Shown here: one piece after another, positions 1 to 46,582 of the stretch | How the letters are laid out: each line of letters starts with the position of its first letter | Position numbering within the stretch: the first letter of the stretch is position 1 | Source of the DNA: Candidatus Cloacimonadota bacterium | GTDB taxonomy: Bacteria > Cloacimonadota > Cloacimonadia > Cloacimonadales > Cloacimonadaceae | Direction of reading: 5' to 3' | DNA: 46,582 nt | NCBI GenBank assembly: GCA_028706475.1 | Contig: JAQWBI010000013.1 | Location: 1-46,582, forward strand | Notes under the pieces: generated by a model | Seen by the model: the letters and a program-made list of their open reading frames with translations, nothing else | The model's database searches: none | What the model was told of the DNA's origin: nothing | Position numbers and translations under genes: made by a program

Positions 1-1481
<1,481 letters not shown>

Positions 1482-1498
1482 GATACTGGGAGGATACC

Positions 1499-2674
1499 AT
1501 GAAAACCCGTTTAGTCTTTATCCTGATGCTAGTCTGCACGGGTCTTTTTGCCCAATCTGCAGACACGCTGTCCGTAATGAATGTATCCATGTACGCAAAC
1601 CCATTCTATGAATCCTACTCCCGCAATTTTCACGGTGCCGAAGCGGCAGGGAGAGGATACACCGGAGCTGCTGTATTGGGTGGTGCTGAAGCTGGTCTGA
1701 TCAATCCTGCAGTAATGATGGCGGATTCCGCGTATGCCTTTGCGGAGATCAGCGTCAAACCATCTCAAGACGTCGATGGATTAATCTTTAACGCAAATTA
1801 TGTGTCACCAATGCCTCTGGGTATCTTTGGTTTCGGTTTCCCCGTGGGAAGCAGGATGGTACTGTCTGCAATGTACTCCAATCCCAAGAGCATACAGCTA
1901 CAAGACTTTATTATCGAGATCAATCAGGGAGCAGATCTGGTGGTGCGCTCGCCAAAGTACAATCTTCACCAATTCAGTGCGTTGGCAAATTACAGGGTTA
2001 TCGATAGCATCCGCTTGGGTCTGGCAGCACATTATCAATTGCACAATTACTTCGATCCTATTTTTCTGCACTCATACGACCGGGTGGAAGAGTCTGTAGC
2101 CGCTCTGAGATTGCAGCCTGGAATCCTGATGGAACACGGGCCTTTCATGGCGGGGCTTTCTGCTACTTTGCCCACTCCGATCGAAGTGGATTTGCGCTAT
2201 GGCAATTACGACTACGATCTGCCCCTGGAACTTAGCGGTGGACTCAGCTATACCAAAGGGGAATATCGTCTTTCCGGAGATTGTGGCTTTATAAACGACT
2301 CTGCCCTCGATGGCAGATTCAACGATCGCTTCAGCCTGCACCTTGGAGGAGAGCGTCATAGAGAGAACCGCATATTCAGGGCAGGATATATGTATCGCTC
2401 CGATGTATGGGAAGGCGAGATCATGTTACCTCTAAACACCACCGCTAATGCGGATACATCTATGTTTTGGGAAGATGTACCGACCAGCATGAGGGTCAAG
2501 AACGACTCTCAACACTTCATTACAGCCGGGATTTCCTACCTATTCAAGCATGGTAAGATCGATGCATCCATCATGCATTGTATTATTGGGGACAACCCTC
2601 AAACTCAGTTTAATATCGGGCTTGGGATAAAGCTAAACACCTTCTTTTCCAAAGAGTTGCCAGAAAGACGATGA
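1499..2674 (+). CDS. PorV-like outer membrane beta-barrel protein
   Basis: Predicted secreted 391-residue protein. Residues 1-19 form a signal peptide (basic start, hydrophobic core, cleavage after GLFAQ). The next part has the pattern of PorV/PorQ and UPF0164 outer membrane proteins of the FadL fold: an early glycine-rich stretch, then a GLINPA motif, then alternating hydrophobic strands with aromatic ends. PorV-type proteins act in type IX secretion in Bacteroidetes; whether this one does is not shown by sequence. The start is set at ATG 1499, behind GGGAGGA at 1488-1494, rather than an in-frame GTG at 1478 that would put seven residues before the signal peptide. It overlaps the next gene by ATGA. 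A fatty-acid-type FadL porin role is the main alternative. Confidence 0.75.
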   Translation: MKTRLVFILMLVCTGLFAQSADTLSVMNVSMYANPFYESYSRNFHGAEAAGRGYTGAAVLGGAEAGLINPAVMMADSAYAFAEISVKPSQDVDGLIFNANYVSPMPLGIFGFGFPVGSRMVLSAMYSNPKSIQLQDFIIEINQGADLVVRSPKYNLHQFSALANYRVIDSIRLGLAAHYQLHNYFDPIFLHSYDRVEESVAALRLQPGILMEHGPFMAGLSATLPTPIEVDLRYGNYDYDLPLELSGGLSYTKGEYRLSGDCGFINDSALDGRFNDRFSLHLGGERHRENRIFRAGYMYRSDVWEGEIMLPLNTTANADTSMFWEDVPTSMRVKNDSQHFITAGISYLFKHGKIDASIMHCIIGDNPQTQFNIGLGIKLNTFFSKELPERR

Positions 2675-3798
2675 AGCATCCCATAGTACAGATAAGAGCC
2701 ATAGAAAACTATGATCTGCCCATACTGGAAGATGCTGTAAAGGCTTGGTTTTCAGAACTTAAAGACAATAAAGTACGACGCAGCAAGCGGGTATTGATAA
2801 AGCCAAATCTCTTGGGAGCTTATCCGCCGGAGCGCGCCGTAACCACTCACCCGATGGTTCTTGAAGCCATTATCCGCTATTTCCTGGCACTCAAGAAAGA
2901 GGTATGGTTGGGAGATAGCCCCGGGGGCTCTGTATCCGTGAAGAAAGTGTGGGAAACCTGTGGTCTGCAGGATCTTGCCGATCGCTATCCCATCCGCTTG
3001 GTAAACCTGTCCACAGAAAAGTATCGTGAATTGAACTATGAGGGAACTGAGGTAAAGATCTCCGAAGCACTGTTCAAATGCGGAATCGTGATAAACGTAG
3101 CGAAGTACAAAACTCATTCCCTGATGTCTTATACTGGAGCCCTGAAGAATCTTTATGGCTTGGTTCCGGGCATGGTGAAAAGTGAATATCACCGGCAGAA
3201 TCCGGATACCAGAAGCTTCGCCAGGTTGCTACTTGCCATCTATGGTCTCTGCCGCTCCAAGATCACTTATAATATCATCGACGGCATCATGGGGATGGAC
3301 GGAGCAGGACCATCGGCGGGGAATCCCAGGCATTTTGGACTTTTGATGGGTTCATCCAGCATTCCGGCGCTGGATACGGTGGCCTCACGCATGATGGGGC
3401 TCAAAATCAAAGACGTGCCCTATCTCTGGGATGCTCTGCATATGGAGGGCATCATCCCTTCGCAGATCCAAGTTCCACATAGCTTTTTGCATCACTCAAT
3501 TCCCGGTGTGGATACCCGCATAGTGAAGCTTAGTAAAACCGGTTTAATCTACTTGCCCAAAGCACTACGCTATGCTTTTAAACAAGTATATTACTACTAT
3601 CCGGTGGTTAGCTCGCGTTGTGTGCGTTGTGGTGTATGCGTGCGCAGTTGTCCGGTGGAGGCTGTTTCCTGGCAGGACAACGGCTATCCCATGGTGAATA
3701 GAGATAAATGTATCAAGTGCATGTGTTGTCATGAACTCTGCCCCACACAAGCCATAGATATTCACAAATCTTTTATTGCACAGAGGTTTACACGATGA
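2671..3798 (+). CDS. DUF362 protein with C-terminal 2x[4Fe-4S] ferredoxin domain
   Basis: A 375-residue cytoplasmic iron-sulfur protein. The N-terminal 300 residues match DUF362, with the early IKPNLLG and GDSPGG segments and a VAKYKTHSLMSYTGALKNLYG block. The C-terminus is a ferredoxin with two CxxCxxCxxxCP sets at about Cys 317, 320, 323, 327 and 347, 350, 353, 357. The precise reaction of this family is not established; a redox or cofactor-related role fits the clusters. ATGA overlaps at both ends (2671-2674 and 3795-3798) show it is translated together with the PorV-like and FtsB-like genes. I see no clear pathway link to either neighbour. Confidence 0.85.
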   Translation: MKHPIVQIRAIENYDLPILEDAVKAWFSELKDNKVRRSKRVLIKPNLLGAYPPERAVTTHPMVLEAIIRYFLALKKEVWLGDSPGGSVSVKKVWETCGLQDLADRYPIRLVNLSTEKYRELNYEGTEVKISEALFKCGIVINVAKYKTHSLMSYTGALKNLYGLVPGMVKSEYHRQNPDTRSFARLLLAIYGLCRSKITYNIIDGIMGMDGAGPSAGNPRHFGLLMGSSSIPALDTVASRMMGLKIKDVPYLWDALHMEGIIPSQIQVPHSFLHHSIPGVDTRIVKLSKTGLIYLPKALRYAFKQVYYYYPVVSSRCVRCGVCVRSCPVEAVSWQDNGYPMVNRDKCIKCMCCHELCPTQAIDIHKSFIAQRFTR

Positions 3799-4109
3799 AA
3801 GTGAAGTCCAGGGAAAGTCCCCGGATTTTGTCCTATCTTTACGCAATCGCCATAGTGCTCCTCATACTCTGGATCTTGGTGCTAGGCAGAAACAGCTTCT
3901 GGAATACCTACCAGTTGAAGCGCCAAGTGGAAGGTTTGGAGAAAGAAGCTGAATTTCTGAAAGCGGTAAACGACTCTCTGGCCAGAGAAAACATGCGCTT
4001 GAAGACGGATCCGGAGGCTGCCGAAAAAGCAGCCCGGGAACAGTTTGGCCTTACGAAACCGGGTGAGAAGGTCTTTAGATTTGTCCCATCTAAAGAGAAT
4101 GAACGATGA
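3795..4109 (+). CDS. FtsB/DivIC-type septum formation initiator
   Basis: Small bitopic membrane protein of 104 residues. A short basic cytoplasmic end is followed by one transmembrane helix (about residues 13-31) and a periplasmic coiled coil (about 37-72) rich in Leu, Glu and Lys, then a segment ending in AAREQFGLTKPGEKVFRF, which is typical of the DivIC/FtsB family. In model bacteria FtsB joins FtsL and FtsQ in the divisome. Length and topology fit. The gene overlaps both neighbours by 4 bp, so it is probably translationally coupled to the DUF362 gene and the diguanylate cyclase. The name ftsB versus divIC cannot be settled from sequence alone. Confidence 0.85.
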   Translation: MKVKSRESPRILSYLYAIAIVLLILWILVLGRNSFWNTYQLKRQVEGLEKEAEFLKAVNDSLARENMRLKTDPEAAEKAAREQFGLTKPGEKVFRFVPSKENER

Positions 4110-5776
4110 AATTGCCCTACGATATCCCTGAAATGAGCGAGATTAAGCCCCGGGCTGTCGCGGAGCTTCAACGTTTAGCCGGCGAACTCTTCGATAAAGA
4201 CTCCTCCAACCTCGAAGATAACATTGAAAGCCTGGTGAATCTAACAGTACAGCATCTCAACATGATCGAGGATCCCCAGCGCTTTATAGCAATTATTGCA
4301 GTATTCTTCGATGCCTGTTTTAAAGCTTTGAGCAAACCGCGCAAGAACCATGATAGTGAGCTCTACAAGTTCTTTGTGATCATGAATCATCTGCCTGTGC
4401 TGGAACAATCTCCCTTCTATGGGCAGATCCTGGAGATACTCTCACATTACTTTAATAAAAATGCATCAGTGATCAAGCTGTTTGATAAGCTGCAACTCCT
4501 CTATCTGTTTGTGGAAATTAAGCACTTCGATGCCGCCGCTGCTCTGGCCACGGAATTGGAGCAGGAGATTACCGAAGAACATCTCAGTTTCTACACTCTA
4601 TATCAGATATGCCGTTTCAAGATCATGGATGCATTCAGCAATGTGGAAGCCAAAATCAGGATCCTCTTGAAACTCACTACTCATATTTTCCGCAATGAAG
4701 GTGAAGAGTGCGCTTTATTCCTGATGGGCCGTTGGATTAGCTCACTGGACATTCTGAGGCCTACTCCATATTATCGGGCTCTGTTGAACAACCTCTATGC
4801 GATTGTAAAGAGTCATCAGAACGTGAATAGCGCCATCGTGGGTTACGAACTGTTTTCCATGGACGACAGGATGACTTTGCCGGAAGCGAAGATGCAGCTT
4901 TTAAACGAGCTTATGTCCCTCAAAGAGAGTATGCTGAATGCGGAGCAACTGCATGCGCTGCATTTCTTTGCCGGCAACTATGTGAGCGGCAGGAATGAAA
5001 ATTTCAGGGATAGCATCCAGAGCTTCAAATCGTCAAACTACTATCTGTATAAATGCTGGGAGCGTCTGATTGGCATATCGAAATACCTGAGGATGCATGT
5101 AAGCAATCGTGACTACAAAGTGTGTATCGGCTATATGGATAAACTCTATCTGGATCTCAGTCACCAGACCAGTATGCGAAACAACAGCTATGTGGAAAAC
5201 ATGCAGGCAAATTTCGACCGGATTGACGAGCTATACCGGGAGCTGGGCGAGCTCTCTCTCAGAGATACTCTAACCGGTTTGCGTAATAGACGATACATGG
5301 AAAACAACCTGATTCAGATCGTTGCGCTGGCTTTCAGGCATAAAGCTACGGTTAGTTTTGCTATGATGGATATAGACTTCTTCAAGAAGGTAAACGATAT
5401 CTATGGGCATGCTGCCGGGGATCTTGTCCTGCAGGAATTGGGGAAGATGTTGGGCAAAGCCTTCCGCAAGAGTGATATAATCATCCGCTACGGAGGTGAA
5501 GAGTTTCTCGTGGTGCTGTTTGATATTATGCCCGATAAGTGCTTGGCTATGATGGAGGAATTGCGGACTGAGATAGAAGCAAGTACCTTCAAGTATCAAA
5601 GACACAAAATAAAGATAACGATTAGCATAGGCCTGGCCTGCAATTTGATGTATTCTGCTACTGAATTCAATGACCTCATGCAATATGTGAAGCATGCCGA
5701 TAAAGCCTTGTATGTAGCCAAAGAGAACGGGCGTAACCGGGTCGAAGTGTATATGCCCGAGAAAAATCCTGCTTGA
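4106..5776 (+). CDS. Diguanylate cyclase with long helical N-terminal region
   Basis: Predicted to make cyclic di-GMP from two GTP. The last 170 of 556 residues form a GGDEF domain with the conserved start LRDTLTGLRNRR and the active-site motif GGEEF at residues 463-467. An RKSD I-site lies five residues before it, so product inhibition is probably retained. The first 380 residues are alpha-helical, with repeat-like (TPR-like) character but no sensory domain I can name and no transmembrane helix, so the enzyme appears cytoplasmic. Its start codon overlaps the stop of the FtsB-like gene. No EAL or HD-GYP phosphodiesterase is seen in the window; a second cyclase lies at 30883. Confidence 0.9.
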   Translation: MKLPYDIPEMSEIKPRAVAELQRLAGELFDKDSSNLEDNIESLVNLTVQHLNMIEDPQRFIAIIAVFFDACFKALSKPRKNHDSELYKFFVIMNHLPVLEQSPFYGQILEILSHYFNKNASVIKLFDKLQLLYLFVEIKHFDAAAALATELEQEITEEHLSFYTLYQICRFKIMDAFSNVEAKIRILLKLTTHIFRNEGEECALFLMGRWISSLDILRPTPYYRALLNNLYAIVKSHQNVNSAIVGYELFSMDDRMTLPEAKMQLLNELMSLKESMLNAEQLHALHFFAGNYVSGRNENFRDSIQSFKSSNYYLYKCWERLIGISKYLRMHVSNRDYKVCIGYMDKLYLDLSHQTSMRNNSYVENMQANFDRIDELYRELGELSLRDTLTGLRNRRYMENNLIQIVALAFRHKATVSFAMMDIDFFKKVNDIYGHAAGDLVLQELGKMLGKAFRKSDIIIRYGGEEFLVVLFDIMPDKCLAMMEELRTEIEASTFKYQRHKIKITISIGLACNLMYSATEFNDLMQYVKHADKALYVAKENGRNRVEVYMPEKNPA

Positions 5777-5821
5777 CAAACAACACATAAGCGAAATTCC
5801 TTTCCTGATAAGGAGAATGCC

Positions 5822-6925
5822 ATGGCAAAGATAGTCGTAAAGAATCTAAACAAGTATTATGATAACGGTTTCCACGCTGTAAAGGACGTTAGTTTTGTAG
5901 CTGAAGACAAGGAGTTTATGGTGTTAGTAGGCCCCTCGGGTTGCGGTAAAACTACTGTGTTGCGCCTGATTGCCGGTTTGGTAGAAATCTCCAGCGGGGA
6001 TATTTATATAGGTGATAACCTGGTAAACAACAAGCCGCCTAAGGATCGCGATATCGCTATGGTGTTTCAAAACTACGCTCTCTATCCCCATATGACAGTG
6101 TTTGACAACATGGCTTTTGCTCTGAAGTTACGTGGTGAAAGCAAGGCGGAAATCAACAAAAAAGTAGATGTAGCTGCTTCTCTTTTGGGCATAGAGAGCA
6201 TGCTGAAACGCAAGCCTGCACAACTCTCTGGCGGTCAGCGTCAGCGTGTTGCCGTAGGCAGAGCCATCGTGCGCAATCCTAAAGTATTCCTCTTTGATGA
6301 ACCCCTTTCAAACCTGGATGCCAAACTGCGTGTGGCCATGCGCGCAGAGATCGTGAAGCTGCACCAGACCTTGGAAAACACCATGATCTATGTTACTCAC
6401 GACCAAGTGGAAGCCATGACTATGGCAGATCGCATCGTGGTGATGAAGGACGGCATCATCCATCAGATAGACAGTCCATTGAATATATACAACAATCCCA
6501 TAAACGTCTTTGTGGCAGGTTTCATCGGTAGTCCTGCCATAAATATGGTTACCGGCAAGCTTGTAGCAAAAGACGGCGCTCTTTGCTTCGACAGCACGGA
6601 TTATCAGCTCACCCTCACTCCTGATCAGGCTACAAAGCTCAAAAAATATGAGAACAAGGCCATTATCATGGGTATTCGCCCCGAGGACATCTATGATGCC
6701 CGCCACGACAGCATGGCAGAATATCCTCAGAAGTTCAACCCGGTTTGTGATCTCGTTGAGCCGCTGGGCAGCGAATTTCACGTGGTATTGAAAACCAGGC
6801 AATACAGCTTTGTTGCCAGATTTGATCCCAAGGAACTGCCCAAGGTTGGTGCCGTACTTCCCGTAACCGTAGATATGGTGAAGGCGCATTTCTTCGATCC
6901 TGAAAGCGAGCTCGCCCTGTATTGA
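5822..6925 (+). CDS. ABC transporter ATP-binding protein, MalK/UgpC type
   Basis: ATPase subunit of the CUT1 sugar or glycerol-phosphate import class, 367 residues. Walker A GPSGCGKTT is at 37-45, then the Q-loop in MVFQNYALYPHMT, the signature LSGGQRQRVAVGRA, Walker B FLFDEP, and the switch His in YVTHDQVEAMTMADR. The C-terminal third is the TOBE/OB regulatory region seen in MalK, UgpC and MsmK, with the GIRPEDI element. AAGGAG stands just before ATG 5822. No permease or binding protein gene is adjacent; the next genes are exported proteins. It may serve several transporters, as MsmK does, or partners encoded elsewhere. The substrate cannot be named. Confidence 0.93.
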   Translation: MAKIVVKNLNKYYDNGFHAVKDVSFVAEDKEFMVLVGPSGCGKTTVLRLIAGLVEISSGDIYIGDNLVNNKPPKDRDIAMVFQNYALYPHMTVFDNMAFALKLRGESKAEINKKVDVAASLLGIESMLKRKPAQLSGGQRQRVAVGRAIVRNPKVFLFDEPLSNLDAKLRVAMRAEIVKLHQTLENTMIYVTHDQVEAMTMADRIVVMKDGIIHQIDSPLNIYNNPINVFVAGFIGSPAINMVTGKLVAKDGALCFDSTDYQLTLTPDQATKLKKYENKAIIMGIRPEDIYDARHDSMAEYPQKFNPVCDLVEPLGSEFHVVLKTRQYSFVARFDPKELPKVGAVLPVTVDMVKAHFFDPESELALY

Positions 6926-6926
6926 G

Positions 6927-7679
6927 ATGAAGCGCTTCCTTCTGTGGATGCTGCTCATCTGTGTGCTTCCTCTGGCAGCGTCGATAGACGAAGATTCAGC
7001 CATGGCCAATGCCCTCTCCGGGCTTAGCCTACTCTCGAATTCGGTGGCGGATTACCGTATCTCTCCGGTGATGCAGATCAGAGGCTTTTGCACAAACTAT
7101 ATGCGTCCCTTCAATTCACCGGATATTAGCATTTATGGCCTGCATAATGCGATAAGTTTGAATAATCTCTTCATCGGGGTTGGGAATAGCTATCTATATC
7201 ATTCAGACTATACCAAGCACAATACCTATCTGAACGCACATTACCTCCTCCGGGGTATTAGCGTGGGCGCTACCGGGCATATGATTTACGACTCTGTAGC
7301 TGGTGAGGACGGCGAATACGAATGGTATTACGATCTGGGTACAGCTTTCAATAGAGGCAGTTATGCCGCTGAGATCAAGCTCTTGCGATGCAAAAGCCCA
7401 CTTCAACAGACTGCGTATAGCTTGAAGGGGAGTCTCAGTGAAGACTTGGATGCAGCCCTGGGATATGTGCAACAGAAGGAACAGAATGACTATTTTCGCG
7501 TAGCTGTTACCGCTAACCTTCTCAGTTTGATCACCCTTTACGGCTCCTGGCAAAGCGATCCCAATCGTTTTGGTATGGGCGTTCAGGTGAATACACACAC
7601 CTGGAGTCTGATGTATTCGATCCGCAGCCATAGCACGCTGGATCCGGGACATGCGGTCTCACTGGATATCTATTGGTGA
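6927..7679 (+). CDS. Exported protein, probable outer membrane beta strands
   Basis: Not recognised as a named family. The 250-residue product begins with a signal peptide (about residues 1-18, ending LPLAAS). The rest alternates hydrophobic and polar residues with many Tyr and Gly, as in small outer membrane barrels, and ends in an aromatic residue (IYW), which is typical of barrel C-termini. It starts one base after the ABC ATPase stop and overlaps the next gene as GTGA, so the three genes look co-translated. A structural or assembly link with the barrel protein downstream is plausible but inferred. There are no catalytic motifs and no cysteine pattern of interest. Confidence 0.6.
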   Translation: MKRFLLWMLLICVLPLAASIDEDSAMANALSGLSLLSNSVADYRISPVMQIRGFCTNYMRPFNSPDISIYGLHNAISLNNLFIGVGNSYLYHSDYTKHNTYLNAHYLLRGISVGATGHMIYDSVAGEDGEYEWYYDLGTAFNRGSYAAEIKLLRCKSPLQQTAYSLKGSLSEDLDAALGYVQQKEQNDYFRVAVTANLLSLITLYGSWQSDPNRFGMGVQVNTHTWSLMYSIRSHSTLDPGHAVSLDIYW

Positions 7680-9160
7680 AAGCTGCCCTGGGGCTAGTCT
7701 TTCTGGTGATCTGCTCCGGGCTTTGTGCTCAAAGCCTTCCCGGTGAATTACTGGGCTTTCCGGAATTGGCGCAGGACGAGTTGATTGACGCCGTAACAGA
7801 TGACTATTATAGAACTTATGAGCCTTTCAACACTGCCTTCTCCATCTCCGGATCCCACACCGGCAGCAACAGTGCAAGCGGTTACCTGCATCTGAAAAAG
7901 GACAATTGGCAAGTGCGGGGCGGATTGCGGGGGGAAAACAGCACTCTCGCTAATCTGCAGCTAATGTTTCGGGATTATGCTGTGCTAGGTGCATATAGAG
8001 TATCCTGGGGAAACGGACTGCTTTTAAATAGAAGCACTTATACTCCCGCTCTGCTCAATCCACCCAATCCCCAAACTTTTTCGCTTTCAGGACTGGCATT
8101 CAATCTGAATAAGGGAAATTGGGGACTATTGGCTGCGCTTTCGCAAGTGGATCGGGATGTGGTTTTAAATGAAGGCAACATCTCACAACTGCCTAAAAAT
8201 AAACGGAATTACCTGAATTCAAGCTGGGAAAGAATCGGTGCTATAGGCTTATACTATGCAGAGGAGCATACCGCAGCCGGAGCTCTTTACTATCGCCAGG
8301 GTTACGACCGTGGCTTTGTAAATGCTGAAACGGACTCTTTGCTTCATGCTTTCAGTGCGTATCTGGGTATGCATACCAAGCATCATAGGCTAATGACAGA
8401 GTTGGTGCTGCAAGATGGCTCTCCTTCACTAAAGGCGGACTGGCAATTCAGCCAGGGAAAAGTGCAGAGTATGTGGGCTTACACCATGATGAAGCGCTAT
8501 CAACGTCCTGCTTATGCTTCTAAAGCCATGCTGATCAGCTCTCTGGATAGGCGGGAAGAACTCCGGGCAGAGATCGGCTATCAAGCCTTGAAACACATGA
8601 ACATCGCCTTTGGAACTGTGCTGAACAATCGCCGGGGAGATGTATCCGATCCCGACTGGCTGGCTCATAACAGCCTGAAACTCACTTATCGCGATCAACA
8701 CAGCATGCTTAGCATGGTCATCAAGACGATTGACAGAGAAATCCTTGCAATGGTAGATTCCACATATGCGGATAGCCGTCCCAACCACTGGCGCTTTGCT
8801 CTGTCTGCTGAACACCAGCTCAATCCCGTTTGGGATATCCAGATGAAGGCTCGTTATCATCACCAAAAGCATAATGCAAGCCTTCGCAGCGGTTCATATT
8901 GGGCTCAACACATTGGTTACCGGCATCGGGTTCTCAAGATGAAGGTGGGCATAGCCGCAAGTTCCAGCGTGAATTACAAGATGATACTGTATCAGGACAA
9001 CGATGAGGGCTATGAGATTCTGGGAGATTCCACGCTTCGGGCGGAGTTTGAAAGCACATATCAATGGCGGGGTTTTAGTCTGAAAGCGGTTCTGTATCAG
9101 AATATGGTCAAGCCCCAAAGCACTGGCATCACCCTGAAGCTAAACGGCAGCTTCGGATAA
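7676..9160 (+). CDS. Exported beta-barrel-like protein
   Basis: A 494-residue exported protein with a signal peptide ending in SGLCAQ. GTG 7676 is preferred because it makes a GTGA overlap with the previous stop; a TTG at 7673 is in frame but adds only one codon. The body has many short amphipathic strands. A segment reading LGAYRVSWGNGLLL resembles the start of the barrel in Bacteroidetes-type proteins that carry helix-hairpin-helix motifs before a barrel. I see no helix-hairpin-helix here, only a short ELLGFPELAQDELIDA helix where it would be, so it may be a reduced relative. The function is unknown. It is the last gene of the left-hand plus-strand run. Confidence 0.6.
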   Translation: MKAALGLVFLVICSGLCAQSLPGELLGFPELAQDELIDAVTDDYYRTYEPFNTAFSISGSHTGSNSASGYLHLKKDNWQVRGGLRGENSTLANLQLMFRDYAVLGAYRVSWGNGLLLNRSTYTPALLNPPNPQTFSLSGLAFNLNKGNWGLLAALSQVDRDVVLNEGNISQLPKNKRNYLNSSWERIGAIGLYYAEEHTAAGALYYRQGYDRGFVNAETDSLLHAFSAYLGMHTKHHRLMTELVLQDGSPSLKADWQFSQGKVQSMWAYTMMKRYQRPAYASKAMLISSLDRREELRAEIGYQALKHMNIAFGTVLNNRRGDVSDPDWLAHNSLKLTYRDQHSMLSMVIKTIDREILAMVDSTYADSRPNHWRFALSAEHQLNPVWDIQMKARYHHQKHNASLRSGSYWAQHIGYRHRVLKMKVGIAASSSVNYKMILYQDNDEGYEILGDSTLRAEFESTYQWRGFSLKAVLYQNMVKPQSTGITLKLNGSFG

Positions 9161-9262
9161 AGCCAAATAATATACGGAGTTCAAGACACCTATGCTATCT
9201 ATATATGTAAAACAAATTAAGGGAGGCTTGGAATCGGGCAATGCATAGAATCTACCCCAGAT

Positions 9263-9330
9263 ATTGAAGTCCGCTTAATTTATAACATATAGGTATACAA
9301 TAAGACACATAAGGTCAAATGGACTTCAAT
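9263..9330. repeat. Perfect 10-bp inverted repeat with 48-base spacer
   Basis: ATTGAAGTCC at 9263-9272 pairs exactly with GGACTTCAAT at 9321-9330. The spacer is AT-rich. No T-run follows, so it is not a classical terminator. It may be the ends of a small decayed element or a protein-binding site; the sequence does not decide. Confidence 0.5.
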
Positions 9331-9437
9331 CGCATTATCCAAGTTAAACTTAGTGTAGTAATCTCAGTATTGCCACAGCGACCGAAGGGAACTTCTGAAT
9401 CTGCGTGATATTCATCCCCTCTATATCAAGCATTTCC

Positions 9438-9501
9438 GAAGCTGATATAAAGCTGTTATCATTCAGTGCCCGCTAGATGATAACCCGATAATAACTGGTT
9501 C
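9438..9501 (+). repeat. Dispersed 64-bp repeat, copy A
   Basis: Begins GAAGCTGATATAA and ends in GGTTC. It aligns without gaps to the reverse complement of copy C (26548-26611), with 53 of 64 positions identical by hand count. Its length is exactly the same as the other two copies. It lies in a noncoding gap. Confidence 0.75.
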
Positions 9502-9642
9502 AAGTATAGATAAACCAGAGGAGGAATAAAGCCCTAGAGCTATTCGGTAGATTATCTGCCAAATTTGGGTGTGGCTGTCCAGTAGCAAAACGTCATTCAT
9601 GCCTTGACGAGTCACAGAGGTGAGGGCAGCATTTTGGACTAT

Positions 9643-11214
9643 TCATAGTTCATAAATCGCACGTAAAGCCTGTATCGCATTTATCTGACAGCGTAACAGG
9701 GGGCGACGGGGATCAATAAAATCCGGATACTGAAGATCATCCCTAAGATAGCTATTTACCTTTTCTGAGGCATATTGGATGGGATTACGATATGGGGCAA
9801 AGCGTCCGTAGCGGATGTTCATAATCTCTCCAAACACGATGCGCAGCAGTTTGTTACGGATTCGCATCGGAATGTTGAAATCCCGAAAGGCGGGGAGTGG
9901 AATCGGAAGGTACTTTTGGCGATATATATACCAAAGCTTCCTGCCCACCAGCAGATGAAGCGGGACTTTCGCCCAAAAATCCATAAGCTCAGCATCCCAC
10001 AAGGGCAAACACCACTGGTAACCAAAATATTCATAGACACGCACCGAATTCACGATGAATTTCGCCTGCCGCTCACAGATATTCCAATCCATGCAAAGCA
10101 TCGCAGTCCAACGAGCATCCGCTTCTTTGGGGATATCGATGGTCTCTTTTATCCTTTGGGCAAATCTCTCGTGCCACAGTGGTGATAAATCTCGCCACAG
10201 ACTGTAATGCTGTTTGCTAATCTGCCCGATAATCTCTGCATCGCTGAAGCTCTCTTGTTCCATGTACAGTGGCGGCATGTGAGCGCCTTGCAGCAGATCC
10301 GCAGAATGACCGGGGATAAACACGCTATCGGCTGGAATCAAGCCTTTCTTTTGCATGTCCCGCACTGCATGCCAATCCTGGATATGAGCGCTGGATACAG
10401 CATTTACAGCGTGTTTATAATGCTGCTTACGCTCTTCCGAGAAATATACCTGAAACCAGCTATCCCGGCTGTGCTCGGCAAATATCCACGGAATTTGCAG
10501 GTATTTTGCCACTTTTTGGGAAATGCGAACTTCCGGGCTCGTTTTGGCATCGTATGTGAAGCAGAATATCTTGGGATACTGCGCTTGTTTAAGCAGATAG
10601 GCAATCAGGCGGGAGTCGTATCCACCGCTCAAAGGTATTACCGCAGGGCGTCCTTCAAGCGAGTGTATTAACCTGTTTATTGCTTGTTGATGCAGTACAT
10701 GCAGCCTTTGGCACAGCTCTTCCGTGCTGCTGTCGCTAACTTCTGGCTGAACGTATGTATAATACCGTTGCAGCCGCGGCATTTCTCCCTTGTTGATCAG
10801 CAGATAACTGGCTGCCGGGATTTGTTTTACATTAGGGTCCAAAGTCTCATCCCGGCACACATATCCCGTCATCAAAAATTCTGCTAATATCATGGGATCA
10901 CCGGATTTGAGGGTATCGATATCCAGATGATGTAAGGCTTCGCTACTATCTGCCACATTGCCCTCACAGTCCCAAAACAGCGGGATGGAACGGATGCGAT
11001 CCACTGCGGCCAATACATAGTCCTTCCCCTCGATCACCATCGCGAAACAACCATTTGCCTTCTGTAACTCGGCTTCTATCTCCGGGATGCTTTTTCCCTC
11101 GCTAAAGCGTTGAAATATATCACTTAGATCTGCCTTATTGCCCTCATCATCATAGAGATAACCTATAAAATGAAGGTTCGAGAGCTGTTCCCAGCCGCTT
11201 TTACTTTTTATCAT
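9643..11214 (-). CDS. Asparagine synthetase-like amidotransferase lacking the glutaminase Cys
   Basis: A 523-residue relative of AsnB. The synthetase half has the ATP-binding PP-loop SGGYDSR at residues 196-202, followed by a family-typical helical domain with the IFCFTYD strand. The N-terminal half keeps part of the class II glutaminase fold (GCFAMVIEG and the DRIRSIPLFW block), but the protein does not begin Met-Cys, so the glutaminase nucleophile is absent and ammonia or another amine would have to be supplied. Such proteins occur in surface polysaccharide clusters, where some amidate uronic acid sugars. That fits the Wzx-like flippase gene directly upstream with no gap. The start ATG at 11214 abuts the flippase stop. 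The substrate is unknown. Confidence 0.8.
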   Translation of the reverse strand: MIKSKSGWEQLSNLHFIGYLYDDEGNKADLSDIFQRFSEGKSIPEIEAELQKANGCFAMVIEGKDYVLAAVDRIRSIPLFWDCEGNVADSSEALHHLDIDTLKSGDPMILAEFLMTGYVCRDETLDPNVKQIPAASYLLINKGEMPRLQRYYTYVQPEVSDSSTEELCQRLHVLHQQAINRLIHSLEGRPAVIPLSGGYDSRLIAYLLKQAQYPKIFCFTYDAKTSPEVRISQKVAKYLQIPWIFAEHSRDSWFQVYFSEERKQHYKHAVNAVSSAHIQDWHAVRDMQKKGLIPADSVFIPGHSADLLQGAHMPPLYMEQESFSDAEIIGQISKQHYSLWRDLSPLWHERFAQRIKETIDIPKEADARWTAMLCMDWNICERQAKFIVNSVRVYEYFGYQWCLPLWDAELMDFWAKVPLHLLVGRKLWYIYRQKYLPIPLPAFRDFNIPMRIRNKLLRIVFGEIMNIRYGRFAPYRNPIQYASEKVNSYLRDDLQYPDFIDPRRPLLRCQINAIQALRAIYEL

Positions 11215-12483
11215 TTACGTCTCAGATTGAGCAGTATGGCAAGATCGGTGGGTTGGCAGCATCATCTCTTTTATGCTGAAGCCATCGCCAACTTTCAGAA
11301 TTACCAGATAGTAGATTCCATAAAGGATGTAGGAGATACTGGATGCAAATGCTGCGCCCTGGCTTCCCCAAAGGGGGATGAAGACCATATTCAGGATGAT
11401 GTTTAGGATCAGGCAGCCAAGAGTGATGTATAGATGTACTTTGGGCCTTCCGGAGCAGAAAAACCATGGAGAGACCACTTTGGGAATGCAGGCAAAGAGG
11501 ATGCCGGGCAAGAGGATCAGCATCAGACGTGTCGCCAAAGCGTAATCCGCTCCATATACCCAGGGGATTAGCAGACTGCCGGGGATTGCTATGAGACACA
11601 AGCCAATGCAGATGCTGAAGCTGATGCGGTTTGTGCGTGCCAAAAGCTCCTTGCCGTCATCTCCTTCAGGAAGGTTGAAGAGCCTACCCGTGAGGGCGAT
11701 ATTGATGGAATTGGGCAATAAAAACATCAGTTCGGCAATAGTTACGGCGATGGTGTAGATTCCCAGGTCTTCCGTGCCCAGATAGTTCTTGATCATGATC
11801 TGATCTACCCTGTAATGCATGTAAGAAAACAGCGCAGAGGCCCAGGACACACTACCATAGGCGAATTCCATCTTTATAAGGGGAATCGATATCCCAGCAG
11901 AGTAGTTTTCTTTCAGCTTGATTTGGATGAGAATGAACCATAATAGCAAGGCAATTACCGTAGTGAAGAAGAATGATTGTACGGTCAGCATGCCCAACAG
12001 CCACAGCAGGACTATCACCCCGCTTTTCACAAAGAAGGATATCAATCCGATCTGATTGTTCAGAATGATGCGTTCGTCACCAGTTAGCCACGCTTGATGG
12101 TGCCCGATAAAGAAGTAGGATACCATCATCACCAGGCCGCCGATTACCATTAGCCAATTGTAATCCTGCATTATAATCCCGAAGTATTTCAGCAAGATCA
12201 CTACTGTTATGAAAAACACGGAGAGGAAGCCTAAAACATTCATGTTTGTACTGTAGATCACCATCCGCTCGACGTTGCTCCGTTTCTGATGGAAGGCTGC
12301 AGCGGATGTGATGCCCAGATGTCCAAAATTGCCCAATAGGGTGAATATCAGGATGATGTAGGCTACATAACCCTGGCGTACAGGCCCCAACGCCCGGGCA
12401 ACTACTATGCCGGTCACTACTCCAAAGATGATCTTCAGAGCTTGCGTAAAGAGGTTGTGACCTATGTTTTTCCTGTAGCCCAT
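11215..12483 (-). CDS. Wzx-like polysaccharide flippase (MOP superfamily)
   Basis: A polytopic inner membrane protein of 422 residues with about 12 hydrophobic helices. The N-terminus (NIGHNLFTQALKIIFGVVTG, then ARALGP followed by YV) is the usual opening of RfbX/Wzx-type flippases that move undecaprenyl-linked repeat units across the membrane. A polar central loop near residue 250 (GRLFNLPEGDDGKE) is also usual. It starts 6 bases after ruvB and ends next to the asparagine-synthetase-like gene. With the acyltransferase and glycosyltransferase genes upstream it makes a surface-glycan set. The cargo is not deducible. Confidence 0.85.
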   Translation of the reverse strand: MGYRKNIGHNLFTQALKIIFGVVTGIVVARALGPVRQGYVAYIILIFTLLGNFGHLGITSAAAFHQKRSNVERMVIYSTNMNVLGFLSVFFITVVILLKYFGIIMQDYNWLMVIGGLVMMVSYFFIGHHQAWLTGDERIILNNQIGLISFFVKSGVIVLLWLLGMLTVQSFFFTTVIALLLWFILIQIKLKENYSAGISIPLIKMEFAYGSVSWASALFSYMHYRVDQIMIKNYLGTEDLGIYTIAVTIAELMFLLPNSINIALTGRLFNLPEGDDGKELLARTNRISFSICIGLCLIAIPGSLLIPWVYGADYALATRLMLILLPGILFACIPKVVSPWFFCSGRPKVHLYITLGCLILNIILNMVFIPLWGSQGAAFASSISYILYGIYYLVILKVGDGFSIKEMMLPTHRSCHTAQSET

Positions 12484-12489
12484 GTATCT

Positions 12490-13506
12490 CTAAAATATCT
12501 CAGCTTGTTCCGCGATGGGGCTGAGACCCAGGTGGCGATAGGCTTTGAAAGTAACCTTGCGACCCTGTGTAGTACGCTCCAAAAAGCCCTGCTGCACCAG
12601 ATAAGGCTCAAAGATCTCCTCGATGGTTCCGGAATCCTCGCCGATGGCGGTAGCAATGGTCTTGATGCCTACCGGACCGCCACGGTAGTTCTCTATGATA
12701 GTTGCCAATATGCGTTTATCCATCTCATCCAATCCTGCATGATCCACCTGCAGCATCGTGAGAGCAGCATTGGCTATCTCCAGTGTGATGATGCCGTCTC
12801 CTCTGATCTGGGCATAATCCCGTACCCGGCGCAACAAGCGATTGGCGATGCGTGGCGTACCCCGGCTGCGGCGTGCCAACTCTTGCACTCCTTGCTCATC
12901 GGTGGGAATGTTTAAGAGCATGGCAGAGCGTTTGATGATGCGCTCGATGGATGCCTGGTCGTAATAATCCAACCTCAGTACAATACCAAAACGGTCTCTC
13001 AATGGCGGTGTCAGCAATCCGGCGCGAGTGGTGGCCCCTATCAAAGTGAAAGGCTCGATGGGTATCTTCAGCGTGCGTGACGAAGGTCCGCTATCCAGAA
13101 TGATCTCCATCTCGTAGTCTTCCATGGCAGGATAGATGTACTCTTCAATCACGTGTGAGAGACGGTGGATTTCATCGATGAAAAGTGCTTCCTGCCTGCC
13201 CAGATTGGTGAGTATGCCCGCCAAATCCGATGGTTTTTCGATTACAGGACCGCTGGATACTGTGATGTTTACCCCCATTTCACGGGCAATTATGGATGCC
13301 AGTGTGGTCTTGCCCAGTCCGGGAGGGCCATAAAACAGTACATGATCCAACGGTTCACCCCTCAGGCGGGCTGCTTGGATGCTGATGTCCAGCTGTTCTT
13401 TGATGTGATTCTGTCCTACAAAGTCACTTAAAGTTCGCGGTCTCAGTGCGTGGTCAAATTCAGTTTCATCCGTTTGTAGGGCGGGATTGTTTATTCTTTC
13501 CAGCAT
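12490..13506 (-). CDS. ruvB: Holliday junction branch migration helicase RuvB
   Basis: Hexameric AAA+ motor that drives branch migration of Holliday junctions with RuvA. The 338 residues carry the RuvB opening [12 protein letters not shown], Walker [10 protein letters not shown] at 60-68, Walker [10 protein letters not shown] near 108, sensor I GATTRAG and arginine finger LRDRFG. The C-terminal winged helix has [11 protein letters not shown] and ends with the typical [10 protein letters not shown]...GR block. ruvA and ruvC are not in this window. It lies oddly inside a glycan operon: the small secreted protein gene ends one base before its ATG, and the flippase starts 6 bases after its stop. 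Confidence 0.98.
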
Positions 13507-13507
13507 G

Positions 13508-13960
13508 TTACTTCTGTTTGTATGGAGGAATCACGAGCGGTTCATCCAAGAGCTTGATCAGGTTTGTTCCTTCCGGGATGACTATTTGCCAGCCTTTGGT
13601 CTGTCCGCTGGCTTTATGGGTCAGCATCATGTGCATCGTGTCTCCGGCCTGCCATTGGCGTTTGAAATTGCCCAATTGGATACTTACTATCACGGTTTTG
13701 GAAAACTTCATACCGTCTCCAACTTCTTTGATGGCAATAGTATGAATGGGATGCGTTTCGGTGGAGATTACTTCATCGGGATTGGCCTGCATCCATGCAC
13801 GCAGTACATACTCGTTTGCACTTTTCTTCTCTGTGGCTGTCACCACGGGATTGCTGCCATCGTTCAGTACCAGTTTCTGCACGTAAACGCGAGGAATCGT
13901 TATCCCTGCAAGGCTAAAAGCCAAGAGTACGAAAGAGAGTACTACAATGAATTTCTTCAA
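13508..13960 (-). CDS. Small secreted protein of unknown function
   Basis: Not recognised. The 150-residue product starts with a clear signal peptide ([19 protein letters not shown]). The mature part of about 130 residues looks beta-rich and has no cysteine, so it is probably periplasmic or surface exposed. Phrases such as [14 protein letters not shown] and a hydrophilic C-terminus ending PPYKQK give no family match I can name. It sits between the DPM-type glycosyltransferase (10-base gap) and ruvB (1-base gap), so it belongs to the same transcript. A role in envelope glycan handling is only a guess from position. Confidence 0.65.
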
Positions 13961-13970
13961 GATCTGCCTC

Positions 13971-14687
13971 CTAATGCAGTGTGCCCAGTATTTTACGGAA
14001 CTGCAGGTGCCATACCATCCAGGCTGCTTCCCATACGATATGTCTGTTCATTTTGGATACACCGTTGATGCGCTCGGTAAAGACAATGGGAATCTCCTTG
14101 ATGCGGAAACCCTTTGCCCAAGTACGAAAGTTCATCTCGATCTGGAAAGCATAGCCATCAGAGAGAATTTTGTCCAGGTTTATGCTTTCCAATACTTTGC
14201 GCCGGAAGCATTTGAATCCGGCAGTGGGATCTTTGATGGGCATGGATGTGATGATCCTGACATACTTTGAGGCAAAATAGCTGATCAACAGACGTTTGAA
14301 AGGCCAGTTGATGATGTTTACACCGTTTGAATACCGAGAGCCAATCACGAGGTCATATTTCTGCGCAGCTTCTATAAGGCGCGGGACATCGTCCGGATTG
14401 TGCGAAAAATCGGCATCCATCTCCATAATGTATTCAAAGCCGCTATCCAAAGCGTATTTAAAGCCGGTAACATAAGCTGAGCCCAATCCCATTTTTCTGG
14501 GTCTCTCAATCAAATGGATTCTGTTTTCCTGCTCCATCATCCGTTTCACTACCCCGGCAGTCCCATCCGGGCTATTGTCGTCCAGCACCAGGATTTCCAG
14601 ATCCGGATTGTTCTTCAGCAATATGCCCAGCAGGCATTCGATGTTTTCTACTTCGTTGTAAGTGGGTATTATTACCAGAGTTTTCAT
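13971..14687 (-). CDS. Polyprenyl-phosphate mannose synthase-type glycosyltransferase (GT2)
   Basis: A 238-residue soluble family 2 glycosyltransferase close to dolichol- or polyprenyl-phosphate mannose synthases. Seen motifs are IIPTYNEVENI at the start, LDDNSPDGT at about 35-43, the metal-binding DAD at 91-93 within MDADFSHNP, GSRYSNGV, and the DPTAGFKCFRR acceptor region. There is no C-terminal membrane domain, so it is the short bacterial/archaeal DPM form acting at the inner face of the membrane. It probably transfers a sugar from a nucleotide donor to a polyprenyl phosphate. The start overlaps the acyltransferase stop by one base (TAATG). The actual sugar is unknown. Confidence 0.88.
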   Translation of the reverse strand: MKTLVIIPTYNEVENIECLLGILLKNNPDLEILVLDDNSPDGTAGVVKRMMEQENRIHLIERPRKMGLGSAYVTGFKYALDSGFEYIMEMDADFSHNPDDVPRLIEAAQKYDLVIGSRYSNGVNIINWPFKRLLISYFASKYVRIITSMPIKDPTAGFKCFRRKVLESINLDKILSDGYAFQIEMNFRTWAKGFRIKEIPIVFTERINGVSKMNRHIVWEAAWMVWHLQFRKILGTLH

Positions 14688-15439
14688 TACTTATCCATAT
14701 TATTCTTTAGCAGTTGGGATTCCGGCACATTGCGAAACGCCTTGGCGGGGTTGCCAACCATGATCTTGCCTGCTTCTACATCCCGGGTGACAACCGCTCC
14801 TGCAGCCACTGTGCCGTCTGTGGCGATGGTCTTTCCGGGAAGGATGGTGGCATTCACACCGATGCGGGCACCGCTTTTCATGGTGATGCCCTGGAAGTGT
14901 TTAAAGCGTTCTGGATCGCGAGCCATATAGTTATCATTACTGGTGGCAACGCAGGGCGCCACAAAACAGTAATCTTCAATCTTCGAATATGCGGTAATAT
15001 AGGAGTTTGTCTCGAATTTGTTGCGAGAACCTATCTCAACATAGTTTTCGATGGTTACGTTGCGTCCGATGATGTTCAAATCGCCTATTTTCACATTTTC
15101 GCGAATGGTGACCATATCCGCTATCAGATTGCGTTCACCGATCTCACTTTGCACATATATCACCACATTCGCACCGATTTGACAATAGCTGCCGATCTTT
15201 GCCGGAGCCAGGTTTTCGGGAATCTTGAATATGCTGCGCGGAGAGGAAAGAGGTTTCTTGCCGATTATCACATTGTCATCGATGCGCACATTTGCTCCGA
15301 TGACACTATTGGCGTGAATAACTACATTGTGGCCTATCAGGCAGTTATCGCCTATTGTCACGTTTTCCAGTATCACGCTGTTGAAACCGATCGTAACATC
15401 TTTTCCTAAGCTGGCACTGCAATCTATATGATGGTTCAT
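14687..15439 (-). CDS. Left-handed beta-helix acyltransferase, WbpD/WlbB-like
   Basis: A 250-residue hexapeptide-repeat enzyme. Nearly the whole chain is built of [LIV]-G-x4 turns, starting with CSASLGKDVTIGFNSVILENVTIG. The C-terminal GVNATILPGKTIATDGTVAAGAVV, VxxGNPAK pattern is typical of sugar N-acetyltransferases such as WbpD/WlbB, which acetylate a UDP-amino sugar for O-antigen synthesis. LpxA- or DapH-like activity is a weaker alternative. It is the first gene of the minus-strand glycan operon, diverging from the xer gene. A good ribosome site (GGAGG) precedes the ATG at 15439. The Wzx-like flippase and amidotransferase downstream support a modified-sugar pathway. Confidence 0.85.
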   Translation of the reverse strand: MNHHIDCSASLGKDVTIGFNSVILENVTIGDNCLIGHNVVIHANSVIGANVRIDDNVIIGKKPLSSPRSIFKIPENLAPAKIGSYCQIGANVVIYVQSEIGERNLIADMVTIRENVKIGDLNIIGRNVTIENYVEIGSRNKFETNSYITAYSKIEDYCFVAPCVATSNDNYMARDPERFKHFQGITMKSGARIGVNATILPGKTIATDGTVAAGAVVTRDVEAGKIMVGNPAKAFRNVPESQLLKNNMDK

Positions 15440-15467
15440 ATTACCTCCATTTCACTTGAGCAAGTTT

Positions 15468-15494
15468 TCTATAGACAAGGATTAAGGCAAGCAA
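15468..15494 (-). promoter_or_regulatory. Candidate promoter of the glycan operon
   Basis: On the minus strand TTGCTT (15494-15489) and TATAGA (15473-15468) are separated by 15 bases, upstream of the acyltransferase start at 15439. The spacing is short for a sigma-70-type promoter, so the call is weak. Confidence 0.3.
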
Positions 15495-15530
15495 AAAATG
15501 TGCATAGCAGTAGATAAGGAGTTTTTTTGC

Positions 15531-16421
15531 ATGAAAGAGTGGATTGAAAAACACAGGCAATACCTGAAATTGGAGGGTAAAAGTCAGCATACTCTGGATG
15601 CCTATCAGAGCGATTTGGAACAGTTTGCCAGCTTCTTGCTGGAGTCCTTTCAACTGCAAAATCCAGCCGATATTCAAAAGCTCCACATCCGCGCCTTCCT
15701 GCAGTGGCTTTCCGGTTTGCCGGATTGCAACCGCAGCCTAGCTCGCAAACTTGCCTCCTTGAACTCATGGTTCAAATTTCTGAAATACCGGGGACTTAGA
15801 AGCGATAACCCGATGCGCGGGATTCGTAGGCCGAAGTTTGAGATTCCCCTGGCAAAGGTCTTCAGCGAAGAAGAGATGGAACTGCTCCTAAAAATACCAG
15901 ATACTTCAGACATCTTCGGTATCAGAAACCTGGCAATGCTGGAGCTGCTCTACAGCTGCGGCCTGCGTTTGATGGAATTGGCAAATCTCAGCCTGGAGGA
16001 TATCGACTTTCGCCGCCGGATAATCCGGGTAATGGGCAAGGGCAAAAAACAAAGAATGATTCCCGTGGGATCAAAGGCCTTTGACGCTTTGAAACAGTAT
16101 CTGGAAAAGAGAAATATGCTGGTTTATGAATACAGCTCCAACCGCGTTTTTCTCACCAAATCCGGCAAGGATTTTGACCGGACGCAACTGAACAGAATTC
16201 TCTCCCGCTACCTGGATCTTATCGCACGGGATAAGGGCTACTCTCCGCACACTATCCGGCACTCCTTTGCCACTCATTTACTCTCCAGAGGTGCAGAATT
16301 GCGTGTCATTCAGGAAATGCTGGGGCATTCCAAACTCTCCACCACCGAGATCTACACTCACCTTACTCTGGAAGAGATCAAAGAAGCCTATGAAAAGGGG
16401 CATCCGCGCAGCAAGGAATAG
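15531..16421 (+). CDS. Tyrosine recombinase, XerC/XerD family
   Basis: Site-specific recombinase of 296 residues, the size of XerC/XerD, which resolve chromosome dimers at dif. The N-terminal SAM-like domain (about 1-100) contains QSDLEQFASFL and the RKLASLNSWFKFL helix. The catalytic domain has the full set: Arg146 in CGLRLMEL, Lys170-172 in MGKGKKQRMIP, His240 and Arg243 in SPHTIRHSFATHLL, His266 in MLGHSKLSTTEIYTH, and the nucleophile Tyr275. The ATG at 15531 is chosen for AAGGAG at 15516-15521; an upstream ATG at 15498 would add 11 residues not seen in the family. No second Xer gene is in view, so C versus D is not assigned. Confidence 0.93.
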   Translation: MKEWIEKHRQYLKLEGKSQHTLDAYQSDLEQFASFLLESFQLQNPADIQKLHIRAFLQWLSGLPDCNRSLARKLASLNSWFKFLKYRGLRSDNPMRGIRRPKFEIPLAKVFSEEEMELLLKIPDTSDIFGIRNLAMLELLYSCGLRLMELANLSLEDIDFRRRIIRVMGKGKKQRMIPVGSKAFDALKQYLEKRNMLVYEYSSNRVFLTKSGKDFDRTQLNRILSRYLDLIARDKGYSPHTIRHSFATHLLSRGAELRVIQEMLGHSKLSTTEIYTHLTLEEIKEAYEKGHPRSKE

Positions 16422-16703
16422 TTAGTCCCTCCATTCCGATCTCCTCTTAAAGTGCTTTCCTCCCTCCTTGGACTCTCCTTTGTTGATCAAGATAAAACCG
16501 TTATCATCTAGTGTTCACTCGACAAGAACTCGATTATATCAGCTTCGACATAACTTTATCATCTGAAGATCAGCATACTATACTAGCGTCTTTTTGGTGC
16601 GTAGGGAAGATTTTCCTTTACAAAAGCTGAAGGATATTCAGCCTTGAGCAGAGCATAACTGCCCATGGCAAAGCACTGAGTAACAAAAAGATGGTGGGAC
16701 AAA
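16422..16703. other. Noncoding gap between xer and polA with a dispersed repeat
   Basis: No gene is seen in these 282 bases. Copy B of the 64-bp repeat lies at 16483-16546. A GGTGG ribosome site precedes the polA ATG. There is no obvious terminator for the xer gene. Confidence 0.5.
16483..16546 (+). repeat. Dispersed 64-bp repeat, copy B
   Basis: Aligns gaplessly to copy C over 64 bases with 47 identities by hand count. Its left 9 bases have diverged, while bases 31-40 (GTTCACTCGA) are identical and the right end TATCAGCTTC is well kept. Confidence 0.7.
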
Positions 16704-19463
16704 ATGAAAGATAAACTGTATCTTATCGACGGTACGGCGCTATTGTATCGCGCCTACTTTGCTTTCATCCGCAATCCGCTGATAAACAGCAAACAGGAGA
16801 ACACCTCTGCCATCTTTGGTGTATTGAATTCCTTCATCACCCTTGTGGACAAGATGGATGCCGCCTATGTGGCAATAGCGTTTGACCGTAAAGCAGCTAC
16901 TTTTCGACATCAGGACTACAAAGATTACAAGGCAAACCGCCCCCCGATGCCGGATGATCTGCAGAGTCAGATAGAGCCGGTAATTGAGTTCTTCCGCCTC
17001 ATCAAAGTGCCGCAGATCGGAGCAGACGGCTATGAGGCAGATGATGCTTTGGGCACTCTTGGAACGCATTTTCGGGATCGATTTGACATTGTGTACGTAA
17101 CCAGCGACAAGGATTATTGCCAATTGGTGGATGAAGCGGGGGTGATGTATGATCCCATGAAAGACCACATAATGGATGCAGCAGCGGTGCTCGAAAAATA
17201 TGGCGTACGACCGGATCAATTTGTGGATTATTTGGCCCTGGTAGGGGATAGCTCTGACAACATCCCGGGGGTACGAGGCATAGGACCTGTGGCTGCCACT
17301 AAGCTTTTGCAGCAGCATGAGAGTCTGGATGCGATCTATGCGGATTTGGACAAGGTAGAGCCGAAGTATCGCCAGAAATTGGAAGAGAACAAAGACAATG
17401 CCTACCTCTCGCAGCATTTGGCACGGATAGTACGGGATGCCAAGTTGGAAATACCTCGGGCGGAAGAACTCTCTTTTGATGCTGCCCGGCTTTCCGAATC
17501 CTTGCCGCTATTGAAACGCTACGAGATTAGCAGTTTACAGAAGAAGATAGAAGCGCGCATCCATGCCAATGAACCTGTACAAAGCATCAAAGAAGAGCAG
17601 GCCGACATCTTTACCAACCCGGTTCCGGATTCGCTTGCTCCTGAGATTGAGGCAGGTTCCAAAGCTCCCTTCGAAGTGCAATTAGTAACTGTGAACGATC
17701 TGGACAGTGTGCTAAAAGAGATCTCCGGAGTCGCAGTAGTCAGCCTGGATACGGAGACGGATTCTCTGGATGCCAGGGAGGCGAATCTGGTGGGGATTTC
17801 GCTTTGTACGCGGCCGGAGCGGGCATATTACCTGCCTCTGGGACATCAGATGGAGGATAATCTACCCTTGAAGGAGAGCTTGGAAGCACTGCACAAAGCG
17901 CTGAAAGGCAAAGAGATAATAGGACACAATCTCAAGTATGACTTCATGGTGCTGACGCGATATGGCTGGCAAATACCCATGAAATACTTCGATACCATGA
18001 TTGCCGCATACATCCTAGATGCCGGTAGTTTCAGCTTTTCTTTGGATGAATGTGCGAAACAGGAACTGAATTATACCATGTTGCCGATCTCGGCTTTGAT
18101 TGGTAGTGGCAAAAAGCAGATCAGCTTTGATCTTGTGTCTCAACATGATGCATGTTTTTATTCTGCGGAAGATGCTTGGGCGGCTTTTCGGCTGTATGAA
18201 ATCTATAAGGATCGCATTGCAAAAAGCCCTGCCCGCGATGTGTTTTATCAGATGGATATACCGCTCTTGCCCGTACTGATGAAGATGGAAGATAATGGTG
18301 TAAGCATCGATGAGAGGATCCTGGCAGACATCTCGCACCATCTGAATGAGCAGATCAAGAGCCTCAGCGAGGAGCTTTATGAAGCAGCGGGTTACGAATT
18401 TAACCTGAATAGCACGCAACAGTTGGCAAAACTCTTGTTTGAAGATTTGGGGCTGCCTGCAAAGAAGAAGACCAAAAGCGGATATTCTACCGACAACAGC
18501 GTATTGGAAGCACTCTCGGAAGAATATGAGATCGCAGGCAAGATCATCGAATACAGGCAGCTGGTGAAGTTGGAAAGCACCTATGTAAGTACGTTGCCAA
18601 AGCTGGTGAATCCCAATTCCGGCCGCATTCATTCCTCCTTCAATCAGTGCGTGGCCTCCACCGGGAGATTGTCTTCCACCAACCCTAATCTGCAGAACAT
18701 CCCGGTAAGGACCAAGATCGGTAGAGAGATACGCAAAGCCTTTGTTGCAGGGGACGATTCCAGCGTGATCCTGGCGGCGGATTACTCTCAGATAGAGCTT
18801 CGCCTTTTGGCATTGATGTCCGGAGACCAAATGCTGTTACAGGCTTTCAGGGACAATGTAGATATCCATCGCCAGACCGCTGCACAGATAGGCGGAATAT
18901 CCGTAGATGCGGTGAGTTCCGAGCAGCGCCGGGCAGCAAAAACCATCAATTTTGGCCTCTTGTACGGTATGGGACAGAGGAAGCTGGCCAGTGAACTCAG
19001 CATCAGCGCGGCCGAGGCAAAAGCAATGATAGAGAGATATTTTGCCCAATTTCCTTCAATACGGGAGTACCGGGCGGCTTGCATTGCTCAAGCCAAGGCC
19101 GAAGGACAAGTGCGTACGCTCTTTGGCAGAGTGTTGGCTCTCCCTGGAATCTACAGTAAAAACCAGGGTATCCGAAGCGAAGCAGAACGGGTGGCGGTAA
19201 ATATGCCCATCCAGGGAAGCGCCGCCGATATCATCAAACGAGCGATGCTAAGTATCCATGCTACAATACGGGATGATGAGCGCATAAAGATGATTATGCA
19301 GGTTCACGATGAGCTGGTCTTTGAGGTGCGCAAAGACTATGTGGAAGAGGCTATCAGCTTGGTACAGAAAGAGATGGAGGACGCTATGCCTTCAGATTAT
19401 CGTAAGATCGTAAGGCTGGCGGTTGACACCGGAGTGGGCAAAAACTGGTTTGAAGCGCATTAG
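16704..19463 (+). CDS. polA: DNA polymerase I
   Basis: A 919-residue repair and Okazaki-fragment polymerase with all three domains. The 5' nuclease (about 1-290) has LIDGTALLYRAYFAF, DGYEADDALG and the helix-hairpin-helix GDSSDNIPGVRGIGP. The 3'-5' exonuclease looks active: DTETD near residue 349, HNLKYDF, and YSAEDAWAA near the third motif. The polymerase domain has motif A DYSQIELR at about 693, motif B RRAAKTINFGLLYG near 741, and motif C VHDELVFE near 867. The start ATG has GGTGG upstream. The stop overlaps the tail of the convergent lipoprotein gene by 4 bases, leaving no room for a terminator. A Phe in motif B is the normal dNTP-selective state. Confidence 0.98.
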   Translation: MKDKLYLIDGTALLYRAYFAFIRNPLINSKQENTSAIFGVLNSFITLVDKMDAAYVAIAFDRKAATFRHQDYKDYKANRPPMPDDLQSQIEPVIEFFRLIKVPQIGADGYEADDALGTLGTHFRDRFDIVYVTSDKDYCQLVDEAGVMYDPMKDHIMDAAAVLEKYGVRPDQFVDYLALVGDSSDNIPGVRGIGPVAATKLLQQHESLDAIYADLDKVEPKYRQKLEENKDNAYLSQHLARIVRDAKLEIPRAEELSFDAARLSESLPLLKRYEISSLQKKIEARIHANEPVQSIKEEQADIFTNPVPDSLAPEIEAGSKAPFEVQLVTVNDLDSVLKEISGVAVVSLDTETDSLDAREANLVGISLCTRPERAYYLPLGHQMEDNLPLKESLEALHKALKGKEIIGHNLKYDFMVLTRYGWQIPMKYFDTMIAAYILDAGSFSFSLDECAKQELNYTMLPISALIGSGKKQISFDLVSQHDACFYSAEDAWAAFRLYEIYKDRIAKSPARDVFYQMDIPLLPVLMKMEDNGVSIDERILADISHHLNEQIKSLSEELYEAAGYEFNLNSTQQLAKLLFEDLGLPAKKKTKSGYSTDNSVLEALSEEYEIAGKIIEYRQLVKLESTYVSTLPKLVNPNSGRIHSSFNQCVASTGRLSSTNPNLQNIPVRTKIGREIRKAFVAGDDSSVILAADYSQIELRLLALMSGDQMLLQAFRDNVDIHRQTAAQIGGISVDAVSSEQRRAAKTINFGLLYGMGQRKLASELSISAAEAKAMIERYFAQFPSIREYRAACIAQAKAEGQVRTLFGRVLALPGIYSKNQGIRSEAERVAVNMPIQGSAADIIKRAMLSIHATIRDDERIKMIMQVHDELVFEVRKDYVEEAISLVQKEMEDAMPSDYRKIVRLAVDTGVGKNWFEAH

Positions 19464-20164
19464 GATTGGTGTTTCAGACGCTCCAACAGATGTGATTTAC
19501 GGCTGATTTTGAATAGCCAAAAGATCACAAACACAATCAGGAAAAGCCCTATAAAGCCAATCACAAAAACGAACCACGGCAGTTCCTTACGAAACTCCGC
19601 AGTCATAAACTCGTGAGAATTCCACATCTGAGCAGTATCGTATTTCCACAAGATGCTTTTGCCTTTCACATCCACGTTTTCCGGCAGGGCATTGGTATCC
19701 ACTATCTCCCAGGGAACGTTCAGTTTATAAGTCCAGGTAAGCCCTTCTCCCGACATCTGGGTGAAGAAGCTTTCCAATTCATCATCATTATCCTGGCTGC
19801 CCAGAGCAATTCTGCGCTTGAAAGTGATGCGCCGCCCCGGCTCTTTGTTTAGAGTAATCTTGCCCCAAAAATCTGCAGCGCCCAACTGGTCATTTACATT
19901 GTTGAAGGATTCTATGTCTTGGAATTTGAAGACAATATCATATATCACGTTCTGACCCTGACGACTTACATCGTAGCTTACAAGGCTGATGCCCGGAAGA
20001 TCTGCCTTGCGCAAAATCTCTTCCGTGTTCTCATAGGGTGAGCGGTTGATCAAGCATAGCTTTGCCTTGCCTGAGCCGTCTCGATGCAGCCAGAGCTCTT
20101 CTTCATAATGCACGCATCCAAATAGCGTAAATAATGCCAGAATGCATATTGCAAGCCGTTTCAT
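19460..20164 (-). CDS. Lipoprotein with C-terminal transmembrane helix
   Basis: Not assigned to a named family. The 234-residue product has a lipoprotein signal with Cys17 in LFGC. The mature part is beta-rich with phrases such as LWLHRDGSGKAKLC and a FKRRIALGSQDNDDELESFF segment. A strong single transmembrane helix follows at about 194-217 (FVFVIGFIGLFLIVFVIFWL), then a short basic tail. The combination of an N-terminal lipid anchor and a C-terminal helix is unusual and recalls LppM-like proteins. It lies alone after a 139-base gap. A TATAAT -10-like hexamer sits at 20191-20186 on the minus strand. Confidence 0.7.
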   Translation of the reverse strand: MKRLAICILALFTLFGCVHYEEELWLHRDGSGKAKLCLINRSPYENTEEILRKADLPGISLVSYDVSRQGQNVIYDIVFKFQDIESFNNVNDQLGAADFWGKITLNKEPGRRITFKRRIALGSQDNDDELESFFTQMSGEGLTWTYKLNVPWEIVDTNALPENVDVKGKSILWKYDTAQMWNSHEFMTAEFRKELPWFVFVIGFIGLFLIVFVIFWLFKISRKSHLLERLKHQS

Positions 20165-20303
20165 TTGATATCCGTCCTCATATGGATTATATAATAACCT
20201 AAAAACAAATTATGCTACTTTTGGCAAGCTTTTTTTGAAGGCTATGCCAGTTAGCAGGATATAAGGCTGTGGCTCAGACCGATCCTGCGGTCAGATTCAG
20301 CTG

Positions 20304-21584
20304 TTAATAATACCTCAGCAGTATGTATAAGGTACTCAGGATTATGGAGCTTGAAGTAAAGATAACTCCGATTTTGGTGAATTCTTTGAAGCTGATGTGA
20401 AAGCCGTTGCGATTGGCAATGCCCGCCGCCACGATGTTCGCTGAAGCACCGATGAGTGTACCGTTTCCCCCCAGGCAAGTGCCCAGTGCCAAAGACCACC
20501 AGATGGGATGCATCACTTCGGGTTTTCCTATCAGGATGCCCAAACGTTCCAGCACCGGGATCATGGCTGCCACAAACGGTACGTTGTCGATAAACGCACT
20601 GAAGACCCCGGAGATCCACAGAATCAGCATCGATGTGGAGCGGGGTTCTCCTTTGCTGATCATCATCACTCCTTCCGCTATCATATTGATAAAGCCAGTC
20701 TCCACCAAAGATTCCACGATCATAAACAGTCCCATAAAGAAGAAGATGGTTACCCAATCCACATCGTCGGAAAGGATGTGTTCTACCTTCTTGCGGTCAG
20801 AAATCACCAGTAAAAAGAGTCCTGCGCTCATGGCAATGGTGGCGGTCTCAATATGTAATACTCCTTGCAGGGCAAAAGCTGTAAGCATCAGGACAAGCAC
20901 GATCAGGCTAATCCGCAGCAGGGGCTTACTCTTAATCAGGTTCTTTTCGTTGTAACTCAATAGTTTGGCGCGGTCTTCATTGGTAACTTGCATGCCTTTG
21001 CGATACAGTAGCCAGATCAATCCCACGGAGAATATTGTGATTATAAGAACCGGTGGTGTGAGATTGAGCAGAAAATCCATGAAGTTGTAGTCCGTAGCAG
21101 AGCCGATCAGGATGTTGGGCGGGTCTCCGATCATTGTGGCAGCGCCACCGGCATTTGACCCAATCACCATGGTAATAATGAAGGGAATGGGGCTTATTTT
21201 CAGTTCACTGGCGATCAAAAGCACGATTGGTACCAGGATCATGATGGTGGTTACGCTACCCATGAAAGCAGAGATGAAGGTAGTAAGCAGATACATCAGA
21301 ATCAGGATGGACAGTGGTCTGCCTTTTGCTATCTTGGCGATGCGGATGGCCATATACATAAAGAGTCCCGTCTGGCGCATCACAGATATCACCAGCATCA
21401 TCCCAATCAGGAAGAAGATAACGTTCCAGTCGATGGCGGCAAAGGCAATCTCCTGATGCACGATACCAGTAAGTATTATTGCAAAACCGCCCATCAGTGC
21501 GGCCAGCATCTTGTTGATCCATTCTGTGATAATCAAGACGTATGTGATGGCGAAAATGGCTAGAGCGATAAGCATTAGAGTCAT
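20304..21584 (-). CDS. ArsB/NhaD-type ion transporter
   Basis: A 426-residue polytopic transporter with about 11 membrane helices in the ion transporter superfamily that includes ArsB, NhaD and SLC13-type carriers. Family-like sequences are AIDWNVIFFLIGMM, NAGGAATMIGDPPNILIGSA and, in the second half, DNVPFVAAMIPV with LGGNGTLIGASANIVAAG. The two GDPPN/GASAN loops mark the paired re-entrant substrate regions. Arsenite, Na+/H+ exchange and organic anion transport cannot be distinguished. It is the last gene of a minus-strand operon, starting 6 bases after the EIIA-CBS gene, without a clear Shine-Dalgarno sequence of its own, so translational coupling is likely. Confidence 0.9.
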   Translation of the reverse strand: MTLMLIALAIFAITYVLIITEWINKMLAALMGGFAIILTGIVHQEIAFAAIDWNVIFFLIGMMLVISVMRQTGLFMYMAIRIAKIAKGRPLSILILMYLLTTFISAFMGSVTTIMILVPIVLLIASELKISPIPFIITMVIGSNAGGAATMIGDPPNILIGSATDYNFMDFLLNLTPPVLIITIFSVGLIWLLYRKGMQVTNEDRAKLLSYNEKNLIKSKPLLRISLIVLVLMLTAFALQGVLHIETATIAMSAGLFLLVISDRKKVEHILSDDVDWVTIFFFMGLFMIVESLVETGFINMIAEGVMMISKGEPRSTSMLILWISGVFSAFIDNVPFVAAMIPVLERLGILIGKPEVMHPIWWSLALGTCLGGNGTLIGASANIVAAGIANRNGFHISFKEFTKIGVIFTSSSIILSTLYILLRYY

Positions 21585-21590
21585 TTTGTT

Positions 21591-22493
21591 TTAGGCCTTG
21601 ATTACTTTTCTAAAGATGTCCATGGCAGTTACCACCCCCTGCAGCTTGCCCTCTTCATCTACAACAGAATAGAAGCGTTTTTTATTGTGAATCATCTCAA
21701 ATACTGCTTCGGGGATGGAGGTATCTGGGCTGAGATGCCGACCATCCGGTATCATCACATCTTTAACGCATAGGATGTCTTCCTGTTCAAACAACTTTTC
21801 CAGGGGCTCGTATGACCTCAGGAAGCTTACATCGTCCAGCATCATCAGATAATTCGGTACACCTACCTTAAGGAGGTTCAATATGCTGACTTCCCCAATA
21901 TAGATATTGTTTTCATCTACTACGGGAACGTAGGATAGGTTACGGCTGCACAGAGCGTCGCTCAATTCGCTCAATAGAGCTTTTGGGTGTACTGTTACCA
22001 TATCTGTAACCATGATATCGGATAGTGTAACCTCTTTTTTCAAAACAATCTCGGGGTCTTTGAAGAAATGAAGCACCTGTGCAGCATCATGAGCATTCAT
22101 CAGGTTATCCATTTTCTGAGTGTCTTTGGAGATATTCAAGAGGTTTGCCACGATGTTCAGATACAGGTTAGACGAGCTTTTATCCGAGATGATGAGGCAG
22201 ACCCAATGTACCTTTGTTTCCTCATAAATTAGCGGATTCTGCAGAAAAGCCATGCCAATCACGGTGTCATGAAAACCATCCATCCGGATGTGGGGGATGG
22301 CGATTCCTGTGGGATAAGCAGTGCTACTCTGTTCGTCCCGCTTCATAATCAGCTCGATTAATTTATCACCGCAGACAGGTAGTTGGTTGTACTTGGATAT
22401 ACGTTCTACCAGCATGCGATATATCTGTTCTCTGGAAAGAATCTGACTCTCATGCAGAATTGTCCTTGTATCCAAGAAATTTGAGAGATACAT
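21591..22493 (-). CDS. PTS EIIA-type domain fused to paired CBS domains
   Basis: A 300-residue cytoplasmic regulator. Residues 1-150 match the EIIA-Ntr/Fru fold, with the phospho-acceptor His68 in TGIAIPHIR. Residues 160-300 hold two CBS modules (DIMVTDMVTVHPKALLSEL and DVMIPDGRHLSPDTSIPEAV), which commonly bind adenine nucleotides. No EIIB or EIIC partner is encoded nearby, so it probably works as a sensor rather than in sugar uptake. Placed between the PorX homologue (8 bases upstream) and the ArsB/NhaD-type transporter (6 bases downstream), it may gate that transporter. GGAGG precedes the ATG and overlaps the PorX stop codon. Confidence 0.88.
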   Translation of the reverse strand: MYLSNFLDTRTILHESQILSREQIYRMLVERISKYNQLPVCGDKLIELIMKRDEQSSTAYPTGIAIPHIRMDGFHDTVIGMAFLQNPLIYEETKVHWVCLIISDKSSSNLYLNIVANLLNISKDTQKMDNLMNAHDAAQVLHFFKDPEIVLKKEVTLSDIMVTDMVTVHPKALLSELSDALCSRNLSYVPVVDENNIYIGEVSILNLLKVGVPNYLMMLDDVSFLRSYEPLEKLFEQEDILCVKDVMIPDGRHLSPDTSIPEAVFEMIHNKKRFYSVVDEEGKLQGVVTAMDIFRKVIKA

Positions 22494-22501
22494 ATTCCCT
22501 C

Positions 22502-24064
22502 CTATCTTTTCTTTTTACTGCGGCAGGTCACGATGGGCAGGATCATCTCTTCCATAGAGACACCACCATGCTGGAAAGTACCGTTGTATTGGCGTTGATA
22601 CTGGTGATAGCTATTGGGATACACGAAATAGTAATCATCCTTGGCAAAGATAAAGTTGTCCACAATGCTCTTTGAAGGCAAGCCATAATCGGCAGGTTTC
22701 TTCACAAAGAGAGCGTGCCGATCATTAGCAGTGAGGTTCTTACCTTCTTTGTAACGAACGGTTACTGAAGTATCTTTATCGCCTATCACCTGGGTGGCGC
22801 GATTCACTTTGATGGAACCGTGATCTGTGGAGATGATTACGATGGCGTCTTGTTTGGCGATCAGTTTCAAGGCTTCATATAGCGATGAATGCAGGAACCA
22901 GTGTTTGGTGAAAGCTCTGAGGCCTTCTTCATGAGGTATGGCTTCCTGCAGGATTTGGTCGCGGGAACGGTGATGCGCCAAGAGATCCAGGAAGTTGTAA
23001 ACCAGAACTATCAGGTTCTCTTTGCTCCAGGTTTCAATCTTGCGCAACACGAAATTACCTTCATCCATGTTGAATATCTTCACATATTTGGAGCTGGGAT
23101 CCATCTGATAACCCAGTTCTGTGATATGCTCGTTCAGCAGTTGATGTTCATTGCGATTGCGGCTGTTGTCCATCTCCGACGAGTTTACCCAGTATTCTGG
23201 GAAGCGCTTGGCAATATCGATGGGAAGGAGTCCGCTGAAGATGGAGTTTCGGGAGTATGGCGTAGCAGTGGGCAAGATTGAGAAATACAGATCCAGCTCT
23301 TCCTCAAAAAGCTCCTGAACATAAGGCTGAATCGCCATATACTGATCCAGGCGCATGCAGTCGATGATTATAAAGTAGATCGGCACATTGGACTCAAAGT
23401 GAGGTGCCACATACTGCGATATAAGGTCAAAACTAAGGTTGGGACGCTCATCAGTCCTTAGCCAGTCTTTGTAGTTGCGTTCTACATAACTGGTGAATTC
23501 AGAATTGCAATTACGCTTTTCCAGAAAGTGGGTCTGACGCAGTCCATCATCGTTCACCTCATCAATACGCAATTCCCACTGTGCCATCTCGCGATATATC
23601 TCGCCCCATTCATTCCAATCGGGATTGGAGAACAGACGCTGATTCAGCTTTGCCATATATTGCGAGTATTGCTGACCTATCTCATTTGCCCTTATTTCAT
23701 CGGCTTGGAATATCTTCTTTATTGCCATGATGATCTGAGAGGGATTGATGGGCTTGATCAGATAATCCGAGATCTGCGAGGCGATGGCTTTGTTCATCAA
23801 ACCCTCTTCCTCGCTCTTGGTTACCATCACGATGGGCAGAGCATTGTTGATGCGTTTTATCTCCTGCAGCGTAGCCAGACCGTCCAGACCGGGCATCATC
23901 TCATCCAATATCACGAGGTCATATTTGTTTTCCACTACTTGCTCGATGGCGTCTGCCCCGTTGTTGCAGGTATCTACTGTATAATTCCGCTCTTCCAAAA
24001 AGAGCACGAATGGTTTCAAAAGATCGATCTCATCATCGACCCAGAGTATTTTCATCAATTTCAT
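22502..24064 (-). CDS. PorX-type response regulator with PglZ domain
   Basis: A 520-residue two-domain protein. Residues 1-120 are a receiver domain with acidic pocket D10-D11, phospho-acceptor Asp54 in LVILDEMMPG and Lys104 in YLIKPINP. The rest is an alkaline-phosphatase-fold PglZ domain: IIIDCMRLDQ near 235, PTATPYSRNS with candidate nucleophile Thr266 or Thr268, STDHGS, and a C-terminal FQHGGVSMEEM. This architecture is that of PorX, the T9SS regulator of Porphyromonas and Flavobacterium, whose PglZ part is a phosphodiesterase. No cognate PorY kinase is adjacent. AAGGAG sits 7 bases before ATG 24064; an in-frame ATG at 24055 is possible. The upstream gene ends 5 bases earlier. Confidence 0.9.
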   Translation of the reverse strand: MKLMKILWVDDEIDLLKPFVLFLEERNYTVDTCNNGADAIEQVVENKYDLVILDEMMPGLDGLATLQEIKRINNALPIVMVTKSEEEGLMNKAIASQISDYLIKPINPSQIIMAIKKIFQADEIRANEIGQQYSQYMAKLNQRLFSNPDWNEWGEIYREMAQWELRIDEVNDDGLRQTHFLEKRNCNSEFTSYVERNYKDWLRTDERPNLSFDLISQYVAPHFESNVPIYFIIIDCMRLDQYMAIQPYVQELFEEELDLYFSILPTATPYSRNSIFSGLLPIDIAKRFPEYWVNSSEMDNSRNRNEHQLLNEHITELGYQMDPSSKYVKIFNMDEGNFVLRKIETWSKENLIVLVYNFLDLLAHHRSRDQILQEAIPHEEGLRAFTKHWFLHSSLYEALKLIAKQDAIVIISTDHGSIKVNRATQVIGDKDTSVTVRYKEGKNLTANDRHALFVKKPADYGLPSKSIVDNFIFAKDDYYFVYPNSYHQYQRQYNGTFQHGGVSMEEMILPIVTCRSKKKR

Positions 24065-24069
24065 GCAGC

Positions 24070-24684
24070 TTACTCCTTGTTCGTTTGGATTTCCTGTTCA
24101 AAAGCGCGTTGGCGCTCTTTCACCAATTTCTTTACGGCTTCCAGGTCACTCTCCTGAAAGTAAAGAGCGAGCTTGAAATTCAGCTCACTTTTAGAGCAAT
24201 TGAACCATGTTGTCATCTTCTCCAGATATTGATCTATAAACACTTTTTTGAGGTCCGAGTCGTCCTCTTTATCTTTCTTCTTCAGCTCTTTAATCTCGCT
24301 GCGAAGCTCATTTGTAGGTGTCTCTACAGCCTTCTGCATCCAGAGTTCCCGCTCGTCCCAATTAGCTTTTTGTACCATTGGTTTGATCAGTTGCAAGCGC
24401 TCAAAACCTATCTCTTTCACGCTTACCTCGTCCACATCCATCTCTTCCACATAGAGGTCGAAGGTTGAGGCCAATTTTCCCGCCAGAGACCCGGAAAGCT
24501 GATATTCCGCTTCCACAAAGTCCTTGAAGCTGTCATAACCCTTGAAGCGATATAGTTTGCTGCGCTTTATCTCACTCAATAGCTCGCCCAGAGCTACAAA
24601 GTTGTCTTCCAATTTCTCTTTAAGATTCGCGATTGCTGTAAATTTCTCGTCGGGACTCATATTTTCTGTTCTTTCGTTTGCCAT
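24070..24684 (-). CDS. Helical charged protein upstream of the PorX homologue
   Basis: Not recognised with confidence. The 204-residue product is alpha-helical and highly charged, with no signal peptide or membrane helix. Residues 17-100 (KFTAIANLKEKLEDNFVALG, then a YDSFKDFVEAEYQLSGSLAG segment) have the feel of a helix-turn-helix or plasmid ParB-like region, and a Lys/Glu-rich linker follows near 130. It could be a DNA-binding adaptor or a partner of PorX. The ATG at 24684 follows GAGGA, 16 bases after the panB stop. Its stop lies 5 bases before the PorX start, with the PorX ribosome site inside its tail, so the two are co-translated. Confidence 0.7.
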   Translation of the reverse strand: MANERTENMSPDEKFTAIANLKEKLEDNFVALGELLSEIKRSKLYRFKGYDSFKDFVEAEYQLSGSLAGKLASTFDLYVEEMDVDEVSVKEIGFERLQLIKPMVQKANWDERELWMQKAVETPTNELRSEIKELKKKDKEDDSDLKKVFIDQYLEKMTTWFNCSKSELNFKLALYFQESDLEAVKKLVKERQRAFEQEIQTNKE

Positions 24685-24700
24685 GTCGTTTTCCTCACAC

Positions 24701-25546
24701 TTAATCTATGGGATAGTAGCTGTGTTCGCGGGCGGGGAATAGCCCTTCCCGCACTTCCCGGCTGTAGTCCATAATGGCTTCGGGAATGCTTTTATTCAAG
24801 TTTGCATATTGTCTTACAAATTTCGCCTGCATTGTGCTGTAACCCAGCATGTCGTGATAGACCAAGACCTGGCCGTCACAATATCTTCCTGCTCCAATGC
24901 CGATGGTGGGGATATGCAGTGATTCGCTGATCTCTTTGCCCAAAAGCTCGGGGATTCCCTCCAGTACCAGCATAAAGGCTCCTGCTTCTTCCACGGCTTT
25001 AGCTTGCCTGAAGATCTCTTCGTGAGCCCTTTCGCTCTTGCCCTGAACCTTGAATCCACCAAATTTCAGCACGGATTGGGGAGTGAGTCCGATGTGGGCA
25101 CATACGGGGATTTCCATGTCCACGATTTCCCTGATGGCATTCAGACGCGATGTATATCCGCCTTCCAGCTTCACTGCATTGGCTTCACCGTCACGCACCA
25201 AACGGGATGCGTTTAACCGGGTCTCACGGGAATCCAGATGATAGCTCATGTATGGCATATCCACGATGATATATTTATCCGGCGCTCCTCTGCGAACCGC
25301 CGCACTATGCGAGATCATGTCCTCCATCGTCACTTTCAGAGTGCTGTCATAACCCAATACCACCATCCCCAGGGAATCGCCTACCAGGATCACGTCGATA
25401 TCGGTAGCTGCAACTACACGGCCTTCGGCAAAATTGTAGGCAGTGATCATCGTGATCTTCTGATGCTTCTGTTTCATAAGAGCAAAGCTTTGTGCGCTAT
25501 TAGTCTTATTCGCCGGTGCTGTCATCGGTATTACCTTCTCTTTCAT
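24701..25546 (-). CDS. panB: 3-methyl-2-oxobutanoate hydroxymethyltransferase
   Basis: First enzyme of pantothenate synthesis: transfers hydroxymethyl from 5,10-methylene-tetrahydrofolate to ketoisovalerate. The 281 residues show KITMITAYNF, VILVGDSLGMVVLG, the VKLEGGY sequence, and VCAHIGLTPQSV, with the IGIGAGRYCDGQVLVYHDMLG block near the C-terminus. The metal-binding Asp of GDS and the catalytic Glu are present. Start 25546 is chosen for GAGGTGG about 6 bases upstream. The open frame continues to 25603, and ATG 25525 is also possible. The start overlaps the tail of the MORN-type gene by 41 bases. Other pan genes are not in the window. Confidence 0.95.
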   Translation of the reverse strand: MKEKVIPMTAPANKTNSAQSFALMKQKHQKITMITAYNFAEGRVVAATDIDVILVGDSLGMVVLGYDSTLKVTMEDMISHSAAVRRGAPDKYIIVDMPYMSYHLDSRETRLNASRLVRDGEANAVKLEGGYTSRLNAIREIVDMEIPVCAHIGLTPQSVLKFGGFKVQGKSERAHEEIFRQAKAVEEAGAFMLVLEGIPELLGKEISESLHIPTIGIGAGRYCDGQVLVYHDMLGYSTMQAKFVRQYANLNKSIPEAIMDYSREVREGLFPAREHSYYPID

Positions 25547-25994
25547 ATATTTCCACCTCTTCCTGCCGGAGATTATCTCTGCTCTCCAGGTTGTCTGAGG
25601 CATATGTTCCTCTGTTTATAAACATGTCATAAATCACTTTGCCGTTTAGATACCAACCTACAAAACGGCCATGTAATACTCCATTGCGATAGTTCGCACT
25701 CATTTGCGGGCTACCGTCCGGATACCACAACAGGTTCAATCCGTTCTGCAAGCCGGTTTTGTATTCCACGGCCCTTTGCAGACTGCCTTCGGGATACAGT
25801 TCATAAGTCCAGCCTGAAAAGGGTACATCATTCTGGTACAAGAGATTGTCCTGGGTATGCAATTCCGAAAGCAAAACTGCATCCTCAGGCAAATCCCAAT
25901 TCTTTACCATAAGATAATCCTCTGTCTGTACTTCAGCAGAGATGTTGACTATCAGGATGGTAAAGAAAAGAATAAAAATCAATCGCGAATACAT
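25506..25994 (-). CDS. Secreted MORN-type repeat protein
   Basis: A 162-residue exported protein. The start is set at ATG 25994 because a signal peptide (MYSRLIFILFFTILIVNISA) begins there; an upstream ATG at 26123 would put 43 unlikely basic residues before it. The mature part contains two to three MORN_2-like repeats (PFSGWTYELYPEGSLQRAVE, the NGLNLLWYPDGSPQMSANY unit, and HGRFVGWYLNGK), as in YwqK-type proteins. Function is unknown, probably periplasmic or surface. It is the first gene of the minus-strand operon reaching to 20304, and its tail overlaps panB. The ribosome site is weak. Confidence 0.65.
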   Translation of the reverse strand: MYSRLIFILFFTILIVNISAEVQTEDYLMVKNWDLPEDAVLLSELHTQDNLLYQNDVPFSGWTYELYPEGSLQRAVEYKTGLQNGLNLLWYPDGSPQMSANYRNGVLHGRFVGWYLNGKVIYDMFINRGTYASDNLESRDNLRQEEVEIYEREGNTDDSTGE

Positions 25995-26392
25995 GGTTCG
26001 CGTGCCTGCAAGCGACCTGGCATGAGATGTCACTTCTATAAATATGCTCTTATAAGGACACAATTTTGCCTCCAAAGGCTTAGTCAACCTTTTTCTTTGG
26101 GTGATGTGCTGTTTTCTATACAATATAAGCGTTTTACACTGTTTGTAAAGAGTTATCTATACCGTATCGCATCATTCCGATGCACGCTTCCGGAGGAACG
26201 GAAAGCTACGCTAGTCCACGTGCCTCGGCATGTCTTTTTCGCTGAATGTTCCGCTTCGCTTCACTGTTGAAGCGCCCCACGAAAACTTCGCATTTGCGCG
26301 AGGACCCCGGAAGCCCCACTAAACATTCGTGGTTGATCGGTGCTGCAGTTGAATACTCGCTTTACTCTCTGCTGATGGCGAGACGGCGATCA

Positions 26393-26496
26393 AGCCCCGT
26401 CAGGGGCGAGACAGATCACAGCGAGGGTGCGTAGCGATAGCAAAGCCCCTCGAAATGGGTGATATAACCACCATCGGAGCCCTTCATGGGCGACAC
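26393..26496 (+). repeat. Three degenerate REP-like units
   Basis: Units with the pattern AGCCC, a short loop, then GGGCGA and ACA-like ends occur at about 26393-26413, 26444-26466 and 26478-26496. Each can fold into a small hairpin. Similar palindromic units are common between genes of Bacteroidetes-type genomes. They are degenerate and unevenly spaced (51 and 34 bases), so this is not a CRISPR. Confidence 0.45.
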
Positions 26497-26547
26497 AAAA
26501 TCCGGAAGTCTGCAATCCTCATTATAGTCTTTCCTTCGTCTTGATAT

Positions 26548-26611
26548 GAAGCAGATATCATCGGGTGATCATCGAGTGAACACTGCATGATAACGGCTTT
26601 ATATCGGCTTC
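26548..26611 (-). repeat. Dispersed 64-bp repeat, copy C
   Basis: The clearest copy. On the minus strand it runs from GAAGCCGATATAA to TGATATCTGCTTC; these ends are imperfect inverted repeats of each other (11 of 13). Copies A and B align to it without gaps. The internal ATCAT/ATGAT pairs can also fold. Confidence 0.75.
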
Positions 26612-26933
26612 GGCACTGCTTGATGCATATTGGAGTGATCGAACGCATATAACGCAGATCACGCAGATTCAACTATTTAAGTGTCAGTGAAATCTGCACC
26701 CATACCGTATTGTAGCATTTCGATGCAACGTCTCTTTCATTCTCGGAGGAGCGGAATCCTCCGCTATAGTTCGGAGCTGCGGAATCCTCCATTTTTATCC
26801 CCATATCTCTGAAAACAGGTGGCATAAGCACCAATAGTGCTAACTATATATGGAGCATACAGGAAAGATTTGCCATGTGGCGAAGGTTCATTATATTGTT
26901 AATCGTAATTTAATAAATCCACAGGAGGATATA

Positions 26934-27572
26934 ATGCCGATTCTCAATGATAAAGTAATAGACGAAGTGAAGAAAGCTTTGCAAAATATGAAGAATGAAG
27001 TGCGCTTGGTGCTTTTTACTCAAGCCTTTGAGTGCGCACACTGCCAGGAGACGCATCAATTACTGGAAGAGCTTTGCTCTGCCAATCCCTTATTGAATCT
27101 TGAAGTGCATCAGTTTGAAAGCGACAAAGAAGCGGTAGAGAAGTACGATGTGGACAAGATCCCTGCGATCGCAGTGATGGGAGAAAAGGATTACGGGATC
27201 AGGTTTTATGGCATCCCGGCGGGATATGAATTTTCATCGCTGCTCTCGGCGATCCTGATGGTATCCACTGGTATTACAAAGCTAAACAACGATACACGGA
27301 GCTTTTTGGACAATCTGGCCAAGCCTGTACACATGCAGGTATTTGTAACGCCCACATGTCCCTATTGTCCCAAAGCAGTTATCCTGGCGCATCAGATGGC
27401 ATTTTACAGTGACAAGGTAAAGGCGGATATGGTGGAGATATCGGAATTTCCACACTTGGCTCAGAAATACAATGTTCAAGGTGTCCCCCGCACTTTGATC
27501 AATGAGAAATGGTTTCAGGAAGGTGCAGCTCCGGAACATATGATAGTGGCAAAGATCAAAGAGTCTCTGTAA
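26934..27572 (+). CDS. Protein disulfide oxidoreductase, two thioredoxin folds
   Basis: A 212-residue cytoplasmic redox protein made of two thioredoxin/glutaredoxin folds, as in PDO enzymes first known from hyperthermophiles. The N-terminal fold has the weaker active site CAHC at Cys34 and Cys37; the C-terminal fold has the typical CPYC at Cys142 and Cys145. The cis-Pro loops KIPAIAV and GVPRTLI support both folds. ATG 26934 is chosen for CAGGAGGA just upstream; an earlier ATG at 26850 has no such site. No thioredoxin reductase is nearby. Spacing to mutM is only 18 bases, so co-transcription is possible. It probably acts in protein thiol exchange. Confidence 0.88.
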   Translation: MPILNDKVIDEVKKALQNMKNEVRLVLFTQAFECAHCQETHQLLEELCSANPLLNLEVHQFESDKEAVEKYDVDKIPAIAVMGEKDYGIRFYGIPAGYEFSSLLSAILMVSTGITKLNNDTRSFLDNLAKPVHMQVFVTPTCPYCPKAVILAHQMAFYSDKVKADMVEISEFPHLAQKYNVQGVPRTLINEKWFQEGAAPEHMIVAKIKESL

Positions 27573-27590
27573 GATTATGGAAGGTGCATG

Positions 27591-28394
27591 ATGCCGGAAT
27601 TGCCAGAAGTACAAACCGTTTTGGACGGACTGATATCTGTATTGAAGGATCGTACAATCACAGGCTTGGAATGCTACTATCCGGGTACAGTAATTCTGGA
27701 TCCGGATCTGGGAGCCGATCCTTTCCCTGCAATTCTAAGTTCCGCGATCCGTAGAGGTAAGTATATGTTGCTAAATCTGGATAACGGTACTACGGCGATT
27801 GTGCATCTGCGGATGACAGGAAAACTGGTGTACGATACTAACGCCCATCAGCCACACAAGCACGAACGGGCGCGCATACTGCTTCAGGGCGGGGATGTTA
27901 TACGCTTCATCGATCCGCGGACCTTTGGCAAGATAAGCCTGATCAAAAGCACAAATTTAAGATACTTTATGCCCGAACTGGGAGTAGAACCACTATCTGA
28001 CGATTTTAGTGCAGATTATCTGCAAATGATGCTGGCAGAGCGCAATGCACCCATCAAAAACCTGCTCCTGGATCAGCGACTAGTCGCGGGTCTGGGAAAC
28101 ATCTATGTATGCGAGCTATTGTATATGGCCAGGGTGAGACCCCAACGCTCCGGGAAGTCCATCACAAAGAAGGAGCTGAAGCTGGTGGTCAAACACGGGA
28201 AGGCGGTCTTGGAAGAGGCACTGAAAGTGGGAGGAACCAGCATTTCGGATTATCGGCGGATTGATGATAAGACGGGGGAATTTCAGAACTATCTGCAAGT
28301 GTATCAAAAGAAGGAATGCCCCAAAGGACACAGGCTGGAAAACATACGACTGGGAGGGCGCTCCAGCTTCTACTGCCCCGTGTGCCAGAAATAG
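27591..28394 (+). CDS. mutM: Formamidopyrimidine-DNA glycosylase
   Basis: Base excision repair enzyme for 8-oxoguanine and related lesions. The 267-residue chain opens MPELPEVQT; Pro2 is the catalytic nucleophile and Glu3 the acid, so the ATG at 27591, not the one at 27588, gives the active form. The conserved Lys is in RMTGKLVYD, and a LVAGLGNIYVCE helix-two-turn-helix is present. The zinc finger is altered: the first ligand pair is Cys243 with His247 (CPKGH) instead of CxxC, while Cys262 and Cys265 (YCPVC) are normal. It therefore appears as a C-H-C-C variant that may still bind zinc. It ends 36 bases from the convergent TfoX-like gene. Confidence 0.95.
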   Translation: MPELPEVQTVLDGLISVLKDRTITGLECYYPGTVILDPDLGADPFPAILSSAIRRGKYMLLNLDNGTTAIVHLRMTGKLVYDTNAHQPHKHERARILLQGGDVIRFIDPRTFGKISLIKSTNLRYFMPELGVEPLSDDFSADYLQMMLAERNAPIKNLLLDQRLVAGLGNIYVCELLYMARVRPQRSGKSITKKELKLVVKHGKAVLEEALKVGGTSISDYRRIDDKTGEFQNYLQVYQKKECPKGHRLENIRLGGRSSFYCPVCQK

Positions 28395-28430
28395 TTATTC
28401 CATAAAACCGGCAGGTAGTATCTTCTGCTT

Positions 28431-28763
28431 CTATGTGGATTTTGGCTTTTTCCTGGCGGGCTTTTTGATCTCGGGTTCGGATATACGGAACAGCTCGCAA
28501 AGGGAGATGGAGTCATCCCACATATCTTCGGGGATCAGGAAATAGTCCTTTGCTCCGGAGTAGGGCGGAGCGTATTCCGGATTGCCAAGGTAAGCCTTGC
28601 CGGCAATTGTGGGTTTTACGAACAACTGATCGTCACAAAGCATGGCGATCACTTTGTCCATATAATAAAAAGCATATTCCCCAAACATCTTGCGGCTGTA
28701 CACGCCGGGTAGTGCCTGAAGGCGCTCCAGAATGTATTCCATTGTTTCTGCGGTGCTGGCCAT
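28431..28763 (-). CDS. TfoX/Sxy N-terminal domain protein
   Basis: A 110-residue cytoplasmic protein matching the TfoX_N domain: RKMFGEYAFYYMDKVIAMLC, then LFVKPT and a Tyr-rich segment. The C-terminal TfoX domain is missing, which is common for standalone proteins. TfoX of Haemophilus controls competence, but free-standing N domains have no settled function. A Lys/Arg/Pro-rich tail (KKPARKKPKST) follows. It stands alone and convergent with mutM. The gap upstream to 29090 is noncoding and may hold its promoter. Confidence 0.8.
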   Translation of the reverse strand: MASTAETMEYILERLQALPGVYSRKMFGEYAFYYMDKVIAMLCDDQLFVKPTIAGKAYLGNPEYAPPYSGAKDYFLIPEDMWDDSISLCELFRISEPEIKKPARKKPKST

Positions 28764-29089
28764 GTGTTATGAACTCCTTGCTTTAGATTATTTAGGTATA
28801 TGCCTGCACGAGTAGTAAGAATGGTCAAGGATTATCTTTTTTTGGGTGCTTCAGATTGTTAATAGATCGTGGCGTTAGGAAGTTCTATGATGAGATGTAA
28901 CAATATTATTATGAGCTAAAAAAGCTCCGGGATGATCGTACAGATGGCAGATGTATGATATCTTCTTCAAGCGAAAATTACCGTTTGATTTTGAGTTCAT
29001 CCACACTATAATATAGGTATTGCCCCAGATTTTGGGGATCAGATATTGTGTTTGCCAACAGTTAACATTATTATTACGGGAGAGTACGG
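28764..29089. other. Noncoding gap upstream of fprA
   Basis: No gene is seen. It contains a GAGCT-A5-AGCTC hairpin at 28913-28927, a stretch at 28953-28968 that weakly resembles the right end of the 64-bp repeat (about 13 of 16), and the fprA promoter candidate near its right end. Confidence 0.5.
28985..29012 (+). promoter_or_regulatory. Candidate sigma-70-type promoter of fprA-ferritin
   Basis: TTGATT (28985-28990) and TATAAT (29007-29012) are spaced by 16 bases, close to consensus. A short hairpin CCCCA-GATTT-TGGGG at 29023-29037 lies at or just after the expected start point and could be a regulator site. The fprA ATG is at 29090. Confidence 0.6.
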
Positions 29090-30286
29090 ATGAAAGCGAT
29101 AAAACTGCAGGAAAGTATCTATTGGGTAGGCGGAGTGGATTGGGATCTGAGGAGTTTTCACGGATACCTTACTCAGAGGGGTTCTACCTACAATGCATAC
29201 CTGATCATGGATGAAAAGATCACTTTGATAGACAATGTAAAGTACTATCTATACGATGAGATGATCGCCCGCATCAAGGATGTGGTAGATCCCGCCAAGA
29301 TCGATGTGGTAATCCAAAACCATGTGGAGATGGATCATTCCAGCGGTCTGCCCATGCTCCAAAAATTGATTCCCAACGCCAAGATCTATACCAATGCAAA
29401 CGGCATCAAGGGGCTAAAGCTTCACTACAAGCAGGATTGGAATTTTTGCGAGATAAAGACTGGAGACAGCATCAGCATCGGGAAGCGCACGCTTAGCTTT
29501 ATTACTACACCGATGGTACATTGGCCGGATAATCAGGTAACATACTGTCCCGAGGAAGAAATCCTGTTTTCAAATGATGCATTTGGACAGCACATAGCTT
29601 CATCCGAAAGGTTCGCAAACGAACTACCCATAGGCATAGTGATGGAAGAAGCCAAGAAGTATTATGCCAATATCGTGCTGCCGTATTCCAAACAGGTACA
29701 AAAGGTATTGGATCTGGCAGCGCCACTGAAGATAAAGATGATCTGCCCCAGTCATGGTGTGATCTGGACGGAGGAGAATATCGAGCAGATTGTTTCAGGC
29801 TACAAGGATTGGGCTTATAATGTGTCCGATAAGCATCGCGGGTTGGTGATCTACGACAGTATGTGGAAATCTACTCAGATGATGGCAGAGGCGATTCACG
29901 AGAGCTTCGAAAACCTGGGCATAAAAGCCAAACTGCTCTCTTTGCAACATAACCATATTTCGGATATCATGACTGATGTCATCGATGCCAAATTCATCGC
30001 AGTGGGTTCACCCACATTGAATTCATCCATCCTGCCCACAGTGGCGGCATTCCTGTATTATCTGAAAGGACTTTCGCCCAAAGATCGCATCGGCCTTGCC
30101 TTTGGTTCTTACGGTTGGGGCGGCCAAAGCATACCCATCCTGCATCAACTACTGGGTGATCCCAAGGAATGCGGGTTTGAGATGCTGGAACCTATCAAAC
30201 ATCAGTACATCCCATCTAAAGAGGACTTGGAAAGTATAAAGCATAAATTGGAACAAAGCATAAAAACAAAACTGGAGGAACAATGA
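29090..30286 (+). CDS. A-type flavodiiron protein (oxygen/NO reductase)
   Basis: A 398-residue cytoplasmic detoxification enzyme that reduces O2 to water or NO to N2O. The beta-lactamase-like domain keeps all diiron ligands: His78, Glu80, Asp82 and His83 in NHVEMDHSSG, His144 in MVHWPDN, Asp163 in FSNDAFGQH, and His222 in CPSHGVIW. A flavodoxin domain with its FMN loop YDSMWKSTQMM begins near residue 247. There is no rubredoxin or flavin reductase extension, so an external electron donor is needed. It overlaps ferritin by ATGA at 30283-30286. A single promoter candidate lies upstream. Confidence 0.95.
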   Translation: MKAIKLQESIYWVGGVDWDLRSFHGYLTQRGSTYNAYLIMDEKITLIDNVKYYLYDEMIARIKDVVDPAKIDVVIQNHVEMDHSSGLPMLQKLIPNAKIYTNANGIKGLKLHYKQDWNFCEIKTGDSISIGKRTLSFITTPMVHWPDNQVTYCPEEEILFSNDAFGQHIASSERFANELPIGIVMEEAKKYYANIVLPYSKQVQKVLDLAAPLKIKMICPSHGVIWTEENIEQIVSGYKDWAYNVSDKHRGLVIYDSMWKSTQMMAEAIHESFENLGIKAKLLSLQHNHISDIMTDVIDAKFIAVGSPTLNSSILPTVAAFLYYLKGLSPKDRIGLAFGSYGWGGQSIPILHQLLGDPKECGFEMLEPIKHQYIPSKEDLESIKHKLEQSIKTKLEEQ

Positions 30287-30798
30287 TTAGCAACAAAATG
30301 GTAAATGCCATAAATGAACAAATTAACCGTGAGCTATATTCGGAATACTTGTATATCTCTATGCAAGCATGGTTTGCAGACCAAAATCTGGACGGCATGG
30401 CAAATTGGATGGACGCTCAGGGCAAAGAAGAACGCTTTCATGCCATGAAGTTCTTCAACTATCTGGTAGAACGTGGCGGAAGAGTGAAGCTGAAAGCAAT
30501 CGCAGAGCCGACTCATGAATTTGATAACCCTCTTAAGGCATTTCAGATGGCTTTGGAGCACGAGAAATTCATCTCCAAAAGCATCAATGAGCTGATGGAT
30601 TTGGCGATTAAAGACAACGATCACGCTACTCGAAGCTTTCTGCAGTGGTATATCGACGAGCAGGTGGAAGAAGAAGCTTCGGTGGACAAAATAGTAAACA
30701 TGCTAAAAATGGTAGGAGATAATGTACATGGCATCATGATGATAGATCGTGATCTGGCACAACGTGTCTATATCCCGGTAAACGAAGCACAAAACTAA
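30283..30798 (+). CDS. Ferritin
   Basis: A 171-residue non-haem ferritin that oxidises Fe(II) and stores iron in a 24-subunit shell. Ferroxidase ligands are visible: Glu17, Glu50 and His53 in GKEERFHAMKF, Glu94, and Gln127 with Glu130 in WYIDEQVEEE. The length matches bacterial FtnA. It is translationally coupled to the flavodiiron gene by a 4-bp overlap, pairing oxygen/NO removal with iron storage. A strong hairpin at 30815-30847 follows and probably ends the unit before the PAS-GGDEF gene. Confidence 0.95.
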   Translation: MISNKMVNAINEQINRELYSEYLYISMQAWFADQNLDGMANWMDAQGKEERFHAMKFFNYLVERGGRVKLKAIAEPTHEFDNPLKAFQMALEHEKFISKSINELMDLAIKDNDHATRSFLQWYIDEQVEEEASVDKIVNMLKMVGDNVHGIMMIDRDLAQRVYIPVNEAQN

Positions 30799-30814
30799 GA
30801 TAATAGTGCAATCA

Positions 30815-30847
30815 GGGGAACCCGGCATAATGGGCCATGGGTTCCCC
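30815..30847 (+). terminator. Hairpin terminator candidate after ferritin
   Basis: GGGGAACCC at 30815-30823 pairs with GGGTTCCCC at 30839-30847 with a 15-base loop, a nine-base stem. The following tract CTTATGCTT is only weakly T-rich, so efficiency is uncertain. Confidence 0.55.
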
Positions 30848-30882
30848 CTTATGCTTGATACACCTCGGAGAAAGGAGCAATC

Positions 30883-31851
30883 ATGATAAACTGGAAGCTG
30901 GAAGATCTTTACTTAACGATTTTCGATTCTGCCGTAGTAGCAATAGGGCTTACCGATACGGAAGGGAAGTATGTGATGGTAAACCCAGCCTGGTGCAGCA
31001 TGATGGGCTATACTGCAGAGGAAGCTAAAAGATTGCATGTGAACGATGTGACTCCTCCGGAAGACAGACAGTCCAGCAAAGCGAACTATGATCGTTTGAT
31101 ATCCGGTGAGCTCCCCGGAATCCGCCTGAGTAGGCGATATGTAAAGAAGGACGGTACTTACTTCTGGGCAGATTTGCATGTCTCCAGGGTTACAGATAGG
31201 GAAGGACAAGCAGCAGGATTGGTGGGGATTTTTGTGGACATCGATCCACAAAAGCAAGCAGAAGCAGACCTGAGGGATTTGAATAGCAAACTGAGCTTGT
31301 CGAACCAAGAACTACAACAGGCCATGGAAGAACTACGTAGACTTGCCAGGCATGATAGCCTTACACAACTGCTCAATCGCAGAGTTCTGACTGAAATCTT
31401 GGATAAAGAAATTCAGCGTTCATCTCGTAGTAAACGCGGATTGGCAGTAGCTATGGCAGATGTGGATAACTTCAAAAAAATTAACGATCAATATGGGCAT
31501 GATGTTGGCGATGTAGCTTTGATAGAACTGGCCAAAGTTTTGAAGGAACAGATTCGCACCACCGATTATGTGGGGCGCTGGGGTGGCGAGGAGTTTCTCT
31601 TTGTCTTTCCTGAAACCACGTGCAAAGGAGCAATGATAGTAATCGAGAGGGTAAGGGAGCAAGTGGCAAAGATCCGGATACCGGTTCCCGATGGAGACTT
31701 TAGTTTTACCGTTAGTATAGGACTCTCCTACCACATGGGCATAGATACTGGGGAAACTATCGTCCAGGAAGCAGACCAAGCTATGTATGCGGCCAAGCAG
31801 GCGGGTAAAAATCGCTGTATTCATTATCAGCCCGAATGTCTGGATGTATAG
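30883..31851 (+). CDS. PAS-GGDEF diguanylate cyclase
   Basis: A 322-residue soluble signalling enzyme. Residues 10-125 form a PAS/PAC domain (DSAVVAIGLTDTEGKYVMVN, then the PAC segment GTYFWADLHVSRVTDREG). A coiled linker at about 126-155 leads to the GGDEF domain with RHDSLTQLLNRR and the active motif GGEEF at 234-238. An RTTD I-site lies five residues upstream, so feedback inhibition is expected. No transmembrane segment is present, so the PAS domain senses an internal signal or cofactor. It follows the ferritin terminator by 30 bases and may be independently transcribed. It is the second cyclase of the window. Confidence 0.92.
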   Translation: MINWKLEDLYLTIFDSAVVAIGLTDTEGKYVMVNPAWCSMMGYTAEEAKRLHVNDVTPPEDRQSSKANYDRLISGELPGIRLSRRYVKKDGTYFWADLHVSRVTDREGQAAGLVGIFVDIDPQKQAEADLRDLNSKLSLSNQELQQAMEELRRLARHDSLTQLLNRRVLTEILDKEIQRSSRSKRGLAVAMADVDNFKKINDQYGHDVGDVALIELAKVLKEQIRTTDYVGRWGGEEFLFVFPETTCKGAMIVIERVREQVAKIRIPVPDGDFSFTVSIGLSYHMGIDTGETIVQEADQAMYAAKQAGKNRCIHYQPECLDV

Positions 31852-31992
31852 TGCAATTACCTGATATTGCTTTTATCGTATAGCTTAAGTGAGCTTATTG
31901 TAGGGACTTATGGAAAGCTCAGCGCTTTCTGCTTGACAGATATTGGGTACTAAAAAACATGAGCTTTCATAGACAATTTACAAGGAGATATG

Positions 31993-32307
31993 ATGTACGC
32001 CATCGTTGACATTAAAGGATTTCAGTTCAGGGCTGAAAAAAACGCAGTACTACGCGTTCCCTTGCTGAATACGGCAGAGCCCGGTCAGACTCTTGAATTT
32101 GACCGCGTACTTCTGGTTCGTAAAGACGAAGAAGTAGTTGTCGGCACTCCCGTAGTCGAAGGCGCCGCGATCGTAGCAGAAGTTATTGACCACGGTAAAG
32201 GCAAGAAAAAGGTAATTTACCATCACAAACGCCGTAAGGGCTATCGTGTAAAAAAGGGTTACCGTGAGCAATTCACCGACATTAAAGTTACCGAGATTCG
32301 GGCTTAA
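31993..32307 (+). CDS. rplU: 50S ribosomal protein L21
   Basis: Ribosomal protein L21, 104 residues, beginning [16 protein letters not shown] and containing the family FDRVLLV and [21 protein letters not shown] segments that bind 23S rRNA. ATG 31993 is preferred to ATG 31990 because GGAG at 31984-31987 then has a five-base spacing rather than two. It is followed 14 bases later by rpmA, the conserved gene order. TTGACA at 31933-31938 lies upstream, but without a convincing -10. The obg gene, often next, is not found here. Confidence 0.97.
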
Positions 32308-32321
32308 GGAAGGATACATAT

Positions 32322-32582
32322 ATGGCACATAAGAAAGGTGTTGGAAGCAGTCGTAACGGTAGGAACAGCAATCCCAAATACCGTGGAGTGAAGAAATACG
32401 GCAGTGAATATGTAAGCGCTGGCAATATCATTGTGCGCCAGAAAGGCACCAAGATTCATCCCGGAGCCAATGTGGGACTCGGCAGAGATTTTACCATATT
32501 CAGCCTTATCGACGGACACGTGAAATTCGAAACCAAGCAAGCTGGTAAAAAGTTCGTAAGCGTGGAGCCAATAAGCGAATAG
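32322..32582 (+). CDS. rpmA: 50S ribosomal protein L27
   Basis: Ribosomal protein L27 of 86 residues, with the N-terminal [20 protein letters not shown] that reaches the peptidyl transferase centre, followed by the [24 protein letters not shown] core. There is no N-terminal cleavable extension as seen in Firmicutes. AAGGA precedes the ATG, 14 bases after rplU. A clear terminator at 32606-32637 ends the two-gene unit. Confidence 0.97.
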
Positions 32583-32605
32583 TTTAATAAGCTAGAGATA
32601 TAAAA

Positions 32606-32637
32606 ACAGCAAAGTTATAGCGGCTTTGCTGTTTTTT
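32606..32637. terminator. Bidirectional intrinsic terminator between rpmA and the solute-binding gene
   Basis: ACAGCAAAG at 32606-32614 pairs with CTTTGCTGT at 32624-32632, a nine-base stem with a nine-base loop. T6 follows at 32632-32637 for the plus strand, and the A-run at 32602-32606 gives a T-run on the minus strand, so it can stop both convergent transcripts. Confidence 0.85.
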
Positions 32638-32647
32638 ACTTTGTAAA

Positions 32648-33397
32648 CTAGAAGAAGTAATTAGAGATAATCGAGGTCACTTCTCCGCTATCGATAAGCT
32701 CTCGCAAGGCTTTCTTTATCTTTTCGTTGTATTGACCATCACGGGGCATTGCGATGGCATATTCTTCCACTGTATTGAGGTGCAGTCCCATAGATACGGG
32801 GTAGCTTTGTGAGAAGCCGTATGCTGCGCTGCTATCATTTACCATAAAGTCTATGTTTCCCGCGATTAGGTCGTTGATCGCTTCAACATTGGTGGAATAC
32901 AGTAATAAGGCGTCATGGGGCATCATATCCTTGTCCACAAAAGTCTCATTGATGTATTTATGAGCTGTGCTGCTATGTAAAACACCGATCCTGTAGTTCT
33001 TCAATTGCTCTTCGCTATCCGGCATCTGCGGGCTCTTCTCACCGGCGATCAAGACTTGGGTTGCCCTGTAGTATGGTTCACTGAACTCCAGTATGCGAGC
33101 TCTGTCTGGTGTGATGGACATAGCGGAGATGATTATATCCACCTTATCAGCTTGCAGGGCATTGATCAAGGTACCAAACTCCATGTTGACAATCTCGTAG
33201 GGTAGGTCAAGTTTTTCAGCGATTTTGTGGCTGATATCCACGTCAACTCCCACAAAAGTGCTGTCCACAATGGAAGCGAAAGGAGGGAATTCCGCATTCA
33301 TGCCGATGCGCAATACGGGCTTCTCTTTGTTGCCGCATGAAGCGAGAAAGGTAATGGCCAAAAGGCATAATACCAATAAAACCGGCTTTTTTTTCAT
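32648..33397 (-). CDS. Solute-binding lipoprotein, family 3
   Basis: A 249-residue extracytoplasmic binding protein of the amino-acid type (SBP_bac_3). The lipoprotein signal ends with Cys21 in LASC. The mature start LRIGMNAEFPPFASI, then VGVDVDISHKIAEKL and the IISAMSITPDRARILEFSEPY block, is textbook for polar amino acid binders. No ABC permease or ATPase gene is adjacent, so it may dock with a transporter encoded elsewhere. It is convergent with rpmA and is separated from nfeD by a 57-base gap holding a hairpin. The ligand is unknown. Confidence 0.92.
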   Translation of the reverse strand: MKKKPVLLVLCLLAITFLASCGNKEKPVLRIGMNAEFPPFASIVDSTFVGVDVDISHKIAEKLDLPYEIVNMEFGTLINALQADKVDIIISAMSITPDRARILEFSEPYYRATQVLIAGEKSPQMPDSEEQLKNYRIGVLHSSTAHKYINETFVDKDMMPHDALLLYSTNVEAINDLIAGNIDFMVNDSSAAYGFSQSYPVSMGLHLNTVEEYAIAMPRDGQYNEKIKKALRELIDSGEVTSIISNYFF

Positions 33398-33422
33398 ATG
33401 AACATCTCCTGGTTTAAAGCAA

Positions 33423-33444
33423 GAGCCCGATCATAACCGGGCTC
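33423..33444 (-). terminator. Hairpin between nfeD and the solute-binding gene
   Basis: GAGCCCG at 33423-33429 pairs with CGGGCTC at 33438-33444. On the minus strand it is followed by TTGCTTT, a weak T-tract, so it may attenuate or terminate after the nfeD gene. Confidence 0.5.
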
Positions 33445-33454
33445 CATATTGTGG

Positions 33455-33898
33455 TTATTCGTGTTTCTGGACAATCAGCTTGTTGCCGTCGATACCAGTA
33501 ATCAATACTTTCTCTCCGGCGTCTATGGGTAGATGACCTTCTGTAACTGCTACCCATTCTTCACCGCCCACTTTCACATATCCCTTTCCATCTGGAGGAA
33601 TTGGCGTTACAATGTGACCGAACTTGCCTTTCAAGGCATATACGTTGGTTTCTTTCCCGGGATGAGCCAGTACCTTTTTGCCCAATTTGCGCATCAATAG
33701 AAAGGCGATGAAGCTGAATATGGCAAAGAGCATGATCTGCAGCAGGATGCTGGATTGAACGAAGGGGAGCAAGGCAAAGAGGCCGGTTACTATAGCTCCG
33801 ATACCCAGGGACACAAAGAAGAAGGCAGGATCAAAGATTTCGATGATTATCAGGATAATCCCCAGGATCATCCAAATGTGCCAGGCGAGTAGAACCAT
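33455..33898 (-). CDS. NfeD family membrane protein
   Basis: A 147-residue short NfeD (YbbK-like) protein. Residues 1-75 give two to three closely spaced membrane helices (WHIWMILGIILIIIEIFDPA onward), and residues 85-147 form the OB-fold domain with GKGYVKVGGEEWVAV and the KVLITGIDGNKLIV strand. Such proteins usually work with SPFH/stomatin-type membrane proteins. No SPFH partner is adjacent; the upstream DUF4349 protein, 20 bases away, is also a membrane protein. GGAG lies before the ATG. Confidence 0.88.
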   Translation of the reverse strand: MVLLAWHIWMILGIILIIIEIFDPAFFFVSLGIGAIVTGLFALLPFVQSSILLQIMLFAIFSFIAFLLMRKLGKKVLAHPGKETNVYALKGKFGHIVTPIPPDGKGYVKVGGEEWVAVTEGHLPIDAGEKVLITGIDGNKLIVQKHE

Positions 33899-33918
33899 AA
33901 TAATCTCCTGCTATACTT

Positions 33919-34818
33919 TTATTTTTCTGTATCGTCCTTGTTCTCTGAAGATGCGCTTTTATCCTTGTAAATTCGCTTCACTTTCCGCTTTCTGGAGTCG
34001 GATCCGTAGCGGGAATTGTAACGGCCATAACTGGAATAGTTGCCTCCATATGTGTAACCGCCGCCCAATCCACTGGTATTGATGTTCTTTACTCCCAAGG
34101 CAGAAAGGAAATACATTACTAATTTTGAACCAAAGAATAATAGAACTACGCCAATTGCAAAGATGCCGAGCCATTTGAGATAGATGAGAACAAGAGTCTT
34201 CACCATACCAAACCAGCCGATACTTCGTTGGAGGGGTCTTAGTGTGATGTATAGCAACACATTCTCCTGTTCACGAAGCTTATCCAGCTTCTGACCGGAT
34301 TCCCGGATCAACAGGTGTAAAGATTCTTTTCTGCGGTTTTGCTGCTCTGAAGGAAAGCGGACTTTGTCGAGTTCAGTCAGTTCATTTTCATAGCTGGCCA
34401 AGCGTGCGCTTTCTGTGTCGTAATCGAGATTTACCAGAGAGGTATCAATCTGCTCTGTTTGTGAGCTAATCACACCAAATGTTTTCAATTCTGCGATAAT
34501 CCCGTCCAGTTCATTTTGAGGAACGGAAAACAGGTATGCCCCGAAGTTGCTCTCGTTTTGTTTGCGGATACGTTGCTTTCCCTTTTCATTGATGATCCGG
34601 TTTATTCCTTCCTGGGCTGCAGCGATATCTTTGGCGCTGAATTGTACCTGAGCTTTGTTTATAAACATCAGATCCCTGTATTCATTGGTGCTGGTTTTAA
34701 AATCGATATTCACCTTTCCGGTATTGCTCTTTTCATACTGGATAATGGTGGCAACCAGTGCCAAAAAAACCACAAATACTGCTATACCTTTAGCTCTGCT
34801 TCTAGATCTTTTGCTCAC
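33919..34818 (-). CDS. DUF4349 membrane protein
   Basis: A 299-residue membrane protein matching DUF4349. A signal-anchor helix lies near 11-26 (IAVFVVFLALVATIIQY). A periplasmic region follows with the VPQNELDGIIAELKTFGVIS strand and a coiled coil rich in Glu and Arg at about 150-190. A second membrane helix lies near 211-237. The tail is Gly/Tyr/Ser-rich, then basic. The function of the family is not established. Its start overlaps the recN stop by 17 bases, so it is the next gene in the operon but unlikely to act in recombination. Confidence 0.82.
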   Translation of the reverse strand: MSKRSRSRAKGIAVFVVFLALVATIIQYEKSNTGKVNIDFKTSTNEYRDLMFINKAQVQFSAKDIAAAQEGINRIINEKGKQRIRKQNESNFGAYLFSVPQNELDGIIAELKTFGVISSQTEQIDTSLVNLDYDTESARLASYENELTELDKVRFPSEQQNRRKESLHLLIRESGQKLDKLREQENVLLYITLRPLQRSIGWFGMVKTLVLIYLKWLGIFAIGVVLLFFGSKLVMYFLSALGVKNINTSGLGGGYTYGGNYSSYGRYNSRYGSDSRKRKVKRIYKDKSASSENKDDTEK

Positions 34819-36520
34819 TTAATTCCTCTTTATTATGTCTATTTATAAGTTCCTCTGCGTGCTTCAGTGCAAGAGGTGAAGCGCTGCCGGAAAGCATTCT
34901 GGCCAATTCGGCAATACGCTCGTCTCTGTCTAGAACGCTTAGGCTCACGCTGGTTCTGGACTCTGCGCTTTTCACAACCGCGATATGAGTGTCTGCAACG
35001 GCTGCTATCTGTGCTAGATGAGTAACACAAAGAACAGGATGCTTTTTTGCTATCTGAGCAATGCAAGCGGCAACTTTATCGGCTGTCTTACCTCCGATCC
35101 CAGCGTCAATTTCGTCCAGAATCAGAAGCCTTGCACTCTCTTTGCTAACCAATACTTCCTTTATTCCCAATAGGATGCGGCTCATCTCTCCTCCACTGGC
35201 AACTGCAGCAAGATTCTTCAATTCGCTGCCGGTATTTGCCGAGAACAGAAATTCAACGCTATCCTGTCCTGTTTCTGAATATGCAAGTAAAGCATCTTGC
35301 TTGTTTATTTCAATTTCTCTTTTTTTGTCAATCTTAATCTTGAAGCGGGCATCATTCATGCCCAAATTGCGAATGCTTTGCTCCAAGTCCCTGCTTAATC
35401 TTTGTGCTGCTTCATTACGGATTCGGCTTAACTCGTCTGCTTGTTTGATGATGGCTAAGATGCTCTCATCCATCTTTTTACGGGCTTCTATGATACTACT
35501 GTCAATGTTTTGCGCTGCAGCTATCTCGGCTTTGCGTTGCTCAAATAGCTGTAGTAAATCTTCCACACTCTTTACCCTGTGCTTATGCAGAAGAGAGTTG
35601 ATCAGGTTCAGACGTTCTTCGATCTCATTGATGCGGGTGGGATCGGGATTGAGGTTATCTAGAATACCCGAAAGCTCAAAGGAGGTGGAGCGCAGGGCTT
35701 CCAATGCTTCGGTAAGGTTCTGAACTACATTCTGAAGAGCGTTGTTCAGCCCCTTGTACTGCTCCAGCTGTGAGGCAAAGTGTCCCAACTGGTCAAATAT
35801 GCTGTTTTCGCTTTCAAATAGAGCTTGATTCATGGTGTTGCCCAAGCTGAGGATATCCATGGAGTGGGAGAGTAATTCATATTCCTTTTGCAGGGACAAA
35901 TCTTCTCCCGGTTTGATGGCTGCGCTCTCCAATTCCGCAAATTGATAGCGATACAGTTCGATCATCTGGCGTTGTTCTTCTTGCTCTTTTTGCATGGCAT
36001 CCAAATCTGCCCGAAGCCGCTTCAGAGCTATCCAATCTCGTCGAAAACGCTCACGTAAGTCCCCGCATCCGGCAAAGCGATCCACTATCTCCAATTGATA
36101 GGAGGAGAGCAGTATCTTCTGTTGATCCCGCTGATGATGAAAATCCAGCAGCAGGGGCTTTATGGATTTCATTACGGCTGCCGAGACTCTGCGTCCACCT
36201 ATGTAGTAGGCAGACTTGCCATTCTGAGAGATCTCTCTTGCCAGGATGAGCTCTTCTTCCTGATCGTTGTTGATCTCTTGCAGGAGGGCATTAAGCTCGT
36301 CGTTATCACCTTGCTTGAAGCATGTCTCCAGGTAGATGGCGTGATCTTTGTCCCAAGCTTCCAATCCTGCGGGGCTGTCGCCCAGGATGATCCCGATGGA
36401 GCCTACCAGGATCGACTTCCCGGCTCCAGTTTCTCCGGTGATAACGCTCAGACCGGGATTGAACTTCATCCTTAGTTCAGGAACGAGTATGTAGTTCTTG
36501 ATATAGATTTCGCTCAGCAT
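34802..36520 (-). CDS. recN: DNA repair protein RecN
   Basis: SMC-like ATPase acting in double-strand-break repair. The 572 residues begin MLSEIYIKNYILV and have Walker A GETGAGKS at 29-36. The C-terminal ABC signature LLILDEIDAGIGGKTADKVA and the VTHLAQIAAVADTHIAV segment are characteristic. A long central coiled-coil region separates them. The start overlaps the nadK stop by one base (TAATG). The nadK-recN order occurs in many bacteria. No SOS-type operator is apparent, as the gene lies inside an operon. Confidence 0.96.
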   Translation of the reverse strand: MLSEIYIKNYILVPELRMKFNPGLSVITGETGAGKSILVGSIGIILGDSPAGLEAWDKDHAIYLETCFKQGDNDELNALLQEINNDQEEELILAREISQNGKSAYYIGGRRVSAAVMKSIKPLLLDFHHQRDQQKILLSSYQLEIVDRFAGCGDLRERFRRDWIALKRLRADLDAMQKEQEEQRQMIELYRYQFAELESAAIKPGEDLSLQKEYELLSHSMDILSLGNTMNQALFESENSIFDQLGHFASQLEQYKGLNNALQNVVQNLTEALEALRSTSFELSGILDNLNPDPTRINEIEERLNLINSLLHKHRVKSVEDLLQLFEQRKAEIAAAQNIDSSIIEARKKMDESILAIIKQADELSRIRNEAAQRLSRDLEQSIRNLGMNDARFKIKIDKKREIEINKQDALLAYSETGQDSVEFLFSANTGSELKNLAAVASGGEMSRILLGIKEVLVSKESARLLILDEIDAGIGGKTADKVAACIAQIAKKHPVLCVTHLAQIAAVADTHIAVVKSAESRTSVSLSVLDRDERIAELARMLSGSASPLALKHAEELINRHNKEELSEQKI

Positions 36521-37404
36521 TATTTTCCCAAGTGCATCTTGTTACGCAGAATACGGTAAAAAGTGCGTTTGGAGAGTTTGATAAAACGAACTTCGTGGGG
36601 GGAAGCGGTGATGTGTAACTCATCCTGTTCCTGTACCGGGCAGACATTACTGCCATCGATCTGAAGCCATGCGTTTTGGGAGAGTCTATAGATCTTGAGA
36701 CACAGTTTTTCCTCGGCGGGGAATACCATGGGACGAATCGTGAGTAAATGCGGATTGAGCGGACTGAGAACCATGGCCTTCATCTGAGGTGCAAGAATGG
36801 GTCCTCCAGCGGATAGTGAATAGGCTGTGGAACCTGTGGGAGTGCAAACCACTACTCCGTCGCAACGGGCATCGAACACATAGCGTCCTTTGGCAAAGAT
36901 GCGGGCATTTATCAAACCGGGATTTTCACCTTTATACACTACCACGTCATTCAATGCCTGTCCTTGCCGGATTACCCGGTCTCCTCGTTTCAGCGTACAA
37001 GTAATCAGCATGCGGGATAGAATCTTGTACTTGCCTGCTACCAAATCGCGGATGGAAGCGCTAATCTCCGGAAGTGTGCTCTCGGATAGAAAGCCCAGAT
37101 AACCCAGATTGATACCCAGAATGGGAGCTCCGGTTTTCAAGGCCAAATCTTTGGCTTTCAGGATGGTACCATCACCGCCAAAGACTAAAATGCAATCTAT
37201 GGATACTCCCTTGTTTTTGTGGTAAAAATCGACTACTTGAACGGGCTCTTGCAGGATGTCTTTCTGGCTGAGTTCTCCAAAGAAAAGCAATTCCTTTCCG
37301 GATGTGTTTTGGCTCTTATCTTCATCCTTGAGTCGGTACAGCAAACAGAATATGCTGGCTTTGTCTGCAAAACCGGGATTTATGTAAACGGCGAAGTTTC
37401 TCAT
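36520..37404 (-). CDS. nadK: NAD kinase
   Basis: Phosphorylates NAD to NADP, using ATP or polyphosphate. The 294 residues contain the ATP-binding motif VFGGDGTILKA with GGDGT at 76-80, GINLGYLGFLSE, GDGVV-like DGVVVCTPTGSTAYSLSAGGP, and IRPMVFP. The ATG at 37404 is selected because it makes an ATGA overlap with the rsgA stop (37401-37404) and gives the usual short beta-strand start; ATG 37422 is in frame with a weaker case. The next gene, recN, starts at its stop. Confidence 0.95.
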   Translation of the reverse strand: MRNFAVYINPGFADKASIFCLLYRLKDEDKSQNTSGKELLFFGELSQKDILQEPVQVVDFYHKNKGVSIDCILVFGGDGTILKAKDLALKTGAPILGINLGYLGFLSESTLPEISASIRDLVAGKYKILSRMLITCTLKRGDRVIRQGQALNDVVVYKGENPGLINARIFAKGRYVFDARCDGVVVCTPTGSTAYSLSAGGPILAPQMKAMVLSPLNPHLLTIRPMVFPAEEKLCLKIYRLSQNAWLQIDGSNVCPVQEQDELHITASPHEVRFIKLSKRTFYRILRNKMHLGK

Positions 37405-38465
37405 ATATTGTCCATTATCCATCTATAGGATTCATAACGAAAAGGGTCTAGATTGCCTTCTTCCATTGCTGACAGCACCGCACAACCTTCTTCGTGGATG
37501 TGGGTGCAATCCCGGAACAGACACTGGGGATAGAAGCGATCGAAGCCCGGAAATAGCTTGGGGATGTATTCTTTGTCCTGCTGATGTAGAGTAAGTGTCT
37601 TGATCCCAGGTGTATCTATCAGGTATCCGCCAAAACTAAAGGGTAACATCAGAGCTTGAGTGGTGGTATGTTTGCCTTTCTCGTTGAAATCGCTTATCTC
37701 GGCTGTTAGCAACTCCAGTCCCGGCTCCAAAGAGTTTATCAGAGAGCTTTTTCCTGCTCCGGAGTGTCCGGAAAACACAGAGTCTTTATCCCTCAATTCA
37801 TTTTTAAGTTCTTCCATGCCACGACCATCGACCACAGAAGTGAGAATCACTCTGATGCCAGAATCCTTGTAATAGGTTATCTCATCCTCCAGTTCATCAA
37901 AATCTTCACAGAGGTCAATCTTGTTCAGCACCAGAATGGGCCGGATGTTGAATTTCGCTGCCATGATGAGATATCTGTCCACCAATCCCGGTTTGAAGAT
38001 TGGCATCCGCCAGGAGCTTGTGATTACAATTTGGTCGATGTTTGCAGCCAGGGTGATCTCTTTTTGAAAAGAGCCGCCGCTGTAGCGGATCATGCTGTTT
38101 CTGCGCGGCAGAATGTTCTCGATGCGGTAGTCGGGTTCGTAAGTAATGTCCACTTCCACATAGTCCCCTACGGCCAAAATGCCGCTACTCTCATTCTTGA
38201 ACTGTTTCAGACGTCCGCCGATTGAGGCGTTGACCTGTTTGTCGTCAAGATTGATCCGGCATTGGTAATTACTCATCACCTCGATTACCCTGGCTTTTCT
38301 AAGCTCGGTATCGCTTTTTAACACAAGGTTTCGTTTATGAGCGCTGCGAGAGCTTTTGAAGCCTATGTCATGATGTTCGTCGTCCAATATATCAAGATCC
38401 GGCAGACAGATGTTTTTCAGCCTGCCGGTATATTTTTTGGTTCTTTTCTTATCTTTCTGTTTCAC
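37401..38465 (-). CDS. rsgA: Ribosome small subunit GTPase RsgA
   Basis: Circularly permuted GTPase that checks late 30S subunit maturation. The 354 residues have an N-terminal OB fold (about 50-130), then G4 NKID at 181-184, G1 GHSGAGKSS at 233-241 and G3 DTPG near 280. The zinc-binding C-terminal region CLFRDCTHIHEEGCAV carries the Cys/His ligands. An extra basic tail of about 45 residues precedes the OB fold. It overlaps both neighbours by 4 bases, linking the M16 peptidase gene and nadK in one transcript. Confidence 0.95.
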   Translation of the reverse strand: MKQKDKKRTKKYTGRLKNICLPDLDILDDEHHDIGFKSSRSAHKRNLVLKSDTELRKARVIEVMSNYQCRINLDDKQVNASIGGRLKQFKNESSGILAVGDYVEVDITYEPDYRIENILPRRNSMIRYSGGSFQKEITLAANIDQIVITSSWRMPIFKPGLVDRYLIMAAKFNIRPILVLNKIDLCEDFDELEDEITYYKDSGIRVILTSVVDGRGMEELKNELRDKDSVFSGHSGAGKSSLINSLEPGLELLTAEISDFNEKGKHTTTQALMLPFSFGGYLIDTPGIKTLTLHQQDKEYIPKLFPGFDRFYPQCLFRDCTHIHEEGCAVLSAMEEGNLDPFRYESYRWIMDNI

Positions 38466-41386
38466 TTTTTGAACAAGGGTGTGATCATATCAAACAGATC
38501 TGCCGCATCCTTGATCTTGGCTTCGTTTCCCATTACGGCGTAATGATTTTTGTCCAATATAGCTTGAATCAAATCTGCATATTGCCGCAGGTCCTCCAGA
38601 TTTGTGCTGAGTACTTCATCGCGGATTTGTTGACGGTCTTCCTGAGTAAATCCGGTGATATAATCCATCGCGGCAGTAGTTCCCATGGCTTCTGGTGTTT
38701 TGGGATAATCCAACTGAGAAATCTCGCCCAGGATGTATTTGTTCATGTCACGTTTACTGCATTTGAAGCTGCGGATGAATTCCGGGACATTACTGTAGAC
38801 ATCCAGGCTTTCACGGAGGTTTGGATCCCGGTAAGAATAGAAATACTGATATCCGTCCATACCGAAACTGGTCCCGCCACCGTAAGCTCCACCCTTCACT
38901 CGCAGCTCTTTATAGAGGAATTCATTGCTGAGGATGTTTGCCAATACACGCAGGCGGCCGGAGTAGGAATAGCCTTTGCGGAAAAAGTTTCCGCCCTGGA
39001 CTACATACTGGATCTTGATCGGAGCGGCAATTCCTTCATTGGTGCTGCTCGTGATAAATTCATTTTCCACAGCCGGATGTTCGTCTGTGCCACACTCTTT
39101 CGTGAAGGCAGGTAATTTATTTACTACATCATCTATCAGCTCTTCATTTGCCGTTATGCTGAATATGGCTTTGTGAATATTGAAGAAATGCGACTGAACC
39201 CATTTCAGTTCTCCTATGATCTTATCGATATCACTTTCCATGTTATTGGCTAGATCACGGAGAAAATTCAGATAGTCCAAACCGTTGATTTTATCTTTGA
39301 AGGCATGATACTGCGAGAAGGGAGCAAACATTCTTTGCACGGTTATCTGCATTCCGCTGTTTATCACATTATGCTCCATGGCAGTCTTAAATTCCATGAT
39401 CAGGCTTTTGATACGAGAGGGATTGTCCAAGGCAGGTCTCAGGGCATATTCAGTACAAAGATCCATCAATTTGGCAGTCTTGGAAGCAATAGCTTTACCG
39501 GAGAGTACCAGTTTGGGCAGAATGTCATCAGGAGTCTGATAGCTGTTTGCCACATCAACATACAGGTTTATGCCACCGGTATTGTTGCTGATTTCGTTGG
39601 AAAGGTCACCAAAGCTGAAGTTTTCGCTGTTGATTTGCCCCAAGAGCTGTGTATAGAGCTTTATCCAGGGCAGGTCTTGGACATTAGCATGAGAAAGGTC
39701 GAAAAAAGCCTTCAGATAAACTATCCCATTGGTATGCACGGGGTGCTTCAGTATTGTGTATGTCCCCTGGATATCGCTTTCGCAGGGTAGCGATTGGGCT
39801 TTGGAATCCACATCACTAAGGTTGAGCAGCGGGATTTTCTGGATATCTTCATCGCTATCCAAAGCTTCTTGCCAAGCTTTCAAATCTTTGTTGTAGGCTA
39901 TCAGTTCGCTTATCTCTTTTTTGCTCAGCTTTTTCTTATATGCATCCAGCTTAGCTTTGGTAATTGCTTCTTGCTTTGCGATCAATCCAGGAATCGGCTC
40001 AAAATGAACTTCAGTACTGTGTGTATTCTCCAAAAAGACCTCTTGGACAAGAGTCTCAAACATGGGTTCTTTCAAGCCCCTACGCAATTCTTTCAGGTAA
40101 CCTTCAAAGGCCAGGAAGTTGCTAGGGTCGCCGCCATGATTCCATAAGCCCAAGCAGTATAAATTGTAGAATAAACCTTTGGGAAAGCGATTCAATTGAG
40201 CTTCGCGCAGGAAGAACTCTTTGTAATTTATCATCGCTTCCAGCATCTTTTTGTCGAATCCCTCTTTCGATATCCGGCTCAATTCTTTGCGGATGAGCTC
40301 ACTAAGAGGTTTTAGCTTGTCCTTTTGAACTTGTTTACAGATGATTGTGATTGTGGGCTGAAGAATATCATTTTGCACTGAAATGGTGGAATCCTTGCAC
40401 AAGCCCGATTCCCGAATCACGTTTTTCAGAGGGGAAGCGGGATAGTACATCAGTAATTCGCATAGAAGCGAGAGCTTTTGATCTAGATAAGTATCCGTGA
40501 CCTTCCCATAGGTGAAATTCAAGGCCAGATAATATTGATCCGTGGGATCCGTATCGTCGCCCAAAGGATATTGGCAATCTATTTGTTTGAGCGCCTTAAA
40601 GGGTTTTTGTTCAGGTAATTCAATCCTGATCCCGGGATCATCGAAGTTGCTGAGATACTCTTCATCGATGATCTTCAACGTGGCGTCAATATCCATGTCT
40701 CCATACAGCCAAATTTTACTGTTTGAGGGGTGATAATACTTGCTATGGAATTGTGTGAATTTCTCTTGTGTAAGCTCCGGAATTGAATCTGGGTCGCCAC
40801 CGCTCTCGAAGCCATAAGGAGTATCCGGGAATTGAGCATGCTGACAATAGCGGTTTATTATGCTATCGACAGACGAAAATGCGCCCTTCATTTCGTTGTA
40901 CACCACACCGCGATAGTTTATCTCGGCATCTTCGCTAAACAGTTCGTAGTGCCAGCCTTCTTGATCCAGGATGCGTGATTCTTCGTAGATTCTGGGATAC
41001 AGCACTGCATCCAAATACACTCGCATCAGGTTTATGAAGTCTTTATCATTTGTGGACGCAACGGGATAGCTGGTCCAGTCGGCTGAGGTCATGGCGTTTA
41101 TGAATGTATTCAGGCTACCCTTTACCAGTTCCATAAAGGTGCCTTTTGCGGGGTAGTTCTTGCTGCCGTTCAACACAGAGTGCTCCAAAATGTGCGGGCA
41201 TCCCGTATCGTCTTCTGGGATGGTTTTGAAGGTGATATTGAATGCTTTATTGTTGTCAGAGCATGCCAGAAAAATCAGATCTGCTCCGCTCTTTCGGTGA
41301 CGGTAGCGATTGTAGTTGCAGTTGATTTCGCTAATCTCCTGGCTTTGAATCAGCTCAAAGCCATGTAATAGCTTGGTTTTCTTCAT
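38462..41386 (-). CDS. M16C peptidase, presequence-protease-like
   Basis: A 974-residue metallopeptidase with two pitrilysin halves, the size of PreP and falcilysin. The inverted zinc motif HxxEH is His65-Ile-Leu-Glu68-His69 in CPHILEHSVL, followed by MELVKGSLNTFINAMT. The distal Glu ligand region is in the GVVYNEMKGAF stretch. A C-terminal half with RVKGGAYGGGTSFG and an Arg-Tyr pair is typical of M16. No signal peptide is seen, so it is cytoplasmic and probably degrades small peptides. It sits 22 bases after dapA and overlaps rsgA by ATGA. Confidence 0.93.
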   Translation of the reverse strand: MKKTKLLHGFELIQSQEISEINCNYNRYRHRKSGADLIFLACSDNNKAFNITFKTIPEDDTGCPHILEHSVLNGSKNYPAKGTFMELVKGSLNTFINAMTSADWTSYPVASTNDKDFINLMRVYLDAVLYPRIYEESRILDQEGWHYELFSEDAEINYRGVVYNEMKGAFSSVDSIINRYCQHAQFPDTPYGFESGGDPDSIPELTQEKFTQFHSKYYHPSNSKIWLYGDMDIDATLKIIDEEYLSNFDDPGIRIELPEQKPFKALKQIDCQYPLGDDTDPTDQYYLALNFTYGKVTDTYLDQKLSLLCELLMYYPASPLKNVIRESGLCKDSTISVQNDILQPTITIICKQVQKDKLKPLSELIRKELSRISKEGFDKKMLEAMINYKEFFLREAQLNRFPKGLFYNLYCLGLWNHGGDPSNFLAFEGYLKELRRGLKEPMFETLVQEVFLENTHSTEVHFEPIPGLIAKQEAITKAKLDAYKKKLSKKEISELIAYNKDLKAWQEALDSDEDIQKIPLLNLSDVDSKAQSLPCESDIQGTYTILKHPVHTNGIVYLKAFFDLSHANVQDLPWIKLYTQLLGQINSENFSFGDLSNEISNNTGGINLYVDVANSYQTPDDILPKLVLSGKAIASKTAKLMDLCTEYALRPALDNPSRIKSLIMEFKTAMEHNVINSGMQITVQRMFAPFSQYHAFKDKINGLDYLNFLRDLANNMESDIDKIIGELKWVQSHFFNIHKAIFSITANEELIDDVVNKLPAFTKECGTDEHPAVENEFITSSTNEGIAAPIKIQYVVQGGNFFRKGYSYSGRLRVLANILSNEFLYKELRVKGGAYGGGTSFGMDGYQYFYSYRDPNLRESLDVYSNVPEFIRSFKCSKRDMNKYILGEISQLDYPKTPEAMGTTAAMDYITGFTQEDRQQIRDEVLSTNLEDLRQYADLIQAILDKNHYAVMGNEAKIKDAADLFDMITPLFKK

Positions 41387-41408
41387 GAGTGTATTCCTTA
41401 AGATTGTT

Positions 41409-42284
41409 TCAGATGAGATTATATGCTTTCAACCCTTCGCGTAATATCTCGCGGTGGTTATCCTGCATTTTGCAGAGGGGTAGACGGAATTCCAGATCCA
41501 TATAGCCCATCATATGCAGTGCTTCTTTGGCTGGGATGGGGTTTGTTTCTATGAACATCAAGTGATTCAACTGCGCCAAATAGGCATGTTGAGCTTTGGC
41601 TGCGGTGAAATCGTTATTTAGGCAACTGGACATGTGTTCACTCATCAATCTTGGAGCAACATTTGCAGTTACCGAAATGCACCCTTTGGCTCCTATCGCC
41701 ATCAGAGGCATGTTCAGGGCATCTTCCCCGCTCATCAGGCTAAAGCCATCTGGGGCGTCTCTCAGGATAAAGGTAGCTTGTACAAGGTTGCCACTGGCCT
41801 CTTTTATACCGACGATATTGGGGCATTCACGAGCAAGGCGTATGGTGGTCTCAGGGGAGATATTCACTCCAGTGCGTCCGGGAACATTGTAGATCACGAT
41901 CGGGATGTTTACTTTGGACGCTATGCTTTTAAAGTATTCGTACATGCCACTTTGAGTGGGTTTTATGTAATAGGGAGTGATTACAAGGGCATAATCCGCA
42001 CCAAATTCCTCTGCCTTTTTGGTGTTGGCGAGACTCTGCATGTAGTTATTCGTACCAGTTCCAATCATTACCGGGACTTTTTTGGCAATCCTCTGTTGTG
42101 CGAAGCGAAGGAGGGCGTCTTTCTCATCCCCTGCCAAGGCGGCTGCTTCGGCGGTGGTACCAAGAAGCAGTATCCCGTCTGTGCCGTTGTCTAAATGAAA
42201 ATTAATCAGGTTTTCTAGAGCACTCCAATCCACATTGCCATTTTTGAATGGCGTCACTAGTGCAACATAAGATCCTTGCAGCAT
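41409..42284 (-). CDS. dapA: 4-hydroxy-tetrahydrodipicolinate synthase
   Basis: Condenses pyruvate with aspartate semialdehyde, the first step of the diaminopimelate/lysine branch. The 291 residues form a TIM barrel opening SYVALVTPFKNGNVDW. The Thr-Thr pair lies at 43-44 in LGTTAEAAAL, where the usual GES is AEA. The Tyr of the catalytic triad is in VIYNVPGRTGV, and the Schiff-base Lys is in VGIKEASGN. A GSYVALVTPF N-terminus and an ITVTAN-like strand (SVTANVAP) support DapA over other members. It is the first gene of the minus-strand run ending at 32648, after a 239-base gap. A kinship to N-acetylneuraminate lyase is the alternative. Confidence 0.93.
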   Translation of the reverse strand: MLQGSYVALVTPFKNGNVDWSALENLINFHLDNGTDGILLLGTTAEAAALAGDEKDALLRFAQQRIAKKVPVMIGTGTNNYMQSLANTKKAEEFGADYALVITPYYIKPTQSGMYEYFKSIASKVNIPIVIYNVPGRTGVNISPETTIRLARECPNIVGIKEASGNLVQATFILRDAPDGFSLMSGEDALNMPLMAIGAKGCISVTANVAPRLMSEHMSSCLNNDFTAAKAQHAYLAQLNHLMFIETNPIPAKEALHMMGYMDLEFRLPLCKMQDNHREILREGLKAYNLI

Positions 42285-42523
42285 CTTTCCTCCACAGTCA
42301 AGATCTCTATTTTAGGCATAGATTTATCACATAATAACACAAAATTAACTTCGTTTGCATGCTATCGAGGATTCAGAAATCCGTCAATATAAATTTATCG
42401 TCACATGGGAAAATTGAAGCTCTATAAATGCTGAACCGGATCCAAATATCCTTGTATCTCAAAGGCAGGCATTCTGTCTGTGAGGTCGATGTTTGTACCC
42501 GGTTAGCAATATAGACCTTGATG

Positions 42524-43345
42524 TTATTTTGCTTCTTCTACTTTTTCCAGTACTTTCAGCACCATATCCATCAGGTTCTGCGCCGAGGGCATTTTATTGT
42601 AGAAATAGATGTATGGCTTACCCTGATCTGCAGAAAGGCCAATGTTGGGATCCATTTCCAGTTCAGCCAAGAGATCCAATTGATGGTCGAAGATCAATCT
42701 TTCCAACCCATTACCACTGAATATCCTGGTTGTCTTTCCGCAATCCGGACAGCGGAAGTACTTCATGTTTTCCACCAGTCCCAAGATTGGCAGATTCAAT
42801 TGCTGGGCGAAATTCACGGATTTCTTGACGTCCAAAACAGCCAAATCCTGAGGAGTGCTTACTATCACAGCGCCATCCAATGTGCCCATGGTTTGTATTA
42901 CGGAAAGCGGTTCATCGCCAGTTCCCGGAGGGCAATCAATTACCAAATAATCCAATTCCGGCCACTCAAAATCGCTGAAGAACTGCTTGATCAAGGTCAT
43001 CTTCATGGGTCCGCGCCAGATCAGTGCGCTATCTTCGGATTTGATCAGCGATGCCACAGAAAGCACATAGAGGTTGGACAGTACTTTAATAGGTGCCGGC
43101 ATGCCGTTTACAGCAGTGGGGATTCCCATGCCTTCGATGCCTGTGAGTTTTACCACTGAAGGTCCGTGCACATCCACATCCAGAATGCCCACGGTTTTGC
43201 CTTGCATGGCCAGGCCATAAGCCAAGTTTGTGGCTACAAAGCTTTTGCCCACACCGCCTTTGCCGCTCATTACTATAATGCGGTGTTTGATTTTCTTCAG
43301 GTTCGCTTGAACTTGGAGGTCTTTTTGGTCTTTCTCGTCTGTCAT
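42524..43345 (-). CDS. Mrp/NBP35-type P-loop ATPase
   Basis: A 273-residue ATPase of the Mrp/ApbC class that carries and delivers Fe-S clusters. The deviant Walker A SGKGGVGKS is at 27-35, then DVDVHGPSVVKL, and DCPPGTGDE. A CPDC motif at Cys199 and Cys202 can bind the bridging cluster. There is no N-terminal MIP18 domain, as in short Mrp forms. It is the last gene of the seven-gene operon that begins at 46440, starting directly next to the DUF5320 stop. In Desulfovibrio an Mrp-type ATPase belongs to the orange protein complex operon. Confidence 0.93.
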   Translation of the reverse strand: MTDEKDQKDLQVQANLKKIKHRIIVMSGKGGVGKSFVATNLAYGLAMQGKTVGILDVDVHGPSVVKLTGIEGMGIPTAVNGMPAPIKVLSNLYVLSVASLIKSEDSALIWRGPMKMTLIKQFFSDFEWPELDYLVIDCPPGTGDEPLSVIQTMGTLDGAVIVSTPQDLAVLDVKKSVNFAQQLNLPILGLVENMKYFRCPDCGKTTRIFSGNGLERLIFDHQLDLLAELEMDPNIGLSADQGKPYIYFYNKMPSAQNLMDMVLKVLEKVEEAK

Positions 43346-43591
43346 TTACTGTTCCTTATTCAGTTCATTATTAATCCAGTTCAATTGAGCTTCAAGCTCT
43401 TGCTTCTGAGTCTGAAGCGAGTCTTTGTTATAAGGGTACATGTCTGAAAATCCAGCATTATCTGTCAAGCGAGTACGGAAGCGTGCACCCAAACCGCGTC
43501 CTCTACCACAACCGGCTCCCCTGCCGCAGGGGCCCATTTCTCTGCCCAATTGTCCCATGCCCCAAGGTCCTGTTCCATCCATTCTAGGCAT
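43346..43591 (-). CDS. DUF5320 small Gly-rich protein
   Basis: An 81-residue protein with the composition of DUF5320: an N-terminal MPRMDGTGPWGMG, a Gly/Arg-rich centre (GPCGRGAGCGRGRGLG) with two cysteines, and a C-terminal coiled coil (QTQKQELEAQLNWINNELNK). Such proteins are repeatedly found beside NifX-type and Mrp-type genes in anaerobes, but no function is established. It lies one base after the small NifX-like gene and touches the Mrp start. The two Cys could help bind a metal; this is inference. Confidence 0.85.
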   Translation of the reverse strand: MPRMDGTGPWGMGQLGREMGPCGRGAGCGRGRGLGARFRTRLTDNAGFSDMYPYNKDSLQTQKQELEAQLNWINNELNKEQ

Positions 43592-43592
43592 C

Positions 43593-43934
43593 CTATGCTC
43601 CTTTTGTTAGTTTATTGTTCTTATAGGCCTCATAAGCTTCGCGAATAGTCATTCCACTAGCTTTGATATATATTCTCAGCGGCATTTTGCTCAAGATGGA
43701 GGCAGCATTGCCACCGGGGCCGTTACCAGTGATCAAGACATCTGCGCCAAGGTTGAAGATCTTTTCTGCCGTTTTAGGCCCAGCACCATGTGCCACGCCC
43801 TGGATTTCTCTGTTATCTATGCTGCTCAGTTCATCTGTCTCTTCATTGTACAGCAAGATGAAGTCTGTCCTGCCGAAGCGGGGATCAATTTTGGCATCCC
43901 AGCCTTCTCCGCTGGATGTAAAGATTATTTTCAC
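43593..43934 (-). CDS. NifX/NifB-type (dinitrogenase Fe-Mo cofactor) protein, copy 2
   Basis: A 113-residue member of the dinitrogenase iron-molybdenum cofactor-binding family, which includes NifX, the C-terminal part of NifB and the Desulfovibrio orange protein. It shows the family start KIIFTSSGEGWDAKIDPRFGR, then VAHGAGPKTAEKI and LGADVLITGNGPGGNAASIL. There is no cysteine, so a metal cluster would be held mostly by backbone or other groups, as known for the orange protein. It overlaps the upstream ATPase by ATGA (43931-43934). No nitrogenase genes are in the window, so a nitrogen-fixation role is unlikely. Confidence 0.88.
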   Translation of the reverse strand: MKIIFTSSGEGWDAKIDPRFGRTDFILLYNEETDELSSIDNREIQGVAHGAGPKTAEKIFNLGADVLITGNGPGGNAASILSKMPLRIYIKASGMTIREAYEAYKNNKLTKGA

Positions 43935-44803
43935 AATATCTCCTTTATGGCATTCCCCATCTTTTCAAAGATCGGACGCCATGTTGATTCGTTTTGTTCT
44001 ATTAATGTCCTTCCCATTGAGATGGCGGCAGGAAAATCCTCGCTATAGGGAATCTCACCCAATGCCAGGATTTTTTCCTTACGTAGATACTCTTTGATTT
44101 CTTTACAGATAGCAGAATTTATGTCTGCCTTGTTTACTATACAAGCTCCCGGGATATTGAATCTTTTTACCAGTTCCCACACTCGTTTCAGGTCGCTAAA
44201 GCCAGATTTGCTGGCTTCTGTAACCAGTATCACTAAATGTGCTCCGGAAAGAGACGCAATCACGGGGCAACCGATTCCCGGAGAGCCATCCACCAGAAGG
44301 AAATCCTTGTGTTCCTGTTTGGCTTGATGCCTCGCTACGCTTTTTACTTTCGAGACCAGCTTGCCGCTGTTTTCCGCCCCGATATTCAGTTGTGCGTGGA
44401 TCAGTGTGCAGCCCAGCCTGCTCTGTGATATGTGATATTGCCCAACTTTCTGCTCTGGGATGCTGATAGCTCCCGTGGGGCAGATGCGATAGCAATATGC
44501 GCAACCTTCGCAATCCAGCTGGTTTACCAGATACTTGCCCTCATGTTCGGAGATTGCGCCAAATCGGCAAACCGAGGCGCACAAACCACAGGAACTGCAA
44601 GTCGATACTTCGATTGTCGCCTTTATCCCACTGAAGAAATCTTTGCTGTCAGAGCTTTGCGGATGCAGAATCAAATGCATATCGGCAGCATCAACGTCAC
44701 AATCTGCGATTACCGCATTATCCTTCCACAAATGAGCCAAGGCACAGCAGATTGAGCTTTTGCCGGTTCCGCCTTTTCCGGATATGATTACTATTTCTTT
44801 CAT
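43931..44803 (-). CDS. MinD-type ATPase with inserted ferredoxin, copy 2
   Basis: A 290-residue ATPase with a P-loop of the MinD/ParA class, SGKGGTGKSS at 8-17, and DCDVDAADMH. A 2x[4Fe-4S] ferredoxin segment is inserted in the fold: Cys69, 72, 75, 79 and Cys98, 101, 104, 108. The Walker B-like VDGSPGIGCPV follows. The same layout with identical cysteine positions occurs in the next gene. Such ATPases belong to the orange protein complex operon in Desulfovibrio. It overlaps both neighbours by ATGA, which points to stoichiometric production. Confidence 0.92.
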   Translation of the reverse strand: MKEIVIISGKGGTGKSSICCALAHLWKDNAVIADCDVDAADMHLILHPQSSDSKDFFSGIKATIEVSTCSSCGLCASVCRFGAISEHEGKYLVNQLDCEGCAYCYRICPTGAISIPEQKVGQYHISQSRLGCTLIHAQLNIGAENSGKLVSKVKSVARHQAKQEHKDFLLVDGSPGIGCPVIASLSGAHLVILVTEASKSGFSDLKRVWELVKRFNIPGACIVNKADINSAICKEIKEYLRKEKILALGEIPYSEDFPAAISMGRTLIEQNESTWRPIFEKMGNAIKEIL

Positions 44804-45651
44804 CGTATTCCCTTTGCATAGCAGAGTATTTTGTCCAGTGCAGTCCGGATTTCCGGGATTGCTTTGTACAACAACCCTCCTTGCGAATAGATCTCGGCGA
44901 TCCTGCGTTGATGAGGTATCCGCGCCAATAGCACAATACCTTCTTGCTCTAGGTACTTATAAATATCATCATTCCCAATACCATCGCGATTCACCACCAC
45001 GCCAAAGGGAATGCTCAATTGGCGTATCGTCTCTACGGCGAGATTCAGATCGTGTAAACCAAAGGGAGTAGGCTCGCTGATCAACACTACAAAGTCTGCA
45101 GTTTTTACCGAAGAGAGCATCGCACAAGCTGTTCCGGGAGGGCTGTCAATAATCTGTAAACCTATGTCGGGAAACATCTTGTCTGCATACTTCAGACTTT
45201 CTGCGATCAAGGGAGATGCTTGCTCCAAACCGATATCCAGCTTGCTTTCCACAAATCTCAAATCTCCACTTTGCAGATGGCGCAGCTTGCCCAGGCTTTC
45301 TTGCTTCATTGGCAAGGCTTCCGCGGGGCAAAGCTCACTGCAAGCATGGCAGGAATGACATAAATTTGGCATCACCAGAATTGTTTCGCCCAGCTTTAAC
45401 AGTGCATTATAAGCACATAGGGAACTACACTTTCCGCACAGAGTGCAAGCGCTTTGATCCCACTGTGGAACTTCCCGATAGACAACAGTCTCATTCTGCA
45501 ATTCGCCTTCCACAAAGATGCTGCCATTGGGCTCTTCCACATCCAGATCCATCAGCAAGACGGGCTCATTCTCGGCGGCAAAGAGAGCAAGGTTTACTGC
45601 CAGAGTAGTCTTTCCCGTACCACCCTTACCGCTGGCGATAGCGATGCGCAT
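44800..45651 (-). CDS. MinD-type ATPase with inserted ferredoxin, copy 1
   Basis: A 283-residue partner of the next gene. The P-loop SGKGGTGKTT lies at 7-16, followed by MDLDVEEPNGSIF. The inserted ferredoxin has Cys69, 72, 75, 79 and Cys98, 101, 104, 108, and Walker B-like IDSPPGTACAM follows. The pair may form a heterodimer that moves or inserts clusters; this is inference. Its start overlaps the small NifX-like gene by one base (TAATG), and its end overlaps the second ATPase by ATGA. Confidence 0.92.
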   Translation of the reverse strand: MRIAIASGKGGTGKTTLAVNLALFAAENEPVLLMDLDVEEPNGSIFVEGELQNETVVYREVPQWDQSACTLCGKCSSLCAYNALLKLGETILVMPNLCHSCHACSELCPAEALPMKQESLGKLRHLQSGDLRFVESKLDIGLEQASPLIAESLKYADKMFPDIGLQIIDSPPGTACAMLSSVKTADFVVLISEPTPFGLHDLNLAVETIRQLSIPFGVVVNRDGIGNDDIYKYLEQEGIVLLARIPHQRRIAEIYSQGGLLYKAIPEIRTALDKILCYAKGIR

Positions 45652-45983
45652 TAGTGGTCACAGCGGTTTTCGCCGCTTTCTAATTTGTGTTGCAAATACA
45701 TTTCCACGATCTCTCTGAGGGGCAGGGGACATACTCCGATGATCACTTCAATGCCGTTCTGATTCATCAGTTCCTGAGCTTTCATACCCATCCCACCGGA
45801 GATAACCACGCTAACCCCAATCTCGTGCAGGAACCTGGGATGAGATCCGGGCTCGTGTACCGGAGGATCTACCATTTCTTCCTTAACAATCCTGTTATCT
45901 TCAATTTGGAAAACCGCGAAAACCTCGCAGTGACCAAAGTGTGAACTGAGTTTTCCCTGTGTTACTGGAATTGCTACTTTCAT
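45651..45983 (-). CDS. NifX/NifB-type small protein, copy 1
   Basis: A 110-residue member of the same Fe-Mo cofactor-binding family. The start MKVAIPVTQGKLSSHFGHCEVF is diagnostic, and VVISGGMGMKAQELMNQNGIEV follows. ATG 45983 is chosen for AAGGAG upstream; the open frame runs to 46097, but the added part is not family-like. The C-terminus ends with a Cys/His-containing tail (ENRCDH). It starts 10 bases after the DUF134 gene. It may be the orange-protein-type subunit, though the cofactor cannot be told from sequence. Confidence 0.88.
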   Translation of the reverse strand: MKVAIPVTQGKLSSHFGHCEVFAVFQIEDNRIVKEEMVDPPVHEPGSHPRFLHEIGVSVVISGGMGMKAQELMNQNGIEVIIGVCPLPLREIVEMYLQHKLESGENRCDH

Positions 45984-45993
45984 GTATTCTCCT

Positions 45994-46440
45994 TTATCTA
46001 CATCTTCTGCAACGACGGCAACCACGTATAAAGCAATCTGCCAAAGAAATGATGCGTTCGGAACCGCAAGCGGGACATACGCGGGGGCTTTCCTCATGAG
46101 GACAAAGCGCTATACGATGCTGACATTCTTCGCATTGATAATATGTATTGGACATCTGCACATCTCCACCCTCGATCACAAAAGTTCTGCCTTCCACCAA
46201 AGCTGTTCCCAGCTTTCTGCGCGCACTCTCGTAAATGCGGGTAACGGTGGGTCTGGAGACATTCATCAATTCTGCTACCTGCTCTTGGATGAGATTTTCA
46301 TAATCGATCAACCGGATTACTTCGTACTCTTCCAGATTCAGAGTTACCGCCTGCCTGTAGTTAGTTCGCATCCATAACGGGCGAAATCCCTTCACTATTG
46401 GCAGCTCCTGCAGTGTACGTAAGTTCTTGGCACGTGGCAT
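45994..46440 (-). CDS. DUF134 regulator with Cys-rich C-terminal extension
   Basis: A 148-residue protein. The DUF134 helix-turn-helix is at about 37-78 (YEVIRLIDYENLIQEQVAEL, then SRPTVTRIYESARRKL), a sigma-like DNA-binding fold common beside NifX-type genes. The last 50 residues contain nine cysteines (103, 106, 113, 122, 125, 136, 141, 144, 147), including CEEC and CPAC, and end CRRCRRCR, more than usual for the family. It may sense metal or Fe-S status. It is the first gene of the operon; a palindrome lies upstream at 46481-46494. Confidence 0.88.
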   Translation of the reverse strand: MPRAKNLRTLQELPIVKGFRPLWMRTNYRQAVTLNLEEYEVIRLIDYENLIQEQVAELMNVSRPTVTRIYESARRKLGTALVEGRTFVIEGGDVQMSNTYYQCEECQHRIALCPHEESPRVCPACGSERIISLADCFIRGCRRCRRCR

Positions 46441-46582
46441 CTTATCTCCTATTTATCGGTATTGAGTTCGGTGTTTGATGTGAACTTATGTTCAATTCTT
46501 CCGAACTTGGGTTTTATGTCAATTAGATTCTTGTCGATACTCACATCCTTATCCCGACTACGCATACCATGAACATCCCAAA
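46441..46582. other. Right-edge noncoding region upstream of the DUF134 gene
   Basis: No gene is seen. On the minus strand it leads into a TAGGAGATAAG ribosome site just before ATG 46440. It contains nested inverted repeats described as an operator candidate. Confidence 0.5.
46466..46506. promoter_or_regulatory. Nested palindromic operator candidate upstream of DUF134
   Basis: The inner palindrome TGAAC-TTAT-GTTCA is at 46481-46494. An outer pair GTTCGG (46466-46471) and CCGAAC (46501-46506) is placed around it, 9 bases out on the left and 6 on the right. Such symmetry suits a dimeric helix-turn-helix protein, possibly the DUF134 product itself. Confidence 0.5.

Follow-up and report, generated by a model that had tools for sequence, protein, structure and literature searches.

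Does the PglZ-domain gene at the centre of this locus encode a genuine PorX and, if so, what would such a regulator act upon in a bacterium from outside the Bacteroidota? The gene lies in a 46,582-nucleotide stretch of a Candidatus Cloacimonadota genome (hereafter the window; assembly of 2.06 Mb, 96.84% complete), and the original prediction placed it either in a control circuit resembling the type IX secretion system (T9SS) or in a distinct nucleotide-signalling system. T9SSs may be present in several phyla beyond Bacteroidota, Cloacimonadota being one of them (PMC11285876), and sorting-domain attachment has been inferred in one Cloacimonadota genus (PMC8542988). The mode of action of PorX is itself disputed, as the introduction of PMC10951265 summarises for the P. 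gingivalis protein: binding to the motor through PorL, binding to SigP, and a contested binding to DNA. The features of the locus are collected in Table 1.

Table 1. Features of the porX locus, in window coordinates
Feature	Coordinates	Strand	Description and evidence
MORN_2-type repeat gene	25506..26123	-	PF07661 25.1 bits, under the 29.6 cut-off; start uncertain
panB, ketopantoate hydroxymethyltransferase	24701..25477	-	TIGR00222 318.9 bits, cut-off 207.55
hel204	24070..24684	-	204 aa, all-helical, directly upstream of porX; AlphaFold2, VIA-align, borfam_49
hel204, ParB-HTH-like part	24265..24615	-	Residues 24-140, structural alignment range
porX	22502..24064	-	520 aa; CheY-like receiver, helical bundle and PglZ phosphodiesterase; NF052313, PDB 7pv7, kept residues
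PorX receiver domain	23720..24049	-	Residues 6-115, PF00072 5.8e-26; predicted phospho-acceptor D54
PorX PglZ domain match	22799..23377	-	Residues 230-422, PF08665 4e-18; H499 further downstream
EIIA (PTS_EIIA_2) and two CBS domains	21591..22493	-	PF00359 2.8e-22, PF00571 3.1e-20
CitMHS/ArsB-type ion transporter	20304..21584	-	PF03600 5.2e-87; last gene of the run

The window encodes a full-length PorX

The assignment of the window gene to PorX is secure. Its product scores 689.9 bits (2.1e-207) against the NCBIfam equivalog NF052313 (T9SS_RR_PorX), for which the cut-off is 300, and the match runs from position 2 to 513 of a 513-position profile, as expected of a full-length PorX. The best match in the PDB is P. 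gingivalis PorX itself (7pv7, 5.7e-135, residues 4-516), and the chains of 8ted and 8p6f match at about 1e-131. In length, in its three-part architecture and in its receiver and zinc residues the window protein resembles the PorX of P. gingivalis and F. johnsoniae, and it is 42-45% identical to three Bacteroidota PorX sequences. When the residues listed in PMC10951265 were mapped onto it via the PDB alignments, all of them were found: D11, E12, D54, T82, Y101 and K104 in the receiver, D235, T268, D414 and H415 at Zn1, and D360, H364 and H499 at Zn2, the two zinc sites being numbered D237, T271, D414, H415 and D360, H364, H499 in F. johnsoniae (PMC10951265). The D54 and the phosphatase-fold motifs from which a PorX homologue had been proposed are thereby corroborated.

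The same residues were followed through an alignment of 71 rows, consisting of the window protein and 70 sequences from genome-contig loci (L001, a minus-strand copy of the own locus, was dropped); the closest named locus, L006, is from a Candidatus Cloacimonadota and shows 94% PorX identity. The seven zinc residues are invariant in all rows having the position (69 or 70 rows), and 67 of 69 rows carry D at position 54. The two exceptions, L061 and L075, are related Cloacimonadota PorX proteins that naturally carry D54E together with all the zinc residues; D54E is the phosphomimetic substitution used in F. johnsoniae PorX (PMC10951265).

Assignment to BREX or to another PglZ-based defence system was considered and rejected. 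The BREX-3 PglZ model NF033449 shares the PglZ fold with PorX, but it matches the window protein with 83.3 bits over 98-513, far under its cut-off of 250, whereas NF052313 is far exceeded; unlike BREX-3 PglZ, the window protein has a receiver in place of the N-terminal parts. No BREX gene appeared among the scanned neighbours of porX, and the PglZ domain of the window protein is the single one in its genome at the Pfam search threshold.

Gene order around porX

The porX gene belongs to a minus-strand run composed, in order, of the MORN-type gene, panB, hel204, porX, the EIIA-CBS gene and the CitMHS-type transporter gene. The MORN_2-type gene also occurs upstream of panB in many relatives. We place the probable panB start at 25477, since the longest open reading frame, from 25603, would overlap the upstream gene. 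From panB onward the genes are co-directional and separated by only 5 to 16 bases, and this spacing suggests that they are co-transcribed. The four neighbours (panB, a helical gene, EIIA-CBS and a transporter) agree with those given in the original prediction.

The conservation of these neighbours is uneven. The order panB-hel204-porX is kept in 19/19 relatives that have PorX or a fragment of it, distributed over eight genera, so that part of what had been called unexpected partners holds across the phylum. The other part does not, as the EIIA-CBS and transporter genes follow porX in all ten same-genus relatives with room for them at the locus and in none of the seven genomes of other genera with PorX. 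This bears on the idea that the pair constitutes the input of the circuit, namely a phosphotransferase- and ligand-sensing module that feeds PorX and places secretion under metabolic control. The tight co-directional spacing (8 bases between porX and EIIA-CBS, 6 between EIIA-CBS and the transporter) would fit such a role, as would the motif AIPH in the EIIA-CBS protein, which we take to be the surroundings of the usual EIIA histidine; a pair confined to one genus is nevertheless weak evidence for a PTS-linked circuit, which we regard as highly improbable and have demoted from the core of the finding. The lack of PorY or SigP beside porX, which had also been considered surprising, is less so given that porX and porY occupy separate loci in P. 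gingivalis as well (PMC10951265, introduction).

A T9SS translocon, sortase and cargo are encoded

Like the Bacteroidota proteins, the window PorX co-occurs with SprA, PorU, PorV and proteins bearing C-terminal sorting domains (CTD). SprA, the channel, was detected in 20/20 relatives of nine genera, the own genome included, where it lies on another contig (C12) and scores 490.6 bits in frame against a cut-off of 200. PorX exceeds its cut-off in 18 of these 20 genomes; one of the remaining two (G009) has a PorX fragment at a contig end, and no PorX was found in the other (G013, 90% complete, in 450 contigs). The PorV family is likewise represented in 20/20 genomes (209.8 bits, cut-off 90). PorU, the sortase, exceeds its cut-off of 420 in five of six Cloacimonadota, with 607.9 bits in the own genome, and reaches 386 in the sixth. 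Finally, the own genome contains 67 matches to the sorting domain TIGR04183, 64 of them over the cut-off and none on the contig of the window (C13). Both the PglZ catalytic residues and a set of T9SS core components are thus present, and the T9SS-like setting that had been proposed for PorX, to be sought through Sov and sorting-domain proteins among others, is supported to this extent.

A further PorU-like protein of about 1683 aa is encoded elsewhere in the own genome (G000:C3:38996-44322), adjoining a PorV-family gene, and long PorU-like frames of a similar kind occur in the other Cloacimonadota tested. These neighbouring genes are possibly a second sortase-shuttle pair.

No GldL, GldM or GldN is recognisable

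The channel, the PorV family, the sortase, the TIGR04183 cargo and PorX are common to Bacteroidota and Cloacimonadota, whereas GldL, GldM and GldN were undetected in the latter. At E 0.001, neither GldM nor GldL was found in any of the 20 relatives. Three Bacteroidota genomes reached through their PorX loci served as positive controls: GldM was detected in 3/3 controls and in none of six Cloacimonadota even at E 10, the ring protein GldN/PorN in 3/3 controls and in none of the six at E 1, and GldL in 3/3 controls and in none of five other genomes. The GldL_N model PF22827, of 62 positions, gave 96-97 bits in the controls and at best 14.8 bits in Cloacimonadota, against a cut-off of 24. The search for PorL, PorM and PorN that had been recommended for this locus therefore returned no credible profile match in Cloacimonadota. 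Since the same models match all three Bacteroidota genomes, GldL/PorL, the motor subunit bound by PorX in F. johnsoniae and P. gingivalis, with its cytoplasmic part as the customary target of phosphorylated PorX, is not recognisable here.

The highest PF22827 matches were considered as divergent GldL candidates and discarded. E. coli and B. subtilis also produce matches at such E-values (up to 1); the 14.8-bit match of the own genome lies in a frame opposite another open reading frame, that of G018 (11.9 bits) lies inside an open reading frame resembling, by eye, signal peptidase II, and neither forms part of a GldL-GldM pair.

The absence is one at the level of profiles, and a very divergent motor may be encoded. 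PorX could then act exactly as in Bacteroidota, with a PorL/PorM motor and a PorK/N ring that have diverged too far for the profiles, and with phosphorylated PorX docking on GldL. F. johnsoniae PorX contacts GldL via its receiver and loses the contact in the D54A variant (PMC10951265), and GldLM powers T9SS transport in that species (PMC10994853); the presence of SprA, PorU, PorV and CTD cargo and the retention of the PorX receiver residues in nearly all rows of the alignment are in line with such a mechanism. On the other hand, the SprA, PorU, PorV and PorX profiles work readily across the phylum boundary, the permissive searches for GldM, GldN and GldL_N gave nothing credible, and reading four stretches around sprA or porU revealed no adjacent GldL-like gene. 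Taken together, we consider a hidden motor of this kind a possibility to be kept in mind, though a minority one.

PorX was also encountered outside the phylum. One Poribacteria locus (L064) carries a PorX at 41% identity; in the single Poribacteria genome searched no GldL, GldM or GldN exceeded its cut-off and PorU-like matches were sub-threshold only. Two loci titled Armatimonadetes or Armatimonadota (L050 and L051) show 66-67% identity, with panB nearby in L050, and may represent mislabelled Cloacimonadota bins.

The product of hel204 is a candidate DNA-binding protein

The gene between panB and porX had been described only as encoding a helical protein. An AlphaFold2 model built with 31 relatives (mean pLDDT 86.5) shows helices throughout. 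Foldseek returned nothing significant for this model (E 2 or worse), and the 369 best Foldseek chains were re-aligned to it with VIA-align. The top four alignments were all to DNA-binding proteins of one kind, ParB-CDP (6sdk, Z 9.0), Noc (7ol9 and 6y93, Z 8.8 and 8.5) and KorB (1r71, Z 6.3), with rmsd values of 2.7-3.1 over 98-101 residues for ParB and Noc, Z values of a size that can arise by chance in helical models. Further down the list come VirB, another complex of ParB with DNA and a ParB of the PNOB8-like type, and all of these alignments fall within residues 24-143. Because the scores may be fortuitous in helical models, we rely on the agreement within the ParB family instead of on the Z values. 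The similarity concerns the helix-turn-helix (HTH) part of these proteins; the C-terminal helices differ and sequence identity is 5-15%. With 204 residues, helices only and a match beginning at residue 24, hel204 would have no room for the N-terminal CTPase (ParB/Srx) domain.

The Borrelia family 49 model of chromosome replication/partitioning proteins (borfam_49, NF033725) weakly matches 29 of 31 hel204 members (best 5.1e-8), and the window protein matches it over residues 28-98 with 25.2 bits, under the 60-bit cut-off. All 31 members also match PHROGs families 17202 and 15077, neither of which has a known function. Pfam assigned no family to the first member, gave scattered, chance-like matches in the others, and found no ParB domain in hel204; no PDB sequence matched at E 10, and no plasmid or phage record matched. 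A viral contig (L139:648-1250) encodes a 43% identical homologue adjoining a DUF3164 protein. On the predicted-fold match, hel204 is better named a probable DNA-binding protein of the ParB/Noc/KorB HTH type than a helical protein.

Besides adjoining porX in all the PorX-bearing relatives mentioned above, hel204 is found beside it in 52 of 70 loci of other genomes (53 of 71 with the own locus). The 18 loci without it comprise six of Bacteroidota, one of Poribacteria, the two with Armatimonadetes titles, two in which a contig end truncates the start of PorX (L062 and L073) and seven of Cloacimonadota (L048, L052, L053, L054, L055, L059 and L072). In five of these seven, which belong to deep Cloacimonadota (L048, L052, L053, L054 and L072), and also in L050, panB lies directly upstream of porX. 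The absence of hel204 from several deep loci indicates that it is not obligatory.

Linkage to pantothenate genes

A second association with pantothenate metabolism was observed at sprA. In contrast to the Bacteroidota arrangement, sprA directly follows coaX, encoding type III pantothenate kinase, in 20/20 genomes (L085 and L100-L118; G000-G019; NCBIfam models bear out the coaX assignment for three of the 20), and in the own genome the two open reading frames overlap by 4 bases. One relative (L100, G018:C126:1-16000) displays the run panD-panC-methyltransferase-like-porU-coaX-sprA. Together with panB-hel204-porX, this makes two distinct T9SS loci bordered by pantothenate genes, a pattern noticed post hoc. 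Nothing joining type IX secretion and pantothenate kinase appeared in the portions of the open-access literature covered by one library.

As panB is a housekeeping gene, its co-location with porX need not mean co-function. It could even be argued that PorX serves generally as an oligonucleotide phosphodiesterase under receiver control, and that panB and hel204 merely preserve an old, functionally unrelated gene order. Such an explanation draws on the nature of panB, which belongs to vitamin synthesis and is not known to be connected with secretion, on the partial loss of the order in deep lineages and on the genus-specific addition of EIIA-CBS and the transporter. The persistence of panB-hel204-porX across eight genera and the co-occurrence of PorX and SprA make it quite unlikely.

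A possible route from PorX to DNA

Our preferred reading is that of a bona fide PorX which regulates T9SS-type export and whose output runs through hel204 to DNA, instead of through GldL to the motor. The evidence leaves it evenly poised between right and wrong; it is favoured because GldL is unrecognisable in Cloacimonadota and a DNA-binding candidate lies adjacent to porX. A histidine kinase would phosphorylate the receiver on D54, and phosphorylated PorX would dimerise, gating the two-zinc PglZ phosphodiesterase, which may hydrolyse oligonucleotide signals. PorX would thereby control export through the SprA channel, the PorV shuttle and the PorU sortase, with dozens of sorting-domain proteins as putative cargoes. 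The likeliest output partner would be hel204, which might contact PorX and, by binding DNA, pass on its signal as SigP does in P. gingivalis. F. johnsoniae PorX is described as having no canonical DNA-binding motif of its own (PMC10951265). All these steps, from phosphorylation and enzyme activity to secretion control, the PorX-hel204 contact and DNA binding, are inferred. The distinct nucleotide-signalling system put forward at the outset is neither shown nor needed.

A broader version can be formulated, in which Cloacimonadota would possess a T9SS-type translocon and sortase lacking the GldLM rotary motor and the PorN ring. PorX would there be a transcription module and not a motor clutch, a phosphorylated oligonucleotide phosphodiesterase acting via a dedicated hel204 and tied to pantothenate/CoA synthesis by the two gene orders, panB-hel204-porX and coaX-sprA. 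As a whole, we regard this version as rather unlikely.

Significance

PorX itself is an already known kind of protein. What distinguishes the Cloacimonadota locus from its Bacteroidota counterparts is a genome devoid of recognisable GldL/PorL and a porX gene usually accompanied by panB and a ParB-HTH-like gene. Among the titles and the beginnings of abstracts in one open-access library, the combination of PorX with a ParB-HTH-like partner, an undetected motor and a pantothenate linkage was not found; nor did that library, to the extent of its open-access text, link PorX with ParB, a BREX paper using both words unconnected. With PorX and the translocon retained and no motor recognisable, the phylum separates the roles attributed to PorX. 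It raises the question of the power source of type IX export in Cloacimonadota, and the co-conserved DNA-binding candidate hel204 offers a direct test of how PorX acts.
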